This document shows, in pieces, positions 1 through 64,000 of a stretch of 64,000 nucleotides of DNA. Origin of the DNA: Bacteroidota bacterium (GTDB lineage Bacteria > Bacteroidota > Ignavibacteria > Kryptoniales > JAKASW01); NCBI GenBank assembly GCA_021789975.1, contig JAJYIT010000004.1, positions 62,001 to 126,000 on the forward strand, given 5' to 3'. Both the position numbers and the translations under genes were made by a program. Under the pieces are notes generated by a model. That model was not told the origin of the DNA and ran no database searches. It saw only the letters and a list, made by a program, of their open reading frames with translations. Numbering within the stretch: position 1 is the first letter of the stretch; each line of letters begins with the position of its first letter.

Positions 1-178
1 GAGTAACATAGCCGTCGGATGATAGCTTGTAGCTGATAGTCGTGGTAGGATTAAAGGGAATCGGATAATTCTCCAGAGCTCCATCCTTCAATCGCTGATC
101 GCCGGCTGCTTTCGAAGATCCCGCTTGAAAGAACTGCTCATAGCTTCCATCGGCATTCTCGCAGGGTGTCTCCGTAAT
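1..178 (-). pseudogene. 3' fragment of a secreted protein with T9SS C-terminal sorting domain (runs off left edge)
   Basis: Read on the minus strand, this edge encodes an open frame containing ENYPIPFNPTTTISYKL, the hallmark start of the Por/T9SS C-terminal sorting domain that directs proteins through the type IX secretion system to the cell surface. The preceding segment (ending SKAAGDQRLKDGALE) is typical linker. The frame continues off the left edge, so the end of the domain is not visible. Going upstream, the frame meets a TGA stop at about position 212 without any start codon, and the plus strand from position 177 on encodes an unrelated transposase tail. The gene therefore appears cut near position 178, and this is the 3' remnant of a broken gene. 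The function of the missing N-terminal part is unknown. Confidence 0.6.
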
Positions 179-359
179 GCAAAACGTAAAGCGATGGAGG
201 AACAGCAGTCAGATCCAGAGGTGGACCGCTACGGCGTTATTGGAAGCAGAGAAGAAGTTCAGAAAGATAACGGGATTTAAATCGATGAGCGTACTGGTTG
301 CTGCGCTCGATGAAGAATACCGACGAAGAACACTTGACACCAAACAATTAGCAGCATAA
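177..359 (+). pseudogene. C-terminal fragment of an IS256-type (mutator) transposase
   Basis: A 60-codon frame encodes NVKRWRNSSQIQRWTATALL followed by EAEKKFRKITGF and a short helical tail. This pattern (hydrophilic RW, then an amphipathic helix with ALLEAEKxFRKI) matches my memory of the extreme C-terminus of IS256/mutator transposases. The DDE catalytic domain, which would lie upstream, is absent: the sequence before position 177 belongs to a different, oppositely oriented coding fragment. It is therefore an insertion-sequence remnant, not a functional transposase. No terminal inverted repeat could be identified with confidence downstream. Family assignment rests on pattern memory only. 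Confidence 0.6.
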
Positions 360-557
360 TTTTATGCCTCGGATACACTTCGCCTTCGGAATTCCAACGG
401 AGAAAGGGGCATCATCCTTATTAAGCTTGGTGCGTACCTGGTGAAACTTTGTACAATATCTCGCACGCTGGAATTTGCAGTTGGTTTCCTATGTGCTGTT
501 ACTGCTGGGCAACTCGCTCAGCGATTGACGACCCGAACCACGATGCACACTCTCGGG

Positions 558-3500
558 CTACGGCCTGATTCCTATCTCCATCTCATGCCTCTGCACCACA
601 TATTCCGAATACGGCGCGATATAAACATTCTTGATCGTCGGTGCTAGATTGTCGTCACTGCCCTGCCTCAGAACTAGCACGATGCTGTTCGTCCCTTTCA
701 TATTCAGCCATCCATCAGGCAAATAGAAATCCTTTTGCGGGCCGCGCGATGAGTACCTGCCGAACAATCTGCCATTGATCCAGATCTGTGCGCTTCCTGT
801 CGACTCCATGTGCAGCCGCCATGGAATTATCCAGCCGGGTTTTGCAGGCAAAGTGAAATCGCCTCTGTACCATGTTATGCCGTCGGTCTGTGCTGCCTGC
901 GAAAATCGTGTGAATGGTTTCCAGTTTAAGTTGTCGAATGATGTTTTCTCCCACCCCGCAATCTCTCCGGCAAGTTCATAATGATATTTCAGACTCACAT
1001 CAAGTGGTTCGGGGGTTCCCCACTTCAGGACGACAGGTCTCCATATGCCGCCGCCGCCCTGCGTGTTCTGAACATAAAGGGCAATAACATTCTCTCCCGG
1101 TTTGCCTAATTTTGCGAGCGAGACGGTGAACGGTATGTCATAACCGTAGTTGTCGGCCGCGAAGTGTCCGTTGACAAAAACAAACGCATTGTCGTCCACA
1201 CCCTTGAAAGTAATCGACGTGTTTGACCTAAGAGCTTCTTCCGTAAGCATTACACTCTTCCTGAACCACCATCCTTTGTTGGGCCTGATGAAGCTTTGAC
1301 TACCGTTCCCGACTTTGACTTCGTGCCAGGACGCGTCGTTGAAATCCGGAGATGCCTGCTGAGGGCTGTTCTTCGGCAACGGTTCCGGCTTCGGTGAATG
1401 CTTCCAATCATCCAGTGCGGTGATCTGGCCGTCCGCGGAATAGGAGATCGACTTGAGTCCCTTGTGCTGTTCCATGAATCCACCGTTTGGCCATCCTTCA
1501 TTTTCATAATAAATGTCTATCTGGTGTTTTCCTGCGCTCAATTCCGTGGCTGACAAACTCTCCTCGTCGCTCCCTGTCAGACCAGGCACAACTTTGCCAT
1601 CAACCAGCACGGAATGCCAATCATCGTAATAGTAATCGCACTTAAGCAGTCCATTCTTCAGGAACGTAAATTCGCCGGAGTAGACCGTGTAACCACCCCT
1701 GGTGTCACCATCGATATCGAGAGGAAGAATGCTATCGCCACTTACGGGTGCTTCTTTCCAGGCGACTTCAGTTTGTGCTTGTGCGTCCGACCTGACCTTC
1801 AGGTCTCTTATCGGGATCGGGCGTAATGTGAAGTCGGGCGTCGTAAATGAAAAATTCACCATACCTGTTCTTGGAGATATGACACTTCTCACGGGCTTAC
1901 CGTCCATCGTCACCGATGAAACTTTGCCGGCGGCCAGCACGGCAAAAGTGTTGTCCCCCGGCCGGGTCTGCAGACGCAACCCAAGATCACTTCCATTGTG
2001 TCCACCTTTCTCCATCAGGTATGAGTCCGAAACGATAGTGACAGGACCCGACTTCGTCTCAAATACCCGCGACCTTGCGGCCCTTTCCTCGGTAGTCAGC
2101 AGAACGTAAAGATTATTGCACTTGAGTAGCTCATCTCCCTGCTTTACGTCTCCGGTACAATAGCTTGTACCAGCATAGATGGACGCTTCCTGGCCCGGAG
2201 TGCCGTATGCAACGATGAGAGGCTTGTCACCTACCGTTGCAATGGCGGAGATGGGGACGTTGGAATAATGCAGGACCTCGCCGTTAGGAAAAGGAAGCTC
2301 GACGGGTAGGAGATAAGAGCCTCTCGCTTCAAGATGAACATCGATGTTTGCCTCCGAACCCAACGGAGTTTTGAAGCTCACTCTGGCATTCACCGGCTGA
2401 TCTTTCTTGTTCCACACGAAGATGAATCCGGACTTTCCATCCGTCCTGAGAATTGCCTCGACATCTTTGTTGTCGCAAGTAGCGCCGCCTTTCACCTCGT
2501 GAGAGTTGATAAGATGGTCCCCTTCCAGCCTGATGAAGTCACCGATAAGCTTCACACGCCGGTACTTTTCCCACAGCCCGCCGGGTTCCGAGATAGGGGC
2601 CGTGTAATCATAGCTGGTCGTCTTGTCGAACGATCCCCAGTACCCGAAGTTTGTACCACCATACAGCATGTAATAGCTCAGTGCTTTGATCCCGTGTGCA
2701 ATCACATAATCTGTGAGATCGGCAATCTGGTTAGGACCGAAGTCTTCAACTCGCCTGACACTCTTGTCGCCTTCTTCTGAGAACCATCCGCCCTGAAGCT
2801 CTGTGATCATCGGAGGTGACGACGGCTCTTCGCTTTTCATCAGGTCGATCGAATGCCGCGTGCTTTCAATGTTCCATCCGGGATAGAAATTGCACGCATC
2901 CATTATCTGCGAAAAGACGGAATCGTACTTGTCGCGGACCTGTTTCGTCCAGCAAGTAATTATCGGGATGTTGATTCCGTTTTGTATCGCAGTCTCATAG
3001 AGAGACTTAAGATAAATGATCTTCTGGCTGTCGGGTAGGGGATAATAATCGTATTCGTTCTCGATTTGCATCAGTATGATGTTGCCCCCGTTTGTGATGA
3101 GATGCTTCCGAATAACGGGCAGGACTTCATCGTACCAGTATTTCGACCAACTTATATCCGCAGCCGAAGCCGTTCTGTATCCAACGTCCTTCCCTTCAAG
3201 CCATAATGGAAATCCACCAACGTTCCACTCCGCGCAAATATACGGACCCGGTCTGACGATGACATACAGCCCTGCTTTTTGGCAATCATCAAGAAACCTG
3301 TCGAGCGGTTCAAAGTTCGGATGTCCTTGTTCCCTCTCATGCCAGTTCCATGGAACGTAGGTTTCGATCGTATTGAACCCGGCAGCCTTTATTTTCTCGA
3401 GTCGGTCCATCCAGTCCGACGAATCGCACCTGAAGTAGTGGAAGCTGCCGCTGTAAATGAAGACCGGTTTGCCGTGAATAATGAAACCGTCGTGGTTGTA

Positions 3501-3617
3501 GCTGATGATATCGGGGTGGGAAAACTTGATAGGAAACCTCTTCCTTTGTTGCGGCGCACCGCTGAAAGTCGTCAAGAATATCAGTATGCTGGAAATAGTA
3601 AAAAGGAATTTTTGCAT
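558..3617 (-). CDS. GH35 family beta-galactosidase, secreted
   Basis: Predicted exo-beta-galactosidase of glycoside hydrolase family 35, about 1019 residues. I chose the ATG at 3617 because GAGGTGA lies just upstream and the protein then opens with a signal peptide (MQKFLFTISSILIFLTTFSG); the frame stays open 32 codons further upstream. The TIM-barrel N-terminus carries the family segments IYSGSFHYFR and RPGPYICAEW. The predicted acid/base Glu is in QIENEY (about residue 188) and the nucleophile Glu in TELQGGW (about residue 273). The C-terminal half contains jelly-roll, sugar-binding-like domains (for example FVFVNGHF and IWINGRLFGRY), as in large GH35 enzymes. There is no T9SS tail, so periplasmic or outer-membrane-associated action on beta-galactosides is likely. 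It lies about 100 bp downstream of a lipoprotein gene on the same strand. Confidence 0.9.
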   Translation of the reverse strand: MQKFLFTISSILIFLTTFSGAPQQRKRFPIKFSHPDIISYNHDGFIIHGKPVFIYSGSFHYFRCDSSDWMDRLEKIKAAGFNTIETYVPWNWHEREQGHPNFEPLDRFLDDCQKAGLYVIVRPGPYICAEWNVGGFPLWLEGKDVGYRTASAADISWSKYWYDEVLPVIRKHLITNGGNIILMQIENEYDYYPLPDSQKIIYLKSLYETAIQNGINIPIITCWTKQVRDKYDSVFSQIMDACNFYPGWNIESTRHSIDLMKSEEPSSPPMITELQGGWFSEEGDKSVRRVEDFGPNQIADLTDYVIAHGIKALSYYMLYGGTNFGYWGSFDKTTSYDYTAPISEPGGLWEKYRRVKLIGDFIRLEGDHLINSHEVKGGATCDNKDVEAILRTDGKSGFIFVWNKKDQPVNARVSFKTPLGSEANIDVHLEARGSYLLPVELPFPNGEVLHYSNVPISAIATVGDKPLIVAYGTPGQEASIYAGTSYCTGDVKQGDELLKCNNLYVLLTTEERAARSRVFETKSGPVTIVSDSYLMEKGGHNGSDLGLRLQTRPGDNTFAVLAAGKVSSVTMDGKPVRSVISPRTGMVNFSFTTPDFTLRPIPIRDLKVRSDAQAQTEVAWKEAPVSGDSILPLDIDGDTRGGYTVYSGEFTFLKNGLLKCDYYYDDWHSVLVDGKVVPGLTGSDEESLSATELSAGKHQIDIYYENEGWPNGGFMEQHKGLKSISYSADGQITALDDWKHSPKPEPLPKNSPQQASPDFNDASWHEVKVGNGSQSFIRPNKGWWFRKSVMLTEEALRSNTSITFKGVDDNAFVFVNGHFAADNYGYDIPFTVSLAKLGKPGENVIALYVQNTQGGGGIWRPVVLKWGTPEPLDVSLKYHYELAGEIAGWEKTSFDNLNWKPFTRFSQAAQTDGITWYRGDFTLPAKPGWIIPWRLHMESTGSAQIWINGRLFGRYSSRGPQKDFYLPDGWLNMKGTNSIVLVLRQGSDDNLAPTIKNVYIAPYSEYVVQRHEMEIGIRP

Positions 3618-3719
3618 TTTGCTCACCTCAGATATCAAAAGTGACTCGAAGATTGGTGGCGATGAACCTGACAGCCGCGTCGCGTACAACGATCGAAACA
3701 ACGGCCGGTTCATCTTGAT

Positions 3720-4538
3720 TTACGAAGAAACAGTTTCAAGAACGCCCGGAAACCTATTCCCGTCGGCATCATAAATATTCATGAACATCGTGCTCGGATA
3801 TTTCAACAAATGACGGTTGGCGATCTTTGATACAGCAGCAAAAGGCCCTGAATACGAATAAGCAAAGTAGACCGTTGAGGCCATCGGCGTGGCAAACGGA
3901 TATGTCGAGACAATCCTTCCGGATTTGACGGCAAAATAATAGTAATAACCATCCGCAAGTGTGGTTGGCGCCGCGCCTGCCATTTTTAACGAGTCCAACA
4001 GGGACGACACTACCGTGTCCATACCCGTGCCGCCATAAGACACCCATCCCCACAACGTATTCGATGGAACCCGTGTCAACACCGGGTTTGTGTAATTAAC
4101 CCATGATGTATCGCTGCCCGACAGTACGATGGAAGTGTTGCTAACTGCCAGGCCGAGTGTATTCCAGACGCCGTTCACGATGAAATTGAGCTTGTAGTTG
4201 CCTGGGCCGAGATTTCCGAGGGAGACCGTCGCGATCACGGGGACGACGATCGCCACGCAAGGATTGGGTGACACGTATATGCCGGAGAAATTAACGGTGT
4301 AAGAATTTCCGGAGTGTGAAACGCTCGTTACGACCGACTCACAAGGACTGCCGAATTCTGCAGCGACGCATTTGAGCTCGATCGTTCTCTGAGAGCTTGA
4401 AAGGGTCTCAAACGGCTGGACGGCGACTTTGTCTCTTATTGGCGCGATGTTGCCCGACCCACCGTTACCGCCGCAACCGGCAAGCTCGAAGCATGTCACC
4501 ACTGACAAAATAACTACAGCAATCTTTCTATAGTACAT
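3720..4538 (-). CDS. putative lipoprotein of unknown function
   Basis: About 272 residues. The ATG at 4538 is preceded by GGAGAAGAA and gives a lipoprotein signal: MYYRKIAVVILSVVTCFELA followed by the lipobox cysteine (LAGC) and a Gly/Ser/Asn-rich spacer. The rest is rich in Ser, Thr and Val with beta-strand-like alternation (for example NSYTVNFSGIYVSPNP), suggesting one or two immunoglobulin-like beta-sandwich folds. I recognise no enzyme motif. It lies upstream of and in the same direction as the GH35 beta-galactosidase and could be transcribed with it, but the two need not act together. Confidence 0.7.
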   Translation of the reverse strand: MYYRKIAVVILSVVTCFELAGCGGNGGSGNIAPIRDKVAVQPFETLSSSQRTIELKCVAAEFGSPCESVVTSVSHSGNSYTVNFSGIYVSPNPCVAIVVPVIATVSLGNLGPGNYKLNFIVNGVWNTLGLAVSNTSIVLSGSDTSWVNYTNPVLTRVPSNTLWGWVSYGGTGMDTVVSSLLDSLKMAGAAPTTLADGYYYYFAVKSGRIVSTYPFATPMASTVYFAYSYSGPFAAVSKIANRHLLKYPSTMFMNIYDADGNRFPGVLETVSS

Positions 4539-4707
4539 CGTGACTTCTTCTCCACAAGGCATTGACGATTTGTGATCATCTCCCTTTAGCGATTTTAACA
4601 ACGCCGATCCGAATTTGCAATGTAATACAAAGAACAGGTTGAGATTTGAGTTTCCTTTCTCTGCTTGTTAAATTGACCATCGCCAATCAATCTCAACGGA
4701 GTTAGAA

Positions 4708-5622
4708 ATGGGTTTACTTGTTGTCGGGTCTCTCGCGCTTGACACCATAGAGACGCCGTTCGGTCGTGCGGACATGGTGGCAGGCGGTAGCGCGGTTTAC
4801 ATATCTGCTGCGGCATCATACTTTGCGGCACCCATACGGCTGGTGGGGGTGGTGGGAAGCGACTTCCCGAAATCCGAGTTAGAGTATCTTGAATCACGCG
4901 GCGTGGACCTGGCAGGCCTCCAGACTATCGAGGGCGGGAAGACATTCCATTGGAGCGGTAGGTACCACTACGATTTGAACGAGCGCGATTCGCTGAGGAC
5001 CGACCTCAATGTCTTCGAGACATTCAGCCCGGTTATACCGCCCGGTTACCGAAAGAGCAGATACGTGATCCTGGGAAATATCGATCCGATACTTCAGAGG
5101 CGTGTCATAGAATCGATGGACCAGAAGCCCGAATTGATTGTATGTGATACGATGAACTTCTGGATCCAGGGCAAGCACGATGAGCTGATGAAGACGCTTA
5201 AGCTGGTAGATGTAATCATAGTCAACGATTCAGAGGCACGCCTATTATCCTCTGAGCCGAACCTCATCAAAGCTGCAAAGCTCATTATGAAGCTCGGCCC
5301 TCGCATTGTGATCATAAAGAAAGGCGAACACGGTGCACTCCTGTTCACAGGCGACACTATCTTTGCCGCACCGGCATTTCCGCTTGAGTTTATATATGAT
5401 CCGACAGGTGCCGGTGACGCATTCGCGGGCGGCTTCGTCGGCCATCTTGCACGCACGGAAGACCTTTCAGACGAAAATATAAAACGCGCGGTAGTCTACG
5501 GAAGTGCCATGGCTTCATTCTCCGTAACGAAATTCGGCATAAAAGGGCTTAAAGATCTCTCCGACATTGAAATAATGGGACGCTACCGTGACTTCATTGA
5601 GCTATCGAGAGTCGCAGACTAA
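4708..5622 (+). CDS. PfkB/ribokinase-family sugar or nucleoside kinase
   Basis: A 304-residue kinase of the PfkB (ribokinase) superfamily, which phosphorylates a sugar or nucleoside hydroxyl with ATP. The N-terminus has the family glycine-rich sugar-binding element (VAGGSAVYISAAAS). The C-terminus has the PfkB signature with the catalytic base in DPTGAGDAFAGGF (about residues 231-243). The middle has the NDSEARLL segment before the ATP-binding half. The ATG at 4708 follows CGGAG. The stop overlaps the start of mtnA by 35 bp, so the two are translationally linked. MtnA needs methylthioribose 1-phosphate; a PfkB protein fused in one operon with it is a candidate supplier, but the true substrate cannot be read from sequence. 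Adenosine, ribose or another sugar are equally possible. Confidence 0.85.
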   Translation: MGLLVVGSLALDTIETPFGRADMVAGGSAVYISAAASYFAAPIRLVGVVGSDFPKSELEYLESRGVDLAGLQTIEGGKTFHWSGRYHYDLNERDSLRTDLNVFETFSPVIPPGYRKSRYVILGNIDPILQRRVIESMDQKPELIVCDTMNFWIQGKHDELMKTLKLVDVIIVNDSEARLLSSEPNLIKAAKLIMKLGPRIVIIKKGEHGALLFTGDTIFAAPAFPLEFIYDPTGAGDAFAGGFVGHLARTEDLSDENIKRAVVYGSAMASFSVTKFGIKGLKDLSDIEIMGRYRDFIELSRVAD

Positions 5623-6661
5623 CACTCCACAGGATGGGTACCACCTTCCCGACGCTATAAGATGGAGCAACGGAAAGGTCGTGATAATCGACCAGACCCG
5701 TCTTCCCCTCGACGAAGAATTCCTGTCATCCGACAACTACCGTGACGTGTGTGAATGGATTAAGTCGCTGAGCATCAGAGGTGCGCCGTCAATCGGAATC
5801 GCGGCCGCGTATGCTGCGTCGCTGGCCGCTTACGAATGCGACTCGACTGGAGCCATCGATACAAAGTTAGAGACCGCACTGCAGGTCATCCTTGCTACCA
5901 GGCCCACCGCGGTAAATATCAGAAACATAATTGAACGATTGAGGAAACTTGATGTCTTAGGTAGAAGTGTCGGTAATGTGTTCCTCGAAGAGGCTGACAA
6001 GATTCTCAAAGAAGAGATCGAATCCTGCAGGAAGATCGGCAAGTTCGGACTCGAATTGATACCCGATAGAGCCGTTATCCTGACTCATTGTCATACCGGC
6101 GGACTTGCGACAGGCGGTTACGGGACTGCCCTCGGAATGATCCGTGCCGCGCACGAAGCAGGCAAAGATGTGATGGTTCTCGTTGACGAGACACGTCCGC
6201 TCCTCCAGGGGGCGAGATTGACGGCCTGGGAGCTGCAGAAACTAGGGATAGAATTCAGATTGATAGTTGACGGTGCTTCAGGAATAGCTATGCGGAAATT
6301 CAAGGCCGACCTGGCAGTTGTCGGAGCCGACAGGATCGCAACCAACGGAGATACGGCAAACAAGATCGGGACTTATAATCTCTCAGTCCTCTGCAAAGAG
6401 AACGGTGTACCATTTTATGTCGCTGCACCATCTTCGAGCTTCGATTCTGCGGCGACATCAGGAGATGACATTCCAATTGAAGAGAGAAACCCTGACGAGG
6501 TGACTCACTTCAGAGAATGCCGATCCGCACCCGACAACATATCTGTGTATGCACCGGCATTCGACGTCACCCCTGGAGAGAACGTAGCCGCGTTTGTCAC
6601 CGAGGAGGGAATTATCAGAAAGCCATACCGCGCGAACATAGGAACCCTGCTTCGCGATTAA
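5588..6661 (+). CDS. mtnA: S-methyl-5-thioribose-1-phosphate isomerase
   Basis: A 357-residue member of the MtnA/eIF2B-like isomerase family, converting methylthioribose 1-phosphate to methylthioribulose 1-phosphate in methionine salvage. The family N-terminus (WSNGKVVIIDQTRLP), RGAPSIGIAAAY, the catalytic cysteine in THCHTGGLATGGYG (Cys168) and the catalytic aspartate in VGADRIATNGD (Asp248) are all present, so it is probably active. The likely start is a GTG at 5588 inside the end of the PfkB kinase gene; a TTG three codons later is the alternative. No mtnB, mtnC, mtnD or mtnP is in the window. The pathway downstream may be complete elsewhere or may be the shorter aldolase-type shunt. Confidence 0.92.
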   Translation: MTSLSYRESQTNTPQDGYHLPDAIRWSNGKVVIIDQTRLPLDEEFLSSDNYRDVCEWIKSLSIRGAPSIGIAAAYAASLAAYECDSTGAIDTKLETALQVILATRPTAVNIRNIIERLRKLDVLGRSVGNVFLEEADKILKEEIESCRKIGKFGLELIPDRAVILTHCHTGGLATGGYGTALGMIRAAHEAGKDVMVLVDETRPLLQGARLTAWELQKLGIEFRLIVDGASGIAMRKFKADLAVVGADRIATNGDTANKIGTYNLSVLCKENGVPFYVAAPSSSFDSAATSGDDIPIEERNPDEVTHFRECRSAPDNISVYAPAFDVTPGENVAAFVTEEGIIRKPYRANIGTLLRD

Positions 6662-6677
6662 CACAGAGCCCCGCCGG

Positions 6678-9187
6678 TTATGACCCGCAATTGTAGCTCA
6701 ACCCGATAACCGGAATTATCCCAAGCAGTGTGAGCGGCTGTGCAATCGGATTTCCCTTCCGATCATAGGTATAATCATATGACCATATATTTCTTCTGTT
6801 AAAGAGATTTGTAATGTCAAGATATACCTGGGCGGGGTTGTTGAATAGAAGAAATGACTTTGCAAACCTGACGTCCACCCTTTCGTAGGCTGGATAGTGC
6901 CCATAGTTTTTCGCTCCTTCTACCCAGCGGCTTATCATCGTAGCTGAATCAACTGCGACGTACGATGGCGTATATGCATATCCACTGCCATAGAATGCCC
7001 TGAGGTATATCGTCCACTTGTTGCCCGGCATCCAGGTCACGGCCATAGAAGCAGTGTGTCGCTGGTCGGAAATCCGCGGGTAGTAGCTGACATCACCGGA
7101 GTCCTTCTCCTTCGTCACGAGATAGCCGTAGCTAAATGTCAAATCGAACCTGTTCAGTTTCATATCGTAATGAAAGTCAATCCCCCTTGCGAAGCCGGTT
7201 CCGACTCCCGCGGCTATGTCATAATACAGACCGCCCCAGGGAAGGCTTATCGCCGGTATCAGATCCGAATAGTTTTTTTGGTACAGTTGTATCTAGAAGT
7301 CAAACCGATCCGACATGATCTTTTTGAAACCGACAAAGTACTGAGTCGCCTTCTGCATCTGCGTGTTGTTCGCCGATGGCTCGGACATTTTGAGCTGGTT
7401 GTAAGTCGGCAACTGGTAGTAGATCCCCCACGATGCGATCAGATCGATTCCGGGCGGCGTCGAGTAGAAGAGGTTGGCTCTTAGCGAGTACCTCCCTTCT
7501 TTCGCAAGACTGAAATAGTCGTAACGTACCCCAAGGGTCAACCGAAACTGGTCCGTAAACCGCATACGCTGTTGCAGGAAACCGTCGACGATCACGCCCG
7601 CGGCGTTTATCGACGTCGTATCCATCATTGTCTGTCCTGAATTGACAACCTCGACAGTTGTATCCGGAAAATGGTTTACGTTGGTTTTCATGATGCTAGT
7701 AGAGTACATATCCGGATTGTAAATGTAGGAATTCCTTTTCGCTTCAACGCCGGCGTTGAAGTTCATGAGAGGTGACAAAATGTAGTCGATCTCCTCTCTC
7801 ATTGAGAATGAAGTCATCGAAAGCTTATAGTTCTGCCCCTTTTCCTCGAGCCAACTCGACCAAAGCTGTGGAAAAGCTGCATAAGTAACGTAGAGGCTGT
7901 TCTCCTGGACAGGGGTCTGGTGTCCGAAATCTCCTGAGTAGTAAATCAAGGTATGAGTGGCAAGGTTCTCATTCACGACATCATCATAATGCAGTGCGAG
8001 GAGGGCATTTGAATAATGGTCGTCAAACGTCTCGACATTGTCCGAGGACTGGGCGATCATCGTCTCTTTCCCATGGAACGTTCCTTTCTGAGACGAAGCA
8101 CCATAGAGGTTTGCGGGACTCTGCGAAGCATCGTCTTTTGAGTAAAGGTAATCGATTTTCACTTTGCTTACATCCGTTGGATGCCAGGCGATGTTTCCTT
8201 GTATATCGTAGTATCCTGCATAAGCGTTAGGTATGATATTCACTTCTTTTACCAGGTACCCCATGTAGCTTATTCTCGCAGCGAGGACAAACGAAGCCGT
8301 CTTGCCTAACGGACCCTGGACGCTGCAGACATGTCAAGAGGCGTAATGTCCGCAGTGCCTTTGATATGGTCTGTGGTGCCTTCGACATATTGTATACTTG
8401 TTACGGAACTCAATGCATCTCCATACCGCGCACCGAAACCGCCGGAGCTGAAGTCGAGGCTTCTCACAATATCTGAATTGAAAATGCTGAGGCTCGCCAG
8501 AGCGATTTCTTTTATATGATACGGGTCATAAACCTCTGCACCATCGATGAGGACAGTGTTCTCGTCCCAGGTGCCACCTCTTACGTCTACCTTAGCGCTG
8601 GCTTCGTTGTCAGAACTGACCCCAGGTATGAGCTGGAGCGTTCTCAACGGATCACGTGTCACACCGCTGAATTCCCTGATCTGAGCGTTCCCCAATTCCA
8701 ACGAGTTTTGGATCGGGTTGGATTTCCTGACTGCCGTCACGATCAGTCCGCTCAAAGGTACCACGGTGGGCGTCAGTGCCACGATCAGCCGTGAATCGTA
8801 TTTGCCCGCATCGATGGAAGACCGTTTGTAGCCGATGAACGACACCACTAGCTTAGCCCCGCTCTCAGGGAGCGAAACGGTGAATTCGCCATCGGCATTA
8901 GTGTTTATACGGTACCCGGTAGTCTGCACAAATACGTCGGCAAAAGGCAATCCCTCGCCGGTGCTACCATCCACTACTCTACCGTGTACAACACGAATTC
9001 TCTCAGAGGAAAGAACTGTGCCGGTGAATACGACAAGAAGGAGGATGAATTCTGCAATCCGCAACCCTATTGATGCCGGCGTGGCTTTTGATGGGATGCG
9101 AAGTGTATCCTGGCACGTTTCAGCAATCGCATGTCCGCAAAGTGTGGCAACTTGCCGATATCTGCTATGTGCTTCTGCACCATTCAT
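6678..9187 (-). pseudogene. TonB-dependent receptor with one frameshift and one in-frame amber stop
   Basis: A single outer-membrane receptor gene is broken into three open segments. The ATG at 9187 follows AGGAG. The first part has a membrane helix or signal, a carboxypeptidase-D-like regulatory domain (VHGRVVDGSTGEGLPFADVFV) and the TonB plug (QLIPGVSSDNEASAKVDVRG, VLIDGAEVYDPYH). Near 8310-8325 the frame shifts by one base: after DMSAAS the natural continuation VQGPLGKTASFVLAARISYM is in another frame. The beta-barrel then reads to a TAG at 7293-7295 (MSDRFDF-stop-IQLYQKNYSDL), after which the same frame continues to the end of the barrel at 6678. The intact receptor would be about 835 residues and would take up a nutrient or chelate through TonB. 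As it stands it should not make a working receptor unless the lesions are assembly errors. Confidence 0.88.
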
Positions 9188-9723
9188 ACTCCTATCGAGC
9201 TTACTCCAACTCAATTAAGCGGTAAAAGACTACGAGCGATCACGTCTTAAGCCAATGCCGACAGAATCGAGGACAAAGGGGTGCGTGTATTGCCATACTA
9301 TTTCATCGGCATTTCTCCTCAGGAATCAAGGGCTTGAACGGCGCGATAAGATTCAAGATATGTCTTGCAGTAAGCCCGCGGGGATATAGAGAACGTCAAT
9401 CCGAACGAGGCGATGTTTCGATTAGTTCCCCACGGGGTCGTGTTGCATTGTGGCGATTGAAAGAGTTGAGACGTTGACATGCCGAATCGTCATGGATCGG
9501 ATTTGCAAATTTCAAATTGGCAGGTGTCCCAAGAGGATTTCTTGTTAACTACCTTTTCTTGCTGATCCGTTGTTCTCCGCTTCTTCCTAAAGCTCACCCC
9601 CCGAATGGTGGCTCGCGGTTCCCGCCCGGCCGTTCCTTTTTAGCGGATGCCGACGCAGTATTAGTCGCAAAATCCGGATGGAAATCGCCTTACCTCCACG
9701 GCTCGCAGGTGTTAAATTGATAC
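9188..9723. other. gap without a convincing gene, between TonB receptor and recO
   Basis: About 535 bp between two divergent genes; promoters for both should lie here. The only notable frame is a 53-codon ATG frame on the minus strand (9480 down to 9319) containing TTPWGTNRNIASFGLTFSI, which resembles the last strand of a small outer-membrane protein but has no Shine-Dalgarno sequence. It may be a remnant. I see no riboswitch consensus upstream of the receptor. Confidence 0.4.
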
Positions 9724-10497
9724 ATGTCTATTGAGAAAACCGAAGCCGTTGTTCTCCGTGCTATCAACTACCGCGATACGAGCAAGATCGTAACGTTATA
9801 CACGAAGCGATACGGCAAGATGAGCGCTATCGCCAAAGGGACGAGAAACCCGAAGAGTAAATTCGGCTCCCTTTTCCAACCGCTCAACTATCTTCAGATA
9901 GTTTTTTATCGGCGAGAAAACCGCGACATTCAATATGTTTCATCAGGTGAGTTTTTGAAGTATTTCAAATCTCTCACTACCGACGTCCTCCGCCTTTCAA
10001 TAGCAATGTCTCTGGTTGAAATTATCAACCGTGTTATGCATGACGAGGAAGAGAATGAACCGGTGTTCAATTTATTGGTTGGATCGCTATCGGCCCTCGA
10101 CGAGCCGGGTACATCGCCGAAGAATGTGTTTACGTATTTTGGTCTCCATCTCGCGGATGAGCTCGGATTTCGACCCAACTTCGAAACTTGCTTTGTTTGC
10201 AAGCGGCAGATAAACCTTGAGAAGGAGAAGAAAGTTTACTATGTTGTCCAAAAGGGCGGCCCGATATGCGAGGCATGCTTCGACCGAATAGTACCGACCG
10301 GGTCGGACTTTTATCTATCGGCCCCAGCCCTTTTGGCTCTGCGGAGTTTTGTGAGTCTCTCGGCCGGCGCCGCTGCCAAAGCTGAGATAGCGATGCCGGT
10401 GCAAAATGAACTTTCAAACTTCGTTTTTGTTTATCTGAGAAGACATTCTGACACTCTGCAGGAAATAAAATCCCTGGCAATACTAAGGTCGCCATGA
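9724..10497 (+). CDS. recO: DNA repair protein RecO
   Basis: A 257-residue RecO, which with RecR loads RecA on gapped DNA in the RecF recombination pathway and anneals complementary strands. The N-terminal OB-fold is clear (EAVVLRAINYRDTSKIVTLY, then GKMSAIAKGTRNPKSKFG). The C-terminal part has four cysteines spaced as a zinc site (Cys156, Cys159, Cys182, Cys185 in CFVC and CEAC), as in many RecO proteins. Length is normal. It starts with ATG at 9724 with only a weak upstream Shine-Dalgarno sequence. It is followed in the same direction by the HtrA-type protease. Confidence 0.9.
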   Translation: MSIEKTEAVVLRAINYRDTSKIVTLYTKRYGKMSAIAKGTRNPKSKFGSLFQPLNYLQIVFYRRENRDIQYVSSGEFLKYFKSLTTDVLRLSIAMSLVEIINRVMHDEEENEPVFNLLVGSLSALDEPGTSPKNVFTYFGLHLADELGFRPNFETCFVCKRQINLEKEKKVYYVVQKGGPICEACFDRIVPTGSDFYLSAPALLALRSFVSLSAGAAAKAEIAMPVQNELSNFVFVYLRRHSDTLQEIKSLAILRSP

Positions 10498-10633
10498 GGC
10501 GGGATCCAAATATAAGAAGACTCTTAAAGTAAACCCGGCTCATCGGTCCCGATTGGAATGCGTGGGAGAATCAGTCGCGGCCAGGCGTTCGTTCCAAAGC
10601 TGAATGCGTGGCAAAAGTTTAATCGGAGGCTAT

Positions 10634-12160
10634 ATGTTGCGTAAGAGAACGTTGTTAGGTGCGGCTTTGTTAGTTGCGATCGGAGTTGTCTTCGGCGCTC
10701 TTTTCGTCATGAGCTTCAACGGCGTCGGCGATACCCTCGGGATCACCGGCAAGAAAATAAAATTGGGAGGCGATGCACCTATCCCGCGCGCCGATGTGAA
10801 TCTCCTCGCAACTCAGCAGGCGTTCATAGAAGTTGCCAAGGATGTAACGCCGGCAGTCGTTAGCGTCACCGTGATCTCTACGCCGCAGTCGAGCTCGCCG
10901 GACATCCCGTTCTTTCACAACTTCCAGTTCCATCTTCCCCAGCCACAGCCTGAAAAAGGAACCGGATCGGGGGTGATCGTCACGACCGACGGCTACATCA
11001 TAACCAACAATCACGTGGTGGAAGGGGCAGTCAAGAATGGCATAAAAGTCAGGCTCTACGATAAACGGGTTTTAACGGCGAGACTTATCGGCACGGATCC
11101 CAATACGGATGTTGCGGTAATAAAGATCGAGGCGAGCAACTTGCCCGTCGCGGCGCTCGGAAACTCGGACAGCGTGCAGGTGGGTGAATGGGTGCTGGCC
11201 ATCGGAAATCCGCTAAACCTTACATCGACCGTTACAGCGGGCATAGTAAGCGCTCAGGGAAGGAACATTGATCTCTCGAATGACAAGTGGGGAATCAGCG
11301 ATTTCATACAAACGGATGCCGTGATAAATCCGGGTAACAGCGGCGGAGCACTCGTCGATATCACCGGGCGGGTTGTCGGCATAAACACCGCGATCGCCAC
11401 CAGGACCGGTTTCTATCAGGGATATGGTTTCGCCATACCGATAAATCTGGTCAGGAAGACCGCGGAGGACATTATTGAGTTCGGCCACGTGAGGCGGCCG
11501 ATGCTTGGGGTGCAGCTCAAGGCAAGCATCGACGGGACCGATGCGCGCGCACTTGGTCTTCCGAAGCCTGAAGGCGTGTGGGTGCAGGGCTTCACATCAG
11601 GGAGCCCTGCTGAAAAGGCGGGACTCAAAGCCGGCGACGTTATTCTGTCCGTGGATGGAGTGGACGTAAATGCTCCGAACGAAATTCAGACGCTGATCGC
11701 TGAGCACAGTCCCGGGGACGTTGTCAAGTTGAAGATATTCAGGGATGGAAAGATCCTGTATAAAAGCGTGACTCTCGCCGAAGTTTCGGAGAGTGAACTC
11801 AGCAGCAATGACCAGGTGGCACCGCCTGACAATGGTCAAACGCAGGAAGACATAGGCCAGGTCAGCGTTGCCAAACTGGGTATCACGGTACAGACTTTGG
11901 ACCAGGAAACAAAGAAAGCCGCCGACATCGACGAAGGTGTCATAGTTGCAGATGTGTCGCCGACCGGACCAGCTGCCGACAGGTCTCTTCTCGTGGGAGA
12001 CATTATTACCGAGGTGAATCATCAAAGAGTCGGCTCGCCTAAGGATCTCATGAACTTGTTGAGCAACAAGAAACAGGGGGACGCGGTTATGCTGAGAGTG
12101 TTAACGAAGCAAGATACTTCGTACATTTCAAGATTCGTCGCCGTCGAAATCGGCGGCTGA
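10634..12160 (+). CDS. Do/DegP-family periplasmic serine protease with two PDZ domains
   Basis: About 508 residues. The ATG at 10634 is preceded by CGGAGG and opens with a hydrophobic signal anchor (LLGAALLVAIGVVFGALFVM). The trypsin-like domain has the full triad: His in TNNHVVEG (about 127), Asp in DPNTDVAVIK (about 159) and Ser in NPGNSGGAL (about 236). Two PDZ domains follow; the first contains SPAEKAGLKAGDVILSVDG and the second GPAADRSLLVGDIITEVN. This is the standard HtrA/Deg arrangement for an envelope protease/chaperone that removes misfolded proteins. It is well suited to a cell with many outer-membrane barrels. A hairpin follows the stop codon. Confidence 0.93.
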   Translation: MLRKRTLLGAALLVAIGVVFGALFVMSFNGVGDTLGITGKKIKLGGDAPIPRADVNLLATQQAFIEVAKDVTPAVVSVTVISTPQSSSPDIPFFHNFQFHLPQPQPEKGTGSGVIVTTDGYIITNNHVVEGAVKNGIKVRLYDKRVLTARLIGTDPNTDVAVIKIEASNLPVAALGNSDSVQVGEWVLAIGNPLNLTSTVTAGIVSAQGRNIDLSNDKWGISDFIQTDAVINPGNSGGALVDITGRVVGINTAIATRTGFYQGYGFAIPINLVRKTAEDIIEFGHVRRPMLGVQLKASIDGTDARALGLPKPEGVWVQGFTSGSPAEKAGLKAGDVILSVDGVDVNAPNEIQTLIAEHSPGDVVKLKIFRDGKILYKSVTLAEVSESELSSNDQVAPPDNGQTQEDIGQVSVAKLGITVQTLDQETKKAADIDEGVIVADVSPTGPAADRSLLVGDIITEVNHQRVGSPKDLMNLLSNKKQGDAVMLRVLTKQDTSYISRFVAVEIGG

Positions 12161-12189
12161 ATCCTGCGACTGGAAACCGTGTTTCTAAG

Positions 12190-12232
12190 GGAGAGTTGCC
12201 GGCCTCGCTGAATTCAAGCCGGCAAGCTCTCC
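12190..12232 (+). terminator. hairpin after the Do-type protease gene
   Basis: GGAGAG-TTGCCGGC on the left pairs with GCCGGCAA-CTCTCC on the right, with one bulged base and a 14-base loop. It begins about 30 bp after the protease stop codon. No T-run follows, so it may act as a transcript-end stabiliser or weak terminator. Confidence 0.55.
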
Positions 12233-12271
12233 TGAAGGTATAATCAATTCACAAATAGTCTGGACTTGATC

Positions 12272-12649
12272 ATGAGCACTTCACCAGATGGGATGCCCTA
12301 CACCATCGAATACTATTACAAAGCGCGTTGGGGGCATGCTGAAGAATTCCTCTCTTTGTACAAGAAGAACCATCACCCGTTACTCAAGAAGCAAATCGAG
12401 ATGGGCCGTATCCTGAGTCTGTCTATAGCACGACCACGCTTCCATGCTACCGAGGATTCAAGATGGGATTTTCGCGTGACGATTGTCTGGAAAGCCATAC
12501 AGGTAACGAACGACGGGTTCAACGAAAAGGAGCTGGCGAGGCAGATTTTTACGGATCAGGAAACTTTCCAGCGCGAAGAACAGAGAAGATTCGAGATACT
12601 GAAGGCGCATTGGGATGTGCCGATTGCCGAAGTCGATCCAGAGTTATAG
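12272..12649 (+). CDS. small conserved hypothetical protein
   Basis: A 125-residue soluble protein starting MSTSPDGMPYTIEYYYKARWG; a TTG two codons upstream is the other possible start. The segment YTIEYYYKARWGHAEEFLSLYKKNHHPLL resembles the first strand and helix of dimeric alpha/beta-barrel (ferredoxin-like) proteins, but I cannot name a family. There is no signal peptide or membrane segment. It is rich in Glu, Arg and aromatic residues. The next gene begins 19 bp after its stop in the same direction. Confidence 0.6.
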   Translation: MSTSPDGMPYTIEYYYKARWGHAEEFLSLYKKNHHPLLKKQIEMGRILSLSIARPRFHATEDSRWDFRVTIVWKAIQVTNDGFNEKELARQIFTDQETFQREEQRRFEILKAHWDVPIAEVDPEL

Positions 12650-12668
12650 GGGCTACCCGAGTTCCATC

Positions 12669-13592
12669 ATGATACGTTTTCGCATCTTACCGTGTTCGCG
12701 ATCGGATACTAAGTCGCGTCCTCCCATCGTTAGACTTCTGGCGCTGTTCACTGTTTCTTGCACGATTCTTTTCCTTCCGGCATTTCCCCTTTACTGCCAG
12801 CAGGTGTTGAGAATATGGCCGGGGCTTGCGCCCGGCACATTGGGCACGAAAGATAATGAGAGGATTATCGACAATAGAATACATGACGTTTACCAGCCTG
12901 ATCTCACAGTTTTTCTCCCGGGAAAGAAAGTCGAGAAGTCACCTGCCGTTCTAATCATACCTGGTGGAGGATTTCGGTATGTCTGTTTCAGGAAAGAAGG
13001 GACGCTTGTGGCTAAATGGCTCAACAAGAACGGGATCGCCGCTTTCGTCCTCAAATACCGTCTCAACTTAAGGGACGCGCTGATGGATGCCGAAAGATCG
13101 ATGGAAGTCATACGGGGAAAAGCTGAGCGGTACCGAATTGATCTTGATAAGGTCGGAGTGATGGGATTTTCCGCCGGAGGGCAAGTTGCGGCGGACCTCG
13201 AGACTCGCAACGTGAGGGAGAGCGATAGACCCGACTTTGCGATGTTGGTATATCCTGCTCTTAATTGGGAGCATCCTGATGCCGATACTATAACCGCTGC
13301 TTCCTACAAAACTGACATCGCGGATCACTCGTTCGTTCCCTTCTATCTCCTTGTGAACAGGAGGACCGCGCCGACATTCATCGTCAATGGGGCAGATGAC
13401 CGAACCGTAAATGTGCGCGAGAGTATCCAATTCTTCAAAGCTCTACACGATGCCGGCGTTCCATTCGAGCTCCATGTATTCCAAAAAGGCGGACACGGTT
13501 TTGGCCTTGGTACCGACCGCGGTGAGGTCAGCAGCTGGCCGAGACTTTGTATTGAATGGATGCAGATTGAAGGCTTCATCGGGAAGAAGTAG
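12669..13592 (+). CDS. secreted alpha/beta-hydrolase, esterase (BD-FAE/acetylxylan esterase-like)
   Basis: About 307 residues from the ATG at 12669, with a signal segment (LLALFTVSCTILFLPAFPLY). The serine-hydrolase fold is clear: oxyanion motif IPGGGF, nucleophile in GFSAGG, acid in NGADDRTVNV and histidine in KGGHGFGLG. The arrangement (HGGG-like motif, Ser, Asp, His near the end) matches esterases that remove acetyl or feruloyl groups from plant polysaccharides, and the IWPGLAPGTLG start is typical of that group. It would work with glycoside hydrolases such as the GH35 enzyme. The exact ester is not predictable. Confidence 0.85.
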   Translation: MIRFRILPCSRSDTKSRPPIVRLLALFTVSCTILFLPAFPLYCQQVLRIWPGLAPGTLGTKDNERIIDNRIHDVYQPDLTVFLPGKKVEKSPAVLIIPGGGFRYVCFRKEGTLVAKWLNKNGIAAFVLKYRLNLRDALMDAERSMEVIRGKAERYRIDLDKVGVMGFSAGGQVAADLETRNVRESDRPDFAMLVYPALNWEHPDADTITAASYKTDIADHSFVPFYLLVNRRTAPTFIVNGADDRTVNVRESIQFFKALHDAGVPFELHVFQKGGHGFGLGTDRGEVSSWPRLCIEWMQIEGFIGKK

Positions 13593-13635
13593 CTCGTTGA
13601 ATCACTTGGGGTTACATTCCCCGTCGCTCGCGGTC

Positions 13636-13723
13636 TCATTCCCGCTGAGAGCCTGCCTACCAGGCAGGCACGCGGGAATCTGGTTCAGGAAAGTGGATTC
13701 CCGACAGGAGCGTTCGGGAATGA
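13636..13723. repeat. nested inverted-repeat element (REP-like)
   Basis: An 88-bp intergenic element with three nested arms. TCATTCCCG (13636) pairs with CGGGAATGA (13715). CGGGAATC (13673) pairs with GATTCCCG (13696). A tight hairpin GCCTGCCT-ACC-AGGCAGGC occupies 13651-13669. This layout is that of an interspersed palindromic repeat rather than a terminator. Only one copy is in the window, so its family status is inferred. Confidence 0.65.
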
Positions 13724-13753
13724 CATCATGGGTCTTTCGGATTTCGACGAATG

Positions 13754-13773
13754 CCTCGCGGCTTGCCGCGAGG
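13754..13773. repeat. perfect GC-rich hairpin
   Basis: CCTCGCGG-CTTG-CCGCGAGG forms an 8-bp perfect stem with a 4-base loop, 31 bp after the nested repeat. It has no T-run, and probably belongs to the same repetitive intergenic block rather than to a terminator. Confidence 0.55.
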
Positions 13774-13882
13774 ATGTTTATTTGAGGAACAGCGGATTTG
13801 CCGATTGGTGGACGACAAGCCCGGCATCGTGAGTCGTATGAATCTTGTTAACTGATAATCTAATTCGTTTCTGTTTACGTCA

Positions 13883-14275
13883 TTGCGAATACCCTGGATA
13901 AACGAAAAATATCTCCGCAAGAAGGCTGCGAAAGTGACCCAAGAAGATGTAAAGAAAGCGGTCGATAAATCGGAATCCATCACGAACAAATTCGAGTCGG
14001 TTGGACCTCTGGGAAGATACCTGACCGACATCAAATTACTTCTTTCTCTCTTAAAGGATTACTGGAGCGGTGAATATCGAGCCGTCCCATGGTGGGCAAT
14101 AAGCGCGATAGTATTCTCACTTTTGTATGTTGTCAGTCCTATTGATCTCATCCCTGACTTCATCCCAGTTATCGGTTATGTAGACGATGCAGCTGTTGTA
14201 TCTCTCTGTCTCGTCCTGGTCGAACAGGAGCTCAGCAAATACAGAAAATGGAGAGAGAGTCACCTCAATTCGTAG
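13883..14275 (+). CDS. DUF1232 (YkvA-like) membrane protein
   Basis: About 130 residues. The C-terminal half has the DUF1232 signature: a hydrophobic segment (WWAISAIVFSLLYVVSPIDL) followed by IPDFIPVIGYVDDAAVVSL. The function of this small membrane protein family is unknown. The best start is a TTG at 13883; I see no ATG that would keep the whole charged N-terminal helix. Its end overlaps the end of the convergent helix-hairpin-helix gene by 16 bp. Confidence 0.8.
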   Translation: MRIPWINEKYLRKKAAKVTQEDVKKAVDKSESITNKFESVGPLGRYLTDIKLLLSLLKDYWSGEYRAVPWWAISAIVFSLLYVVSPIDLIPDFIPVIGYVDDAAVVSLCLVLVEQELSKYRKWRESHLNS

Positions 14276-16215
14276 GAGATTCCGAGACTGAACGCGGTTA
14301 TCCCTGAAAGAGCCCGATCATATCCCATCAAAGAGAATTCCTTAGCAGTATCATAAATGTCTCTCGCAGCTTTCACGCCTGCCGTGAAGCCGCCGCCGAC
14401 TTTCACTGAGGCAAGGAGCATTAGCCTGATTCCGTCACCGCTAAACAGAGTGAATTCGGAAACTCCAGGCAAGTCGGGTTCAGTCACATAGAATGCACAC
14501 TCGTAAGAGTTCGCCTTGTAAAAACAAATCCTGGATCCGATCGAGAAGTTGTTCGTACTCCACTTGTAATCGGACAGAAACAATTCTCCGGCTTCTCCGG
14601 ATGCCAGGAAGTTTTTCTCGATTCTTGCGCGCACAGATAATTCCCGTGATAGCGTGCTCCTCACGTCAATTCTGAAGTTTTGTTTGGATTGTGAGATCGT
14701 AGTAACAGCAGTCGGCACATCCAGAAGGGCGAGGTAGAAATCTTCTTTGGTTTTAAATTTATAGCGCAGGTAGACCGAGACCGCGGGAGCATTCGGAGCA
14801 AAATCTCTGGGCAGCCTTATATAAGATTCCGCGGAGATTTCCTCGCCGTTCTTTTCCGGATCGTTTGAAAATGGAATTATCCTGAACCGGTCATAGTAGA
14901 TACCAAATCTGACATGGTCGAGAATGCGGATAGCCGCACCGAAATATGTGCCTTGTTCCATCGCAGAAGGATAGCTCTCGGCCAGGGGGCCGCTATAGCC
15001 GGGGGCTATCGAGGCCCTGAGATTCCTCACACCGACCGCGAACTGAGTCCCTTCGAATTCGATGCGGGCGCAGGTTGAGAAGGAGATGGTTTTATCCAAT
15101 AGAGCTTCACCGGTAATTGCGGCTCTTTCCGATTGAGCTTGAAAAAAACCTTCGTAGACTGTGAGATTGCTGGGATATCGCTTTGCAAAGCTGCGATCGT
15201 AGCCAAAGTGAGATGCCGAGATCCCGAATGAAGCCCATTTGGAATCATACCGGAGTACGCCGCCAAGGATCATTTCCCCTAGTTTTGAATAAGGCACAGT
15301 GTTCACTGAAGGTAAGTTTGTTCCGGGATAAACGATGGAAGTCACGCCGCCCGCACTGTCAACACGTGCATCAAAATTCTTCATCGATGCAAATCCCGTA
15401 AGCTCCAGCTTTCCTACCGGCACTGAAGCAGCAGCACCTCTTAAAAACCTGCTTTCCTGCCTTGATCTGTAGGGCCTCAGCGAATACATGCTTCTGGAAA
15501 AAAGGGACGTGACCGGGCCTGCACCCTTCGAGAGAATGCTCGCGCTTGAAAATAGGAGCCCGCTGCCAAGGCTGATGGAATAGTTGCCAAGAATAATCGT
15601 CGACAAATATGGCAACCCTTTTATGGCAAGACTCATCGAACAGAAGTCGAAGTAATTTTTCTCACCTGGATCCTTGTCGCTGACACCGTAGAACTCGAAG
15701 TTGCGATAGACCAAGCTGACCCGCTGAAAATTCAATACCCCATTTTCACCGCAAGCTTCACGGTAGAGAGGTATTCTCTGCAGCGAGATGTCCATATAGG
15801 ATTCCAGCTTCAGGTATGTATTGTTCTCTTCCCGTATGAAGGCCCGCTGTCTCAGCGCTTTCATAGCTGTCTGGCTCGCCCCTTCCAGCGGCGAAAGCTC
15901 ATCAACACTATGTATGAATTTAACCCTTCGTCTGTAGTCGAAGATGGCATCTGCAAAGTCTGTGCTCATGCCTGACACAAGCAGGAGGTCCTCAGGGCTT
16001 GCCGTGTTCAGGTCGAACTTGTTTATGATTTCGGTCGCGTCCTCACTACCGGCTACTACAGACTCAAGAACATTCTCATCCCTCACCTCTTCTTCAAGAT
16101 CTTGGGAAGGCGCCGCTTCGGGGTCAAGCGTTGATAGCAACGCAAACATCGTTATGATGATCTTGATCGCCGGTTTTGGATTTGCCGGAGAATTAGCTGA
16201 GCGAGGGATCTTCAT
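14260..16215 (-). CDS. outer-membrane barrel protein with N-terminal helix-hairpin-helix domain
   Basis: A 651-residue protein with an unusual pairing. Residues about 65-130 form a ComEA-like helix-hairpin-helix region (FDLNTASPEDLLLVSGMS, then DAIFDYRRRVKFIHSVDEL). The rest is a long stretch of alternating strands rich in aromatic and Ser/Gly residues that ends in ISYELR, as in outer-membrane beta-barrels. A hydrophobic segment near the N-terminus is the export signal. The start ATG overlaps the stop of the upstream PorV-like gene by 4 bp, so the two are co-translated. The HhH unit normally binds DNA or mediates protein contacts; its role at the outer membrane is unknown. The family is one I have seen in Chlorobi and Ignavibacteria genomes. 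Confidence 0.75.
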   Translation of the reverse strand: MKIPRSANSPANPKPAIKIIITMFALLSTLDPEAAPSQDLEEEVRDENVLESVVAGSEDATEIINKFDLNTASPEDLLLVSGMSTDFADAIFDYRRRVKFIHSVDELSPLEGASQTAMKALRQRAFIREENNTYLKLESYMDISLQRIPLYREACGENGVLNFQRVSLVYRNFEFYGVSDKDPGEKNYFDFCSMSLAIKGLPYLSTIILGNYSISLGSGLLFSSASILSKGAGPVTSLFSRSMYSLRPYRSRQESRFLRGAAASVPVGKLELTGFASMKNFDARVDSAGGVTSIVYPGTNLPSVNTVPYSKLGEMILGGVLRYDSKWASFGISASHFGYDRSFAKRYPSNLTVYEGFFQAQSERAAITGEALLDKTISFSTCARIEFEGTQFAVGVRNLRASIAPGYSGPLAESYPSAMEQGTYFGAAIRILDHVRFGIYYDRFRIIPFSNDPEKNGEEISAESYIRLPRDFAPNAPAVSVYLRYKFKTKEDFYLALLDVPTAVTTISQSKQNFRIDVRSTLSRELSVRARIEKNFLASGEAGELFLSDYKWSTNNFSIGSRICFYKANSYECAFYVTEPDLPGVSEFTLFSGDGIRLMLLASVKVGGGFTAGVKAARDIYDTAKEFSLMGYDRALSGITAFSLGISYELR

Positions 16216-17099
16216 CTCGATCTCAAAGCACTTCGGTATTTCGATATGCTTTCAAATTCGCTGGCCCCGCCCCCAGATATTTTAAATGAGAGCCCGATAC
16301 AATGTGTTATCCCCAGGAATTGGTGATAAGCCATTCCGTATTCAAGCTCGAATGCCAGTAACCTGCAGGCGAGCCCGGCGTGGATGGTATTTGTTCCGCT
16401 GGCCGTTCCACCCCGCAGAGTAAATTCTCTTATAGGTGAGTACTCTGCTGCCAACCTTACAGAGGATGGAAATCCAAGCTCTTTGAAATACTCTACAGCA
16501 ACGTTCACTCGCTCCGACACCAGTCCGCAGCCAAAAGAAATTGTCTGGGGAAGTTTATCCCTTGTAGCTGTCATCGACGCCGAATTGACGTTGGTAGTCG
16601 CGACAGAAATCGCGATATGATCCGAGAGAAACAACCTTGTTCCAAGATCGATGCTGCCGCAAATGCCTGTGCCATATCCTTTGATGAACAGGTGGTTTAT
16701 GTTCAGATTACAACCTAAGAAGAAAAAGTCCGAGATCGGTCTCGACAAGTTGACAGTGTAAATGCTTTCGCGGTACAAATCGTAGCCAAAGGTTTGCGCC
16801 GCTGCACCAAAATCGAATGAAAGAAGATGTCCACGGAAAGAGATGCCGGTAGTTCTGATTTCGGATAGGCCCAATGTAGAGGGTGAGTAGAAAACGTTGA
16901 GTTGCCTTAAGTTGGCACATCGGGCAGGATTGAGGTAGAACGACCAGCAGTCCTCCCCGAAAGAACCAGGGGCTCCCGCCAAAGCGAGGCTCCTGGCACC
17001 GGCAGCACGCCGCTCAAATCCGGCATACGAAACCGACGCAGCGGTAATGAGACGGATTGTCGTCAGGAGTATGAACCCACGATAACCGAGATTCCGCAT
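16212..17099 (-). CDS. PorV/PorQ-like outer-membrane protein
   Basis: A 295-residue secreted beta-barrel protein. After a signal peptide ending near SVSYA, the mature part begins GFERRAAGARSLALAGAPGSFGEDCWSFYLNPARC. This is the RAAGARSxALGGAxxA...NPA opening shared by PorV/PorQ and UPF0164-type proteins. The remainder alternates in strand pattern. PorV shuttles T9SS substrates from the translocon to the attachment complex in Bacteroidota; PorQ has a related role. It sits between porD and the HhH barrel protein, which supports a T9SS or outer-membrane assembly role, but PorV itself cannot be told from paralogues by eye. Confidence 0.72.
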   Translation of the reverse strand: MRNLGYRGFILLTTIRLITAASVSYAGFERRAAGARSLALAGAPGSFGEDCWSFYLNPARCANLRQLNVFYSPSTLGLSEIRTTGISFRGHLLSFDFGAAAQTFGYDLYRESIYTVNLSRPISDFFFLGCNLNINHLFIKGYGTGICGSIDLGTRLFLSDHIAISVATTNVNSASMTATRDKLPQTISFGCGLVSERVNVAVEYFKELGFPSSVRLAAEYSPIREFTLRGGTASGTNTIHAGLACRLLAFELEYGMAYHQFLGITHCIGLSFKISGGGASEFESISKYRSALRSR

Positions 17100-17169
17100 A
17101 CTTCGTCCTCATCTTTGATACGGCGTCAAGCGCCGCTTGAAAACACGGATTCTGGTGTTACGCTATCGC

Positions 17170-18063
17170 CTAGTTCAAATACTTTGAGTAGGTGGATTGA
17201 TGTGCTTGGTCAACGACGGAGAGTTTCTGGAAAATCGACTTGTCGGGATAATTTTTTAGTGCCTCTGCTATCTCGAGATATTTCGCATCGAAGAATTCTT
17301 TAACCAGTGTGTTTCGCGAACCGGACTGAAGCACAAGGTTAATTATTGAATTCAAGGAGCTGACGATTGTCGCCTGAGCGGTGTCAGGCTCGCTTGACAA
17401 TAAGTCTATCCCGTTATACTCGTACTCAAAAAAAGCTTTTCTAAAGAGCTCGCCTCTTGCAGAGAGAAGATCATTTACCAATCCATATCTGGAATAATTC
17501 CCGAGTGTCCCGCTCTGCCATCCCTGGGGGTTGTTACTGTTCTGGCCCATGGTGACGATGTTTGATGCTTTTTGATAGAACCTCGTCCCGCTTTCAGGAT
17601 CACTCGGCGGATAATAAGAATCGGCATCGAAACCGAGGACTATGTACATATAATAGTCTACGAAACTTGTCAGCGAATTGAATTGATAGTCGTTGTGATA
17701 TAACTGCTGGTCCTTCGTATAACTGAATTGCCAGGAGTTATCCATTATGCGGACCATGGGAGAAGTGTTAGACGATTTGTAAATCGGTCTTTGGCTCCCC
17801 ACGAAGGCCTGGGCGGTGTAAACCCCGTTCTGAGCACTCAGGAGATAAATGTTCAGAGTCGCCTGGATCTTCGGTCCTTTCCAATCCTGACCCGTCCATC
17901 TGTGGCTGTTTATGTATTCCTGGATGCTTTTGGCGAGATCAACGACATTCTCGCGATCTGTCCCATTAAGGGCATCATAGTTTATAGTTACAGTGCTGTT
18001 TATCTCCTGTGCGAATCCCGTGGAGAAAGCGGTAAAGACCAATAACGTGATCAGCCATTTCAT
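17170..18063 (-). CDS. porD: type IX secretion system protein PorD (DUF4835 family)
   Basis: A 297-residue protein with a signal peptide (MKWLITLLVFTAFSTGFAQ). It has the DUF4835 layout: NSTVTINYDALNGTDRENV, then an EYINSHRWT segment, GVYTAQAFVGSQRPIYKSSN, WQFSYTKDQQLYHND and FVDYYMYIVLGFDADSYYP. DUF4835 proteins include PorD, a periplasmic/outer-membrane component needed for T9SS in Bacteroidota. Length is normal. It is the first gene of a minus-strand set leading into the PorV-like and HhH barrel genes, with a gap of 70 bp. It fits with the T9SS-tailed proteins encoded elsewhere in the window. Confidence 0.85.
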   Translation of the reverse strand: MKWLITLLVFTAFSTGFAQEINSTVTINYDALNGTDRENVVDLAKSIQEYINSHRWTGQDWKGPKIQATLNIYLLSAQNGVYTAQAFVGSQRPIYKSSNTSPMVRIMDNSWQFSYTKDQQLYHNDYQFNSLTSFVDYYMYIVLGFDADSYYPPSDPESGTRFYQKASNIVTMGQNSNNPQGWQSGTLGNYSRYGLVNDLLSARGELFRKAFFEYEYNGIDLLSSEPDTAQATIVSSLNSIINLVLQSGSRNTLVKEFFDAKYLEIAEALKNYPDKSIFQKLSVVDQAHQSTYSKYLN

Positions 18064-18276
18064 GTTTTTTCCTCCGGGTCAATTTAGTTGAACTCAATAT
18101 GTAAGGCAACTCAATAGAAGCTGTAAGTCGCCGAGCGAGGATCTATCGAATTGACTTGTGGTTCCTTCATGTCGACACAATGATGGTTGAAAAGAATGGG
18201 GAAATAAGTAGATTGTGCCGGGATTCGCGATGTGACAGAAAAGGCAACCGTCAAAAGACGAATAAGAGGAGATTCG

Positions 18277-18990
18277 ATGTTGAAAACCAAAAGGACAGCG
18301 GGGGTATTATTGCTGGCGCTCGCTTTAGTGGTCGCCGGTTGCTCGAAAAGCGGCAGCCCCACGAGCTCGTCGTCCACTCCGCCGAAGTTGAACCATCCGA
18401 TTTTCGCCGGTCCGAACACGACGTCCGACAGCTCGGGTGCGACACAGGCAGATGGGGTCGCACTCGAAATCGGACTTTACACTGCTATTGCTTCGAGCTT
18501 CATGACGGGCCAAGCCACTCAGAATGGCAATACATGGTCATGGCTAAGCTCAAGCGGCGGGGTTACGGAAACCTGGTCAGGAACGGTCGCAACTGATGGA
18601 AGTTACCAGTGGGCTCTGACCTATAACGGCAGCTCAGATTCTGCCAATTACACGAACTGGTCGTACATTAAAGGCACGACAAGTAAAGACGGTTCAACGG
18701 GCAATTTTTCGGTTTACATTACAAACACAACCGACCCGCAGATTGAGTTCAACTGGACGACGGGGAGCAACGGGACGGTAACGGCCACGATACAGAATCT
18801 GGATGCAAGCGGCAACATAGAGTCCACGATCAAGCTCATAAACAACCCGGACAAGAGCGGCGAGCTTGACGAATACCATGGCACGAGCCAGTTAGTCTTC
18901 AAAGCAGCCTGGCAGTCAAACGGTTCTGGACAGTGGTGGGAATACGATCCGTCGACCGGCTCAGTGATTTATCAGAGTTCCTGGAGCTGA
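18277..18990 (+). CDS. Ser/Thr/Gly-rich lipoprotein
   Basis: About 237 residues. The ATG at 18277 follows AAGAGGAGA and gives a lipoprotein signal (VLLLALALVVAGCSKSG) with the lipid-carrying Cys. The mature part is Ser/Thr/Asn/Gly/Trp-rich with repeated beta-strand patterns such as TWSWLSSSGGVTETWSGTV and FNWTTGSNGTVTATI. That suggests a small beta-sandwich or beta-barrel surface lipoprotein. No catalytic motif is recognised. It is alone on its strand and ends at a strong terminator. Confidence 0.75.
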   Translation: MLKTKRTAGVLLLALALVVAGCSKSGSPTSSSSTPPKLNHPIFAGPNTTSDSSGATQADGVALEIGLYTAIASSFMTGQATQNGNTWSWLSSSGGVTETWSGTVATDGSYQWALTYNGSSDSANYTNWSYIKGTTSKDGSTGNFSVYITNTTDPQIEFNWTTGSNGTVTATIQNLDASGNIESTIKLINNPDKSGELDEYHGTSQLVFKAAWQSNGSGQWWEYDPSTGSVIYQSSWS

Positions 18991-19014
18991 CGATAGTCAT
19001 TGAACCCGTTTGTT

Positions 19015-19048
19015 GAAGAAGCCCCGTCTTAAGAAACGGGGCTTCTTC
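19015..19048. terminator. strong bidirectional terminator
   Basis: GAAGAAGCCCCGT (19015-19027) pairs perfectly with ACGGGGCTTCTTC (19036-19048) around an 8-base loop. It lies between the convergent lipoprotein and SPFH genes and can serve both directions. Confidence 0.85.
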
Positions 19049-19069
19049 ATCCGTCAATATAATTTTGTG

Positions 19070-19840
19070 TTATTTGTCTGCCTTTTTCGCAGCGCCTGCG
19101 CTCTTCTCGATAAATGGTGTCAATAGGTCGATCGGAACGGGGAAGAATGTGGTTGAATTGCTCTTCGATGCTACTTCAGACATGGTCTGCAGGAATCTCA
19201 ACTGCACGGCAACCGGAAATTCTGCGATTACCCGCGCTGCATCTGCGAGCCGCTGAGATGCCTGGAACTCGCCTTCCGCATTTATGACTTTTGCACGCCG
19301 GTTGCGTTCGGCTTCGGCCTGGCGGGCCATAGCGCTCTGCATCTCAACGGGGAGATCGATTTGTTTCACCTCCACGTTGGAAACCTTTATTCCCCATGGC
19401 TCGGTGTGACTGTCGATTATGCTCTGGAGCTCTTTATTGATTTTGTCCCGCGCCGAAAGAAGCTCGTCCAATTCCGATTGCCCGATGATACTGCGGAGCG
19501 TTGTCTGGGACATCTGGCTCGTTGCAAACATATAATCCTGCACTTCAACAACGGCCTTTCTCGGATCCATCACCCTGAAATAAATGACGGCACTCACTTT
19601 GATGGATACGTTGTCTTTTGTGATAATATCCTGTGATGGAACGTCGAGAGCAATTGTCCTCAGACTGACCCGTACCATCTTATCGATTATCGGGATAAGC
19701 AGTATAAGTCCGGGCCCTTTTTCGCCAATTAGCCTCCCGAGCCTGAAAACCACAGCCCGCTCGTATTCCCGCAAGATTCGAATCGCGCTCGAAAGGAAGA
19801 AGATTAAAAATAATACAATGATAACTAGAGCGGCTTCCAT
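19070..19840 (-). CDS. SPFH/stomatin-like (slipin) membrane protein
   Basis: A 256-residue stomatin-type protein: one N-terminal membrane segment ([20 protein letters not shown]), then the SPFH domain ([36 protein letters not shown]), ending in the coiled-coil [20 protein letters not shown]. The start has AGGAGG eight bases upstream. It follows the NfeD gene by 8 bp. Stomatin and full-length NfeD are a known bacterial/archaeal pair, where NfeD's protease domain cleaves the stomatin C-terminus. The usual role is membrane microdomain organisation and protein quality control. Confidence 0.93.
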
Positions 19841-19848
19841 GTTACCTC

Positions 19849-21129
19849 CTAATTCTTAGGTTTGACTTTCAGTATCCAATTTGAGAACGACTCAACGGTC
19901 ACCTGGTCACCCTTCTTCAGCGGGGTGTCGGCGATGGCTTTCCAGATCTCGCCATGGACCAGAACCTGCCCGTTGGCTCCCGGAACAATCTCGCTCATAA
20001 CCGACCCCGTCTCTCCAACCATCGCTCGAAATCCAGTAGTCGGTTTGCGCTGCTGCGCTCTTAGACCGAGACCGACGATCCACAGGAAGAACACCGCAGT
20101 CACGACAACGGTCGTTATTATGATAGAGAGTGAGACACTCACATTTCCAAGAGGAGAGCGGAAGAGCATCACGGAGCCCAAGAACAGTGCGATTATACCA
20201 CCTATTGCCAGCGCCCCGTGAGTCATGATCTTTACCTCCGCCACAAAAAGTATTATTGCGAGTATGATCAATGCCAATCCGGCAAAGTTCAACGGCAAAG
20301 TCTGAAAGGCATAGAGAGCTAATATCAAACATATTCCACCGACAACTCCCGGCAATACTCCACCCGGATTAAACAGCTCGAACCCAATTCCGAAAATCCC
20401 CGCCATCAGAAGTAAGTAAGTCACATTCGGGTCGCTAAGAATGCTAAGAAGCTGTTCCCCCCAGCTCATCGGGATGAATTGTACGGTCGCACCTCTCGTA
20501 TGGAGCGCGACTTTGCCGCTGCTCGTTTCGACAACCCTTCCGTCGATTTCGTTAAGCAATGAATCAAGATTCGGTGAAATGAGATCGATGACGTTTTCTT
20601 TCAGCGCTTCCGAGTCCGGACTCGATATACTGAATCTAACCGCATTCTCTGCCCACTTTATGTTCCGGTGCCTCTGTTCAGCGATAGCTTTCACGAAAGC
20701 CACCGCGTCGTTGATGATCTTCCGTGCCTCGACCGATGACGTGTCGCTGCCGATTCCTCCGCCGACAGGATGAGCCGCGCCGATATTGGTCCCTGGTGCC
20801 ATGGCTGCCACGTTCGCGGCAAGCGTGACGAATACACCTGCCGAGCCGGCCCTCGACCCTCTCGGGTAAATATAAACTACTACCGGCACCGAGGAACTTA
20901 ATTCACTCTGGACTATCTTCCGCATCGATTCGAGCAACCCCCCGGGGGTGTTCATCTCAATTACGACTGCGGCGGCATTTTCTTTTTCGGCTTTTACAAT
21001 CGCGTTCGTGATATAGTCCGCCGACGCAGGATCAATCATCCCATCCAGACGGATGAGGACCACTTTTTCAGAAGCGATGACTGCTCCCGCTGCGAAAAAC
21101 AGGATCAGGAAAGCTAATCTGACTTTCAC
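19849..21129 (-). CDS. NfeD-family membrane serine protease (full-length NfeD1b type)
   Basis: A 426-residue protein with a signal peptide, an N-terminal ClpP-like protease domain, four to five membrane helices, and a C-terminal OB-fold NfeD domain ([23 protein letters not shown]). The predicted catalytic Ser96 is in SRAGSAGVF, followed by [17 protein letters not shown] Lys in [12 protein letters not shown] is positioned as the general base of the Ser-Lys dyad known from the archaeal stomatin protease. It forms an operon with the downstream SPFH gene. Confidence 0.92.
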
Positions 21130-21215
21130 AGGTTTATCTTAACACACAGTCTTTGAATATTCAATTACGGTTCTATCCGCGGAAGTTTGGCCAAGATTCC
21201 ATAAATTCTGATGGA

Positions 21216-21818
21216 ATGAAAAGTTCCCCGACATTCGAATTTGAGGAGCTGCTGGCCCGGGAGGGCGTGCATTTCGTGGCAGGGGTTGATGAGGCCGGAC
21301 GTGGACCTGTTGCAGGGCCTGTCACCGCCGCTGCAGTGATCCTGCCTGTAGGAACTCTCGCCGATTTCGTCAGAGACTCAAAGCAATTGTCGGAGGACCG
21401 CAGGGAGACCGTGGGGAAACTAATAAGGGAAAGGGCACTCGATTACTCAATCGCCCACATCGATCACGAGACAATAGACTCGGTAAATATCCTGAATGCG
21501 ACCAGAATTGCAGTGGAAAAATGTGTGGATGGTTTGAAAGTCAGGCCGCAGGTTATCCTAATTGATGGTAAGTTCCTCAATCTGAAAAATCGGAATTGCA
21601 TTTCTGTCGTGAAAGGGGATGTATACATTTCTTCAATCGCGGCCGCTTCAATTCTCGCCAAGACAGCCCGCGATTCGCTGATGAGGTCTTATGCCGATGA
21701 GTTCCCCCAGTATTTCTTTGAGAGGAACAAAGGGTATCTGACTAAGGAACATTTGGAGGCCATCAGAGAGCACGGTTTTTCTCCGATCCACCGTAGAAGC
21801 TTCACTGTTCAGTTGTAG
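21216..21818 (+). CDS. rnhB: ribonuclease HII
   Basis: About 200 residues from the ATG at 21216; a TTG at 21153 would add 21 residues with no family similarity, so I prefer the later start. It hydrolyses the RNA strand of RNA-DNA hybrids and removes misincorporated ribonucleotides. Motifs are intact: GVDEAGRGPVAGPV with the first metal-binding Asp/Glu, DSKQLSEDRR, and the C-terminal GFSPIHRRSF. The UPF0102 gene follows 9 bp later, a pairing conserved in many bacteria. Confidence 0.93.
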   Translation: MKSSPTFEFEELLAREGVHFVAGVDEAGRGPVAGPVTAAAVILPVGTLADFVRDSKQLSEDRRETVGKLIRERALDYSIAHIDHETIDSVNILNATRIAVEKCVDGLKVRPQVILIDGKFLNLKNRNCISVVKGDVYISSIAAASILAKTARDSLMRSYADEFPQYFFERNKGYLTKEHLEAIREHGFSPIHRRSFTVQL

Positions 21819-21827
21819 GGCCGAGTT

Positions 21828-22175
21828 TTGAACAAGATTGTCGGAAAGAAGGGGGAACAGCTTGCGGCAAGCTTCTTAAGCAGGAACGGGTTCGAAATCT
21901 TAGAAAGAAACTTCAGATACGGTCACGGTGAGATCGACCTGATCGTGCGGAAAGAAAAGCTCATCGTGTTCTGCGAAGTGAAGGCAAGGAGGACGGAAAC
22001 TTACGGACCCGGCGAATCGGCAGTAGACGAGAGAAAACAGACCCGCATCAGGAAGGTTGCCGAAGCTTATGTAGAGGCGAGAGAACTGGAAGGATATGAA
22101 TTCAGGTTCGACGTAATTGTCGTGGAGCTTAAGGGGAAGACTTCAAGGATAAGAGTAATCGAGAACGCCTTTTAG
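21828..22175 (+). CDS. UPF0102 (YraN-type) endonuclease-like protein
   Basis: A 115-residue protein of the UPF0102/YraN family. It has the restriction-endonuclease-like core HGEIDLIVRKEKLIVFCEVKAR (Asp and Glu-x-Lys metal motif) and the preceding GEQLAASFLSRNGFEILERN. The start is a TTG at 21828 right after rnhB; no ATG is available. The cellular role is not settled, although Holliday-junction and recombination functions have been proposed. A strong hairpin follows. Confidence 0.88.
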   Translation: MNKIVGKKGEQLAASFLSRNGFEILERNFRYGHGEIDLIVRKEKLIVFCEVKARRTETYGPGESAVDERKQTRIRKVAEAYVEARELEGYEFRFDVIVVELKGKTSRIRVIENAF

Positions 22176-22177
22176 GA

Positions 22178-22212
22178 GAACCGCGACTCACTCTTAGAGT
22201 GAGTCGCAGTTC
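22178..22212. terminator. bidirectional hairpin between UPF0102 gene and multihaem cytochrome
   Basis: GCGACTCACT and AGTGAGTCGC form a long perfect stem around CTTAG, extended by GAAC and GTTC across single mismatches. It lies between convergent genes. T-runs are short, so termination strength is uncertain. Confidence 0.7.
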
Positions 22213-22220
22213 CAACAAGA

Positions 22221-24332
22221 TTACTTCAAGAATACCATTTTCATGGTGCTTGTATAATTTTTCGTGGAAAGTCGGTAGAAGTAAACTCCGCTTGCCACTT
22301 CTGTACCTTCATTGTTCCTGCCGTCCCATGTTACCTGGTAAGTTCCGGGAACAAAGTTGTCTTTCGCGAGAACCTTCACTTCCTGGCCGATTGAGTTATA
22401 TACAGTCAGGTTGACAATTCCCGTTCTCGGTACCGAGAAGCTGATTGTTGTCGTCGGGTTGAACGGGTTGGGATAGTTCTGGCCGAGTGCGTAGGTTTGC
22501 GGAACCTTGTCGCTGGATTGTCTTATTCCAGTCAAAGTACCGATCGCCCTTGTGAGCAGCGCGAAGGTATACTTTGCATTATGGACACCGTAACTTCCAT
22601 CCTTGGAGATCAGCAAATAATCCCAGAGTGCACCAAGCTGATTTGTCGTGAGGCCTTTGCCCACGGTTGCATTGCCCGGGTTTGCAAGAACTGAATCCGG
22701 CAATAGCGATGCAAGTTTTGCAAGCAACGCCTTGACCTCCGTTTGCACGCCTGGCATCGGTCCGCCGTTCGCAATTCCGGCATAGTCATACGGTGCCGGG
22801 ATCTGATCGAAGTCAGTGATCGGACCATGGCACGATTGACACGCTGTCGTATTGTCCGTTGTGTCTCCTAAAGCATCGGGTCCGCTCATCTTCCAGGTGT
22901 GACTGCCGAGTCTCGTGGCAGCGTTTGCATCCATTGTATCGGATGCCATGTGGCAAGTAACGCAAGCATCGGTAAGCTGCGTATGGGTATTGGTGCCTGA
23001 TATCGAGTTGTCACCAAATTGATAGCCATTTTCCCCAAAGAAGACGTCAGTTTGCGGTCCTTCATGAGGCCCGAAATATGATTTCCATCCACCCGCGACC
23101 GTTTTATTGGCACTAGAGCGGGCACGGTGGCAGTTCATGCAGAGTTGTCCGACCCCACCTTCGCTGATAGCGAAACCATTCGTCAGTGTGTCGGCCGTTA
23201 CTCTTCTGAGCTGGTACGGATTGGTTGCATCATGCGGATTATGGCATCCCGAGCAAGTGAGAGGCATTTTCCCGTATGTCGGCTGCAGGGTGTTTCCGCT
23301 CATGCGGTCGACGAAACCCGCTCCGTTGTGGCAACCTGCACAGGTCGCCGTTCCACTGTTTATTGCAGACTCCATGTTCTGTATCGCTAGCATTCCGCTG
23401 TCATGTGGGCTGTTTTTCCATTCATACCCGATCGCATGATGGGGAGGTGCATCATGACATTGCAAGCAAACCGAAGCGTCGAGCGACACGGAAATCTTTG
23501 TCGGATCGCCCCAGTGTTCGCTTCCTGCACCGTGGCAGCTTTCGCAGCCTATCGTGCCAAGTTGCGCCAACTGCGCAGAGGTGTGATACAAATGGGCGAA
23601 GTTAGTGTCTGCAAGAGTCTTCGGAAAAGCCCAGCCTACCTGGTTCGCAAGAGCAGCAAAGTTGCCGTTCGCCGCTCCAGGGTTGTAGCCGGTAGTGTGG
23701 CACTTGATGCAGCTTGCACTGTAGCCACCGCCCGCTGGTCCTACACCGTTGAGGTTCTCTTTGAAAAACCATGCGTGAGCAGTGTTCATCCAGTGCGAGT
23801 AGTCAGCCGTCGGGTCGAGTCCCAATCCGGTAAGTGCTCCCTGGTGGCAGGTGCCGCATTGCGGGACTTTTGCAGTTGCCGTGTCGCTACTTGCAATCCC
23901 CATAGATCCGATGCCGACATAGTCAGCAGACGTTATCACGGTCGAAGCCTGCGAGCTTCCACCGGGGGTAGTAATTTGAAGTGTGACCGTGTATTCGCCT
24001 GTCGTATCGACAGTGATCGTGGTAAATGGCGCGGACGCACTATCAATAGTAGCATGCCCACCCATTGGATCAACCACGGACCAGCTTACAGACTGGATTG
24101 TACCTCCTGCGGAATCAATTGCCTGAAGATAAACAACTGTTTTCTCACCGACCGTGCTCAAACCGGTTGTGGGATACATTGAGCTTCCCTTGGAGCCGTA
24201 GACTTGGGTCAAGGTGTAGGGGGTCATCCCGACGATCTTGATGCCAGCCTTTGGCGACGGTGTTGTCTGCGAGAAAGCAAATCCAGCTGCGAGGAATACC
24301 ATAGTCAAACTAGTAACAATTTGTTTCCTCAT
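22221..24332 (-). CDS. nine-haem c-type cytochrome with T9SS sorting tail
   Basis: A 703-residue secreted protein with a signal peptide ending AGFAFSQ and an N-terminal immunoglobulin/PKD-like domain (about residues 30-130). Nine CxxCH haem sites follow: CGTCH, CIKCH, CESCH, CLQCH, CAGCH, CSGCH, CMNCH, CVTCH and CQSCH. The C-terminal sorting domain starts QNYPNPFNPTTTISFSVP and ends YTSTMKMVFLK. It is therefore predicted to be exported by T9SS and held at or released from the cell surface, where it could carry electrons between the cell and external acceptors or act as a surface reductase. The start has AGGAG upstream. It stands alone: no porin-cytochrome partner or cytochrome maturation gene is adjacent. 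Confidence 0.92.
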   Translation of the reverse strand: MRKQIVTSLTMVFLAAGFAFSQTTPSPKAGIKIVGMTPYTLTQVYGSKGSSMYPTTGLSTVGEKTVVYLQAIDSAGGTIQSVSWSVVDPMGGHATIDSASAPFTTITVDTTGEYTVTLQITTPGGSSQASTVITSADYVGIGSMGIASSDTATAKVPQCGTCHQGALTGLGLDPTADYSHWMNTAHAWFFKENLNGVGPAGGGYSASCIKCHTTGYNPGAANGNFAALANQVGWAFPKTLADTNFAHLYHTSAQLAQLGTIGCESCHGAGSEHWGDPTKISVSLDASVCLQCHDAPPHHAIGYEWKNSPHDSGMLAIQNMESAINSGTATCAGCHNGAGFVDRMSGNTLQPTYGKMPLTCSGCHNPHDATNPYQLRRVTADTLTNGFAISEGGVGQLCMNCHRARSSANKTVAGGWKSYFGPHEGPQTDVFFGENGYQFGDNSISGTNTHTQLTDACVTCHMASDTMDANAATRLGSHTWKMSGPDALGDTTDNTTACQSCHGPITDFDQIPAPYDYAGIANGGPMPGVQTEVKALLAKLASLLPDSVLANPGNATVGKGLTTNQLGALWDYLLISKDGSYGVHNAKYTFALLTRAIGTLTGIRQSSDKVPQTYALGQNYPNPFNPTTTISFSVPRTGIVNLTVYNSIGQEVKVLAKDNFVPGTYQVTWDGRNNEGTEVASGVYFYRLSTKNYTSTMKMVFLK

Positions 24333-24735
24333 AGCCTTGATTCTCCTTTTCTAGTGCTTTTTTGCATTGAATGAGAAACCTATCTTATGGATTTCCGAGC
24401 ATAATCTGCAACTCAAGTGCCACGAAAGAGGAGCCTCAAGCATTAAAAATCAAATGAAATTCAAAGGTATATTGTTGAGCCATTTCGTCGATTTGATGGA
24501 TGGATAACATTCTGCCTTACGGAGGGCATTTTAGGACAACTGGTAAGAAAAGGAGTTGGGTCACAAATGTCAAAAAAGGGGGCATTCTGAGTCAAATCTA
24601 TCGAATGCTGTGAGGTTTTTGTGAACTTGGTGGAAGGCTGTCTGACTGTCGCCGGTGACTGTTGGGTATCAAAACAAAAGGGCAGGGCGAAAGAAAGATC
24701 TTCGACCTGCCCTTAATAGACGGAATGTCCTATCG
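24333..24735. other. upstream region of the cytochrome gene, with the pfp terminator at its right end
   Basis: About 400 bp without a gene. The first part should hold the promoter of the cytochrome gene, which reads leftward. Nothing else stands out except the terminator given separately at 24678-24714. Confidence 0.5.
24678..24714 (-). terminator. rho-independent terminator of the phosphofructokinase gene
   Basis: AAGGGCAGG and CCTGCCCTT form a stem. In the minus-strand reading it ends in CCCTTTTGTTTTG, a good U-tract. It lies about 20 bp past the stop codon. Confidence 0.82.
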
Positions 24736-25896
24736 TCAATACAAAAACATAGGCTTGTCCAGGAGATGCGCCACTTTTGGTTTGTATTGCTCGGAGTCGT
24801 AGAGCTCGTTAACATCGACACGCTTTAAGCCGGTTGCGATTGAATCGATCGGTATATGAGTATACTTACCTTCCCTCAGTGCCACCATCCGCCCGTAGTG
24901 CTTTTTGATCACGAGGTCTGTAGCCAGGTTAGCATAACTTATCGCGACCATTCTGTCGAGTGCGTCCGGCTCTCCGCTTCGCATGAGGTAAGCGACCTGC
25001 TGGTAAATGATATCCGACCCGGTAATTTGTTTCAGAGCATCGCCGGTGATTTGTCCGATACCTCCGAGTTTCTTGTGACCGTAGGCGTCAGCCTGTCCAT
25101 ACTCGACAATTTTTCCGCCAACCATTTGTGCACCTTCGGAGATTGTCATAATCGCGTAATCGCTCGGGTTTCTCTTCTTGTCATCGATAAGAAGTTTCGC
25201 CAGAACATCCGGATCGAATGGTACTTCCGATATGATTGCGCGATCCACCCCCGCGAGGTAGGCGGATATGAGAGACGTTTCGCCGGAGTTACGCCCGAAC
25301 AGTTCCACAACTGCGATTCGTTCGTGCGATCCCGCCGGCGTGCGAAGTGCCGTTATGAAGTTTACACTCCTCGTAACTGCCGTCGAAAACCCAATGCAAT
25401 AGTCCGTCCCGAACACGTCATTGTCCATCGTCTTCGGGATTGCTACGACAGGAAATCCTTCCTTATGAAGTCTGACACCGTAACTAAGCGTATCATCGCC
25501 GCCGATCGGGATCAGCGCATCGATCTGAAGTTTCTCAAGGACTTTCAACACATGCGGGGTAAAATCAAGAATCGGATCGTCTTTCTTTGGGGGATTCTTT
25601 GGATCCGCAAGAAAAGCGGGAACGTCATGCGGCTTCACCTTGGCAGGATTAGTCCTGGAAGTGTGAAGAAACGTTCCTCCCGATCTATCCACCGTTCGCG
25701 TGTTCTGTTTGTTTAGTGGGGTGACCCATTCGGAATTTCCGGCCTTAGCATCGATGTCGTAATTCAGAAGGCCTCCCCAGCCTCTTCTAATTCCCATTAC
25801 TTCAAGTCCTGCGTCTTCAGCACGGTAGACTACTGCCTTGATACAGGGGTTCAGCCCGGGTACGTCACCGCCACCTGTGAGAATACCGATTCGCAT
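24736..25896 (-). CDS. 6-phosphofructokinase, pyrophosphate-dependent type by signature
   Basis: A 386-residue phosphofructokinase. The key residues point to pyrophosphate rather than ATP as phosphoryl donor: [10 protein letters not shown] (132-136 GGDDT, where ATP enzymes have GGDGS/T) and PKTMDND (154-160, where ATP enzymes have PGTIDND). Both changes sterically exclude ATP in characterised PPi-PFKs. The N-terminal [13 protein letters not shown] and [12 protein letters not shown] segments are normal. PPi-PFK is reversible and serves both glycolysis and gluconeogenesis. Methylglyoxal synthase lies about 100 bp upstream in the same direction. Confidence 0.88.
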
Positions 25897-25994
25897 ACAC
25901 TTACTCCTTAATAATTCAATTTGTTCGAGAGAAATATAGTTATGAGGGCACCAACTTTAAACGGTTTGTATATATTTGTGTTCAAGGTAGGTTC

Positions 25995-26435
25995 TTAACG
26001 ATCGACGCCGAGGACCACTTTGCGGGTATATTCAGAATGGAATAGAGGTGACGAGATCAAGAAATCAGCCGAAGCTCGGTTTGATGCCACGGGTATGTTC
26101 CACACCACCGCAATCCGAAGTAGTGCTTTGACATCAGGGTCGTGAGGTTGAGGCTCCAGAGGATCCCAAAAGAAAATCAGTATATCCAACTTACCCTCGG
26201 CTATCTTCGCTCCGATTTGCTGATCGCCCCCGATGGGCCCGCTCATCATCTTCCGGATCTTGAGTCCTACTTGCGAAGAAAGAAGCTTGCCGGTGGTCCC
26301 GGTTGCGTAAAGTTCGTGCTTCTTCAATATTTCCAGGTTGAACTTCGCCCATTGGAGCAATTCTTCTTTCTTGTTATCATGGGCCACCAGCGCAATCCTT
26401 TTTCCAGATTTCATCAAAACTTCATTGCTATTCAT
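25995..26435 (-). CDS. mgsA: methylglyoxal synthase
   Basis: A 146-residue MgsA, converting dihydroxyacetone phosphate to methylglyoxal and phosphate, the bypass used when triose phosphates build up. The phosphate-binding and catalytic motifs are present: [23 protein letters not shown] (catalytic Asp) and [20 protein letters not shown] (catalytic His). Start ATG at 26435 with GGAG upstream. It precedes the PPi-PFK gene on the same strand, so the two may share a transcript. Confidence 0.93.
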
Positions 26436-26615
26436 GGGTTTCTCCGAATTCTAACTTGGGATGAGTCATCTCTAATAGAGCCAACACGGGCAACGTTAGA
26501 ACACCGTTCCACTATCCCCGGTTTGGCGGAGGTCATCTCCGTGCAGGATACAATGTGCTCGCCGCTGATCCGATTGCGATGTCCAATTGTTCCGGATCTG
26601 ATCGTCTCTAGTCTA

Positions 26616-28247
26616 CTAACCTTTGAAGTCCTCTGTGATGTCTCTGTCTTGTGTCACGCTGAATACTTTGAAAGTGTTCACCTGGAGCTTCGGGTCCTGC
26701 TGCAGCTTTATTAGTACCTTGTGCTTCCACATTAACTTAAACAGATGGCTCGGTCTCCCCTCCTTGAGATAGGAAGCGAGGTAAGGATGTACAAGTAGCT
26801 TGAGATGCCTGCCGTTGCCATTCGTCTTATATCTTCCGAACCAGCCTGTAATATCTGTGAAGATAGTCGCTCTACTCTGGACAATTCCGGTACCTGCACA
26901 TACCGGACACGATTCACTGAAGGATTGCATGATGCTCTGGCGGATTCTCTGCCTGGTAATCTGGACAAGTCCGAACTCCGTCATTGGCAGGACTGTTGCC
27001 TTTGCCCTGTCTCTCCTGAATTCCCTTCTCAGCTCTTCGTATACTTTCCGTTTGTTTCGTTCTTCATCAAGATCTATGAAATCGATGACGATTATTCCAC
27101 CGATGTCGCGAAGTCGGAGCTGCCTGATAATTTCCTTGGACGCTTCAAGGTTGGTCCGCAATGAATTTTGTTCCTGTTCCTTGCTCGCCGCGTAACGGCC
27201 GCTGTTCACGTCTATCACGGTCATCGCTTCAGTAACGTCAATCACGAGGTAGCCGCCGGTCTTAAGCGGGACCCTCCTGCCGAGGGATTCCTGCATATCT
27301 TTTGCCACACCGAAGACATCAAATATCGGCTGCTTCCCGCGGTAGAACTCGATCTTATCAAGGAGACTTGGTGCGAACCACTTGACGTAAGTGGTAATCT
27401 CCTTGTACAATCTCCTGGAGTCAACGACTACTCTCTGAACTTCATTGTTGAAAAGATCTCTGATTACGCTCGAAACAGTCGAGAGATCCTTGTAGAGAAG
27501 AATGGGGGGTTGTTCAGTCTTCAAACTCTTTTCAATCTCGCGCCATGTCTTCACAAGTTGTTCGAGATCGTTCTTGAGAAGCTCTTCTTCTTTTCCCTCA
27601 GCAACAGTTCTTATTATTACACCGAATCCTTCAGGCAACAAACTCCTGATGATTCTTCTTAGACGTTTTTTCTCTCGGAAATTGTAGAGCTTTTTTGAGA
27701 CCCCTATGCGGCCGTCGAATGGGAGCAGCACCAGGTATCTGCCGGGAAGCGACACTTTACTGGTTACCCTGACGCCTTTCTTGCCGACGGGTTCCTTCGT
27801 TACCTGGACAATGATACTTTGCCCGCGTTCGAGATGGATTTCCCTTTGTGGAGGTCGCTGCGGCCTCTGCGCTATCTGCGTCTTAGGAGGACGTGCGACC
27901 GATTCCTTCGATTGAGCATGCGGACCTGTAGAGGTTTCGGGAATATCATCGGAGCCGTCGTCCTCATCCTCTTCTACCTCGGCACCATCTTCGCCGATCA
28001 GCGCCGAGTACTCGTCTATGTTAGGATCGACGTCGGAGAAATGAAGAAACGCGTCCTGCTTATGCCCGATGTCGATAAACGCAGCTCTGATCCCCGACAT
28101 GACTCTCGCAACCTTGCCAAGGTAAATGTCTCCGACCATCCGTTCTTTGCCCGGTGACTCGACGAAAATCTCAGCGAGCCTGCTGTCTTCAGTGATGGCG
28201 ATCCGGATTTGATCGGCGGTCTCATTAATTACAATCTCCTTTTTCAT
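26616..28247 (-). CDS. rng: ribonuclease E/G family endoribonuclease
   Basis: A 543-residue RNase G/E. The N-terminal S1 domain (VGDIYLGKVARVMSGIRAAF, GHKQDAFLHF) contains an acidic and Pro/Gln-rich insert at about residues 80-140, absent from E. coli RNase G. Then come the 5'-sensor/RNase H region, the DNase I-like catalytic part (GGIIVIDFIDL with the metal-binding aspartates) and the zinc-link cysteines in SCPVCAGTG. It cleaves single-stranded RNA in mRNA turnover and rRNA maturation. The long C-terminal scaffold of RNase E is missing, so Rng is the closer match. Confidence 0.92.
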   Translation of the reverse strand: MKKEIVINETADQIRIAITEDSRLAEIFVESPGKERMVGDIYLGKVARVMSGIRAAFIDIGHKQDAFLHFSDVDPNIDEYSALIGEDGAEVEEDEDDGSDDIPETSTGPHAQSKESVARPPKTQIAQRPQRPPQREIHLERGQSIIVQVTKEPVGKKGVRVTSKVSLPGRYLVLLPFDGRIGVSKKLYNFREKKRLRRIIRSLLPEGFGVIIRTVAEGKEEELLKNDLEQLVKTWREIEKSLKTEQPPILLYKDLSTVSSVIRDLFNNEVQRVVVDSRRLYKEITTYVKWFAPSLLDKIEFYRGKQPIFDVFGVAKDMQESLGRRVPLKTGGYLVIDVTEAMTVIDVNSGRYAASKEQEQNSLRTNLEASKEIIRQLRLRDIGGIIVIDFIDLDEERNKRKVYEELRREFRRDRAKATVLPMTEFGLVQITRQRIRQSIMQSFSESCPVCAGTGIVQSRATIFTDITGWFGRYKTNGNGRHLKLLVHPYLASYLKEGRPSHLFKLMWKHKVLIKLQQDPKLQVNTFKVFSVTQDRDITEDFKG

Positions 28248-28824
28248 GGATACCTACTTTGTTGAGTTGGAGCGGAGACTGCATGGGACTGGCTGAATCA
28301 AACCCTTGACACAAGTCCGTAATTAGACTTCTTGAACTTGGGTATAGAGAGTGCTTGTTTCGATGATACCATGGCACGACGCCTTTGCCCGGCGGGCACA
28401 TCGAAATAATGTTGGCAGCCGAAGATTGGCTGGTCCGTGAAGTGAAAGCATGCTGGTTAGGTACACGGACTTCTAAAGCTTGCTCATCGTAGAGTGGATC
28501 ATTGTTCACTCTTCCCCGAGCATTACATACACTCTTTGGAAGATCCCGGAGCCAGTCTGAGACAACTCCGCAAATACGTTTGAAAGTTAAATTCGAAATG
28601 GGGAGGAATGCGCCTTCCCAAAGGGCCACAATTGAAGCGGTGAATGCAGATATCAATGCTGCCAGACATCTGTCAACAGACAGCAAGGTTGTTCCACCGG
28701 ACTTCAGGGCAAAAGAGTAGATGAACACCTAATATCAGTAATTAGACTTGAAATTTTCAAAAGATCGGGTTGAATAATATGTCACCTGTAGAGCGACATT
28801 TATCAGTGAACCGGTAAAATTCAT
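28248..28824. other. gap without a convincing gene upstream of the RNase E/G gene
   Basis: About 575 bp that should contain the promoters of rng. Open frames on both strands exist but none has a signal, motif or ribosome binding site. A plus-strand frame ending near 28720 contains VNADINAARHL, faintly like the end of IS605-type TnpB proteins, but the zinc-finger cysteines expected before it are missing. It is at most a very decayed remnant. Confidence 0.4.
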
Positions 28825-28924
28825 GAGGTCAAGCTTACTGTGTCACACGGTTAGTACGCTTACCGTTGCTTCCTTCCGGATCTGGCGGGGTTCGGCAACC
28901 TTCCGTTGCACAGGACTTGACCTC
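28825..28924 (-). ncRNA. ffs: signal recognition particle RNA, small bacterial type (4.5S)
   Basis: On the minus strand the ends GAGGTCAAG and CTTGACCTC pair. The apical part contains the universally conserved SRP domain IV loop region (ATCCGGAAGGAAGCAACGG preceded by GAACCCCGCCAG), where Ffh binds. About 100 nt, the normal size for the small SRP RNA. It guides membrane and secretory proteins to the translocon. Confidence 0.93.
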
Positions 28925-28969
28925 AAGAAGCTCTCGTCCCGACCTACATCGATTTAAAAGGACACTTTG

Positions 28970-29042
28970 TGGAGCAGAGGGGAGTCGAACCCCCGACCTC
29001 CAGAGTGCGATTCTGGCGCTCTCCCAACTGAGCTACTGCCCC
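28970..29042 (-). tRNA. tRNA-Ala (anticodon CGC)
   Basis: The minus strand folds into a cloverleaf: acceptor GGGGCAG/CTGCTCC, D-loop AGCTCAGTTGGGAGAGCG, anticodon stem CCAGA/TCTGG around loop ATCGCAC (anticodon CGC), and T-loop TTCGACT. The G3-U70 pair in the acceptor stem is the alanine identity element, agreeing with the anticodon. The CCA end is not encoded. It lies 45 bp from the SRP RNA gene on the same strand. Confidence 0.93.
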
Positions 29043-29377
29043 GGAACACTTTACATCTTTCCAAAATCGTCCAAAACTCACAGAATTGGCGCTTTTGGAA
29101 TGCTTCGTTTCTAATTTAACAAGCGCCCGAAAGGAGTGCAACCGATTCCTGCGATTGTTTTTGTGTGAAAGGACTTCTAACTTTTCAACGGTATCCTCGG
29201 GTCTCTGGCGGTCTAAGAAGCCTCTGACGCAGAGGGTGCTGATTTTGCCCCGCGAAAACTCCCCGGGGCGGGCGGTCCGATTATTCACGAGACACTTTGA
29301 GATTCCGCCAGGAATCACTGGCATGTGAGGGCCTCGGTTTTGATCCTTGCCGTCCGAAGTTGGGAGGAACGGGCTCT

Positions 29378-30190
29378 ATGATAATAATGTTAAATAATTG
29401 GATGAAGATGAAATTATTGTTGGCGATCGCGCTCGGTCTAGGGATACTATCTTTGGAGTCCTGCAGTACGACTGCAGTACCCACTGCACCGCAAATTCCA
29501 CATGCCGGGCTAGCACTTTCACTCGCCGGCTACGGCGAGAATTTAGACTCCACGTATTATAAAGTCTGGTCCGATAGTTCGTATGAAGAGTTCGCCATGG
29601 ACACGGTGATGAACGGAGTCAAGTATACGGTATTGCTCGATAACACCGGGTACCAGTATTTCTACGGTCCGAAGGGTTACTCGGGATTCTGGCCTTACGG
29701 TGGAAGTCTTATTATGTTCGATTCAGCGCTCGTCTCTATGCCGGATACCATGCTAGAAGGAACCGCTTACGCTCGTGCGACTACCTTTGCTTCGCAAGGA
29801 GTGACCTATACGTTGATTGAACAAGATGTAATCTTAGACACGACATCGGTCACAGTACCTTTCGGGTCTTTCTCAAATTGTCTGGTTCTTCAATCGACAT
29901 CTACCGTCTCCGGTGGTGGTCAATCGGCAGGTGGTGTTACCGTATACTATCTCGCAAAAGGTCCTTCTGATGTATATCGGCAGTTCGATACGGGTTATTC
30001 TATCTACATGATTTATGGAGTTGTCAATGACGCAGGATGGGGAGTAGCGGTGAGCAAGGCGATGCCGATGAACCGGACCGCAGCCACGGATTCCTTTGAG
30101 GGCGGGAAGAACGAACTTTCACCTCTCAACCAGTATGGCATCGATCTTGACTCGGTTGGTCCTAAGATACTGAAGGGGATCTTGCGGTAG
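29378..30190 (+). CDS. putative lipoprotein
   Basis: About 270 residues. The ATG at 29378 has GGGAGGA upstream and gives a signal peptide with a lipobox-like cysteine (LLLAIALGLGILSLESCSTT). The mature part is rich in Tyr, Ser, Thr and Gly (for example TTSVTVPFGSFSNCLVLQSTSTV and GVTVYYLAKGPSDVYRQFDTG), resembling beta-rich surface lipoproteins. Its VPFGSFSNCLVL segment resembles proteins whose strands build a lipid- or porin-associated fold, but I cannot name the family. No neighbour shares its strand closely. Confidence 0.72.
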   Translation: MIIMLNNWMKMKLLLAIALGLGILSLESCSTTAVPTAPQIPHAGLALSLAGYGENLDSTYYKVWSDSSYEEFAMDTVMNGVKYTVLLDNTGYQYFYGPKGYSGFWPYGGSLIMFDSALVSMPDTMLEGTAYARATTFASQGVTYTLIEQDVILDTTSVTVPFGSFSNCLVLQSTSTVSGGGQSAGGVTVYYLAKGPSDVYRQFDTGYSIYMIYGVVNDAGWGVAVSKAMPMNRTAATDSFEGGKNELSPLNQYGIDLDSVGPKILKGILR

Positions 30191-30610
30191 CAGCACGGCT
30201 TCACTTGTTGGGAATTGGTGTGTCCGGTAAAGAAGTCAATTCCCAGGACTTAGGGGAGGAAAGTATTCTATTCGATTGTTGTCCACCGCATTGATCAGAA
30301 TTCGGCGGACCTCACCAAGGGGGCGCTAAATGGAGTCAGGAAGATCCATAGATTTCTTGGATTTCATTTTCTCAAGTGTTTCCACCGTTGATGATCTTGT
30401 CGAGAGGACCGCGACCGAGAATAACGTTTGCCTCTAAACCGGGGATTCCTAATAAATCGATCGGCGCAATGTCTCGGAATTCGTATCCTGCTGACGAAGT
30501 TTATACATGCTCATTTGTATCTGGAGCAGTTGAGGAATGATTCTATCAGGAGGCATCTTGCAGAGCTTTCGGGCCGCTGCAGGCAGGTCATAATCAGACA
30601 GGACGATTAC
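30191..30610. other. intergenic stretch with a hairpin and two small open frames
   Basis: TGGGAATTG (30209) pairs with CAATTCCCA (30237), a likely transcript end for the preceding lipoprotein gene. A 35-codon ATG frame lies at 30330-30437 (MESGRSIDFLDFIF...), with AAGGGGG upstream. An overlapping frame on the same strand reads VVHRIDQNSADLTKGALNGV but lacks a start codon. I cannot say whether either is translated. Confidence 0.4.
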
Positions 30611-31075
30611 ATGTTGGAAATTATCGTCGCATCCGAGCGCGATTTGGCTGCAATCAAGGGACTGTTCAAGGAGTACGCGATGTCACTCGATTTCGATCTA
30701 TCATTCCAGAATTTCGAACGGGAGTTGGACAGACTGCCGGGTGAATATGCTCCTCCACGTGGTGCACTTTTGCTGGCGAAGTACGGCATAGAGGTCGCCG
30801 GGTGCGTGGCATTAAGGGAACTCACCGAAGGTTTTTGTGAGATGAAACGGTTATATGTCCGGCCTCCTTTTCGAGGCAGGAGTATCGGAAGGAAATTAGC
30901 CGAGTCCGTGATAGAAAATGCGCGCACCGTGGGATACCGCGGTATGAAATTAGACACTGTGTCGTCCATGAAAGAAGCCATATCACTCTACAAATCGCTT
31001 GGGTTCAGAGAGATCGGCACATATCGGTTCAATCCGCTGAAAGACGCAGTGTACATGGAGCTGACGCTCAGTTGA
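30611..31075 (+). CDS. GNAT-family N-acetyltransferase
   Basis: A 154-residue acetyltransferase from the ATG at 30611. The frame is open further upstream, but only with a TTG start and no family similarity. The GNAT core is clear: GVAGCVALREL-type strand (VAGCVALRELTEGFCEMKRLYV) followed by the acetyl-CoA loop RPPFRGRSIGRKLAESVI and the C-terminal SMKEAISLYKSLGFREIGTY. The substrate is not predictable. It is convergent with the LigB gene. Confidence 0.88.
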   Translation: MLEIIVASERDLAAIKGLFKEYAMSLDFDLSFQNFERELDRLPGEYAPPRGALLLAKYGIEVAGCVALRELTEGFCEMKRLYVRPPFRGRSIGRKLAESVIENARTVGYRGMKLDTVSSMKEAISLYKSLGFREIGTYRFNPLKDAVYMELTLS

Positions 31076-31132
31076 CGGGGGAGCCACCCTGGCGATAGAC
31101 TCTGATGAGAGGAGATCTGATTGTTCGAAAAA

Positions 31133-31981
31133 CTAATGCGCTTCGGCTTTTGGCAGAAGCTCTCGCGCAGCAATACCTGCACTAAGGATTGTGCTTATCA
31201 GGGAAACTCCGTAGTACATAAACTCGTGTAAAATGGTTTCGCCGACTAGCTCTTCGGCGGGCGATGCACCGAGCGCGATATAAAGTGGATTCAGATCTCC
31301 TTCAGGTTGGGCGTCTTGATATAGACTAGGGAACTCTTTCGGAATGCGGAGAATTTTGCTGACATCTCGCGAAGCAATTGTCGCAATTACCTTTTCATCG
31401 AATTCTTGACCTGGTTCAAACTTCTCTTGTCCGTAATAACCGTACCTGATCAGATCGAGTCTGTGAACCGGCGAGCCAGTTCCTATTACTGCAACCCTGC
31501 TGCCAACATTTTCTACCGCCCGTCTAATCGATTCTCCAAACCGGAAATGTGTCTCGGGACTCGCGGATGAAATTGATACGGGAACGACTTTGACGTCCTG
31601 TTTGGGAAACATGAAGTAAAGCGGGAGCCACGCACCATGATCCAGTCCCCACGATTGGGACTCGGAGGCGCTGAGACCGGCACGCGTCGATTGGGATACT
31701 ATCTCTGAAGCCAGTGTGAAATTGTTCTTCGCCTCATACGAAAATTTGTAAAGCTCATCCGGAAATCCATAGTAATCCCGGATGCACGGTATATCGTTGC
31801 GGGATTCCACTTGGAAGGCTCCACGACTGAAATAATGCGGAGATGAGATCACTACAGAGTCGACTTCGAGCTTGCCAAGTGCTTTGCCGAGTTTCTCGTA
31901 CACATCGTGAATCCTCGTTCTTTCCACGAGTGAAGTTGGTGCGCCGTGAGAAAGATATGCGGTAAGGACTATTCTACCCAT
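31133..31981 (-). CDS. class III extradiol dioxygenase, LigB/DODA type
   Basis: A 282-residue protein of the LigB superfamily, iron-dependent enzymes that cleave catechol-type rings. Metal and active-site histidines are seen in AYLSHGAP, ISSPHYFSRG and WGLDHGAWLPL, the pattern of DODA-type (YgiD-like) single-subunit enzymes. It is the last gene of a tight minus-strand operon (ArsR-type regulator, DoxX, MBL-like protein, LigB), overlapping its upstream neighbour by 8 bp. The arrangement suggests detoxification of a small aromatic or quinone-like compound. The exact substrate is unknown. Confidence 0.85.
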   Translation of the reverse strand: MGRIVLTAYLSHGAPTSLVERTRIHDVYEKLGKALGKLEVDSVVISSPHYFSRGAFQVESRNDIPCIRDYYGFPDELYKFSYEAKNNFTLASEIVSQSTRAGLSASESQSWGLDHGAWLPLYFMFPKQDVKVVPVSISSASPETHFRFGESIRRAVENVGSRVAVIGTGSPVHRLDLIRYGYYGQEKFEPGQEFDEKVIATIASRDVSKILRIPKEFPSLYQDAQPEGDLNPLYIALGASPAEELVGETILHEFMYYGVSLISTILSAGIAARELLPKAEAH

Positions 31982-32438
31982 GGCCTTTTAAGAATTCATT
32001 CAACTCATGTTTTGCATTCTTGATAAGCCATCGTCCGCCGTGGGCTGGGAGAATATAGTCGAAGTCATAATCGAGAAGTGTGCGAGCACTGTTGAGCTGG
32101 AGCTCGTAATCGTAAGTCCAATAGAAATCTTCAGCCACAGGTTTCCCATGATCTGCCGTGACATGGTCGCCGGTGAACGTTGACCGTCTCGGCGGGTAGT
32201 ACAAAGTAGATGACCCTGGCGAATGTCCCGGTGTGTGTAGTATGACGGCGTCGGCGATCCGGAGGGATTCAAAAAAAGTCAGATCGGGCACATCTATCAT
32301 GAAGACTTGTGCGTTGCCTGTCACCAGATATGAAATTCCACCAAGGCTATCTGGGTTCTGTGAGAATGTGAATATTCCCCGGAAGAGTTCCTTGGGCTGG
32401 AGCCGCTTTTTCTTCTCGGATGTCTCAGCGTATTCCAT
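31974..32438 (-). CDS. metallo-beta-lactamase-fold protein lacking the HxHxDH metal motif
   Basis: A 154-residue MBL-fold protein. It has the opening strand region (GGISYLVTGNAQVFMIDVP) and the later MBL motifs ILHTPGHSPGSSTLYY, FTGDHVTAD and LPAHGG, which supply the second-half histidine and aspartate ligands. The section between them is missing. The protein goes from FMIDVPDLTFFESLRI straight to ADAVILHTPGHSPG, so the HxHxDH loop and its flanking helices (about 60-80 residues) are gone, while the frame remains open. Full-length relatives are 220-250 residues. It either lost hydrolase activity or acts as a non-catalytic partner. It overlaps both neighbours in the operon. Confidence 0.8.
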   Translation of the reverse strand: MEYAETSEKKKRLQPKELFRGIFTFSQNPDSLGGISYLVTGNAQVFMIDVPDLTFFESLRIADAVILHTPGHSPGSSTLYYPPRRSTFTGDHVTADHGKPVAEDFYWTYDYELQLNSARTLLDYDFDYILPAHGGRWLIKNAKHELNEFLKGHG

Positions 32439-32799
32439 AAGCGAAGTACATGATGATGAGGGCAGCTCCAGCCATGGAAGAGTTTTTCATAAACATGATT
32501 TGTTGGGTTTGTCTTGTTCCAGGATCGGTTATCTTCCAGAATGCGTGCATCATCAGTGTTGTGGGAACCAGGAATAGAAATATCAGTAGTGCCCCGTAGA
32601 AGATCATGATATTGAAGAGGATCAATAGACCTCCAACAATTATCATTATTCCCGAGATCGCGGTCAGCAACTCTGCCGCGGGCACTCCCATGCTCTTCGC
32701 ATAACCACTCAAAGATTTGACCTTCGAAAGGTGGTTGTATCCGCTGCTTATGAAGATTGCAGCGTATAAGACCCTTCCTAACAAAAAGACTATAGACAT
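32425..32799 (-). CDS. DoxX-family membrane protein
   Basis: A 124-residue, four-helix membrane protein of the DoxX family. The first helix has the family pattern LLGRVLYAAIFISSGYNHL, followed by KSLSGYAKSMGVP and hydrophobic helices around residues 45-65, 67-85 and 105-120. DoxX proteins accompany redox and quinone/thiosulfate-related enzymes; here the partner is a LigB dioxygenase. The start is 19 bp after the natural stop of the regulator gene, and its end overlaps the MBL gene by 14 bp. Confidence 0.87.
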   Translation of the reverse strand: MSIVFLLGRVLYAAIFISSGYNHLSKVKSLSGYAKSMGVPAAELLTAISGIMIIVGGLLILFNIMIFYGALLIFLFLVPTTLMMHAFWKITDPGTRQTQQIMFMKNSSMAGAALIIMYFAYGIR

Positions 32800-32818
32800 G
32801 GCTACTCTCCTTAACTAT

Positions 32819-33117
32819 TCATCGTCTCACATGTTTTCCAGTGAAATCAGGAACATACTTCTCCAGCTCTCCCAGGTTTGCTTTCATATAGAAGTGAAGT
32901 CCCTTCTTTCGGACATTATCAGGCCCGCATTTTCAAGTATCCTGTAATGGTGCGACATCGCCGGCTTAGAAAGTTCTGTTATCCCGTCAAAATCCGCGCA
33001 GGATAACTCCCCCTTTTCAATCAGCAATTTCATCATGACATATCGGTTGGGATCTCCTAGAGCTTTGAAGACCTTGATAGCGCTCTTCTCGAATCCATCT
33101 TTCACACGTTTCTTCAT
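32819..33117 (-). pseudogene. ArsR-family regulator with a C-terminal frameshift
   Basis: A winged-helix regulator of the ArsR type (VFKALGDPNRYVMMKLLIEK, TELSKPAMSHHYRILENAGL). The current frame stops at 32884 after SERRDFTSI. One base back, the sequence continues with the expected wing and dimer helix: GLHFYMKANLGELEKYVPDF, then TGKHVRR and a stop at 32819, 19 bp before doxX. Adding one G to the GGG run near 32908 restores the frame. ArsR proteins normally repress the operon behind them and release DNA on sensing their signal. The likely start is ATG 33117; a TTG at 33135 is the alternative. Confidence 0.8.
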
Positions 33118-33196
33118 TGTGTTTCTGTGAATCAACGCCCGCGATAATTCGATAGTTCCAAGTTTTTAAAACTACTAAAGGATCGGGTCCGAAGTA

Positions 33197-34552
33197 TCAG
33201 AATGTTATTGTGAATACGGTCTTTTCGCCGGGATGCGAGTAAACGCTGATCGATGCGTGGTGCATGTGAAGTATCTGGCGGGAGAGACTCAGGCCGATAC
33301 CAGATCCAGTTTCTCTCGTCGTGAAGAAAGGTATGAAGATTTTTTCCTGCAGGTCTTTGGGGATTCCGGGCCCGTTGTCGGCCACGCGGATAATCACCTT
33401 ACCTCTTTCCTCAAGTTGCGCAGTCATCTCTATCTTTCCAGAGGGAGTCTTGTCGAGAGCCTGCGCAGAATTGGCGAGGAGGTTCAGTAGTACTTGCTCC
33501 AGCAAATCGGGGTCAGCAGTAAGCTCGAGAGTTTCAGGCTCAACTCTGCTGGTCAAACTGATTCCGCTTTCGCCGATTGATGACTTTATGAGTTGCTCTA
33601 CGCGTGCGAATAACAAGGAAACGGGGAAGATTCTCAGCTTCGGAACCGGAATGTGTGTAAGTGTTCTGTAAGAATTGACAAAGCGGAGGAGACCTTCGCT
33701 TCTGCTCTCTATCGTGCTGACCGCAGTCCTTACGTCGTTCAGGACCGGGTCCGCCGGCTCTCCAGTATTATGGCTTTGAAGTTGAGGACCTGAAAGTAGC
33801 TTGTTTGCAGTGGAGGCAAGCGATGCAATGGGAGTGATAGAATTCGCTATTTCGTGGGTGAGGACTCTTATCAAATTCTGCCAGGCGTCCAGCTCAATCT
33901 CTTCCAATTCGCCCCGCATATCCTGCAGTGATGCGAGACTATACTCTGTTCCTCTCATGCTGAACTCAGAGATCTGAACAGAAAGTCGAACAGAAATGTT
34001 GTCGTTCTCTATGCGGACGATGTTGCGGCTTCTCGGATTGCGGCTTCCCAAAATCTCACACAGCTCATCGCTTAAGGCGCCAAGCTCTTCAATGTTTTTG
34101 AGATGGGGTATTCCCAGCAGTCGCTTTGCGGCAGAGTTTATCATCTCGACTTTGCCGTCGTGCTGGAAGACTATCAATCCTACATTGAGTCTTTGTACGA
34201 CAAACTGGAAATATTGAAACTGGCTCTCACTCTCCGCTTTGACCTCTTCGAAGCGGCGAGTTATTCTGTTTAGTGTCAGATTAAGTTCATCGAAAGCCCT
34301 GCTCTTTTTGGAGACACTGAAGGCTTGTGTAAAATCGTCCGATTCAACGGCCTCCAGGAATCGGGTTAGATTCTGATTTCTTTTTTCTATCCATCGATAC
34401 ATTGCGAAAACTTGGTACGCAGCAAGTAGACCCCAAAGCGCAGCCATCTCGTATAGGGCGGTATGGAAAAGGAAAAAGGCAAAAAGGGAAACGGTCCCGG
34501 CGAGCAGAACCACGCGCAACACTGTCGCTAGGCGGAAACGGTCAAAAGTCAT
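33197..34552 (-). CDS. membrane sensor histidine kinase, NtrY/NtrB-like
   Basis: A 451-residue kinase. Two membrane helices lie within the first 50 residues (VLRVVLLAGTVSLFAFFLF, then AALWGLLAAYQVFAM), with no large outside domain. A coil and a PAS-like domain (GLIVFQHDGKVEMINSAAKRLLG) precede the phospho-acceptor helix LIRVLTHEIANSITPIASLA. The ATPase domain has NLLANSAQAL, VADNGPGIP and GSGIGLSLSRQI. It starts inside the last codons of the NtrC-type regulator (4-bp overlap), so it is its cognate kinase. The pair is divergent from a MacB-like ABC exporter that has a sigma-54 promoter. Confidence 0.92.
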   Translation of the reverse strand: MTFDRFRLATVLRVVLLAGTVSLFAFFLFHTALYEMAALWGLLAAYQVFAMYRWIEKRNQNLTRFLEAVESDDFTQAFSVSKKSRAFDELNLTLNRITRRFEEVKAESESQFQYFQFVVQRLNVGLIVFQHDGKVEMINSAAKRLLGIPHLKNIEELGALSDELCEILGSRNPRSRNIVRIENDNISVRLSVQISEFSMRGTEYSLASLQDMRGELEEIELDAWQNLIRVLTHEIANSITPIASLASTANKLLSGPQLQSHNTGEPADPVLNDVRTAVSTIESRSEGLLRFVNSYRTLTHIPVPKLRIFPVSLLFARVEQLIKSSIGESGISLTSRVEPETLELTADPDLLEQVLLNLLANSAQALDKTPSGKIEMTAQLEERGKVIIRVADNGPGIPKDLQEKIFIPFFTTRETGSGIGLSLSRQILHMHHASISVYSHPGEKTVFTITF

Positions 34553-35958
34553 GATGTTTCATTTTGATCCCTAACATGAATCCCGAGCCTACTGATCCTT
34601 CTGTAAAGAGCTGTCCTTGTCAGGCCGAGTTCTCGTGCCGCTGCGGTGATATTTCCCCCGTTCTTATCTATTACAGACTGAATATGTTCCTTCTCTACAA
34701 ACTTGAGTGACTGGCCCTGGTTTCCATCATTGTCGGGAGGGTTCTCGGCCCGTTTGAAAGTGATCTCCCCGGGACGAAGCATTTCCGAGTCGCTCAATAT
34801 TACTGCTCTCTCAATTACATGCTGCAGCTCTCTTACGTTTCCGGGCCATCGATATTCAGTCAGGAGCTTCATTGTTTCGTGGGACACACGGATCTCCGGC
34901 TTCTGATATTTTCTGCCGTGAATCTTCACGAAGTGTTCGACTAGCAATGCAATATCGTCCGGTCTTTCGCGGAGAGGAGGAAGACTGATTTCGACGGTGT
35001 TGATCCTGTAAAGCAGATCTTCCCTGAACATTTTTTCAGCAACCATATTGTGGATCGGCATGTTGGTGGCAGATATGAGTCTTATATCAACCGGGCGGGT
35101 CCGGTTTGAACCAACCCTAGTGACTTCACGTCTGTCGACTGCAGCGAGCAGTTTCGCTTGGAGGGCGAGCGAAAGGTTTGCGATCTCATCGAGGAAAAGT
35201 GTTCCACCGGAGGCAATCTCGAATCTCCCCGCACGCTCATTTGTCGCGCCGGTAAATGAACCTTTCTCATGCCCGAAGAGCTCGCTGTCAAAAAGGGTTT
35301 CACTGATTGCCCCCATATCGACGACAATAAACGGGTTCTCTCTTCTCGAAGAGAAACGGTGGATTGCGCGTGCGATCAGTTCTTTGCCCGTGCCGTTCTC
35401 ACCAAGGATCAGTATGTTTGCGTCCGTTCCCGCAACTTTTCTTATCGTGTCGAATATGCGCGTGATGCTTTCTGATTTGCCGACTATGTCTTGAAAGGGT
35501 TGGTCGAGGTCAGCGATGAGTAGCTTCTCCCTCGTTCTCAACGTTGCGAGCTCAAGCTGTGATTCACGCAGTCTCATCGCGGAGGATAGCGTGGCTAATA
35601 TCTTTTCATTTTGCCAGGGCTTGACCACAAAGTCGGTGGCACCCTCCTTAATGGCCCGTACCGCCGTCTCGATGTCGCCGTAAGCGGTAATGAGTATCAC
35701 GACTGCGCTCCTGTCAATCGAAAGGATCTTGTTCAACCATTTGAAACCCTCCTCACCGGTCGTGGACCCCTTTTGGTAGTTCATATCAAGAAAGACCACG
35801 TCGTATGGTTTTGATTTGAGCCTTGTTTCTATATTGTTAGGATCCCTCTCCGTTTCGACAGATTGGACATGCGGTTTGAGGAGGAGTTCAAAAGCGGTAA
35901 GAATCGCGGGATCGTCGTCGACGATCAGTACGTTTCCGCTGTTGTCGTTATTTGGCAT
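34549..35958 (-). CDS. NtrC-family sigma-54 response regulator
   Basis: About 469 residues: an N-terminal receiver (NVLIVDDDPAILTAFELLL, phosphorylatable Asp in VVFLDMNY), a central AAA+ domain (Walker A GENGTGKE, the sigma-54 contact motif GAFTGA, Walker B LFLDEIANLS) and a C-terminal Fis-type HTH (NGGNITAAARELGLTRTALYRRI). It should drive sigma-54 promoters after phosphorylation by the kinase encoded next to it. Start: ATG 35958, or ATG 35979 seven codons earlier; neither has a clear Shine-Dalgarno sequence. A good sigma-54 promoter faces the divergent ABC genes, the most likely target. Confidence 0.93.
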   Translation of the reverse strand: MPNNDNSGNVLIVDDDPAILTAFELLLKPHVQSVETERDPNNIETRLKSKPYDVVFLDMNYQKGSTTGEEGFKWLNKILSIDRSAVVILITAYGDIETAVRAIKEGATDFVVKPWQNEKILATLSSAMRLRESQLELATLRTREKLLIADLDQPFQDIVGKSESITRIFDTIRKVAGTDANILILGENGTGKELIARAIHRFSSRRENPFIVVDMGAISETLFDSELFGHEKGSFTGATNERAGRFEIASGGTLFLDEIANLSLALQAKLLAAVDRREVTRVGSNRTRPVDIRLISATNMPIHNMVAEKMFREDLLYRINTVEISLPPLRERPDDIALLVEHFVKIHGRKYQKPEIRVSHETMKLLTEYRWPGNVRELQHVIERAVILSDSEMLRPGEITFKRAENPPDNDGNQGQSLKFVEKEHIQSVIDKNGGNITAAARELGLTRTALYRRISRLGIHVRDQNETS

Positions 35959-36098
35959 ATTTATAAATCTAATAATCATTCACATATATTGCGAATAATC
36001 GATCAAGATGTGTATCGGAAACGAACACCCGGACGTATCAAAACCGAACAGTGGAGGAAAGAATATGCGCTTTAGGACGATTTTGCCACGATGGAATC

Positions 36099-36114
36099 AG
36101 GCACACTCTTTGCG
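36099..36114 (+). promoter_or_regulatory. sigma-54 (-24/-12) promoter of the ABC exporter operon
   Basis: AGGCACACTCTTTGCG matches the consensus TGGCACRNNNNTTGCW at nearly every fixed position. GG at 36100-36101 and GC at 36112-36113 are exactly ten bases apart. It lies about 40 bp before the ATG of the ABC ATPase and next to an NtrC-type activator gene. Confidence 0.8.
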
Positions 36115-36154
36115 ACCATCTATATCAGGCGCAACGCCAAATAGGATCGTGAAA

Positions 36155-36859
36155 ATGATAAGGATAAACAATCTCAAGAAGGTATATAGAAGCAACAATG
36201 TCGAGACCACGGCGATAGCCAATGCGAATCTGAGGGTGGATTTCGGCGAGTTTGTGGCGATCACCGGCCCCTCGGGGTCAGGCAAAACAACACTATTGAG
36301 CATCTTGGGCATGCTCGATACTGCGACCGAAGGGGAATACTTTTTGTTTGATACGGATGTATCGAAGTATTCAGAGCGGGAGCGTGCAGATTTGAGAAGA
36401 GAAAACATTGGCTTCGTTTTTCAAAATTTCAATCTGATCAATGAGTTGACGGTATACGAAAATATCGAATTGCCCTTGTTTTATCTCGGTCTCACATCCT
36501 CAGAGCGGCGAGAAATCGTAATGTCGACAATGGACAGGTTGCGCATCACTCCTAGGCGGAACCACTTCCCACAGCAACTCTCCGGTGGGCAGCAGCAGAG
36601 GGCAGCTGTTGCGCGAGCGATCGTCGGAAAACAAAAACTGATATTGGCCGACGAACCGACAGGAAACCTGGATTCCAGAAACGGGGAAGAAGTCATGACG
36701 CTTCTGGCTCAATTGAATGAAGCAGGAACTACAATAATCATGGTTACTCACTCCGCAGAGTATGCCAGCTGGGCAGGCAGGTTAGTTCGGATATTTGACG
36801 GTCATCTGGTGAATGAGGATATATTGACTGGAGTGCCTGGTGTTCTGGAGCTACGTTAA
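36155..36859 (+). CDS. LolD/MacB-type ABC transporter ATP-binding protein
   Basis: About 234 residues from the ATG at 36155 (MIRINNLKKVYRSNNVETTA). All nucleotide-binding motifs are present: Walker A GPSGSGKTTLL, Q-loop GFVFQNFNLI, signature LSGGQQQRAAVARAI, Walker B LILADEPTGNLD and the H-loop VTHSAEYA. This is the subfamily that powers mechanotransmission exporters such as MacB and the lipoprotein-releasing Lol complex. It overlaps the permease gene by 20 bp. Expression probably depends on sigma-54 and the divergent NtrC regulator. Confidence 0.93.
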   Translation: MIRINNLKKVYRSNNVETTAIANANLRVDFGEFVAITGPSGSGKTTLLSILGMLDTATEGEYFLFDTDVSKYSERERADLRRENIGFVFQNFNLINELTVYENIELPLFYLGLTSSERREIVMSTMDRLRITPRRNHFPQQLSGGQQQRAAVARAIVGKQKLILADEPTGNLDSRNGEEVMTLLAQLNEAGTTIIMVTHSAEYASWAGRLVRIFDGHLVNEDILTGVPGVLELR

Positions 36860-39224
36860 GACCATCTTTAGAAACATCGCGGGTTCGAAAGTATATTTCT
36901 TCATCAACGTCGCGGGGCTGGCAATCGGCTTCACGGTGTTCACACTGATAATGTTGTACGTGTTGAACGAGTTCAACTACGACACATTCAATAAGAAAGC
37001 TAACCGCATATATAGAGTGGTCGAAATTCAAGAACCCCCCGGGGCAGCAGCACAGCAGGTTGCGTTCACGATGCCTGCGCTCGGACCTGCCTTGAGGGGA
37101 CAATTTCCTGGGGTGGATGATGCTGTTCGGTATGTTCGGTGGTTCACCGTCCTATGCCACCACGGTGAAAAGCGGTTCTACGAAGATGGGCTTTCGTTTG
37201 CTGATTCGAACATTTTCAAAATCTTTACGTTTCATTTCCTGGAAGGGAATCCCAATACGGCATTGAATGGGCCCGATCGCATTGTAGTGGATCAGGCCAC
37301 AGCGAGGAAGTATTTCGGCGATGCCGATCCAATTGGAAAGTCAATCAATATTGAGGTTGGACTGCACCAGAACTCTTTCCAAGTGACCGGAGTGATAAAG
37401 GATTTCCCGTTGAACTCGCATCTGCACTTCAATATGATCGCCTCTTTCGTTACACTTGAAAAACGCTGGGATTACTTCAACGGGTGGACAAACAACGATG
37501 TGGTCACTTACGTTTTGCTCAATAAACGCGGCGGTGCCAGAGATCTGGGGAAAAGGATTGCAGACCTTATCAGAAAAAACCTCCCTCAAGCTGCGCAGGT
37601 GAGGCTGCAAATTCATCTACAATCGCTCAAGAGAATTCACTTGTACTCCACAAATATATTGTACCAGGTTAATTTTAGAAAAGGCAATGTTGAGAACGTG
37701 AGACTTTTTCTCTTGATTGCGCTTTTCGTGATAGCACTTGCATGCATAAACTTTGTCAATCTTACGACTGCCCGATCAACTGTCAGAACCAGACAGGTTG
37801 GTATTCGCAAGCTACTCGGATCACATCATTCACATCTCGTCTATCAATTCATCGGAGAATCGGTTGTATTATCTCTGGCCGGTTTGCTGCTATCGTTTCC
37901 CATCGTGGAGGCTTTGCTCCCGAAGTTTGACTCAATGATGTCTGGAAGCATTATTACCCAGTATAGTAATCAGCTAGCGTTCATCCTCGTGATGGTTCTG
38001 GCTGCAGTGATCATCGGTGTGGTCGCAGGACTCTACCCGGCACTTTACTTATCTTCATTCCGTCCCATCGAGCTCCTCAGAAGTAGGTTCTCATCAAGCA
38101 GAAGAGGAATCACCCTCCGGAAAGCGCTCACCGTTTTGCAGTTCAGCATCGCTATCGGTCTAGTCACGGGGACGGGTGTCGTTGTCAGCCAGATGGACTT
38201 TATCTACAATAGGCCTCTTGGTTTCAATAAAGAGGATCTAATCTACATACCGTTACGTGATGCCCAGTCACGCAAGCAAATCCAACTGATTCGTGACCGG
38301 CTTCTTGGAAATTCGGGGGTCGTGGCCGTCTCTGCGGGCGAAAGAACAGGGGGAGGGTCACTCCAGGGTGTAGTGATAATCCCCGGTGGGAACAGCCGAT
38401 CAAAGCTCATGGTGAGGGAGAGTTACGTTGACTACGGATACACCCATGCCATGGGGATGGAGATGGCGGAAGGTAGAGACTTTTCAAGGGACAGTCATGT
38501 AGACTCTTCATCCGTAATTATCAACGCGGCGATGGTCAGAACCCTCGGTTGGAAGGACCCTATCGGAAAACAAATACAGTTGGGCAACGGTGAAAGGTTC
38601 ACCGTAATCGGGGTCTTAAGGAATTTCAACTATTCATCGCTTCGAACGAAGGTCGATCCACTTGTCATGTGGTTTGACCCGGCCAAGTGTCAATACTTGC
38701 TCGTTAGAATTTCCTCTCATGAAAGGGAGTCTGAGGTCAATTTTGTGAAGTCGGTTTGGAACAGTACATTTCCAAACCAGCCATTCGAGTACGGATTCGT
38801 GGACAATTACCTAGACCGGATGTACGGTAATGACAAACAGAACGAAAACCTCCTCATGCTATTTTCGTTAGTTGCTGTGGTCGTTGCTTGCCTGGGCCTT
38901 TTCGGGTTGACCCTTCATACTACCGAACAGCGGGTAAAAGAAATTGGTGTCAGGAAAGTATTAGGAGCATCTATATTCAAGATCGTGTTCATGTTATCAC
39001 AGGAGTCTATCAAGCTTCTTATAGCCGCCTGCATTGTCTCTTGGCCGGTGGCTTATTTCCTAATGGACAATTGGCTTCACAATTTTGAGTACAGAATTTC
39101 TTTGAGTATCTGGATTTTTGCCGTTTCCGGATTCATCGTATTCTTTACTGCCGTGCTAACATTGAGTTTCTTGGCAATCAAGGCTGGATTGGCAAATCCC
39201 GCAGACGCACTGAGATACGAGTGA
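36840..39224 (+). CDS. FtsX/MacB-like ABC transporter permease (eight-helix, Bacteroidota type)
   Basis: A 794-residue permease starting with GTG at 36840. It has the duplicated layout of Bacteroidota FtsX-family permeases: a first helix (INVAGLAIGFTVFTLIMLYV), a periplasmic MacB-PCD domain, an FtsX core (LFLLIALFVIALACINFVNL, RTRQVGIRKLLGSHHSHLVY), a second periplasmic domain, and a second FtsX core ending near NPADALRYE. Such ABC modules export peptides, lipids or antibiotics across the envelope, usually with HlyD and TolC proteins, which are not encoded nearby. In this setting it is a candidate exporter for the cysteine-rich peptide encoded at 42.3 kb, but that link is by proximity only. 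Confidence 0.9.
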   Translation: MFWSYVKTIFRNIAGSKVYFFINVAGLAIGFTVFTLIMLYVLNEFNYDTFNKKANRIYRVVEIQEPPGAAAQQVAFTMPALGPALRGQFPGVDDAVRYVRWFTVLCHHGEKRFYEDGLSFADSNIFKIFTFHFLEGNPNTALNGPDRIVVDQATARKYFGDADPIGKSINIEVGLHQNSFQVTGVIKDFPLNSHLHFNMIASFVTLEKRWDYFNGWTNNDVVTYVLLNKRGGARDLGKRIADLIRKNLPQAAQVRLQIHLQSLKRIHLYSTNILYQVNFRKGNVENVRLFLLIALFVIALACINFVNLTTARSTVRTRQVGIRKLLGSHHSHLVYQFIGESVVLSLAGLLLSFPIVEALLPKFDSMMSGSIITQYSNQLAFILVMVLAAVIIGVVAGLYPALYLSSFRPIELLRSRFSSSRRGITLRKALTVLQFSIAIGLVTGTGVVVSQMDFIYNRPLGFNKEDLIYIPLRDAQSRKQIQLIRDRLLGNSGVVAVSAGERTGGGSLQGVVIIPGGNSRSKLMVRESYVDYGYTHAMGMEMAEGRDFSRDSHVDSSSVIINAAMVRTLGWKDPIGKQIQLGNGERFTVIGVLRNFNYSSLRTKVDPLVMWFDPAKCQYLLVRISSHERESEVNFVKSVWNSTFPNQPFEYGFVDNYLDRMYGNDKQNENLLMLFSLVAVVVACLGLFGLTLHTTEQRVKEIGVRKVLGASIFKIVFMLSQESIKLLIAACIVSWPVAYFLMDNWLHNFEYRISLSIWIFAVSGFIVFFTAVLTLSFLAIKAGLANPADALRYE

Positions 39225-39461
39225 AAGCAATCAAGCGTCTTAGCATGAGCGTGTTGCCTGAGGGTTGTTTAGGTACCCTGACAGGAACGCCGATAGCAAC
39301 CAGTCCTACCCAAAGGCAGGCATACCAATGGCAAAGGAGGTCGGGCGCTTTTCGACTCATCTTGACGCCGCATGCGTCACTCTTTGCTCTGAGTTACGTT
39401 AATAGTATTGATATCTCAGTAACACTCTCGTCGTCCGAACACATAACTCTTGGAGGGAGTC

Positions 39462-40556
39462 ATGGATGATCTAATTTTGGTCATAACCGCAATTTCACAT
39501 TTGAATATTCATCCCCTCATCTGCTGGGGCGCTGTGTGCCAGCTTGCACCAACGACATTCCATGGGTTGCATATCCTGATGTCTTCTCTGGCGGCAGTAG
39601 CAGGGTTCCCGGTTGTGAAGAACGCGGCAGCGCAAAGAGTTTACGAGCTGGCTAAAAAGCTTGCCAGATCCGAATTGCCGATGTTAATTTCAGGCGAGAC
39701 TGGAACCGGCAAAGAGATACTTGCACGGTATGTTCATGAAAACTCACCGAGAAGCTCCGCGGGGAAGTTTGTGGCCATCAACTGCGCCGCAATCCCGGAC
39801 AATCTTTTGGAAAGCGAATTGTTCGGACATGTTAAGGGCGCCTTTACTGACGCGCATAGCTATAAAGCCGGGCTCTTTTCGATTGCAGATGGCGGAACTC
39901 TCTTTTTGGACGAGGTGGCAGAGATGAGCCTCGCCGTTCAGAAAAAATTGTTGCGCGCCATCGAGTACCAGGAATTCTATCCGATTGGCTCCGTCGTTTC
40001 AAAGAAAGTCAACTTCAGGTTGGTCTGCGCGACAAGTGCTAATCTGGAGCAGATGGTAAATGTTAAGACTTTCAGAGCGGATCTCTATCATAGGATACAA
40101 GCCTGCACGTTGACACTCCCTCCTCTTCGAGAGCGGATAGATGAAATCCCCTTCCTTGTCGAGTATTTCCTCCGTGGAAAGAAACGGGACACGGTAACGA
40201 TCTCACCGGCGGTTATGGAGATATTTTCATGCTACAGCTGGCCCGGCAACATAAGGGAGCTGAAAAATGTGCTGGAGTATGCACTGGCAATCCTCGAGCA
40301 TGAAGAAAAGGCTATAGATATAGATCACCTGCCGCCGGAGAAGTTCGATAGCCTGGGATGTAGTCTCCTTCATGGCGAAAATCTGAATCTCAAGGAGAGA
40401 GAGAAATGTTTCAGGGATAACCTGGTTACGGCTGCTCTGACTCTCTTTGCGGGTGACTACAAAACAGTTGCGAAATCCCTGGGCACATCGAAGAGTGCTC
40501 TTTACAGGGCGGTGAGTTCCAAAACCGCGAAGCCGACAGGAGAAACGGTGGAATAG
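39462..40556 (+). CDS. receiver-less sigma-54 activator (bacterial enhancer-binding protein)
   Basis: About 364 residues; ATG 39462 has GGAGGG upstream. The first 55 residues are hydrophobic with no known sensor domain. The AAA+ domain follows: Walker A SGETGTGKEIL, Walker B LFLDEVAEMS, arginine-finger region FRADLYHRI. The sigma-54 contact loop reads GAFTDA instead of the usual GAFTGA. The C-terminus has a Fis-like HTH (DYKTVAKSLGTSKSALYRAV). It lacks a receiver, so it is controlled by level, by the hydrophobic N-terminus or by another protein. It lies directly before tandem palindromes and a sigma-54-like promoter in front of the radical SAM gene, its most likely target. Confidence 0.9.
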   Translation: MDDLILVITAISHLNIHPLICWGAVCQLAPTTFHGLHILMSSLAAVAGFPVVKNAAAQRVYELAKKLARSELPMLISGETGTGKEILARYVHENSPRSSAGKFVAINCAAIPDNLLESELFGHVKGAFTDAHSYKAGLFSIADGGTLFLDEVAEMSLAVQKKLLRAIEYQEFYPIGSVVSKKVNFRLVCATSANLEQMVNVKTFRADLYHRIQACTLTLPPLRERIDEIPFLVEYFLRGKKRDTVTISPAVMEIFSCYSWPGNIRELKNVLEYALAILEHEEKAIDIDHLPPEKFDSLGCSLLHGENLNLKEREKCFRDNLVTAALTLFAGDYKTVAKSLGTSKSALYRAVSSKTAKPTGETVE

Positions 40557-40760
40557 GGAGTTCAGCATCTCCCTTTAATACCCCCTCCCCGTTTTCTCTT
40601 CTTTTGAAATCAAGGAGGGAAGCGTTGCCTACTCTGGTACCTTCCGTGCGTTCTTCGCCCACCATGTCCATGATTAAGAACGCCTATCCATTTTGATTCT
40701 TTCACCTGATCTCTGCTCTTCGATTTTGAATCGAATGTTGAGAAGACTGAAATTTCGTTC

Positions 40761-40818
40761 GAAGCTGTTTTCCCAGTTCTGGGAAATTTTGAAGCTGCTT
40801 TTTCCCGTTTGTGGGAAA
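40761..40818. promoter_or_regulatory. two tandem 18-bp palindromes, likely enhancer sites for the sigma-54 activator
   Basis: Site 1 (40769-40786) is TTTCCCA-GTTC-TGGGAAA, a perfect palindrome with a 4-bp spacer. Site 2 (40801-40818) is TTTCCCG-TTTG-TGGGAAA, with one mismatch. Each is preceded by GAAGCTG(T/C)TT, so the unit is a tandem duplication. The centres are 32 bp apart, three helical turns, placing both on one face of the DNA. They lie 60-90 bp upstream of a -24/-12-like element, the usual place for enhancer-binding-protein sites. Confidence 0.78.
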
Positions 40819-40863
40819 ATCTCGTCCACATCCCTATCAATCATACCAAAAACCCACGTTGCG

Positions 40864-40879
40864 TGGCACGATATTGGAA
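40864..40879 (+). promoter_or_regulatory. sigma-54-like promoter of the radical SAM gene
   Basis: TGGCACGATATTGGAA has a perfect -24 half (TGGCACG). The -12 half is imperfect: TGGAA or TTGGA against TTGCA, depending on spacing. It lies about 35 bp before the ATG, downstream of the tandem palindromes and next to a sigma-54 activator gene. The context raises confidence in an otherwise partial match. Confidence 0.55.
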
Positions 40880-40914
40880 CATATTGTTATCGAAATCAAA
40901 ATCGGAGTGATAGA

Positions 40915-42240
40915 ATGGACTACAAGAAGAGCCGCTATAATGTGACAGTTAAGACAGAACATGGAGCACGTGTGTTTAACTCGCGAACAGGGGCTGTCGT
41001 AGAGTTTTCAGAAAGTGATCCGCTCTTCTCCCGCTTTCAGGAAACGTGGACCCAGCAGAAGTTTCATCTCGCCGATCATGAGTGGCTGCAGGCCCTTAAA
41101 GAAAGAGGGTTCATCGTTCCGGAGGATTTCAATGAGATACCTAGTTACATCTCGTCTTTCAACGCGAGGATGGCGAGCAAGGAACAGGTAAGACTGATAG
41201 TCTTGCCGACGGAGGAGTGCAATTTTAGGTGCGTGTATTGCTATGAAAGTTTCTTAAAACCGCAGATGCGTGCCGAAACCCAGGAAGCGCTCAAGAGATA
41301 CATCTCAGCCACTATGGAACGCGTTAAAGGCTTCGAGATCGAGTGGTTTGGTGGGGAACCATTGGCTGGAATCGATGCCATGAGGAATATTTCCACGCAT
41401 GCTGTAAAGGTCGCCAATGAACACGGCGTTTCGTTTAGTGCCAATGTCACAACGAATGGCTACCTGCTTACACCCGAGGTTTTTGAGGAAGCAGTCAACC
41501 ATTGGGGAATCTCCCATTATCAGATTACAATTGACGGCCCACGGGAATTCCATGATCAGCGCCGGGTTCTCAACGGTGGCGGAGAGACGTATGATCAGAT
41601 CGTGTCGAACATTGCACATATCGCAAAGTCGGATTATCCCGACCTCATGTACATAATCAGGATGAATGTAGACAGAGACAATCTCAAGACAGTAGCTGAA
41701 TTTGCAAGAACTGTCAAAGACCTGGTCGGTGATGATCCCAGGGCGCGGTTTTTCGTGCGACCGGTCTGGGGAAAGAGCAAGTTTGAACTTCTCACAAATT
41801 TCGAACAAAGGAGTCTCAGGAGACAAATAGTAGATATATGCAACGAGGTTGGTCTCCGATTGTTCGACGTGGATCTCGTCCTAAACCCGCAGCTCGGGAT
41901 GTGCTATGCCGCCGATCCCCGGTCCTTAGTGATCGGGACTGACGGCTCCATTTACAAATGTACGTCAGCATTTGAACTCCCCGAGAACCTGGTCGGCAGG
42001 TTAACTCCAGACGGAACGATACAAATAGATCGTGACAAATTCAGCCTCTGGGTCGAATCGAGCATTGAGAAGTATCCACAGTGCAGGCATTGTGCTGTGT
42101 TGCCGATATGCAACTCAGCGTACTGCCCGAAGGAGCATGTTACTAGAGAAAGGGGTACGGATGAACGTCCGGAGTGTCCCCCGTTCAAGGATGAAATGAA
42201 GATGCTTGTGCAAGTCGCTCATCAGAAGGCAACTGCGTAG
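40915..42240 (+). CDS. radical SAM/SPASM peptide maturase
   Basis: A 441-residue enzyme from ATG 40915 (CGGAGTG upstream). The N-terminal about 85 residues (YNVTVKTEHGARVFNSRTGA...) form the small leader-side domain common to peptide-modifying SPASM enzymes. The radical SAM cluster is CNFRCVYC (Cys102, 106, 109), followed by EWFGGEPLAG and NVTTNGYLL. The C-terminal SPASM region holds the auxiliary Fe-S cysteines: GMC, YKC, CRHCAVLPIC, YC and EC. Such enzymes install thioether or C-C crosslinks in ribosomal peptides. A 35-codon cysteine-rich peptide gene starts 76 bp downstream. Anaerobic sulfatase maturases share the fold, but no sulfatase is nearby. Confidence 0.92.
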   Translation: MDYKKSRYNVTVKTEHGARVFNSRTGAVVEFSESDPLFSRFQETWTQQKFHLADHEWLQALKERGFIVPEDFNEIPSYISSFNARMASKEQVRLIVLPTEECNFRCVYCYESFLKPQMRAETQEALKRYISATMERVKGFEIEWFGGEPLAGIDAMRNISTHAVKVANEHGVSFSANVTTNGYLLTPEVFEEAVNHWGISHYQITIDGPREFHDQRRVLNGGGETYDQIVSNIAHIAKSDYPDLMYIIRMNVDRDNLKTVAEFARTVKDLVGDDPRARFFVRPVWGKSKFELLTNFEQRSLRRQIVDICNEVGLRLFDVDLVLNPQLGMCYAADPRSLVIGTDGSIYKCTSAFELPENLVGRLTPDGTIQIDRDKFSLWVESSIEKYPQCRHCAVLPICNSAYCPKEHVTRERGTDERPECPPFKDEMKMLVQVAHQKATA

Positions 42241-42316
42241 GAACTCGATCTGCGTGCCCGCAGGAATAGGAAAGCAAGATAGAGAACGTATTACCGGAAG
42301 AAAGGAGGTGAAATAG

Positions 42317-42424
42317 TTGAAGATCATCGTAGAACCAAAAGTGGAGGTAGAGTCGGATTCCGATTCGCGGCAACCCGGAGCTAACTGCCTGTTTTGCAAT
42401 ACGCTGTTTTGCACGGCAGACTAG
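42317..42424 (+). CDS. candidate RiPP precursor peptide, 35 residues, Cys-rich C-terminus
   Basis: TTG at 42317 sits 8 bp after an ideal Shine-Dalgarno AAAGGAGGTG. The peptide has an acidic leader (MKIIVEPKVEVESDSDS), a short linker (RQPGA) and a core NCLFCNTLFCTAD, in which a (x)LFC unit occurs twice and three cysteines are spaced C-x2-C-x4-C. It lies immediately after a SPASM radical SAM enzyme and nothing else separates them. Short size, acidic leader and Cys-rich tail are what a maturase substrate should look like. I do not recognise it as a named RiPP class. The +1 frame right after the stop encodes three more cysteines, which raises the possibility of a longer product. Confidence 0.75.
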   Translation: MKIIVEPKVEVESDSDSRQPGANCLFCNTLFCTAD

Positions 42425-42791
42425 CTGTCCAACTAAGGATCCCTTCTGTTTAACGTGTCCACAGGGAAGAGTTAACTTCCGCGGTCGACGTTGACCTGAG
42501 AGAGCGATGGCCTACGCTGCCCGCGGGAACTATTTCTTTGCGGTGGTACGTTGAGGAAGAATCCGTAATCGAAAAAATTGAACCTGGCAAATCATCGGCA
42601 CAAGTTTCGCGGACACGAATTCCTCCGCTGCCTGTAAGGCGGAATTGTGGTGTCGCCGAGACCAGGTGGAAACACCAACGTGATCACAAGAAGTACCTCT
42701 TCATGTGGCGTGAGCGTCCTCTGCGAGAGGTTGATGTGCCTCCGGCTCAGCATTCTGAACCATTCCAAAGCGCAAACAGAAAGCAGACATT
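42425..42791. other. non-coding or decayed stretch between precursor and hybrid kinase
   Basis: About 365 bp. The first 70 bp continue, in the +1 frame relative to the precursor, as SCPTKDPFCLTCPQGR and end with TGA at 42494. The remainder has no convincing gene; a TTG-started frame at 42538-42795 has no family features. It may once have held the N-terminal PAS part of the downstream kinase, which begins abruptly. Confidence 0.45.
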
Positions 42792-44075
42792 ATGAGCCGT
42801 GAAGGTAAGATAACATATGTGAAAGAGAGCGTCGTCGGTAAGGTAGATCCTATGAGAAACACAACTTACATGGTCGGACGGATATCAGATGAAGTTAACG
42901 AGCGGCAGTTGGAAGAACGGCTCTTTCAATCACAACGGCTTGAAGCATTGGGCACTCTAGTCGGAGGGATCGCCCACGACTTCAACAACATACTCAATGT
43001 TATAGCGGGTCATGTCTCGCTGATGGAGAGGTGGAGGTCGGACCCAGAACGATTCATGAGAAGTTATGAAGCCGTGAAGAAAGCAACCGAACGCGGCGCC
43101 AACACTACGAGACAACTTCTTACATTTGCGCGGAAAATTGAAGTAACTACAGAGTCGGTACGAATAGACGACCTGGTTGATGAAATTGTGGATCTCCTTA
43201 AAGGGACTTTCCCCGAAAGAATAACCTTCCACGTTGAACTGGATAAGGGGATTCCGGAAATCTCCGCAGATTCAAACCAGATCCATCAAGCACTTCTTAA
43301 TCTCTGCATGAACGCGCGTGATGCCATCGGGGAGAGTGGAACTATAACCATTGCCGCAAAGAACTCGGGCAATGATTTCGGAACCCGTCATTATCTCGAA
43401 TCCGTGGCTGAGCGCTATGTTCAACTAAGCGTATCGGACACAGGATCGGGAATGGACAGCGATACTCTCCAGCATATATTCGAACCATTCTTCACGACAA
43501 AGAAGGATGGACGTGGCACCGGTCTTGGGCTATCTGTCGTCTTTGGAATAATGAAGGCACACAAGGGGTTCATAGATGTAGAAACTAAGATCGGCGAAGG
43601 AACCACTTTCTATCTTTACTTTCCGATCATGTCGAACTTCACTGACGAACCGCCCAGACTAAAGGAGAAAGATGAGTTGCCAAACGGCCACGATGAGTTA
43701 GTTCTGATTATTGAAGACGAGGAATCGCTGAGGGATTTCCTGAAGACGATTTTAGAAGAGAGTGGATACCGTGTCTTATTGGCTCCCGACGGGATAGCAG
43801 GTCTTCAAGAGTATCGCAAACATACGAAAGAGATCGACCTCGTGCTTCTCGACATGGGGCTTCCTGAAATGGGCGGCGGTGAAGTTCTCAAAGAGCTCGT
43901 CAACCTGAATTCAAAGGTGAAGGTGATTGCTGCGAGCGGTTACCTTGAGCCTGAAGTGAAAATAGATGCATACGATATCGGGGCGTCAGAATTTCTCGCG
44001 AAGCCATACCAGACAAACGAACTATTGGGGAAAGTGCGAAGCGTGCTGGAAGGAAAGGCCAGAAGACAGATATAG
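42792..44075 (+). CDS. hybrid histidine kinase with C-terminal receiver, N-terminally short
   Basis: A 427-residue kinase. The start REGKITYVKESVVGK...NTTYMVGRISDEVNERQLEERL resembles the last strands of a PAS domain and its coil, so most of the PAS sensor is missing. Then come the H-box LVGGIAHDFNNILNVIAGHV, the ATPase domain (NLCMNARDAI, VSDTGSGMDSDTLQHIFEPF, GRGTGLGLSVV) and a receiver (LVLIIEDEESLRDFLKTIL, with Asp in LVLLDMGLPEMGG). There are no membrane segments. A stop lies four to ten codons upstream in frame, so the PAS loss is real in this sequence. It may signal to the nearby sigma-54 activators or may be a remnant. Confidence 0.87.
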   Translation: MSREGKITYVKESVVGKVDPMRNTTYMVGRISDEVNERQLEERLFQSQRLEALGTLVGGIAHDFNNILNVIAGHVSLMERWRSDPERFMRSYEAVKKATERGANTTRQLLTFARKIEVTTESVRIDDLVDEIVDLLKGTFPERITFHVELDKGIPEISADSNQIHQALLNLCMNARDAIGESGTITIAAKNSGNDFGTRHYLESVAERYVQLSVSDTGSGMDSDTLQHIFEPFFTTKKDGRGTGLGLSVVFGIMKAHKGFIDVETKIGEGTTFYLYFPIMSNFTDEPPRLKEKDELPNGHDELVLIIEDEESLRDFLKTILEESGYRVLLAPDGIAGLQEYRKHTKEIDLVLLDMGLPEMGGGEVLKELVNLNSKVKVIAASGYLEPEVKIDAYDIGASEFLAKPYQTNELLGKVRSVLEGKARRQI

Positions 44076-44142
44076 ACTCAATATTCAAGTCTGAAACCGG
44101 GTGAAAGGATAAGTAGTAAATAAGGGAAGGGAGCTAACGGGC

Positions 44143-45057
44143 ATGGCGAGGAGGGTGGTTCTTTCGACTGTGGGAGCGGCCTTGTTCATTGCTACCGCAA
44201 GTGCTCGTGCGCAAGACCCAGTCCAGTTTCTCATGCGCGCGGACACTGCGTTCAATCAAGGCAAGTACGGTGAGAGCGCTGACCTCTGGGTTGCCGCAAT
44301 CTCCCTGGGTTTCAAAGATCAAAGTGGTGTCTACGCGGCGGCATCTGCTGCTTTTGCCCTCTCAGGCAATTCCGATACTGCATTCATTTTCCTCGACAGC
44401 GCTTTCAAGATGGGGTGGGATGGCCATCATGCCGTAGAAACCGATTCCAGTTTTGCTTCTTTGAGACAAAATCCTAATTGGCCCGCTCACCTCAAGAAAT
44501 GGAAAGAGATTGCCAAGACCACTCGCGCCACACTGAACGCCCCTTTGAGAGAAGAATTGTTGCAGATGGAGAACGAAGATCAGGCATCCAGAGAACACTT
44601 CTCCATTGGTAATTCCGTTCAAATGAGAAGCATGCTTTCGGACGACAAGCGCCATATTAAACGGCTGAAACAAATCGTGAAAGACTTTGGATGGCCGAGT
44701 AAGTCCCTCGTCGGTTGGAAAGGTGCACATGCGGCCTGGCTTCTTGTTCAGCACGCGGATTTCGATCTGAGCTTCCAAAAGAAATGTCTCAAACTGTTGA
44801 GGAAATCAGTGCGAGAGGGACAAGCAAGTCAGGCAGATCTGGCATACCTTACCGACCGTGTCCGCATGAACGAGGGTGAGAGACAAATATACGGGACACA
44901 GACCCGTTGGAGTAATTCATCCAACAGTTGGGTTGCTTATCCAATCCTGGATTCCGCAAATGTCGATAAGAGACGGAAAGAAGTTGGCCTTGGACCGCTA
45001 TCCGATTATCTAAAGTTTTTGCGGCGAGAGTTGTCCCATGAAAAGCTCACATATTAA
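44143..45057 (+). CDS. secreted DUF6624-like protein
   Basis: A 304-residue protein with a signal peptide (VVLSTVGAALFIATASARAQ). Residues about 25-110 look like TPR-type helices (FLMRADTAFNQGKYGESADLW). The C-terminal half matches my recollection of DUF6624: LREELLQMENEDQASRE, then IVKDFGWPSKSLVG, AAWLLVQHADFDLSFQKKCL, QADLAYLTDRVRMNEGE and RQIYGTQ. The strongly conserved His/Asp and Arg residues suggest an enzyme or binding site, but the function of the family is unknown. It follows the hybrid kinase by 67 bp in the same direction and closes the accessory block. Confidence 0.78.
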   Translation: MARRVVLSTVGAALFIATASARAQDPVQFLMRADTAFNQGKYGESADLWVAAISLGFKDQSGVYAAASAAFALSGNSDTAFIFLDSAFKMGWDGHHAVETDSSFASLRQNPNWPAHLKKWKEIAKTTRATLNAPLREELLQMENEDQASREHFSIGNSVQMRSMLSDDKRHIKRLKQIVKDFGWPSKSLVGWKGAHAAWLLVQHADFDLSFQKKCLKLLRKSVREGQASQADLAYLTDRVRMNEGERQIYGTQTRWSNSSNSWVAYPILDSANVDKRRKEVGLGPLSDYLKFLRRELSHEKLTY

Positions 45058-45107
45058 CCAGGTTTAACATATCCGTAAAATTTTTCGAAAATGGATCTGA
45101 ACAAAAC

Positions 45108-45443
45108 GTGGCGATCTCATTCCCGAAGAGCAACAAGAGAAACCGAGGGAACTCTCTCCACATTCTTAATGAATTTTGCCAGATCGTACCTCTATTCTTA
45201 AAGGGTAAGGACGATTGCTCCATTTCAGCGAGAAAACCAGGAGCCGAGGACACAAATGCTAAGGACTATTTGTGCGTTTTTCATTTTGCAATCGTAGCGA
45301 AGGGGCAAGACACAAAAGGCACTTTTGTTACAGATACTTCCGCGATGCCGATCTCACTTTTTGAAGAGGAACCCCGCGTTGCAGAGGGAAATCTTCTTTT
45401 GGGTGCGCCATTCGATGTCCTGCCTCGGATCAATGCAAATTAG
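45108..45443 (+). CDS. doubtful small protein
   Basis: A 111-codon frame beginning with GTG at 45108. It stays open upstream to 45040 and reads plausibly as coding (CVFHFAIVAKGQDTKGTFVTD, AEGNLLLGAPFDVLP). There is no ribosome binding site, signal or recognised motif. The remaining sequence from 45444 to the BON gene terminator holds no better candidate. Confidence 0.3.
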   Translation: MAISFPKSNKRNRGNSLHILNEFCQIVPLFLKGKDDCSISARKPGAEDTNAKDYLCVFHFAIVAKGQDTKGTFVTDTSAMPISLFEEEPRVAEGNLLLGAPFDVLPRINAN

Positions 45444-45641
45444 CGGAGCAGGATATCCAGCGTACCGCTATTTGAAGAAACACGGCCTGAAATGAGCACA
45501 CACCTGAAAGGAGCAAGCGAAGTTAAATCTGTGAAATTTGATTTGTTGTCTTCGACTTTCCGAAATTGATAGAAACACGGCATAGGAACTGGCCCAACGC
45601 AAGCAAATGAGCTTAGCCCCGTTGGAATGATATTACGGAAA

Positions 45642-45667
45642 AGGTGAGCTTGTCAGCTCACCTTTCC
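45642..45667. terminator. bidirectional hairpin after the BON-domain gene
   Basis: AAAGGTGAGCT-TGTC-AGCTCACCTTT is a perfect 11-bp stem with a 4-base loop, ending in a short T-run on either strand. It lies 34 bp past the BON gene stop. Confidence 0.8.
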
Positions 45668-45700
45668 AAATCCCATTCTTCCACCTTGCGACCAAGTCAC

Positions 45701-46462
45701 CTAATCGGAGGCAACCTGTATGTTGTCAACAACGTTCGGCGCATTCGTGTGGAACAACATCAAATCGCTGAGATAACCCCTTTCTCCTGAAGTCTGCACA
45801 TTCCCTTCGAGGATAAGGTCCGGGCCATTCACGATGATATGAATCGGCGGATTTATCTCCAGCGCATAAGGCTGATAAAACGGATCGCTATAAATAAGAG
45901 CGTATGCTCTGTATTTCAGCCAGTCCGATCCGATTGCCGTCTTGAGATTGTTGACAACTCTTTTCACACCGGCTACTCTATCTGCCTGATCCTGATATTG
46001 TTTGACGTACCAAGGTGCGTTCACCCAGCCATTTAGCGTGACGACCCCTTGGTGCACGCTGGTAGTCACCCAATCAAAGGCAGTATAAAATGTATGCGTC
46101 TCGATCCGGTGCATTACTTCTTGCGAAACAACTTTGTTAGACACGGATGGTGCCGACACAGTAAGGTTGTCCACTACGTTAAAGTGGTTCGCCACGCTGT
46201 GTGCAATCTTCTTCGCTCGCGATATGTCGTATAGCGTGGGTACTGTACCTGTGAGCGTTATCGTACGGTTTGACACCGCAACGCCAATATTGCTTTTTTT
46301 CATCATACCGGATTTAATCAGCTTATATTGGACGAACACTTCAATTTTCTTGTTCGACTTCGCACCCGCCTGTGCATAGGATGATGTTGGGAACGCCGCA
46401 ACCGTAAGAGCTGCGAGTATAGAGAATGAAATAATCCACGAAATTATCCGATTCGTTTTCAT
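45701..46462 (-). CDS. periplasmic BON-domain protein
   Basis: A 253-residue protein with a signal peptide (ISWIISFSILAALTVAAFPTSSYA). It has three BON modules: VFVQYKLIKSGMMKKSNIGV...TLTGTVPTLYDISRAKKIAH, VMHRIETHTFYTAFDWVTTSV...VTLNGWVNAPWYVKQYQDQA, and a third with LILEGNVQTSGERGYLSDLM. BON domains bind membranes or lipids in osmotic-shock and envelope-stress proteins such as OsmY. No neighbour on its strand indicates a pathway. Confidence 0.87.
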   Translation of the reverse strand: MKTNRIISWIISFSILAALTVAAFPTSSYAQAGAKSNKKIEVFVQYKLIKSGMMKKSNIGVAVSNRTITLTGTVPTLYDISRAKKIAHSVANHFNVVDNLTVSAPSVSNKVVSQEVMHRIETHTFYTAFDWVTTSVHQGVVTLNGWVNAPWYVKQYQDQADRVAGVKRVVNNLKTAIGSDWLKYRAYALIYSDPFYQPYALEINPPIHIIVNGPDLILEGNVQTSGERGYLSDLMLFHTNAPNVVDNIQVASD

Positions 46463-46480
46463 GACTGACCTCCATGGTCT

Positions 46481-46657
46481 TTATTTTGTCGCCTTGCTGC
46501 CTTGCTGATTTGGCTTCACTCCCGGCAGCTTATCGACAATATGATAGACTATGGAATCGTAGAGTTGGTTTACTTTAGCTTCGTTGGGTGGTCGCAGGAA
46601 TGAGGAAATTTCGCGGTTTTTGGAAAGATGAAAATCAATTAATCTGATTTTAACACT
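46481..46657 (-). other. coding-like fragment without a start codon
   Basis: After the stop of the large barrel gene, the same frame is open for 58 codons and reads like protein (FLRPPNEAKVNQLYDSIVYHIVDKLPG, ending GSKATK). It contains no ATG, GTG or TTG in frame. It could be the end of a broken gene, or translated from an unusual ATT or CTG start. Low support. Confidence 0.25.
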
Positions 46658-46663
46658 TCAGGT

Positions 46664-49600
46664 CTAGAAGAAAGCCCTTACTTCTGCCGTCATTGTATGA
46701 ATCGGTGGGCCTCCGGCTTGAGTCCTCCCTGTGTAATCGGCATTGGCCTGTATGAAGGAATTTATACGATACTGGAATCCGGCTTGCCAGACATAAGTCT
46801 GCCCCGGTAGGAATCCCTGTGTTAGTGTGAACGGTATGTAAACGTTCGTGGTAACATTCGACATCGCCACCTCGTCGCGCTCCAGCGAGACCGTGAGGCG
46901 TCCCCTGGTGAGTATCGAGTATGCGACTTTCAATTGCTCTGTATTCATGGATGCAGTAAGATCGGCTCGCAATGCGTCGATAGCTTTCGAGAATTGCAGT
47001 TTGAATGACGATTCGATATTGATGTTCGGCCGGTAAGACAGCTCCGAGGTGACGCTGTTGGAACTGATCAAGTGCGCGCGATCTGTGTAAGTTGTATAAA
47101 CGTTGTCGTTCCCCAATGACATGTCCAACTGCTCATAGAAAGTGTTTGTCAATTTTGCTCTCAGCCTGATACTCTGTTGTCGCGTGTAGTCGCGTTCGGT
47201 TGCGATCGAGTATTGGCTGAGTGACTTGTTCTGGAGAAATCTTAGCCGCAAAGAAAAGTTTCGATCGTCTTGCAGGATATAGATATCCTGCTGAAAAATC
47301 TGTGCCCCGCTGATCGTCAGGCTGTCGTTCAAGAATTTCGACAAATGCATAAGATAGATGTCGCTCACATTCGAAGTCTGGTTATTCTCGGAGATCTGCC
47401 ACAGGGTGACTGAGGATAGCGAAGTCAAGATAGTACTGACAATATTGCCGTTCTTCTTAATGAACCTATCCGGTGTCACTGCAACTCTCAGGTTGGTCTT
47501 TAGGTCAATAACAGGATACAGGGTCGTGGTCGGCCGCGTGAGTAGAATATAGTCTCCGTTGAAATTTACCTGCTGAAATTCAGTCGGATCCGTCAGATCA
47601 ACCTGTCCATTGTGATGAGTGTCGACCCAGATGTACTGACCCTGACCCGGCTGGACTTTCCAGAATATTTGCTGGAGACGCGCGGCACGGTCAGTCGTGA
47701 CCTGATAGAACAAATTTGTTTCCACTCCGCGGTTAAGCGGAGAGTAGTTAGTCTCCCACTTCGATAAAAAGGATTCGCTGTTCGTATTCCCAACTGCCTG
47801 ATAACTGTCAGAATATGTCTGCTTTCTGTAAGTGAGCAGCAGGCCGGAGGTGAAATTGCTCCACTCCGAGAAGTGTAATCCAACCTGGCCGACAAGAGAC
47901 TTCGAAGAAGGAATCAACATACCGGCCAGCACGCCACTTTCGTCTCGTTCATAAAGACTGGCTGTGATATCCATGTTGTAGACCTGATTAATAGTGAGCG
48001 TCGGTCCATATTGGATATAGCGGTACGAGGCCGCCCACAGTGAGTCGGTTCCGGTGGTTGCAAGCCTGCGGTCCTCCGATTGAAGTTCGAAACCTGGAAC
48101 GAATTTGCCGAGCCTTATTTGAACACTCCCGTTTTGTCTGAACCAATTTCCCAAATTCGAGAAAATGTTATCCCTGCTGTTCACCATAGTGGCCTGATAC
48201 TTAATCGTTGGAACCAGGCTAAGTGACGTGTCCTGTTGTTTTCTTCCACCGAAATCGAGGAATGCAGAATACCTGCCGGAGCTGAACCCGGTTCCTCGCG
48301 TAATTCTCCCCGCGTCTCCGCCAACTGTCAGATTGAGGTTTCGGATCGAAGGAGAAAAATCAAGGTGCGCCTGGTTCAAAAGTTCATTTCCGACGACGAG
48401 CGTGTCGATGCCCCACTCGCGGTTGAATTCAACATCGTTCGTCAGGTCCATCGGAGTGAAATTTGCGTCTTCATACCTTGTCATCTCGTTGAAGCTAAAC
48501 GCCCCGATATCGGTCGAACCAATCTTGACGTGCTTTGGGGAGTAATCGATGCCAAATTTCATTCCGTAACCGTCGGTTGTCACACCCGGCAGAGAAGAGA
48601 ATCGGTTTGCGTCAAAGCTGCTTGCAGCGTACTCGAGACTTACTGCACCCTCCTTTGAGAAATGGTAGCTTGCATTCACATCTGCCAGTTGCTGGAACTG
48701 GGGCATTGGAAGAACAACAATAGGCGCGTAGTCGCCTTGCCCAATTCCAACGAAGTTGAACTGGCCAAAACCTACCGACTGGTAGTCTCCTTTTCCGCTC
48801 CCAACAAGCGAGAAGGAAACATTGTATACTGCGTTCCTGAGGTCAGTCGTGTCAGTCGGCTGGACGAATCTGTATATGTAGTACGGTTTCCCGTTTACCA
48901 TCAGGGAATCCAGGCGATACTGTCCTTTCCCAATTCCGGATACTGAATCGCGACCGACGTAAACAACACCGCTTCTCGACGCCGCGAGTCTGTTGCTGCC
49001 CGCTGCTGCGAGGAGTGCCTTGTCTGAATCGGCAAGTGTGACTCCGAGTGAGCTGTTGGGCTGATCCCCCTCCTGGTAATATGATACACCGAGCTCAAGC
49101 TTGTTGCCGACAAGTCGTGTTCTCGCGGCACCGCCTGCAAACGTTCTCTGAAAATTTCCATTGGTGTATTCGAAGGTGACGAAGATCCGGCTCAGATTTG
49201 TTATGAGGTGTTTCGGAGTGAACGTGACCTGGGCATTGGAATAGTCAATTACATAGTCGTTAGTCTCTCCGCGAACCATCTGGACTCCATCCAGGTAGAC
49301 TTTCTCAGTTCCGGCAACGACAACTATGTCAGGGCTTCCGTCATCTCCTACAAGCTGGTACGGCCCTTGACTTCCGTCGATAGGAGCAATCTGTTGCGTG
49401 CGGAATTTTCCTCTGCTGACTGCTCCGCTCAGCATCACGGAGGTCTGCCCATAGTTCGCAGTGCCCATCGCACCCTGGAGCTTTCGCTGGATAATTCCGA
49501 ACTCGGTTCCTTTCTGGGATAACTCGAAGTCGCCTAACGTCCCTGCAATGTGAGGAGACGTAATTGTGACATAGACATTATCGAACTCCTGGAGTGTCCT

Positions 49601-50260
49601 GGTGTTTCCCTCCGGCTGGATTGGACTCGACTGGTCGGTCAACGCCGCTGTTACTCTGACGTCTTTGGTGAGGTTGCCCGATAGCTGCATTCTGAACCCG
49701 GAGTTGAGAGTGAGGTCCTGATTCGAACCAATAGTGAAACCGCGGACGATGCTGCCGCTTTTCTGGATGTTGCTGCCGAACAGCTCTGATGGAGTGATGG
49801 GAGCACTTGGAGCGATCATCGTGATGTTCTGCTTGAGCGTCGTGTCGTATCTTGCTATCGTCACATGGCTCGTGTATTCAGTCGGCAGATTGAACGGGAA
49901 GTTCAGGTAAGATATTCTAATGGAGTAAACAGAGTCTTTTTTACCCTGGAAGAAATTACCCTTCTTGGTGAAACTGATAATACCGGCAGTGTAATCGATC
50001 TCATAGTCGATCCCCCGTTTCAGCGTGGTCGAATCGGAGGATACTCTTTCCGATTTCTGGATAATGAACTTGTTTGGGAGTCGTAAAGAAGTATCGGGGT
50101 TTGTGATCCGCAAAATGATGGATTCTTCCGGACCGGAGAAGCTCATGGCTCGCGGAATTCTCGCGGAGTCTAGCTGAGCCTGTGATGTTCGCGGAAAGAT
50201 GAGAATGCAGCACGACACGATGCTCGAGGCAAGGAAAAATACGGACTTGGCGCTACGCAT
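46664..50260 (-). CDS. very large outer-membrane beta-barrel protein (1198 residues)
   Basis: A signal peptide (SIVSCCILIFPRTSQAQ) is followed by two copies of a beta-domain: RGIDYEIDYTAGIISFTKK in the N-terminus and KVYLDGVQMVRGETNDYVIDY...FVTFEYTNG around residues 310-365. Between them is GFRMQLSGNLTKDVRVTAALTDQSSPIQPEG. The remaining about 800 residues alternate in strands with aromatic belts and end in the barrel-closing pattern MTAEVRAFF. The pattern recalls the SprA/Sov-like T9SS translocon but at half its length, so I would not call it SprA. It is a family I associate with Chlorobi/Ignavibacteria; the function is unknown. Confidence 0.75.
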   Translation of the reverse strand: MRSAKSVFFLASSIVSCCILIFPRTSQAQLDSARIPRAMSFSGPEESIILRITNPDTSLRLPNKFIIQKSERVSSDSTTLKRGIDYEIDYTAGIISFTKKGNFFQGKKDSVYSIRISYLNFPFNLPTEYTSHVTIARYDTTLKQNITMIAPSAPITPSELFGSNIQKSGSIVRGFTIGSNQDLTLNSGFRMQLSGNLTKDVRVTAALTDQSSPIQPEGNTRTLQEFDNVYVTITSPHIAGTLGDFELSQKGTEFGIIQRKLQGAMGTANYGQTSVMLSGAVSRGKFRTQQIAPIDGSQGPYQLVGDDGSPDIVVVAGTEKVYLDGVQMVRGETNDYVIDYSNAQVTFTPKHLITNLSRIFVTFEYTNGNFQRTFAGGAARTRLVGNKLELGVSYYQEGDQPNSSLGVTLADSDKALLAAAGSNRLAASRSGVVYVGRDSVSGIGKGQYRLDSLMVNGKPYYIYRFVQPTDTTDLRNAVYNVSFSLVGSGKGDYQSVGFGQFNFVGIGQGDYAPIVVLPMPQFQQLADVNASYHFSKEGAVSLEYAASSFDANRFSSLPGVTTDGYGMKFGIDYSPKHVKIGSTDIGAFSFNEMTRYEDANFTPMDLTNDVEFNREWGIDTLVVGNELLNQAHLDFSPSIRNLNLTVGGDAGRITRGTGFSSGRYSAFLDFGGRKQQDTSLSLVPTIKYQATMVNSRDNIFSNLGNWFRQNGSVQIRLGKFVPGFELQSEDRRLATTGTDSLWAASYRYIQYGPTLTINQVYNMDITASLYERDESGVLAGMLIPSSKSLVGQVGLHFSEWSNFTSGLLLTYRKQTYSDSYQAVGNTNSESFLSKWETNYSPLNRGVETNLFYQVTTDRAARLQQIFWKVQPGQGQYIWVDTHHNGQVDLTDPTEFQQVNFNGDYILLTRPTTTLYPVIDLKTNLRVAVTPDRFIKKNGNIVSTILTSLSSVTLWQISENNQTSNVSDIYLMHLSKFLNDSLTISGAQIFQQDIYILQDDRNFSLRLRFLQNKSLSQYSIATERDYTRQQSIRLRAKLTNTFYEQLDMSLGNDNVYTTYTDRAHLISSNSVTSELSYRPNINIESSFKLQFSKAIDALRADLTASMNTEQLKVAYSILTRGRLTVSLERDEVAMSNVTTNVYIPFTLTQGFLPGQTYVWQAGFQYRINSFIQANADYTGRTQAGGPPIHTMTAEVRAFF

Positions 50261-50383
50261 CGTCTCAAAAGTGCAACAGGCACCTCAACCGCATGTGAAG
50301 AAGAATCCCATAAGACTGAGACATCATTTTTTTGGGTGCAATTTGAGGGGACATACTCGCAAATCAAGTCCCTCTTTCGCTTC

Positions 50384-51157
50384 TCAGGCAGTTTTGCCGA
50401 ACGGGCAGCTTTTCACGATCTTTGCGAACGAATCCGCCTTCAGGCTTGCACCGCCGACGAGCGCTCCATCGACGTCCGGTTGTGAGAGCAGTTGCGCCGC
50501 GTTGTCCGGCTTTACGCTCCCGCCGTATTGAATCGTCAGAGCAGCAGCGACATCTCGGTCAAACATTTCCGCAACCACTGATCTAATGAATGCATGAGCC
50601 TCTTCTGCCTGCTGCGGAGTTGCATTTCTTCCGGTCCCTATTGCCCAAATCGGCTCATATGCGATGACGAGGTTCGCCATGTCTTGCGCCGTCAAACCAC
50701 CAAGAGCAGCCTTCACCTGCCGCTCTAATACTTTTTCCGTTACGCCGCCGTCGCGCTCTGAGAGAGTTTCACCTGCGCAGAGGATAACCTTCAAATTAGA
50801 GCTCAGTGCCTTCTTCACCTTCTTAGCAACAACTTCGTCTGTCTCGCCGAAATACTGGCGCCGCTCCGAATGACCGACGATAACATAAGCGACGCCAAGC
50901 GATTGCAGCATTCTGGCAGAGACCTCACCGGTAAACGCTCCATCATCCTCGAAATGTAAGTTCTGCGCCCCGAGTCTTACCTGACTTTCCTGGAGATTTT
51001 TCGCGGCAACGTAAAGCGCCGTGAACGGTGGGCAAACTACAACTTCAATCGGGCAGTCAATATCCTTCATCTCTGTATTGAATGCTGATATAAAATCTGA
51101 AGTTTCATTGATGTCCTTGTTCATCTTCCAGTTAGCTGCAATAATTTTCTTTCTCAT
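50384..51157 (-). CDS. tpiA: triosephosphate isomerase
   Basis: About 257 residues from the ATG at 51157 (GAGGAAAC upstream), interconverting dihydroxyacetone phosphate and glyceraldehyde 3-phosphate. Active-site motifs are complete: AANWKMN (Lys), VGHSERR (His) and AYEPIWAIGTG (Glu), with YGGSVKPDN phosphate-binding at the end. Normal length. It lies downstream of gatB in the same direction. Confidence 0.96.
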   Translation of the reverse strand: MRKKIIAANWKMNKDINETSDFISAFNTEMKDIDCPIEVVVCPPFTALYVAAKNLQESQVRLGAQNLHFEDDGAFTGEVSARMLQSLGVAYVIVGHSERRQYFGETDEVVAKKVKKALSSNLKVILCAGETLSERDGGVTEKVLERQVKAALGGLTAQDMANLVIAYEPIWAIGTGRNATPQQAEEAHAFIRSVVAEMFDRDVAAALTIQYGGSVKPDNAAQLLSQPDVDGALVGGASLKADSFAKIVKSCPFGKTA

Positions 51158-51242
51158 GTTTCCTCGCTTGAACAGCATCCAGCCCTCAGCGTTCAGCAAT
51201 CAATCGATAGACGATCGCCGATTTCTGACAGTTGATACCCTT

Positions 51243-52706
51243 TTAGTTTTTCAAGTTTTCTAATTTCTGTTTCAAAAGTTGATTCAATATCTTGGGATTT
51301 GCTTTCCCCCCGGTCTTCTTCATGATCTCGCCGACGAAGAAACCGAAGAGTTTATCCTTGCCTTCAATGTAACGTTGTACTTCATCCGGGTTGGACTGGA
51401 GGACTTCTTCGACAGCCCTTTCGATTGCGGACTCGTCAGACAGTTGTTTTAATCCATTCCGCTCGACGATGGCATCAGGCCCCTGACCCGACTGGAGCAT
51501 TTCGCCGAAGACCTCTTTTGCGAGTTTCGTAGAGATCGTTCCGTCGTTTATCAGATCGATCATCCTCGACAAGTTTTCGGGTCTGATGGAAAAGTCGCCG
51601 ATGCTGACAGACTTTTCGTTCACTTCACGGAGAACGTCGGTCATAACGTAATTGCTGACCTGCTTGAAGGCATCCTTCGATTTCACCTGTAGCTTCGAGG
51701 CTGTGCTCTCATAGTACGCGGCCACTTCCTTCTCTGTCGTCAATATTTCTGCGTCATACTTCGGCAGACCGTAGTCCTGCATAAATCGCTTCCGCTTTTC
51801 CATCGGAAGCTCCGGTTGTCCGGCTTTAATTTCGGAGATCCAACTTTCATCGATCACAACCGGAACGAGGTCGGGATCAGGATAGTATCTATAATCATTT
51901 GCCTCTTCCTTCGAACGCATGGGTCGCACTTCATTCGTGTCGGCATCATAAAGGAGCGTTTCCTGTACGACACGCCCGCCGGATTCGAGCAGTAGGTATT
52001 GTCTTTCGATCTCGACATCCAGGGCGCGTTCCACATTTCGGAACGAATTCATGTTCTTGATTTCAGCTTTCGTACCCAACCTTGTTTCGCCGCGCAATCT
52101 CATCGACACGTTTGCATCACAGCGTAGCGAGCCTTCTTCCATGTTCCCGTCGCAGATGCCGAGGTAGGTGACGATCTGCCTAATTTGCTGGAGATACAGA
52201 TAAGCTTCCTCGCCGGTACGGATGTCCGGCTTGCTTACAATCTCAAGGAGTGGTACCCCACAACGATTCAGGTCGACAAGCGTATCGATATCCTGATCAT
52301 GGATCGACTTCCCCGCATCCTCTTCCATGTGGATTCGGACTAGTCCGATCTTCTTCTGAGTCCCGTCCTTCTTCTCGATGGCGATGTAACCTTCGGAGCA
52401 GATAGGTTCTTCGAACTGGGAAATCTGGTAACCTTTCGGAAGGTCGGGGTAGAAATAATTCTTGCGTGCAAATATTGAGTAGGGAGCGACCGTCGAATGA
52501 GTCGCCAAGCCCATTTTAATCGCGAACTCGACGAGCTTCTTGTTCAGAACCGGCAGGACGCCCGGCATTCCCAGACATACGGGACACACGTTCGAGTTCG
52601 GCGGGTTGCCGAATTTCGTGGAACACCCGCAGAACGCTTTCGTCTCGGTCAGCATCTGCGAATGTACTTCGAGTCCAATTACAGGTTCGTATTTATTCCA
52701 ATCCAT
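51243..52706 (-). CDS. gatB: Asp-tRNA(Asn)/Glu-tRNA(Gln) amidotransferase subunit B
   Basis: A 487-residue GatB, which phosphorylates misacylated Glu-tRNA(Gln) or Asp-tRNA(Asn) so that GatA can amidate it. The N-terminal cradle has [20 protein letters not shown] and the zinc cysteines in CPVCLGMPG, then [11 protein letters not shown] and [11 protein letters not shown]. The C-terminal helical and YqeY-like tail domains are present ([20 protein letters not shown]). Full length. gatA and gatC are not in the window. Confidence 0.95.
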
Positions 52707-52738
52707 TAGACCTCAAATCTACTCATCGGTCATAAAAT

Positions 52739-52957
52739 CTATTTCGGCTCAACTGCGAAATGCTCGGCAAAAGAACTCGATTCCGGAACCGGCATTCCAT
52801 CTTCCAACAAACCGTGCACATGGAGTCCGATAGCTTCGTGCATGTTTTGCTCAGCTTCCTCGCGAGTCGCACCGGTAGCGATGCAGCCAGGGAGATCGGG
52901 CGAATATGCCGGGTGATTTTCTTCTGCCTTTTCGGTTATAATTAGGAAACGGTGCAT
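52739..52957 (-). CDS. hicB: HicB-family antitoxin
   Basis: A 72-residue protein with the HicB fold: FLIITEKAEENHPAYSPDLPGCIATGATREEAEQNMHEAI. This is the partly degraded RNase H-like domain that binds HicA. It has no DNA-binding extension, like many short HicB proteins. It starts one base after the hicA stop. Its partner toxin is frameshifted, so the antitoxin may persist as an orphan. Confidence 0.88.
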   Translation of the reverse strand: MHRFLIITEKAEENHPAYSPDLPGCIATGATREEAEQNMHEAIGLHVHGLLEDGMPVPESSSFAEHFAVEPK

Positions 52958-52958
52958 A

Positions 52959-53152
52959 TTACTTTTCCTGCTTCAGTTGCGCTTGTTTCAACGCGTTGTT
53001 CAACGTACCCGGTGCAAGATCATCGTTTGGGTGGTCTGAAACCGTGACCCGATCCGGCTTAGTTGGTGTTCATACTCGCGATGGTTTCCCTTTGTCTCGA
53101 CATGATACGATCCATCAGCTTCAATGAGTTTGATAATCTCACGTACTTTCAC
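52959..53152 (-). pseudogene. hicA: HicA-type toxin gene with a one-base deletion
   Basis: The GTG at 53152 follows the sucC stop directly. The first part reads VKVREIIKLIEADGSYHVETKGNHREYEH, the dsRNA-binding-like start of HicA with the catalytic His region. The frame then runs to an early stop near 53010. One base back, the expected C-terminus appears: PTKPDRVTVSDHPNDDLAPG, then TLNNALKQAQLKQEK ending at 52959. Adding one C in CACCAA near 53066 restores a 64-residue HicA. HicA cleaves mRNA when freed from HicB; in this sequence it should be inactive. Confidence 0.82.
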
Positions 53153-54331
53153 TCAATTAGCGGCCGTTTGGTTTCTCAGCGCCGCCACAACTTTTTCCGC
53201 TGCATCCTTCAGGCCGTTCGCCACTGCGAAGTTGAGTCCGGACTGCTGCAGGAGTTCTGCGCCTTCCTTCGCGTTTGTGCCTTCTAACCTGACCACTACC
53301 GGCAAGCTGACGGAAATGCGTTTCGCCGCATCGATGACACCCTGCGCGACACGGTCACAGCGGACAATCCCGCCGAAGATGTTTATGAGTATTGCCTTCA
53401 CGTTCGGATCGGAGAGAATTATTCTGAACCCGTTGGATACGGTGTCGACATTTGCACCGCCGCCAACATCGAGGAAGTTTGCGGGCTCGCCCCCGCTGAG
53501 TTTAATGATGTCCATCGTCGCCATCGCAAGTCCGGCACCGTTCACCATACAGCCGACGTTTCCATCAAGTTTGATGTAATTCAGATGCGACTTTGATGCC
53601 TCGACTTCCAAAGGTGATTCTTCGTCGAGATCTCTCATCTCCAGGATCTCGGGATGTCGGAAGAGACCGCTATCGTCGAAGTTCATCTTGGCGTCAAGTG
53701 CGATCACGGAGCCTTCCTGAGTCAGCACAAGTGGATTTATCTCGGCCAGACTCGCGTCGGATGATTCATATGCCTTGTAGAGAGCAGTCAGGAATTTTAC
53801 TGCACTCTTGTGTGCGTCCCCCTCCAGTCCAAGCCCGAATGCCAGCTTTCTCGCCATGTTTGGCATCAGGCCTATGCCGGGGTCAACTGTAACTTTAAGG
53901 ATCTTCTCCGGAGATTCCGCGGCGACCTTCTCAATCTCCACGCCGCCCTCGGTTGAAACCATTATCACGTTCTTTGAGTTTGACCTGTCGAGGACGATAC
54001 CCGCATAAAGTTCTTTAGCGATGTTGATGCCCTGCTCGATCAGGAGTCGTTTGACGACCTTACCCTCGGGGCCGGTTTGATGAGTAACGAGAGTCATGCC
54101 CAGCATTTGCGAGGCGAGCTGCCTGACTTCGTCAATGCTCCTCGCGAGCTTAACACCGCCGCCCTTACCTCGTCCGCCGGCGTGTATCTGAGCTTTCACC
54201 ACCCAAACCTCCCCGCCGATTTCCTGTGCCGCCTGAGCTGCTTCGTCTGCAGAGAAGGCGACTTTGCCCTTCGGAATTGCAACGTTGAATTTTCTAAGGA
54301 TCTCTTTTGCCTGGTATTCGTGGATTTTCAT
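53153..54331 (-). CDS. sucC: succinyl-CoA ligase (ADP-forming) beta subunit
   Basis: About 392 residues. It starts at [15 protein letters not shown], the standard SucC N-terminus; the longer open frame upstream has no similarity. It has the ATP-grasp domain ([20 protein letters not shown]) and the C-terminal domain with [19 protein letters not shown] and the CoA/phosphohistidine contact loop [15 protein letters not shown]. It catalyses substrate-level phosphorylation in the TCA cycle. The alpha subunit gene is not in the window. Confidence 0.95.
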
Positions 54332-54731
54332 CTGAAAGCCTTGATTGAATTTGCGAAATTGTTTTTTCAATATAGATAACGGTGGTTTTGAACTCAAGAA
54401 ACGGCCGCTTCAAGTACCGGCTCACTTTGAAGTATTCCGTCATGTTGAACTCGGTTCAACGTCTGGTTTTAGACCCCGGAACAAGCCTGACCTGGAGCGT
54501 ATCAGTCCAGGGTTCGGGGTGACGTGTGAATTGAAATTGAGCCACTACCCCGCTTCAGGTAGTGTCCTAAGTTGAATCTCACTTCAAAGAAGAAAAGTAG
54601 ATGGACCGTAATGATCGCGACGCTGATTATCGCCAAAAGATCCTTAGCGTACCTTAACGATCTCCGCGGTTTGAGCAAAACATAAATTAGAACACCACTT
54701 CGCTTTAAGTGGACAAAGACGGATTGCGGGG
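54332..54731. other. intergenic stretch holding an interspersed repeat
   Basis: About 400 bp between sucC and nth. It contains the repeat listed at 54439-54524 and two small hairpins: CACTACC with GGTAGTG near 54543, and CCACTT-CGCTTT-AAGTGG near 54697. No gene is seen. Confidence 0.5.
54439..54524. repeat. degenerate interspersed repeat with inverted ends
   Basis: CGTCA at one end pairs with TGACG at the other. Inside are GTTGAAC-TCG-GTTCAAC (a perfect 7-bp hairpin) and CCTGGA/TCCAGG arms. It resembles a worn copy of a widespread intergenic repeat that reads GTCATgctgaac..ttcagcatct..gggtgacg. Only one copy lies in this window. Confidence 0.55.
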
Positions 54732-55412
54732 TTATTTGATCGGCTTGCCTTTCACGGCATTGGCATAATACTCACACACGCCGTTGACGACGCACTCCGC
54801 GCATTTCGGGTTCTTAGGCCGGCAAACTTCTCTGCCGAGAAATGTCATCGCCATCCCTGCTGCGTGCCAGTTTTTCTGTGGAATGGCATCCATCAATTCT
54901 TGTTCAATTTTGTCCGGCACACCCGACTTTGCAATTCCGAGCCTCGGTGCGACGCGCGCAACATGCAGGTCGACCATTACGCCTTCGGGCGTCCGGCCTC
55001 CTTTCGGATCGAGCCTGATCGATTCTCCGATAATAACGTTCGCGGACTTCCTGCCGATTCCCGGCAGGCCCGTAAGGCCTTCCATCGAAGTCGGAATGTG
55101 CGCGTCATCTCCAACCATCTTCGCTATCGAGACAAGCCATTGTGCCTTGCGATTGAAGTTTGTAATGCCGTGGATGAATGGAAAGAGATCCTCCGGCTTT
55201 GCCTTCGACAGCCCCTTCATTGACGGGAATGCTTTGAACAGTGGAGGCCCAAGCTTATTTATCAGCACATCTGTGCTCCTCGATGACAGAATAACCATCG
55301 TCAGCAGCTGGTACCGGTTGTTATAGTTCAGAGGGTGCTTCAGGGCGCCGTATTTCTTGAATAGCGGCGCTAATGCAGTCTGCCATTCGGTTCGCGTTGG
55401 TCTATTCGCCAT
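54732..55412 (-). CDS. nth: endonuclease III
   Basis: A 226-residue bifunctional DNA glycosylase/AP lyase for oxidised pyrimidines. It has the helix-hairpin-helix LTGLPGIGRKSANVI with catalytic Lys122, the Asp in VDLHVARV (Asp148), and the 4Fe-4S cysteines in the C-x6-C-x2-C-x5-C pattern (CRPKNPKCAEC, then VVNGVC). Two small departures: the LSAQTTD motif reads LSSRSTD (Gln to Arg), and about ten residues are inserted between the Lys and Asp. It is more likely an Nth variant than MutY. Confidence 0.9.
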   Translation of the reverse strand: MANRPTRTEWQTALAPLFKKYGALKHPLNYNNRYQLLTMVILSSRSTDVLINKLGPPLFKAFPSMKGLSKAKPEDLFPFIHGITNFNRKAQWLVSIAKMVGDDAHIPTSMEGLTGLPGIGRKSANVIIGESIRLDPKGGRTPEGVMVDLHVARVAPRLGIAKSGVPDKIEQELMDAIPQKNWHAAGMAMTFLGREVCRPKNPKCAECVVNGVCEYYANAVKGKPIK

Positions 55413-55662
55413 GGATAGAACTTAGATTGCGGGTTGGAGAAATACAATAATGACGCCTCAAGAAGCTTGATTCTCACAACATGAGGTTATATTTTCTCAT
55501 CTGATGAAAGCACACCTCTTTCTATACGGTTCACTCATCCTCCATTCAGATCATACCATAATAGACCACGCCACGACTAAGACTTCCCATTGATTGTTCC
55601 GAGCCGTATGATTCTCGATTTCCATCCAATTAAGAAACAAGAATTTAGGAGTCAGATGTAAT

Positions 55663-56235
55663 ATGAAGATTTATGCCGAAGCGTTAGATCTGTCCGGCTC
55701 CGTGCGCAGGGCGGAGCTTGAACAAGCCGTGAAAATAGCGCTCTTTGTCGCACTCACCGCGCTTGGCGCAAAGGTCTATGTTCCGCATGAGCCGGTTCCT
55801 TTCACACTCCAGACATTATTCGTGGTTCTGGCGGGTGCAATTCTCGGCTGGCGCGCAGGAATAGTGACCATGCTATTCTATATCGGTCTCGGTGCAGCGG
55901 GACTTCCTGTGTTCGCCGGTGTGGAGGCGGGACCGGCGATACTTGTCGGTCCGACGGCCGGATACCTCTTTGGATTTGTCATAGCCGCTGGTATCGTCGG
56001 GGCGACGGTTGGCCTAAACCGTTCCCTCGGATGGACATTCCTTTCGATGCTTACAGGCTTCCTCGTGGTCTTTGCCTGCGGAACCCTCTACCTGGATGCG
56101 GCATTTCTCCATAACTGGAGATTGTCTATCACACAAGGACTTTTGATTTTTTCCTACTGGGATTTGTTGAAGCTGGGCGCCGCGGTATTCGTATACAGGG
56201 CGAGCACGGAAAAGTCCCTTACAAAAATAAATTGA
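55663..56235 (+). CDS. bioY: biotin transporter substrate-binding protein BioY
   Basis: A 190-residue, six-helix membrane protein of the BioY family, the biotin-binding S component of an ECF transporter. Family segments include VPFTLQTLFVVLAGAILGWR, GAAGLPVFAG and the biotin-site loop GPTAGYLFGFVIAA. No ECF ATPase or T component is adjacent. I see no BirA operator consensus in the 250 bp upstream. Confidence 0.92.
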   Translation: MKIYAEALDLSGSVRRAELEQAVKIALFVALTALGAKVYVPHEPVPFTLQTLFVVLAGAILGWRAGIVTMLFYIGLGAAGLPVFAGVEAGPAILVGPTAGYLFGFVIAAGIVGATVGLNRSLGWTFLSMLTGFLVVFACGTLYLDAAFLHNWRLSITQGLLIFSYWDLLKLGAAVFVYRASTEKSLTKIN

Positions 56236-56277
56236 AGCAACGGATTCGCACCGGCGAAATTCGGGAATGGAGGATTA

Positions 56278-57744
<1,467 letters not shown>

Positions 57745-57774
57745 ATGAGCTCAACACATTTGTATTAGGTTTCG

Positions 57775-57812
57775 ACGGCTCCTGTCTTCATGAACACGGA
57801 GCCGTTTTCTTT
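57775..57812 (+). terminator. rho-independent terminator after the first permease gene
   Basis: ACGGCTCC pairs with GGAGCCGT, extended by TGT/ACA across a bulge, and is followed by TTTTCTTTT. It lies 30 bp past the permease stop. Confidence 0.88.
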
Positions 57813-57860
57813 TCAACTTTGCCTTTATACTCGCGATACACCCAATAGCAGGGAGGATCC

Positions 57861-59357
57861 ATGAGTGCGGTTTCAGATACTGTTGAAGGAAAAGAAAGCA
57901 CACAGTTCAAACGAGAGCTGAAGCTCCTCGACTCCACGATGATCGTGATCGGTTCCATGATCGGGTCGGGGATATTCATCGTAAGCGCGGATATGTCCAG
58001 GACTCTCGGGTCGCCTGGATATCTGCTTCTGACCTGGCTGATCACCGGTTTGATGACGGTGATCGGAGCGCTCAGCTACGGTGAGCTTGCTGGTATGATG
58101 CCGCACGTCGGCGGGCTTTATGCGTATCTCAAAGAAGAGTACAGTCCGTTGTTCGGTTTTCTTTACGGCTGGACTTCTTTCCTCGTCATACAAACCGGAA
58201 CAATTGCAGCGGTTGCGGTCGCGTTTGCGAAATTTACTTCCGTGCTTATCCCTTCTGTCGGCGAGCAGAATATTCTTCTGACTGTCGCCGGATTGAAGAT
58301 ATCGGCCGCGCAGGTTCTGGCGATAGCCAGTATCGGCCTCCTCACATACATCAACACACGTGGAATTCGACAAGGGAAGCTGGTGCAGAACATATTCACC
58401 ATCACCAAGACCGTCGCGCTCATCGGCCTGATCATCCTCGGAATTCTGATCGGCCGCAACCTGGCCGCAATGCATGCGAACTTCGCCGAGTTCTGGCAGG
58501 CCAGCTGGACTCACATCTCAAACGGAAAGATAGTGCTAATCCAGGCATTGTCGGGTCCGATGCTTCTGGCAGCGATTGGAGTTGCGACTGTCGGCTCGCT
58601 CTTTTCCAGCGATGCGTGGTACGATATCACCTTCGCGGCCGGTGAAGTGGTCAACCCGAGAAAGACAATTCCGCTGAGCTTGCTCTTCGGCACTCTCGCA
58701 GTTACGATACTCTATATCCTCGCCAACGTCTCCTACGTTCTGACGCTTCCGCTTGCTGGGTCACCTGCTGGTCATGGTGTCATGGCACAAGGAATTCAGT
58801 TTGCAGCGGACGACCGTGTCGGGACTGCGGCCGCGGCAATGATCTTCGGAGCACCGGCGGCAATCATCATGGCGCTTCTTATCATGGTATCGACCTTCGG
58901 ATGCAACAACGGATTAATCCTATCCGGCCCGCGCATCTACTACGCGATGGCGAAGGATAAGCTCTTTTTCAAGAGTGTCGGAAAGCTGAACAAGAAATCG
59001 GTTCCTGGAGTTGCGCTCGTTGTGGAGGGTGTATGGGCGAGTTTGCTTTGTCTTTCAGGAACGTACAGCGACCTGCTCGACTATGTCATATTCGCCGTAC
59101 TGATTTTCTTTATTCTCACCATTTTAGGAATCTTTATTCTCCGCAGGAAACGGCCGGATGCGGAACGTCCTTATAAAGCCTTTGGCTACCCTCTACTGCC
59201 GGGGCTCTATATACTCACCGCACTCGCGATAGCGATTGATCTTCTCATCTTTAAACCAGCATACACGTGGCCCGGAGTTGTTATCGTATTGATCGGAGTT
59301 CCGGTTTATTTCATATGGAAGAAGGCCGGGAGTGAACACAGCAAATTGGTTGATTAA
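57861..59357 (+). CDS. APC-family amino acid permease, LAT-like
   Basis: A 498-residue, 12-helix permease. Helix 1 has MIVIGSMIGSGIFIVSADM, and the APC motif recurs at SYGELAGMMPHVGGLYAYLKEEYSPLFGFLYGW. This glycine-rich start followed by PxVGGxYxY is typical of the LAT (heteromeric amino acid transporter) branch. It has its own Shine-Dalgarno sequence (GGGAGG before ATG 57861). Substrate unknown. It is about 25% hydrophobically similar in layout to the preceding permease but not a recent duplicate. Confidence 0.88.
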   Translation: MSAVSDTVEGKESTQFKRELKLLDSTMIVIGSMIGSGIFIVSADMSRTLGSPGYLLLTWLITGLMTVIGALSYGELAGMMPHVGGLYAYLKEEYSPLFGFLYGWTSFLVIQTGTIAAVAVAFAKFTSVLIPSVGEQNILLTVAGLKISAAQVLAIASIGLLTYINTRGIRQGKLVQNIFTITKTVALIGLIILGILIGRNLAAMHANFAEFWQASWTHISNGKIVLIQALSGPMLLAAIGVATVGSLFSSDAWYDITFAAGEVVNPRKTIPLSLLFGTLAVTILYILANVSYVLTLPLAGSPAGHGVMAQGIQFAADDRVGTAAAAMIFGAPAAIIMALLIMVSTFGCNNGLILSGPRIYYAMAKDKLFFKSVGKLNKKSVPGVALVVEGVWASLLCLSGTYSDLLDYVIFAVLIFFILTILGIFILRRKRPDAERPYKAFGYPLLPGLYILTALAIAIDLLIFKPAYTWPGVVIVLIGVPVYFIWKKAGSEHSKLVD

Positions 59358-59479
59358 CCTCGTTTTCGCTCGCATGCGGGAATTGTCGCATTTGAGAAAA
59401 TTAGAGCCCAACTTTACGAAACTCAAAACCATGAACACCACCGGACTCGATGACCCTGCGGGACCTCAGACCTCGATCA

Positions 59480-60094
59480 TCAGAACTTCCCGAACTTGAA
59501 AGTCAGATATCCCGAGAGGCTCGACAGGTCGGAATTGGAGATCCATGGTAGCTGCGCACCGGCGACCAGCCTGTAGCTGATCCCGCCGTTAATCCTGAAG
59601 AATCTGGTTACGTTCAACTCCGCTCCGGCCGCCGGCTCCAGCACGAAGAATGCGGAACTGTGGTCAGCGTTGTCGTAAAACGAGTTGTTGAAGTCGGGAT
59701 AATAGCCGTAACCCACTCCACCGGCACCAATGAGTGCGGACACCGAATAGTGTACCAGCATATCGGGCTGCCCGATGTATTCAAGCACAAGCCCGCCGTA
59801 TCCGAACTCAATGCTGAGGTCATTGGGAGTCCCGTAATAAAAATGCGCGGCCAGAGGCGCCTTGATATTGTTGACCAGCCCGTATCCTCCTCCGCCGATC
59901 ATAAAGGAATGATTTATCAGCCACCCGCCGTAGCCGCCGGCTAGAACAGCGAACTTGTTCTGCACCTGAGAAAACTTGACCACGGGGCCGCCGAATCCTC
60001 CATTCTCGATCGGTCCATTTATCAGTGTTTCCTCCTGTGCAGAGACCGACGCTGATAGTACAAAGGAAATCAAAATGACAGCAACCCTTTTCAT
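59480..60094 (-). CDS. small outer-membrane beta-barrel protein
   Basis: A 204-residue protein with a signal peptide (VAVILISFVLSASVSAQ) and a Gly-rich alternating-strand body (GGFGGPVVKFSQVQNKFAVLAGGYGGWL). It ends in GYLTFKFGKF, the terminal Phe-rich strand of an outer-membrane barrel. The size suits an 8-strand barrel. Function unknown. It is divergent from ppk2, and the shared upstream region should hold both promoters. Confidence 0.82.
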   Translation of the reverse strand: MKRVAVILISFVLSASVSAQEETLINGPIENGGFGGPVVKFSQVQNKFAVLAGGYGGWLINHSFMIGGGGYGLVNNIKAPLAAHFYYGTPNDLSIEFGYGGLVLEYIGQPDMLVHYSVSALIGAGGVGYGYYPDFNNSFYDNADHSSAFFVLEPAAGAELNVTRFFRINGGISYRLVAGAQLPWISNSDLSSLSGYLTFKFGKF

Positions 60095-60258
60095 GATATC
60101 TCCCTAACTCACTTTTTATTATTGGGAATCTTGAAACACGACACTCTATTACACGCATAATATGAGGGAATGTTTCGAAAACGAGGTGAAACTATGGCGC
60201 TTGTACGTTATTATCATGAACAGTGAAGGTACTAAACCGCGAAGAGGAGAAGACTTCA

Positions 60259-61137
60259 ATGAATGTCGATTCGCAGACCTTCCGCGTGCGGGAGGATGAA
60301 AAGGGATCTCTCTCAAAGAGACCAACGAGAGTCGAGCCGGTTTACAAATCAAAGAAGGAATACCGGGCAATCCTTCAGAACCACATAACCCGATTAAGCG
60401 CACTTCAGAACGTCCATTACGCATCAAACCAATATGCGGTCTTGCTCATCTTCCAGGGAATGGACGCGGCAGGAAAAGACGGTACCATCAGGCATGTTAT
60501 GTCCGGTGTAAATCCGCAGGGATGCCAGGTATTCAGCTTCAAGCAGCCGAGTGCTGAAGAGCTTCAACACGATTTTCTCTGGCGGACCACACGACATCTT
60601 CCGGAACGAGGGAGAATTGGAATTTTCAACCGCTCCTACTATGAAGAGGTGTTGATAGTCCGGGTACATCCTGAACTTTTGCGCGCAGAAGGCTTTTCGG
60701 AGAAAGCCGCCGAAGACAAGAAGTTCTGGAAATCACGGTACAAGTCCATTGTGCAATTCGAAAACCATCTTCACCGGAATGGCACCCGGATCGTCAAATT
60801 CTATCTGCATTTATCGAAGGATGAACAGCGGCGGCGATTTCTTCAGCGCATCGATGACCCGGAGAAAAACTGGAAGTTCAGCGACGCGGATGTCAGGGAA
60901 AGAAAATATTGGGACAAGTATATGGAGGCTTATGAAGAATGTATAAGCGCGACCGGCACCGATAAGGCACCATGGTACATAGTCCCTGCAGACGACAAGG
61001 AGAACGCTCGCATCATTGTCTCGCAGATTGTGGTGGATACACTAACAGCTTTGAAGCTTTCCTACCCAAAAACACCCGCGTCGCGCAAAAAAGAATTGGA
61101 GTCAATGGGAGTGATGCTCCACAAAGACTCTCAGTAA
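60259..61137 (+). CDS. ppk2: polyphosphate kinase 2 family protein
   Basis: About 292 residues from ATG 60259 (GAGGAGAAG upstream). A PPK2-type enzyme moving phosphate between polyphosphate and nucleotides. Walker A is [16 protein letters not shown] (about residues 67-76), Walker [14 protein letters not shown], with the lid [24 protein letters not shown]. The GVNPQG and HDFLWR segments are typical of the class III/AMP-ADP phosphorylating group, so it probably uses polyphosphate to make ATP or ADP. Class assignment is by motif only. Confidence 0.9.
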
Positions 61138-61154
61138 AACACCCGGGGACAGTA

Positions 61155-61733
61155 TTACGGCTTCCGTCCAGTTGTTTTGAAATGGAAAACCATATCCCTA
61201 TCCGGCATGAAGTGGCTCCGCTTCCAGAGGTAGATACTCTTACCGTCGATGCCATAAATTTTGTCCGGTTTATAGGAGAATCCCGTCATCACGATGGAGC
61301 TACCGACAATTAATTTGTATTCCGCAAACTCAAGTGCCCTCCCCCAGGCTTGTGTCGAACGAAGTATATACCTCGCACTGTCACCGACCACCCTCTGGCG
61401 ATAGGCAATATGGCACACGACAGTATCCTTTCTCCTGACTGATAGAATGAAACTGAAACCGGAATTTGTCTTGTTTGAAATCTTCGGCTGAGTGCCTTCG
61501 GTGATATTGAATATATCCAATGAATCGACGACGTCATTTTCATTCGTAATGGGAACAGGATAATAGATCAGGCTCGTTGCATCATGATCAGATACATTTA
61601 CAAACCAGTAAAAGGCATCGACATAAAAGTGTGTGCTGGTTAGTCTGAACGTAATGTTTTCATTCGTAAATGTAATCTCCTGGCAGAAAGCCTGTGAACT
61701 TAGCAACACAAGGACTATCGCTACGGTCTTCAC
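61155..61733 (-). CDS. secreted protein of unknown function
   Basis: About 192 residues. The likely start is a GTG at 61733 giving a signal peptide (KTVAIVLVLLSSQAFCQ), four bases after the stop of the upstream T9SS-tailed gene, so the two form an operon. The mature part alternates in beta-strand style (ITFTNENITFRLTSTHFYVD, DTVVCHIAYRQRVVGD). It may be a partner, chaperone or accessory of the upstream surface protein; I recognise no family. Confidence 0.68.
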   Translation of the reverse strand: MKTVAIVLVLLSSQAFCQEITFTNENITFRLTSTHFYVDAFYWFVNVSDHDATSLIYYPVPITNENDVVDSLDIFNITEGTQPKISNKTNSGFSFILSVRRKDTVVCHIAYRQRVVGDSARYILRSTQAWGRALEFAEYKLIVGSSIVMTGFSYKPDKIYGIDGKSIYLWKRSHFMPDRDMVFHFKTTGRKP

Positions 61734-61737
61734 GATT

Positions 61738-62835
61738 TCACTTGAGCAGAACCATCGAGCCGGTCTTGTAGATTGAATTCCCCAGAACAAGCCTGTATAA
61801 GTATACCCCGGAAGCGGCCATCCTTCCGTCAGTGTCTATACCATCCCACTTATAATAGGAGGCGTTCGATAGTGGAATGACAAAAACTCTCTGTCCGATG
61901 GAGTTGTAAATGTCTATTTCCCCGGCGTCATGTCTCAAGTTATCTGGAATCCGGACGAAGAAATTTGTACCTGGATTCGAAGGATTGGGAAAGTTGATGA
62001 TATACAAATCTGGATTTGATGGCGGAGAATTCGGTCTGATTCCTGTGAGATTTATGAAATGAATATCCTTCCTGATAACCGAATCGGGATGTGCATCGAA
62101 ATTCAATGAATCGATTGCAGCCGTTGGCCAATATCCATCAGAGAGCTCCCTCAGTGCATACAAGTTATATCTCATTGCATAGATACGCAGTAAATATGTG
62201 CTGTCAGCATTGAAGGTGACTGGAAAATCAAGCTTGAAATTACCACTGGTGAATTTTTTGCCATTCTTGTCGAACATGTACCCCGTTAATGTGGCACAAC
62301 AACCTGACGTGTCGTATGGTATTCCCATGGTCGTATCTTCGGAGAGACAGAAATAGACTCCATTATCCTCGGAATTGAAATAATAGCTGAACCTTCGAAT
62401 CGAGTACCCGTAAGGAGGTGAATCACAGTCGGACCAGGAAGAGTTACCGTAGGACATCTCGTCCGATAGTGTGATTCCTCCCAAATGTGATGAATCTGAC
62501 AGATAAGAATAGAGCACGATTTGGTCGCCGGTGCTATTGACGGAAACAGGTACAGTAAGACTATCCGGTGTTATCACTAATATCGAGGTGCTGTCCTGGA
62601 CGTTCTCCAATCTGACTCGTCCTCTTCCGGAAGAAGTCACAATACAAATGCTGTCATAATAGCTGCGCAAGCTGGGTAAATAAGGATTAAGGTATCCGAG
62701 ACCGATCTCCAGTTCCCACTTGTTGACCGGATCGAATTTGAATGCCAATATTTCAGCATGTGGCGGCTCCACCGGGTTCCCCAAAAGGCGGTTTGACATT
62801 ATCAGCAGCAATACCCAGAATAATTTCTTTCCCAT
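61738..62835 (-). CDS. secreted protein with T9SS sorting domain
   Basis: A 365-residue protein with a signal peptide (FWVLLLIMSNRLLG). Its beta-rich body (about residues 20-275) is without known motif. The C-terminal sorting domain is NFPNPSNPGTNFFVRI...IDIYNSIGQRVFVIPL...DTDGRMAASGVYLYRLVLGN ending KTGSMVLLK. It should be exported through T9SS and attached to or released from the surface. The gene behind it, four bases away, encodes a small secreted protein. Confidence 0.88.
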   Translation of the reverse strand: MGKKLFWVLLLIMSNRLLGNPVEPPHAEILAFKFDPVNKWELEIGLGYLNPYLPSLRSYYDSICIVTSSGRGRVRLENVQDSTSILVITPDSLTVPVSVNSTGDQIVLYSYLSDSSHLGGITLSDEMSYGNSSWSDCDSPPYGYSIRRFSYYFNSEDNGVYFCLSEDTTMGIPYDTSGCCATLTGYMFDKNGKKFTSGNFKLDFPVTFNADSTYLLRIYAMRYNLYALRELSDGYWPTAAIDSLNFDAHPDSVIRKDIHFINLTGIRPNSPPSNPDLYIINFPNPSNPGTNFFVRIPDNLRHDAGEIDIYNSIGQRVFVIPLSNASYYKWDGIDTDGRMAASGVYLYRLVLGNSIYKTGSMVLLK

Positions 62836-63020
62836 TTTCTCATCCCCTTGATTTCTCGCATTTTCAATTAAGGAACGTTGATTACCGGGCGCACATCCAT
62901 TCCTCGAAATTGCGCCGGTCGTCCCTAACCACGCCTTGGAAAAATATAGAAGTCCCTGCCGTTTGAGTCAAGATGAGAAATCATAGAATACGTGAGCAAA
63001 GGCAGAAGATCTCACGGAAC

Positions 63021-63671
63021 TCAGAATGCCGAGGTGAAGTACTCTAATCTCTCCTCTGTGTGTATTCTGATGACACCTGCCCTGACAAGATTCACCAGCG
63101 TTCTCGATGCACGCCTTTCACTGATGTTGACCAACTTCGCGAAATCTTTGACCGTTATCCGCTCGTTGTCTTCAAGGTACTTGAACAGTCTTCGCTCGTT
63201 CTCACCGATGATTATTGAAAGCGGCTCACTGTCCGGACTTTCACCCTGGAGGATCTTGACCACTTCCCGACTTGCGACGACGCTCTTGTCGTTTATGCGT
63301 ATGTATACTTTTGAGTCTTTGGAAAGATAGTCCTTATAATCCTGGAGCCTGTGAGGTTTTGTCTCACTCTCCTTGATGATCGCGACGACCACATCTTTCC
63401 TGTTGAGCTCTATCACCTGCACTATCGGCTCTATCGGTGGCTCGCAATACTCATGAGCCGCCTCGTATAGCAGGTCCATTTCGGATTTTTCGCTTTCCAC
63501 TCCGCAGATGGTACCGTCGTCGTCAACGCCGAAGAGGATCATACCGCCCTTGGTGTTTGCGAAAGCAATGAGCTCTTTGGCAATTTTCTCGATCGAGCTG
63601 AATTGCCGTTTGAATTCTATTTTGAAATTCTCGCCCTCGGAAATGAGAGCCTTAAGCTCGGAAACGTCCAT
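63021..63671 (-). CDS. AlbA_2/Schlafen-type ATP-binding regulator with winged helix
   Basis: A 216-residue protein. The N-terminal AlbA_2 domain is clear (EGENFKIEFKRQFSSIEKIAKELIAFANTKGG, then MILFGVDDDGTICGV), and the C-terminal winged helix follows (NERITVKDFAKLVNISERRASRTLVNLVRAGVIR). Such proteins are transcriptional regulators or nucleic-acid-binding proteins; the AlbA_2 domain is related to eukaryotic Schlafen. No neighbour reveals a target. Confidence 0.87.
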   Translation of the reverse strand: MDVSELKALISEGENFKIEFKRQFSSIEKIAKELIAFANTKGGMILFGVDDDGTICGVESEKSEMDLLYEAAHEYCEPPIEPIVQVIELNRKDVVVAIIKESETKPHRLQDYKDYLSKDSKVYIRINDKSVVASREVVKILQGESPDSEPLSIIIGENERRLFKYLEDNERITVKDFAKLVNISERRASRTLVNLVRAGVIRIHTEERLEYFTSAF

Positions 63672-63789
63672 TTTCAGGAATTCTCAGTTCTAAATTTTGA
63701 ATTTCGAATTAGATCGCTGACCCAGTTGATATTAATTCAACATTTAAAATTCATAATTCCCCCAGGGGGTCCTTCGGACAAGATTTCAG

Positions 63790-64000
63790 TCACCACCCTC
63801 TTGCCCCCATCCGGACCAGAATGATATTCGTTCTGTATGAAACGAAGCGCGATCCCGACAGCGGAGTAAATCCCAGCGGATCAGGTATGATGGCAGCGAG
63901 TCTCGCCGCTTGATCGCGAGTCAACTGCGACGCCGGCTCTCCGAAATAAACTCTGCTCGCAGCCTGGATCCCGAATATCCCTCGCCCGAACTCTATGTAG
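63790..64000 (-). CDS. mtgA: monofunctional peptidoglycan transglycosylase, C-terminal part (runs off right edge)
   Basis: The minus strand from the right edge reads YIEFGRGIFGIQAASRVYFG, then EPASQLTRDQAARLAAIIPDP and a short tail ending RMGARGW-stop at 63790. This is the end of the GT51 transglycosylase domain of MtgA, which polymerises lipid II into glycan strands. The catalytic glutamates lie upstream, outside the window. Confidence 0.85.
   Translation of the reverse strand, partial: YIEFGRGIFGIQAASRVYFGEPASQLTRDQAARLAAIIPDPLGFTPLSGSRFVSYRTNIILVRMGARGW

Follow-up and report, generated by a model that had tools for sequence, protein, structure and literature searches.

A nine-haem OcwA-type cytochrome with a T9SS sorting tail, a predicted surface partner of the porin-cytochrome conduit in Ignavibacteria

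The window analysed here, a 64,000-nucleotide stretch of DNA (C79:62001-126000) from a 4.70 Mb, 98% complete genome, carries a gene for a cytochrome in which an OcwA-type nine-haem core is joined to a T9SS sorting domain. We propose, with a probability of roughly 0.6, that the product is a terminal redox protein delivered to the cell surface by the T9SS and fed by a porin-cytochrome conduit, which it does not replace. OcwA-type proteins are used by Gram-positive bacteria for metal respiration, and the T9SS is best known for exporting enzymes and adhesins. A literature search that took in few subscription papers and no preprints found nothing joining multihaem cytochromes with the T9SS. Papers are cited below for the parts of their text that were available to us. 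That part of PMC5492636, on M. roseus, does not treat the nonahaem protein. In PMC7829351, OcwA is placed in a subclade of Gram-negative nonahaem cytochromes in which no other member is monoderm, so the core family was already known in Gram-negatives; the T9SS is not mentioned in the part available.

Anatomy of the gene and its product

An earlier, sequence-only reading of the window had described a nine-haem cytochrome with a T9SS tail, and this description held. The frame is intact, starts with ATG and encodes 703 amino acids with no internal stops and with nine CxxCH motifs, and its sorting domain (residues 620-700) scores 34.5 bits against TIGR04183, for which the cut-off is 23. The features of the gene are as follows.

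22221-24332, minus strand: T9SS-tailed OcwA-type nonahaem cytochrome, whole gene, 703 aa (reading frame, nine CxxCH motifs, homologues)
24267-24332, minus strand: putative Sec signal peptide, residues ~1-22, without a lipobox (by eye; hydrophobic start conserved in the alignment)
23922-24263, minus strand: N-terminal Ig/PKD-like domain, residues ~24-137 (Pfam matches below cut-off, AF2 strands, fold matches)
22530-23912, minus strand: OcwA-type haem core, residues ~141-601, with a three-helix bundle (529-601) at its end (profile, VIA, AF2)
22827-23858, minus strand: nine CxxCH haem motifs, first to last, residues 159-502 (sequence)
22224-22502, minus strand: T9SS type A C-terminal sorting domain, residues ~611-703 (TIGR04183; fold match to PorU CTD 6za2)

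The signal peptide, MRKQIVTSLTMVFLAAGFAFSQ, was called by eye and contains no lipobox cysteine. Pfam PKD matches to the N-terminal domain stay under the cut-off; the AlphaFold2 (AF2) model of the cytochrome (mean pLDDT 81.4) shows strands there, and structural alignment to the PKD chains 2y72 and 4tn9 gives Z scores of 8.4-8.6. The haem motifs begin at residues 159, 208, 263, 289, 331, 360, 398, 457 and 498, and the helices of the bundle span residues 529-543, 563-578 and 586-601 of the model.

Two Pfam tail models fall slightly under their cut-offs (PF18962, 26.1 vs 27; PF13585, 26.5 vs 27). The tail aligns structurally with the PorU CTD 6za2 (Z 10.5, rmsd 2.4 over 90 residues); the scores of complement C3 and other Ig-like domains are only slightly lower. 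Since the fold match is non-specific, the assignment of a T9SS tail stands on TIGR04183. The combination of nine haems with this tail is not due to chance, since the same architecture is found in homologues across the class. The signal peptide and TIGR04183 tail are those of a T9SS type A substrate, from which the protein differs in its cargo, a nine-haem cytochrome. A promoter scan gave no match. The window also contains a GH35 beta-galactosidase gene (558-3713, minus strand).

The haem core is related to that of OcwA

A profile made from an alignment of 27 homologues (A1, also used for invariance counts) was searched against structure chains. It matched OcwA of Thermincola potens (6i5b) with E 1.4e-25, OmhA with E 2.6e-21, NrfA with E 1.5e-10 and octahaem nitrite reductases with E of ~1e-8 to 1e-5. 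VIA re-alignment of the AF2 model also placed OcwA at the top (Z 13.3, 337 residues, rmsd 4.0, 28% identity), followed by an octahaem nitrite reductase (11.2) and an NrfHA chain (11.0). Foldseek alone, run with the cytochrome model, returned no cytochrome in its best 50 matches, which were other domains, mostly Ig-like. Membership of the OmcA/MtrC family (TIGR03507) was rejected, the score being 35.6 against a cut-off of 209.3. NrfA nitrite reductases carry a CxxCK active-site haem, and some have CxxCH instead; in the 703-aa sequence CxxCK is absent, all nine motifs being CxxCH.

In the profile alignment, all nine haem motifs pair co-linearly with those of OcwA, whose residue numbers were mapped with an inferred offset of 29. 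Exactly six histidines outside the motifs (186, 310, 367, 423, 478 and 584) are invariant in 27/27 rows of A1, as is Met462, and each of them aligns to a histidine or the methionine of OcwA. In the latter, six haems are bis-His and one is His-Met, and the two that remain are open and have His-His pairs (PMC6703420); the ligand pattern predicted for our cytochrome matches the set of six bis-His and one His-Met haems. The pair in the haem-2 pocket aligns with His298-His299, positions at which histidine is found in 10/27 and 18/27 rows of A1, respectively. The haem-5 pair is absent at 420/421, where an aromatic residue and a glycine stand instead. With one pair variable and the other replaced, the cytochrome is, as judged from the alignment, a relative of OcwA and not its orthologue, and nitrite-type catalysis does not appear to be clearly conserved.

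The protein thus shares with OcwA the nine co-linear motifs, the NrfA-like three-helix bundle, the positions of six histidines and one methionine and, by prediction, a place at the cell surface. OcwA resides in a Gram-positive wall, whereas the cytochrome described here adds a PKD domain at the N-terminus and a T9SS tail at the other end, lacks the haem-5 His-His pair and has just the above 28% identity over the structural alignment. OmhA of Carboxydothermus ferrireducens (6qvm), a secreted surface cytochrome with a related core, differs in having 11 haems, in its Gram-positive host and in lacking a T9SS tail.

One could also suppose that the protein works outside the cell on soluble substrates (nitrite, hydroxylamine or metal oxyanions), as an enzyme with NrfA-like chemistry at five-coordinate haems and not as a reductase of minerals or partner cells. 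The matches to NrfA and the octahaem nitrite reductases and the alignment of His298-His299 with the haem-2 pocket pair would fit such a role, as would the slow reduction of nitrite and turnover of hydroxylamine by OcwA itself (PMC6703420). However, the haem-2 pair is not kept among homologues, the haem-5 pair has given way to aromatic-Gly, no CxxCK motif is present, and neither export nor a conduit would be needed to reduce a soluble anion, which could happen in the periplasm. We regard an enzyme of this kind as unlikely.

The tail is conserved and a sister clade carries a different anchor

The core was found in 42/61 relatives and in 64/395 genomes of a sample drawn from the phylum; 62 of the 64 belong to the same class as our genome, the exceptions being G149 and G180. 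The best named homologues in a search of genome contigs come from MAGs of Ignavibacteriae and "Bacteroidetes", which suggests that our genome belongs in or near the class Ignavibacteria. The profile scan of these contigs was dominated by the tail peptide NYPNPFNP, and the core was matched (E 1e-4) in 4/80 loci (L113, L114, L115 and L116). A plasmid search matched tails only, in 3 records, and no core.

Altogether, 103 distinct frames in the loci collected matched the core, of which 84 are closed and reach its end; the other 19, open, partial or partly matching, were left out. The tail is present in 69/69 closed in-phylum frames with at least eight haems, and its core is invariant in the alignment of 27 homologues. 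Nine haems without a tail were seen in 2 of the 84 frames, L115 (Acidobacteria) and L116, both from the contig scan. Two more have a tail and fewer motifs, one owing to a run of N (L020) and the other being a fragment (L015). The remaining 11 frames have 5-6 haems and no tail, and in 11/11 a lipobox is followed by a collagen-like G-x-y run (9 identified by script; L220 and L236 by eye). These short forms make up a single clade (support 100/96) in a maximum-likelihood tree of 87 rows. An apparent loss giving a 6-haem variant in G001 was traced to an assembly gap (a run of N).

As can be seen, one core bears two different outer-membrane destinations, a T9SS tail and a lipidated stalk, which argues that the outside of the cell is where it would work. 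It could be objected that the tail is a relic, or that the protein remains in the periplasm. The tail's presence in every closed in-phylum frame with at least eight haems, the invariance of its core and the different outer-membrane anchor of the sister clade all stand against this, and a periplasmic protein would explain neither the tailed nor the stalked end. We find such a reading scarcely credible.

Several further arrangements were observed. Six same-genus loci (L088, L089, L090, L091, L092 and L096) contain a tandem second T9SS-tailed nonahaem gene, with products 52-56% identical, which our genome does not have. L116 encodes two adjoining OcwA-like nonahaem proteins without a T9SS tail, whose ends are repeats resembling thrombospondin-3 (by eye) and perhaps represent another surface sorting route. 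Tail-bearing multihaem proteins with no match to the core at E 1e-4 are encoded at L117 4792-6321 (8 CxxCH, Ignavibacteria MAG) and L133 4123-6831 (16 CxxCH, Neomarinimicrobiota MAG).

The T9SS machinery and its other substrates

SprA is encoded in the genome (934.8 bits) and in 59/61 relatives, including 42/42 of those with the cytochrome; the two relatives without it (G007 and G060) also lack the cytochrome. A PorU-like frame was found in pieces scoring 252.7 and 85.5 bits, which do not reach the cut-off of 420. PorD is encoded in the window at 17170-18063 (minus strand; NF052317, 219.8 bits, cut-off 170), ~4 kb from the cytochrome gene, and this synteny is kept inside the genus. The gene next to PorD (16212-17099) gives a weak PorV/PorQ match of 20.7 bits (cut-off 90). 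Cytochrome c assembly is represented by 4 PF01578 genes, so the absence of maturation genes, which would have spoken against the sequence-only reading, was not observed.

With a conserved tail, SprA in every cytochrome-bearing relative and a stalked sister form, export to the surface by the T9SS, as first suggested from the sequence, remains the best prediction. PorU cuts T9SS tails off at the outer surface, so that cleavage of the tail, which the earlier reading had coupled with a periplasmic location, would not mean a periplasmic protein.

We searched the genome for further T9SS-tailed CxxCH proteins and found none besides the nonahaem cytochrome. The count, 1/147 tailed frames, covers 80/81 merged stretches (the one left out has a 92-aa frame) and 150/174 scored candidates, and 1-2 frames were perhaps counted twice at window overlaps. 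With CxxCH in just one of these frames, the T9SS is rejected as a general cytochrome route in this genome. The wider suggestion of extracellular electron transfer built on the T9SS survives in part: the OcwA-like core makes such transfer plausible.

A conduit gene cluster co-occurs with the cytochrome

The haem-motif pattern has 584 sites in the genome against 206 in a reversed control, with clusters at C53, C51, C72 and C64, none of them tailed. The cluster at C53 was analysed by frames and family searches.

C53:34.7-46.8 kb, all genes in one direction: predicted conduit cluster

Its first three products are an 18-haem protein ending in a cytochrome b561-type domain, a cytochrome b and a 9-haem protein whose C-terminus has a hydrophobic stretch. 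These are followed by a second cytochrome b, an NapC/NirT-type 18-haem protein, a 136-aa frame and a 4-haem c554-like protein, and at the end of the cluster by a 465-aa protein, a 14-haem protein and a 6-haem lipoprotein. The 465-aa protein matches no Pfam or NCBIfam family. Fold searches with its AF2 model (pLDDT 83.4) match general outer-membrane barrels, MtrB-type chains being absent among the matches listed; on this model, it is a predicted outer-membrane barrel. The cluster is kept throughout the class: homologues of the barrel were found in 45/61 relatives, and barrel, 14-haem protein and lipoprotein adjoin in 19/21 neighbourhoods. Of the two exceptions, G026 stops at a contig edge and the barrel in G057 was missed by the gene caller. 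As for the other clusters, C51 at ~15-21 kb (L076) encodes 20-haem and 18-haem proteins next to an FAD/4Fe-4S oxidoreductase and to a frame whose C-terminus is barrel-like, and C64 (L079) encodes a 27-haem protein.

A conduit consists of a periplasmic multihaem cytochrome, an integral outer-membrane barrel and a redox lipoprotein (PMC6148476), and the predicted products of the C53 cluster fit this definition. Porin-cytochrome complexes have been reported in Ignavibacteria before (PMC7399161). The cluster holds the same three part types as the Ext/Omc conduits of Geobacter and the Mtr conduit of Shewanella; it differs from them in that its barrel lies outside any Pfam or NCBIfam family and in that the nonahaem cytochrome, whose gene usually lies outside the cluster, is predicted to be T9SS-delivered and is no lipoprotein. 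The sequence-only reading had supposed that the nine haems reach the outside without the usual conduit, and this is not borne out. Candidates for the inner-membrane and periplasmic partners that it proposed to look for are encoded at C53, namely inner-membrane modules and the 14-haem protein.

Barrel and cytochrome are both present in 41 and both absent in 15 of 61 genomes, with 4 having the barrel only and 1 the cytochrome only. The agreement is 56/61 (Fisher p 8e-10, uncorrected for shared descent), the short form being counted as cytochrome presence (5 genomes carry it alone). By family (17), there are 11 with both, 5 with neither and 1 with the barrel only (p 0.001). In G049, G021, G058 and G040, the short lipoprotein form is encoded inside the conduit cluster. 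In our genome and nearly all relatives, the cytochrome gene lies outside it, and outside the genus the gene has no conserved operon partner or neighbour. The tailed gene of G026 stands directly upstream of the barrel gene. This single adjacency is weak, since the genome is fragmented, the contig is 4.4 kb long, the start of the tailed gene is cut off, and the two genes are parted by a terminator-like hairpin.

That the cytochrome gene stands alone, and that G018 carries it with no barrel detected, could suggest a T9SS cytochrome route that bypasses the conduit, the protein being charged, for example, in the periplasm before export or by diffusible shuttles. However, the G018 genome is just 78% complete, and our genome encodes a full conduit that co-occurs with the cytochrome, a pattern that a conduit-free route leaves unexplained. 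Moreover, a protein exported once could hardly sustain a respiratory flux. We consider such a bypass highly improbable.

Discussion

A terminal reductase that is delivered by the T9SS and works with the conduit accounts for the conservation of the tail, for the stalk found in its place in the sister clade and for the co-occurrence. The protein would reach the periplasm through Sec and have its nine haems attached there. It would then cross the outer membrane, folded, through the T9SS (SprA), whereupon PorU would cut the C-terminal domain and the OcwA-type haem core would stay on or near the surface. Charged by the conduit, the surface nonahaem would be the outermost part of an electron wire that spans the outer membrane.

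The flow might also be inward, with Fe(II), a mineral or a partner cell as the electron donor and the protein passing the electrons to the conduit. Conduits can run both ways, Fe(II) oxidisers being cited for the inward direction (PMC6148476), and nothing in the sequence fixes the direction; on the other hand, the nearest characterised relatives have been studied as reductases (PMC6703420, PMC7829351). An inward role seems improbable to us. As to the position of a T9SS-delivered protein in the chain, the conduit has an outer lipoprotein of its own, so the nonahaem could be an extra instead of the terminal piece. In known non-diffusive outer-membrane conduits, the outer cytochrome is placed as a lipoprotein (PMC6148476).

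More generally, we lean slightly towards seeing the OcwA module as a portable surface reductase for which at least three modes of attachment outside the cell exist: within the wall of Gram-positives, next to the conduit on a collagen-like stalk that is lipidated, and through the T9SS. In this class, the T9SS would then be the standard delivery of the outermost electron-transfer protein, and conduit and T9SS would belong to one extracellular respiration apparatus.

If this is true, a T9SS-delivered terminal cytochrome found throughout the class would add to the known delivery routes. It would account for what is fed by some of the multihaem genes that abound in Ignavibacteria, and would connect a family of Gram-positive reductases with secretion machinery of Gram-negatives. 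An OcwA core combined either with TIGR04183 or with a lipobox-collagen stalk may serve as an annotation rule for candidate electroactive lineages.

Follow-up and report, generated by a model that had tools for sequence, protein, structure and literature searches.

Paired palindromes and a sigma-54-like promoter are conserved in front of a radical SAM RiPP maturase gene in Kryptoniota-related Bacteroidetes

What turns on a RiPP operon whose maturase gene follows a gene for an enhancer-binding protein? This question is raised by a stretch of 64,000 nucleotides from a Bacteroidota bacterium (the window), in which a sequence-only reading had pointed to two palindromes ahead of a possible sigma-54 promoter. 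The features of the locus, several of them predicted, are collected in Table 1.

Table 1. Positions of genes and predicted control elements in the window.
Feature	Position	Strand	Remarks
Histidine kinase, partner of the 34549-35979 regulator	33197..34552	-	
NtrC-type response regulator (receiver, AAA+, Fis HTH_8)	34549..35979	-	divergent to exporter
Second enhancer-like tandem repeat, TGTATCGGAAACGAACA / CGTATCAAAACCGAACA	36011..36050	+	23 bp apart; before exporter
Second sigma-54-like promoter, AGGCACACTCTTTGCG	36099..36114	+	before exporter ATPase (ATG 36155)
Exporter ABC ATPase, nearest DarD type	36155..36859	+	ORF opens 36008; conserved start 36155
MacB/FtsX permease, nearest ADOP type	36840..39224	+	
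Receiver-less enhancer-binding protein (activator): AAA+ sigma-54 domain, GAFTDA, putative C-terminal Fis-like HTH	39462..40556	+	TTG start at 39450 also possible
Distal enhancer palindrome (predicted), TTTTCCCAGTTCTGGGAAAT	40768..40787	+	centre ~112 bp upstream of predicted start
Proximal enhancer palindrome (predicted), TTTTCCCGTTTGTGGGAAAA	40800..40819	+	centre ~80 bp upstream of predicted start; 32 bp from distal
Sigma-54-like -24/-12 element, TGGCACGATATTGGAA	40864..40879	+	GG-N10-GA; orthologues GG-N10-GC or GT
Predicted transcription start	40890	+	from promoter geometry, 12 bp past -12 position
Radical SAM/SPASM RiPP maturase	40915..42240	+	
35-aa precursor, MKIIVEPKVEVESDSDSRQPGANCLFCNTLFCTAD	42317..42424	+	TTG start; related peptides after maturase in 7 relatives
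Hybrid histidine kinase, C-terminal receiver	42792..44075	+	conserved downstream

The sequence-only reading had described two copies of TTTCCC(A/G)-N4-TGGGAAA centred 32 bp apart, and both were confirmed in place, with core sequences TTTCCCAGTTCTGGGAAA (40769-40786) and TTTCCCGTTTGTGGGAAA (40801-40818). Together with their flanking bases, both cores form 20-bp dyads whose centres are separated by exactly 32 bp. Allowing up to two mismatches, the window holds 5 matches to the described pattern versus 1.1 expected, and the genome search that had been proposed for further palindromes returned no other exact copy, the two palindromes being the only exact matches to TTTCCCRNNNNYGGGAAA in 4.7 Mb. 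The accompanying claim that each lies within a longer tandem-repeated unit did not hold up. GAAGCTG precedes each palindrome one base out of register, and with a shift of 32 bp the units agree at 20 of 37 positions; the repeat is not kept in relatives and was not reported by Tandem Repeats Finder. On register and lack of conservation the longer unit was rejected, the palindromes alone being conserved.

The -12 half of the promoter had been called imperfect, and the window indeed reads GG-N10-GA in place of GG-N10-GC, while the orthologues have GC (six) or GT (two) at the equivalent position. Scored by itself, this -24/-12 match is one of 29 equally good sites in the window versus approximately 20 expected for the two strands together (base-shuffled copies give 6-12 per strand) and, taken alone, is not significant. 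Since the element is unremarkable on its own sequence, the whole case rests on comparison. The genome encodes RpoN (PF04552 at contig C83, E 1.1e-52), and a promoter scan found no forward sigma-70 promoter. A short GGGAGA-type stem (40555-40574, z -0.9) lies directly past the activator stop codon and is possibly a weak terminator dividing two transcription units.

We compared the window with eight other genomes of the genus that carry an orthologous maturase (61-72% identity). Palindromes missing from homologous loci had been named as a finding that would speak against sigma-54 control; the pair was found in 9/9 loci, always with exactly 32 bp between equivalent bases, its members lying approximately 149 and 117 bp ahead of the start codon. 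GG-N10-G(C/T/A) is likewise present at every locus, 55-58 bp beyond the proximal palindrome and beginning approximately 50 bp before the start codon, and the spacers are unconserved. The palindrome sequence varies by locus: several have TTTTCCAGAA-TTCTGGAAAA, and the window and G005 have the TTTTCCC type. Symmetry is largely preserved through paired changes: 7 of 18 dyad position pairs change on both sides, giving a covariation score of 0.215 versus at most 0.074 in slid controls. Read from the aligned loci, this pattern is the footprint of two predicted dimer sites and a candidate promoter.

Several observations count against the sigma-54 reading. The window has 55 bp between proximal palindrome and promoter where 57-58 bp is usual, and its -12 half reads GA; with an off-consensus -12 half and a spacing 2 bp short, the window copy may be weaker. 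In addition, G005 keeps pair and promoter, yet has no close relative of the activator, either adjoining or elsewhere in its 90%-complete assembly. At this locus (L021, contig C205), restriction-modification methylase-like genes stand in for exporter and activator, with palindromes and promoter retained.

Similar pairs recur at other loci. A genus-wide pattern search identified nine more, and a tenth was reached through the activator homologue of G004 (three each in G002 and G009, two in G007, one each in G005 and G004). Most of these ten are also recovered, several over the whole length of the model, when the training set is limited to the nine maturase promoters. Searching 110 bp beyond each pair placed the best -24/-12 match 53-59 bp from the proximal-palindrome centre in 19/19 pairs, 16 of them at 57-58 bp. 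The mean score at that place over the 19 loci was 17.3 of 21, versus 9.4 for shuffles (sd 0.5; maximum of 300, 10.9). When 149 genomes of the class were searched, two borderline matches and no others appeared outside the genus, and thus the module looks confined to the genus.

Radical SAM maturases stand behind the pairs at G002:C36 and at G004:C60, where precursor and maturase follow. The G002:C4 pair precedes an operon encoding a LuxR-type regulator and several radical SAM/SPASM proteins, and the pair at G009:C255 precedes a relative of the same regulator. Members of a lipoprotein family lie behind the pairs at G002:C26, at both loci in G007 and at G009:C366, while the remaining pairs are found before an AraC-like gene (G005:C97) and at a contig end (G009:C274). 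The G002:C4 operon (L060), which has the same enhancer pair, also encodes a weakly cyclase-like protein, a SCIFF/PapB-like maturase and two proteins with SPASM as sole recognised domain, one of the two having a signal-peptidase-like part. At G004:C60 (L045), a sister activator is accompanied by its own palindrome TTTCTCGTTTAAGAGAAA, a sigma-54-like site, a Cys-rich precursor, the maturase and an ABC transporter. The lipoproteins (L061, L062, L063 and L067; G002, G007 and G009) have no Pfam or NCBIfam match; their homologues in the genome of the window (contig C20) have no pair upstream, and one has an in-frame stop.

Scanning genome contigs with a single maturase gave no match, and an alignment-based scan succeeded. 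A sigma-54 activator lies within approximately 7 kb in only two of 71 more distant maturase relatives (L111, and L166 from Elusimicrobia). Both loci carry a divergent NtrC-type response regulator and, just upstream of the maturase, a TGGCAT-N5-TTGA element (TGGCATAAAAATTGA / TGGCATAAGAATTGA). For this maturase group, control by sigma-54 may have more than one origin.

That the gene just upstream encodes an enhancer-binding protein was upheld. The product is of NtrC/PspF type, with an AAA+ sigma-54 interaction domain (PF00158, E 2.3e-63) and GETGTGKE and GTLFLDE in its translation. Its GAFTGA loop position reads GAFTDA in 6/6 aligned orthologues; GAFTDA is among the variants that still activate, and a target has been given for such a protein (PMC4641369). 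Pfam makes no HTH_8 call at the C-terminal HTH-like sequence GDYKTVAKSLGTSKSALYRAV, which we counted against the reading, and an AlphaFold model built from six sequences only (mean pLDDT 40.5) was too poor to be used. The presumed recognition helix is SKSALYR in the window, SKTEIYR in a truncated sister at G002:C36 and SKDVIYR in G004, and half-site base 6 is C at all three of these loci; in six other orthologues the helix is SKSTVYE and base 6 is mostly A or G. Since the YR or YE of the helix and base 6 differ in step, albeit in a small sample, the activator family is indicated as the binder. The N-terminal 50 residues are hydrophobic in four orthologues (window 39462-39620, L018, L019 and L020; 19-residue means approximately 1.5-1.9; start codons uncertain) and not in two others, and the activator is possibly membrane-associated.

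Downstream, the closest named family of the maturase is TIGR04463, of which it is a relative and not a member (208 bits versus a cut-off of 525). Peptides resembling MKxxVxPKV...PGxNCxxCNxxxCxxD are found in 8/9 loci, with those of G011 and G005 diverging from the core; the ninth locus, in G003, ends at a contig edge. The precursor of the window matched no NCBIfam family.

Taken together, the locus appears to hold a conserved sigma-54 enhancer and promoter through which the neighbouring activator very probably turns on the RiPP operon. The layout had been called textbook sigma-54 control, and it is supported by nine orthologues, fixed geometry, a conserved gene order, RpoN and the NtrC/PspF-type neighbour. 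We propose that dimers of the 39462-40556 protein would bind both palindromes, three helical turns from each other on the same face of the DNA, and assemble into an AAA+ ring. This ring would contact RNA polymerase-sigma54 at TGGCACG-N4-TGGAA, using ATP for promoter opening, and transcription would run from near 40890 into the maturase, the Cys-containing precursor and probably the hybrid kinase.

Near-perfect dyads are also common operators, and the palindromes could serve another dimeric regulator, either a repressor or the two-component regulator of the exporter, while the adjacent enhancer-binding protein acts elsewhere. The persistence of the pair in G005 with no activator next door would fit such an arrangement, as would those pairs in other genomes that precede genes away from this activator. 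However, the pair always stands approximately 57 bp upstream of a -24/-12 element, which is enhancer geometry, and the recognition helix changes in step with the half-site. Moreover, the tandem motif next to the gene for the exporter regulator is a different one, and good pairs are missing from genomes that lack the maturase and a close activator. We therefore consider a different regulator improbable.

Less probable still is that the palindromes act as RNA, as hairpins or terminators between the activator and maturase genes. They fold well as RNA (-19 kcal/mol, z -3.6), but the dyads of relatives are perfect and loopless (TTTTCCAGAATTCTGGAAAA), as is usual for sites that proteins bind in double-stranded DNA, and lie at a constant 32-bp spacing; the terminator scan makes no call at the palindromes and no Rfam match was found. 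Having considered folding, the terminator scan and Rfam, we rejected hairpin, riboswitch and terminator readings. As for chance palindromes beside a chance promoter-like match, the 29 sites of that -24/-12 score in the window would allow it, but conservation in nine orthologues and independent recurrence of the same geometry at ten other loci already refute it, and we give this explanation next to no weight.

If the activator does switch on the maturase operon, the exporter region suggests what might act above it. The exporter proteins fall below the curated cut-offs of their nearest types (DarD, 257.5 of 375 bits; ADOP, 274.6 of 622.3). Ahead of their genes, the best site for a AGGCACAATCTTTGA-like promoter element is at the same place in 7/7 loci, and a different tandem repeat, TGTATC-N5-CG-N-ACA, occurs with copies 21-23 bp apart, at 58-60 bp from the GG of the -24 half. 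The permease gene is directly followed by the activator gene in most relatives; in the window the gap is approximately 230 bp. That the exporter has a sigma-54-like promoter and tandem sites of its own, next to genes for a two-component pair, suggests a two-step sigma-54 relay, a reading that we put forward tentatively, as a whole, at somewhat short of an even chance. The two-component pair encoded at 33197-35979 would act first, on the 36099 promoter, which would serve the exporter and, in most relatives, also the activator gene that comes directly after it. Through the 32-bp enhancer, the activator would in turn drive maturase and precursor. Either this activator or its sister proteins would, in some relatives, also bring a number of radical SAM peptide operons and surface lipoproteins under joint control. 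The relay would place a kinase and a regulator above the activator, and this would account for the latter working without a receiver of its own. If true, export and self-protection would be ready ahead of the peptide.

Most RiPP operons have been found by genome mining and are silent in the laboratory. Here the switch is readable from sequence, and the operon should come on when the receiver-less activator is expressed together with RpoN. Further members can be sought by the fixed geometry (32 bp, then approximately 57 bp), and the paired change of helix and half-site amounts to a small experiment of nature on how sister activators avoid each other's targets.

The novelty is modest: a known mechanism built of textbook parts is met in a new place, the control of RiPPs in Kryptoniota-related Bacteroidetes, in a module that recurs across the genus before other peptide operons. 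Such control had been described as rarely reported for RiPP maturase genes, which fits the searchable open literature, where we found no paper that describes radical SAM RiPP operons under sigma-54 control (subscription papers lay outside this search) and none on TIGR04463 or Kryptonia RiPPs. The TIGR04463 radical SAM/SPASM maturases are the nearest named family, the window maturase being below their cut-off and its precursor unmatched. In E. coli, the two strong glnA sites are spaced 32 bp. The glnA/NtrC system, the textbook case of an AAA+ activator on tandem sites (PMC7408454), is alike in its tandem activator dimer sites approximately 80-140 bp upstream of a sigma-54 promoter and in its looping, whereas the window activator has no receiver, a different site sequence and a RiPP operon as target. 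PspF, which has no receiver, and DVU2106 of Desulfovibrio vulgaris, whose GAFTDA variant still activates (PMC4641369), are comparable single-component sigma-54 activators, although their targets differ and no PspA-like partner was recognised at the window locus. Finally, Nla28 of Myxococcus xanthus is a sigma-54 enhancer-binding protein that activates natural-product genes, those for polyketides and non-ribosomal peptides, through tandem sites (PMC7910581); it does so within a starvation cascade, whereas the gene for the window activator is part of the RiPP locus.
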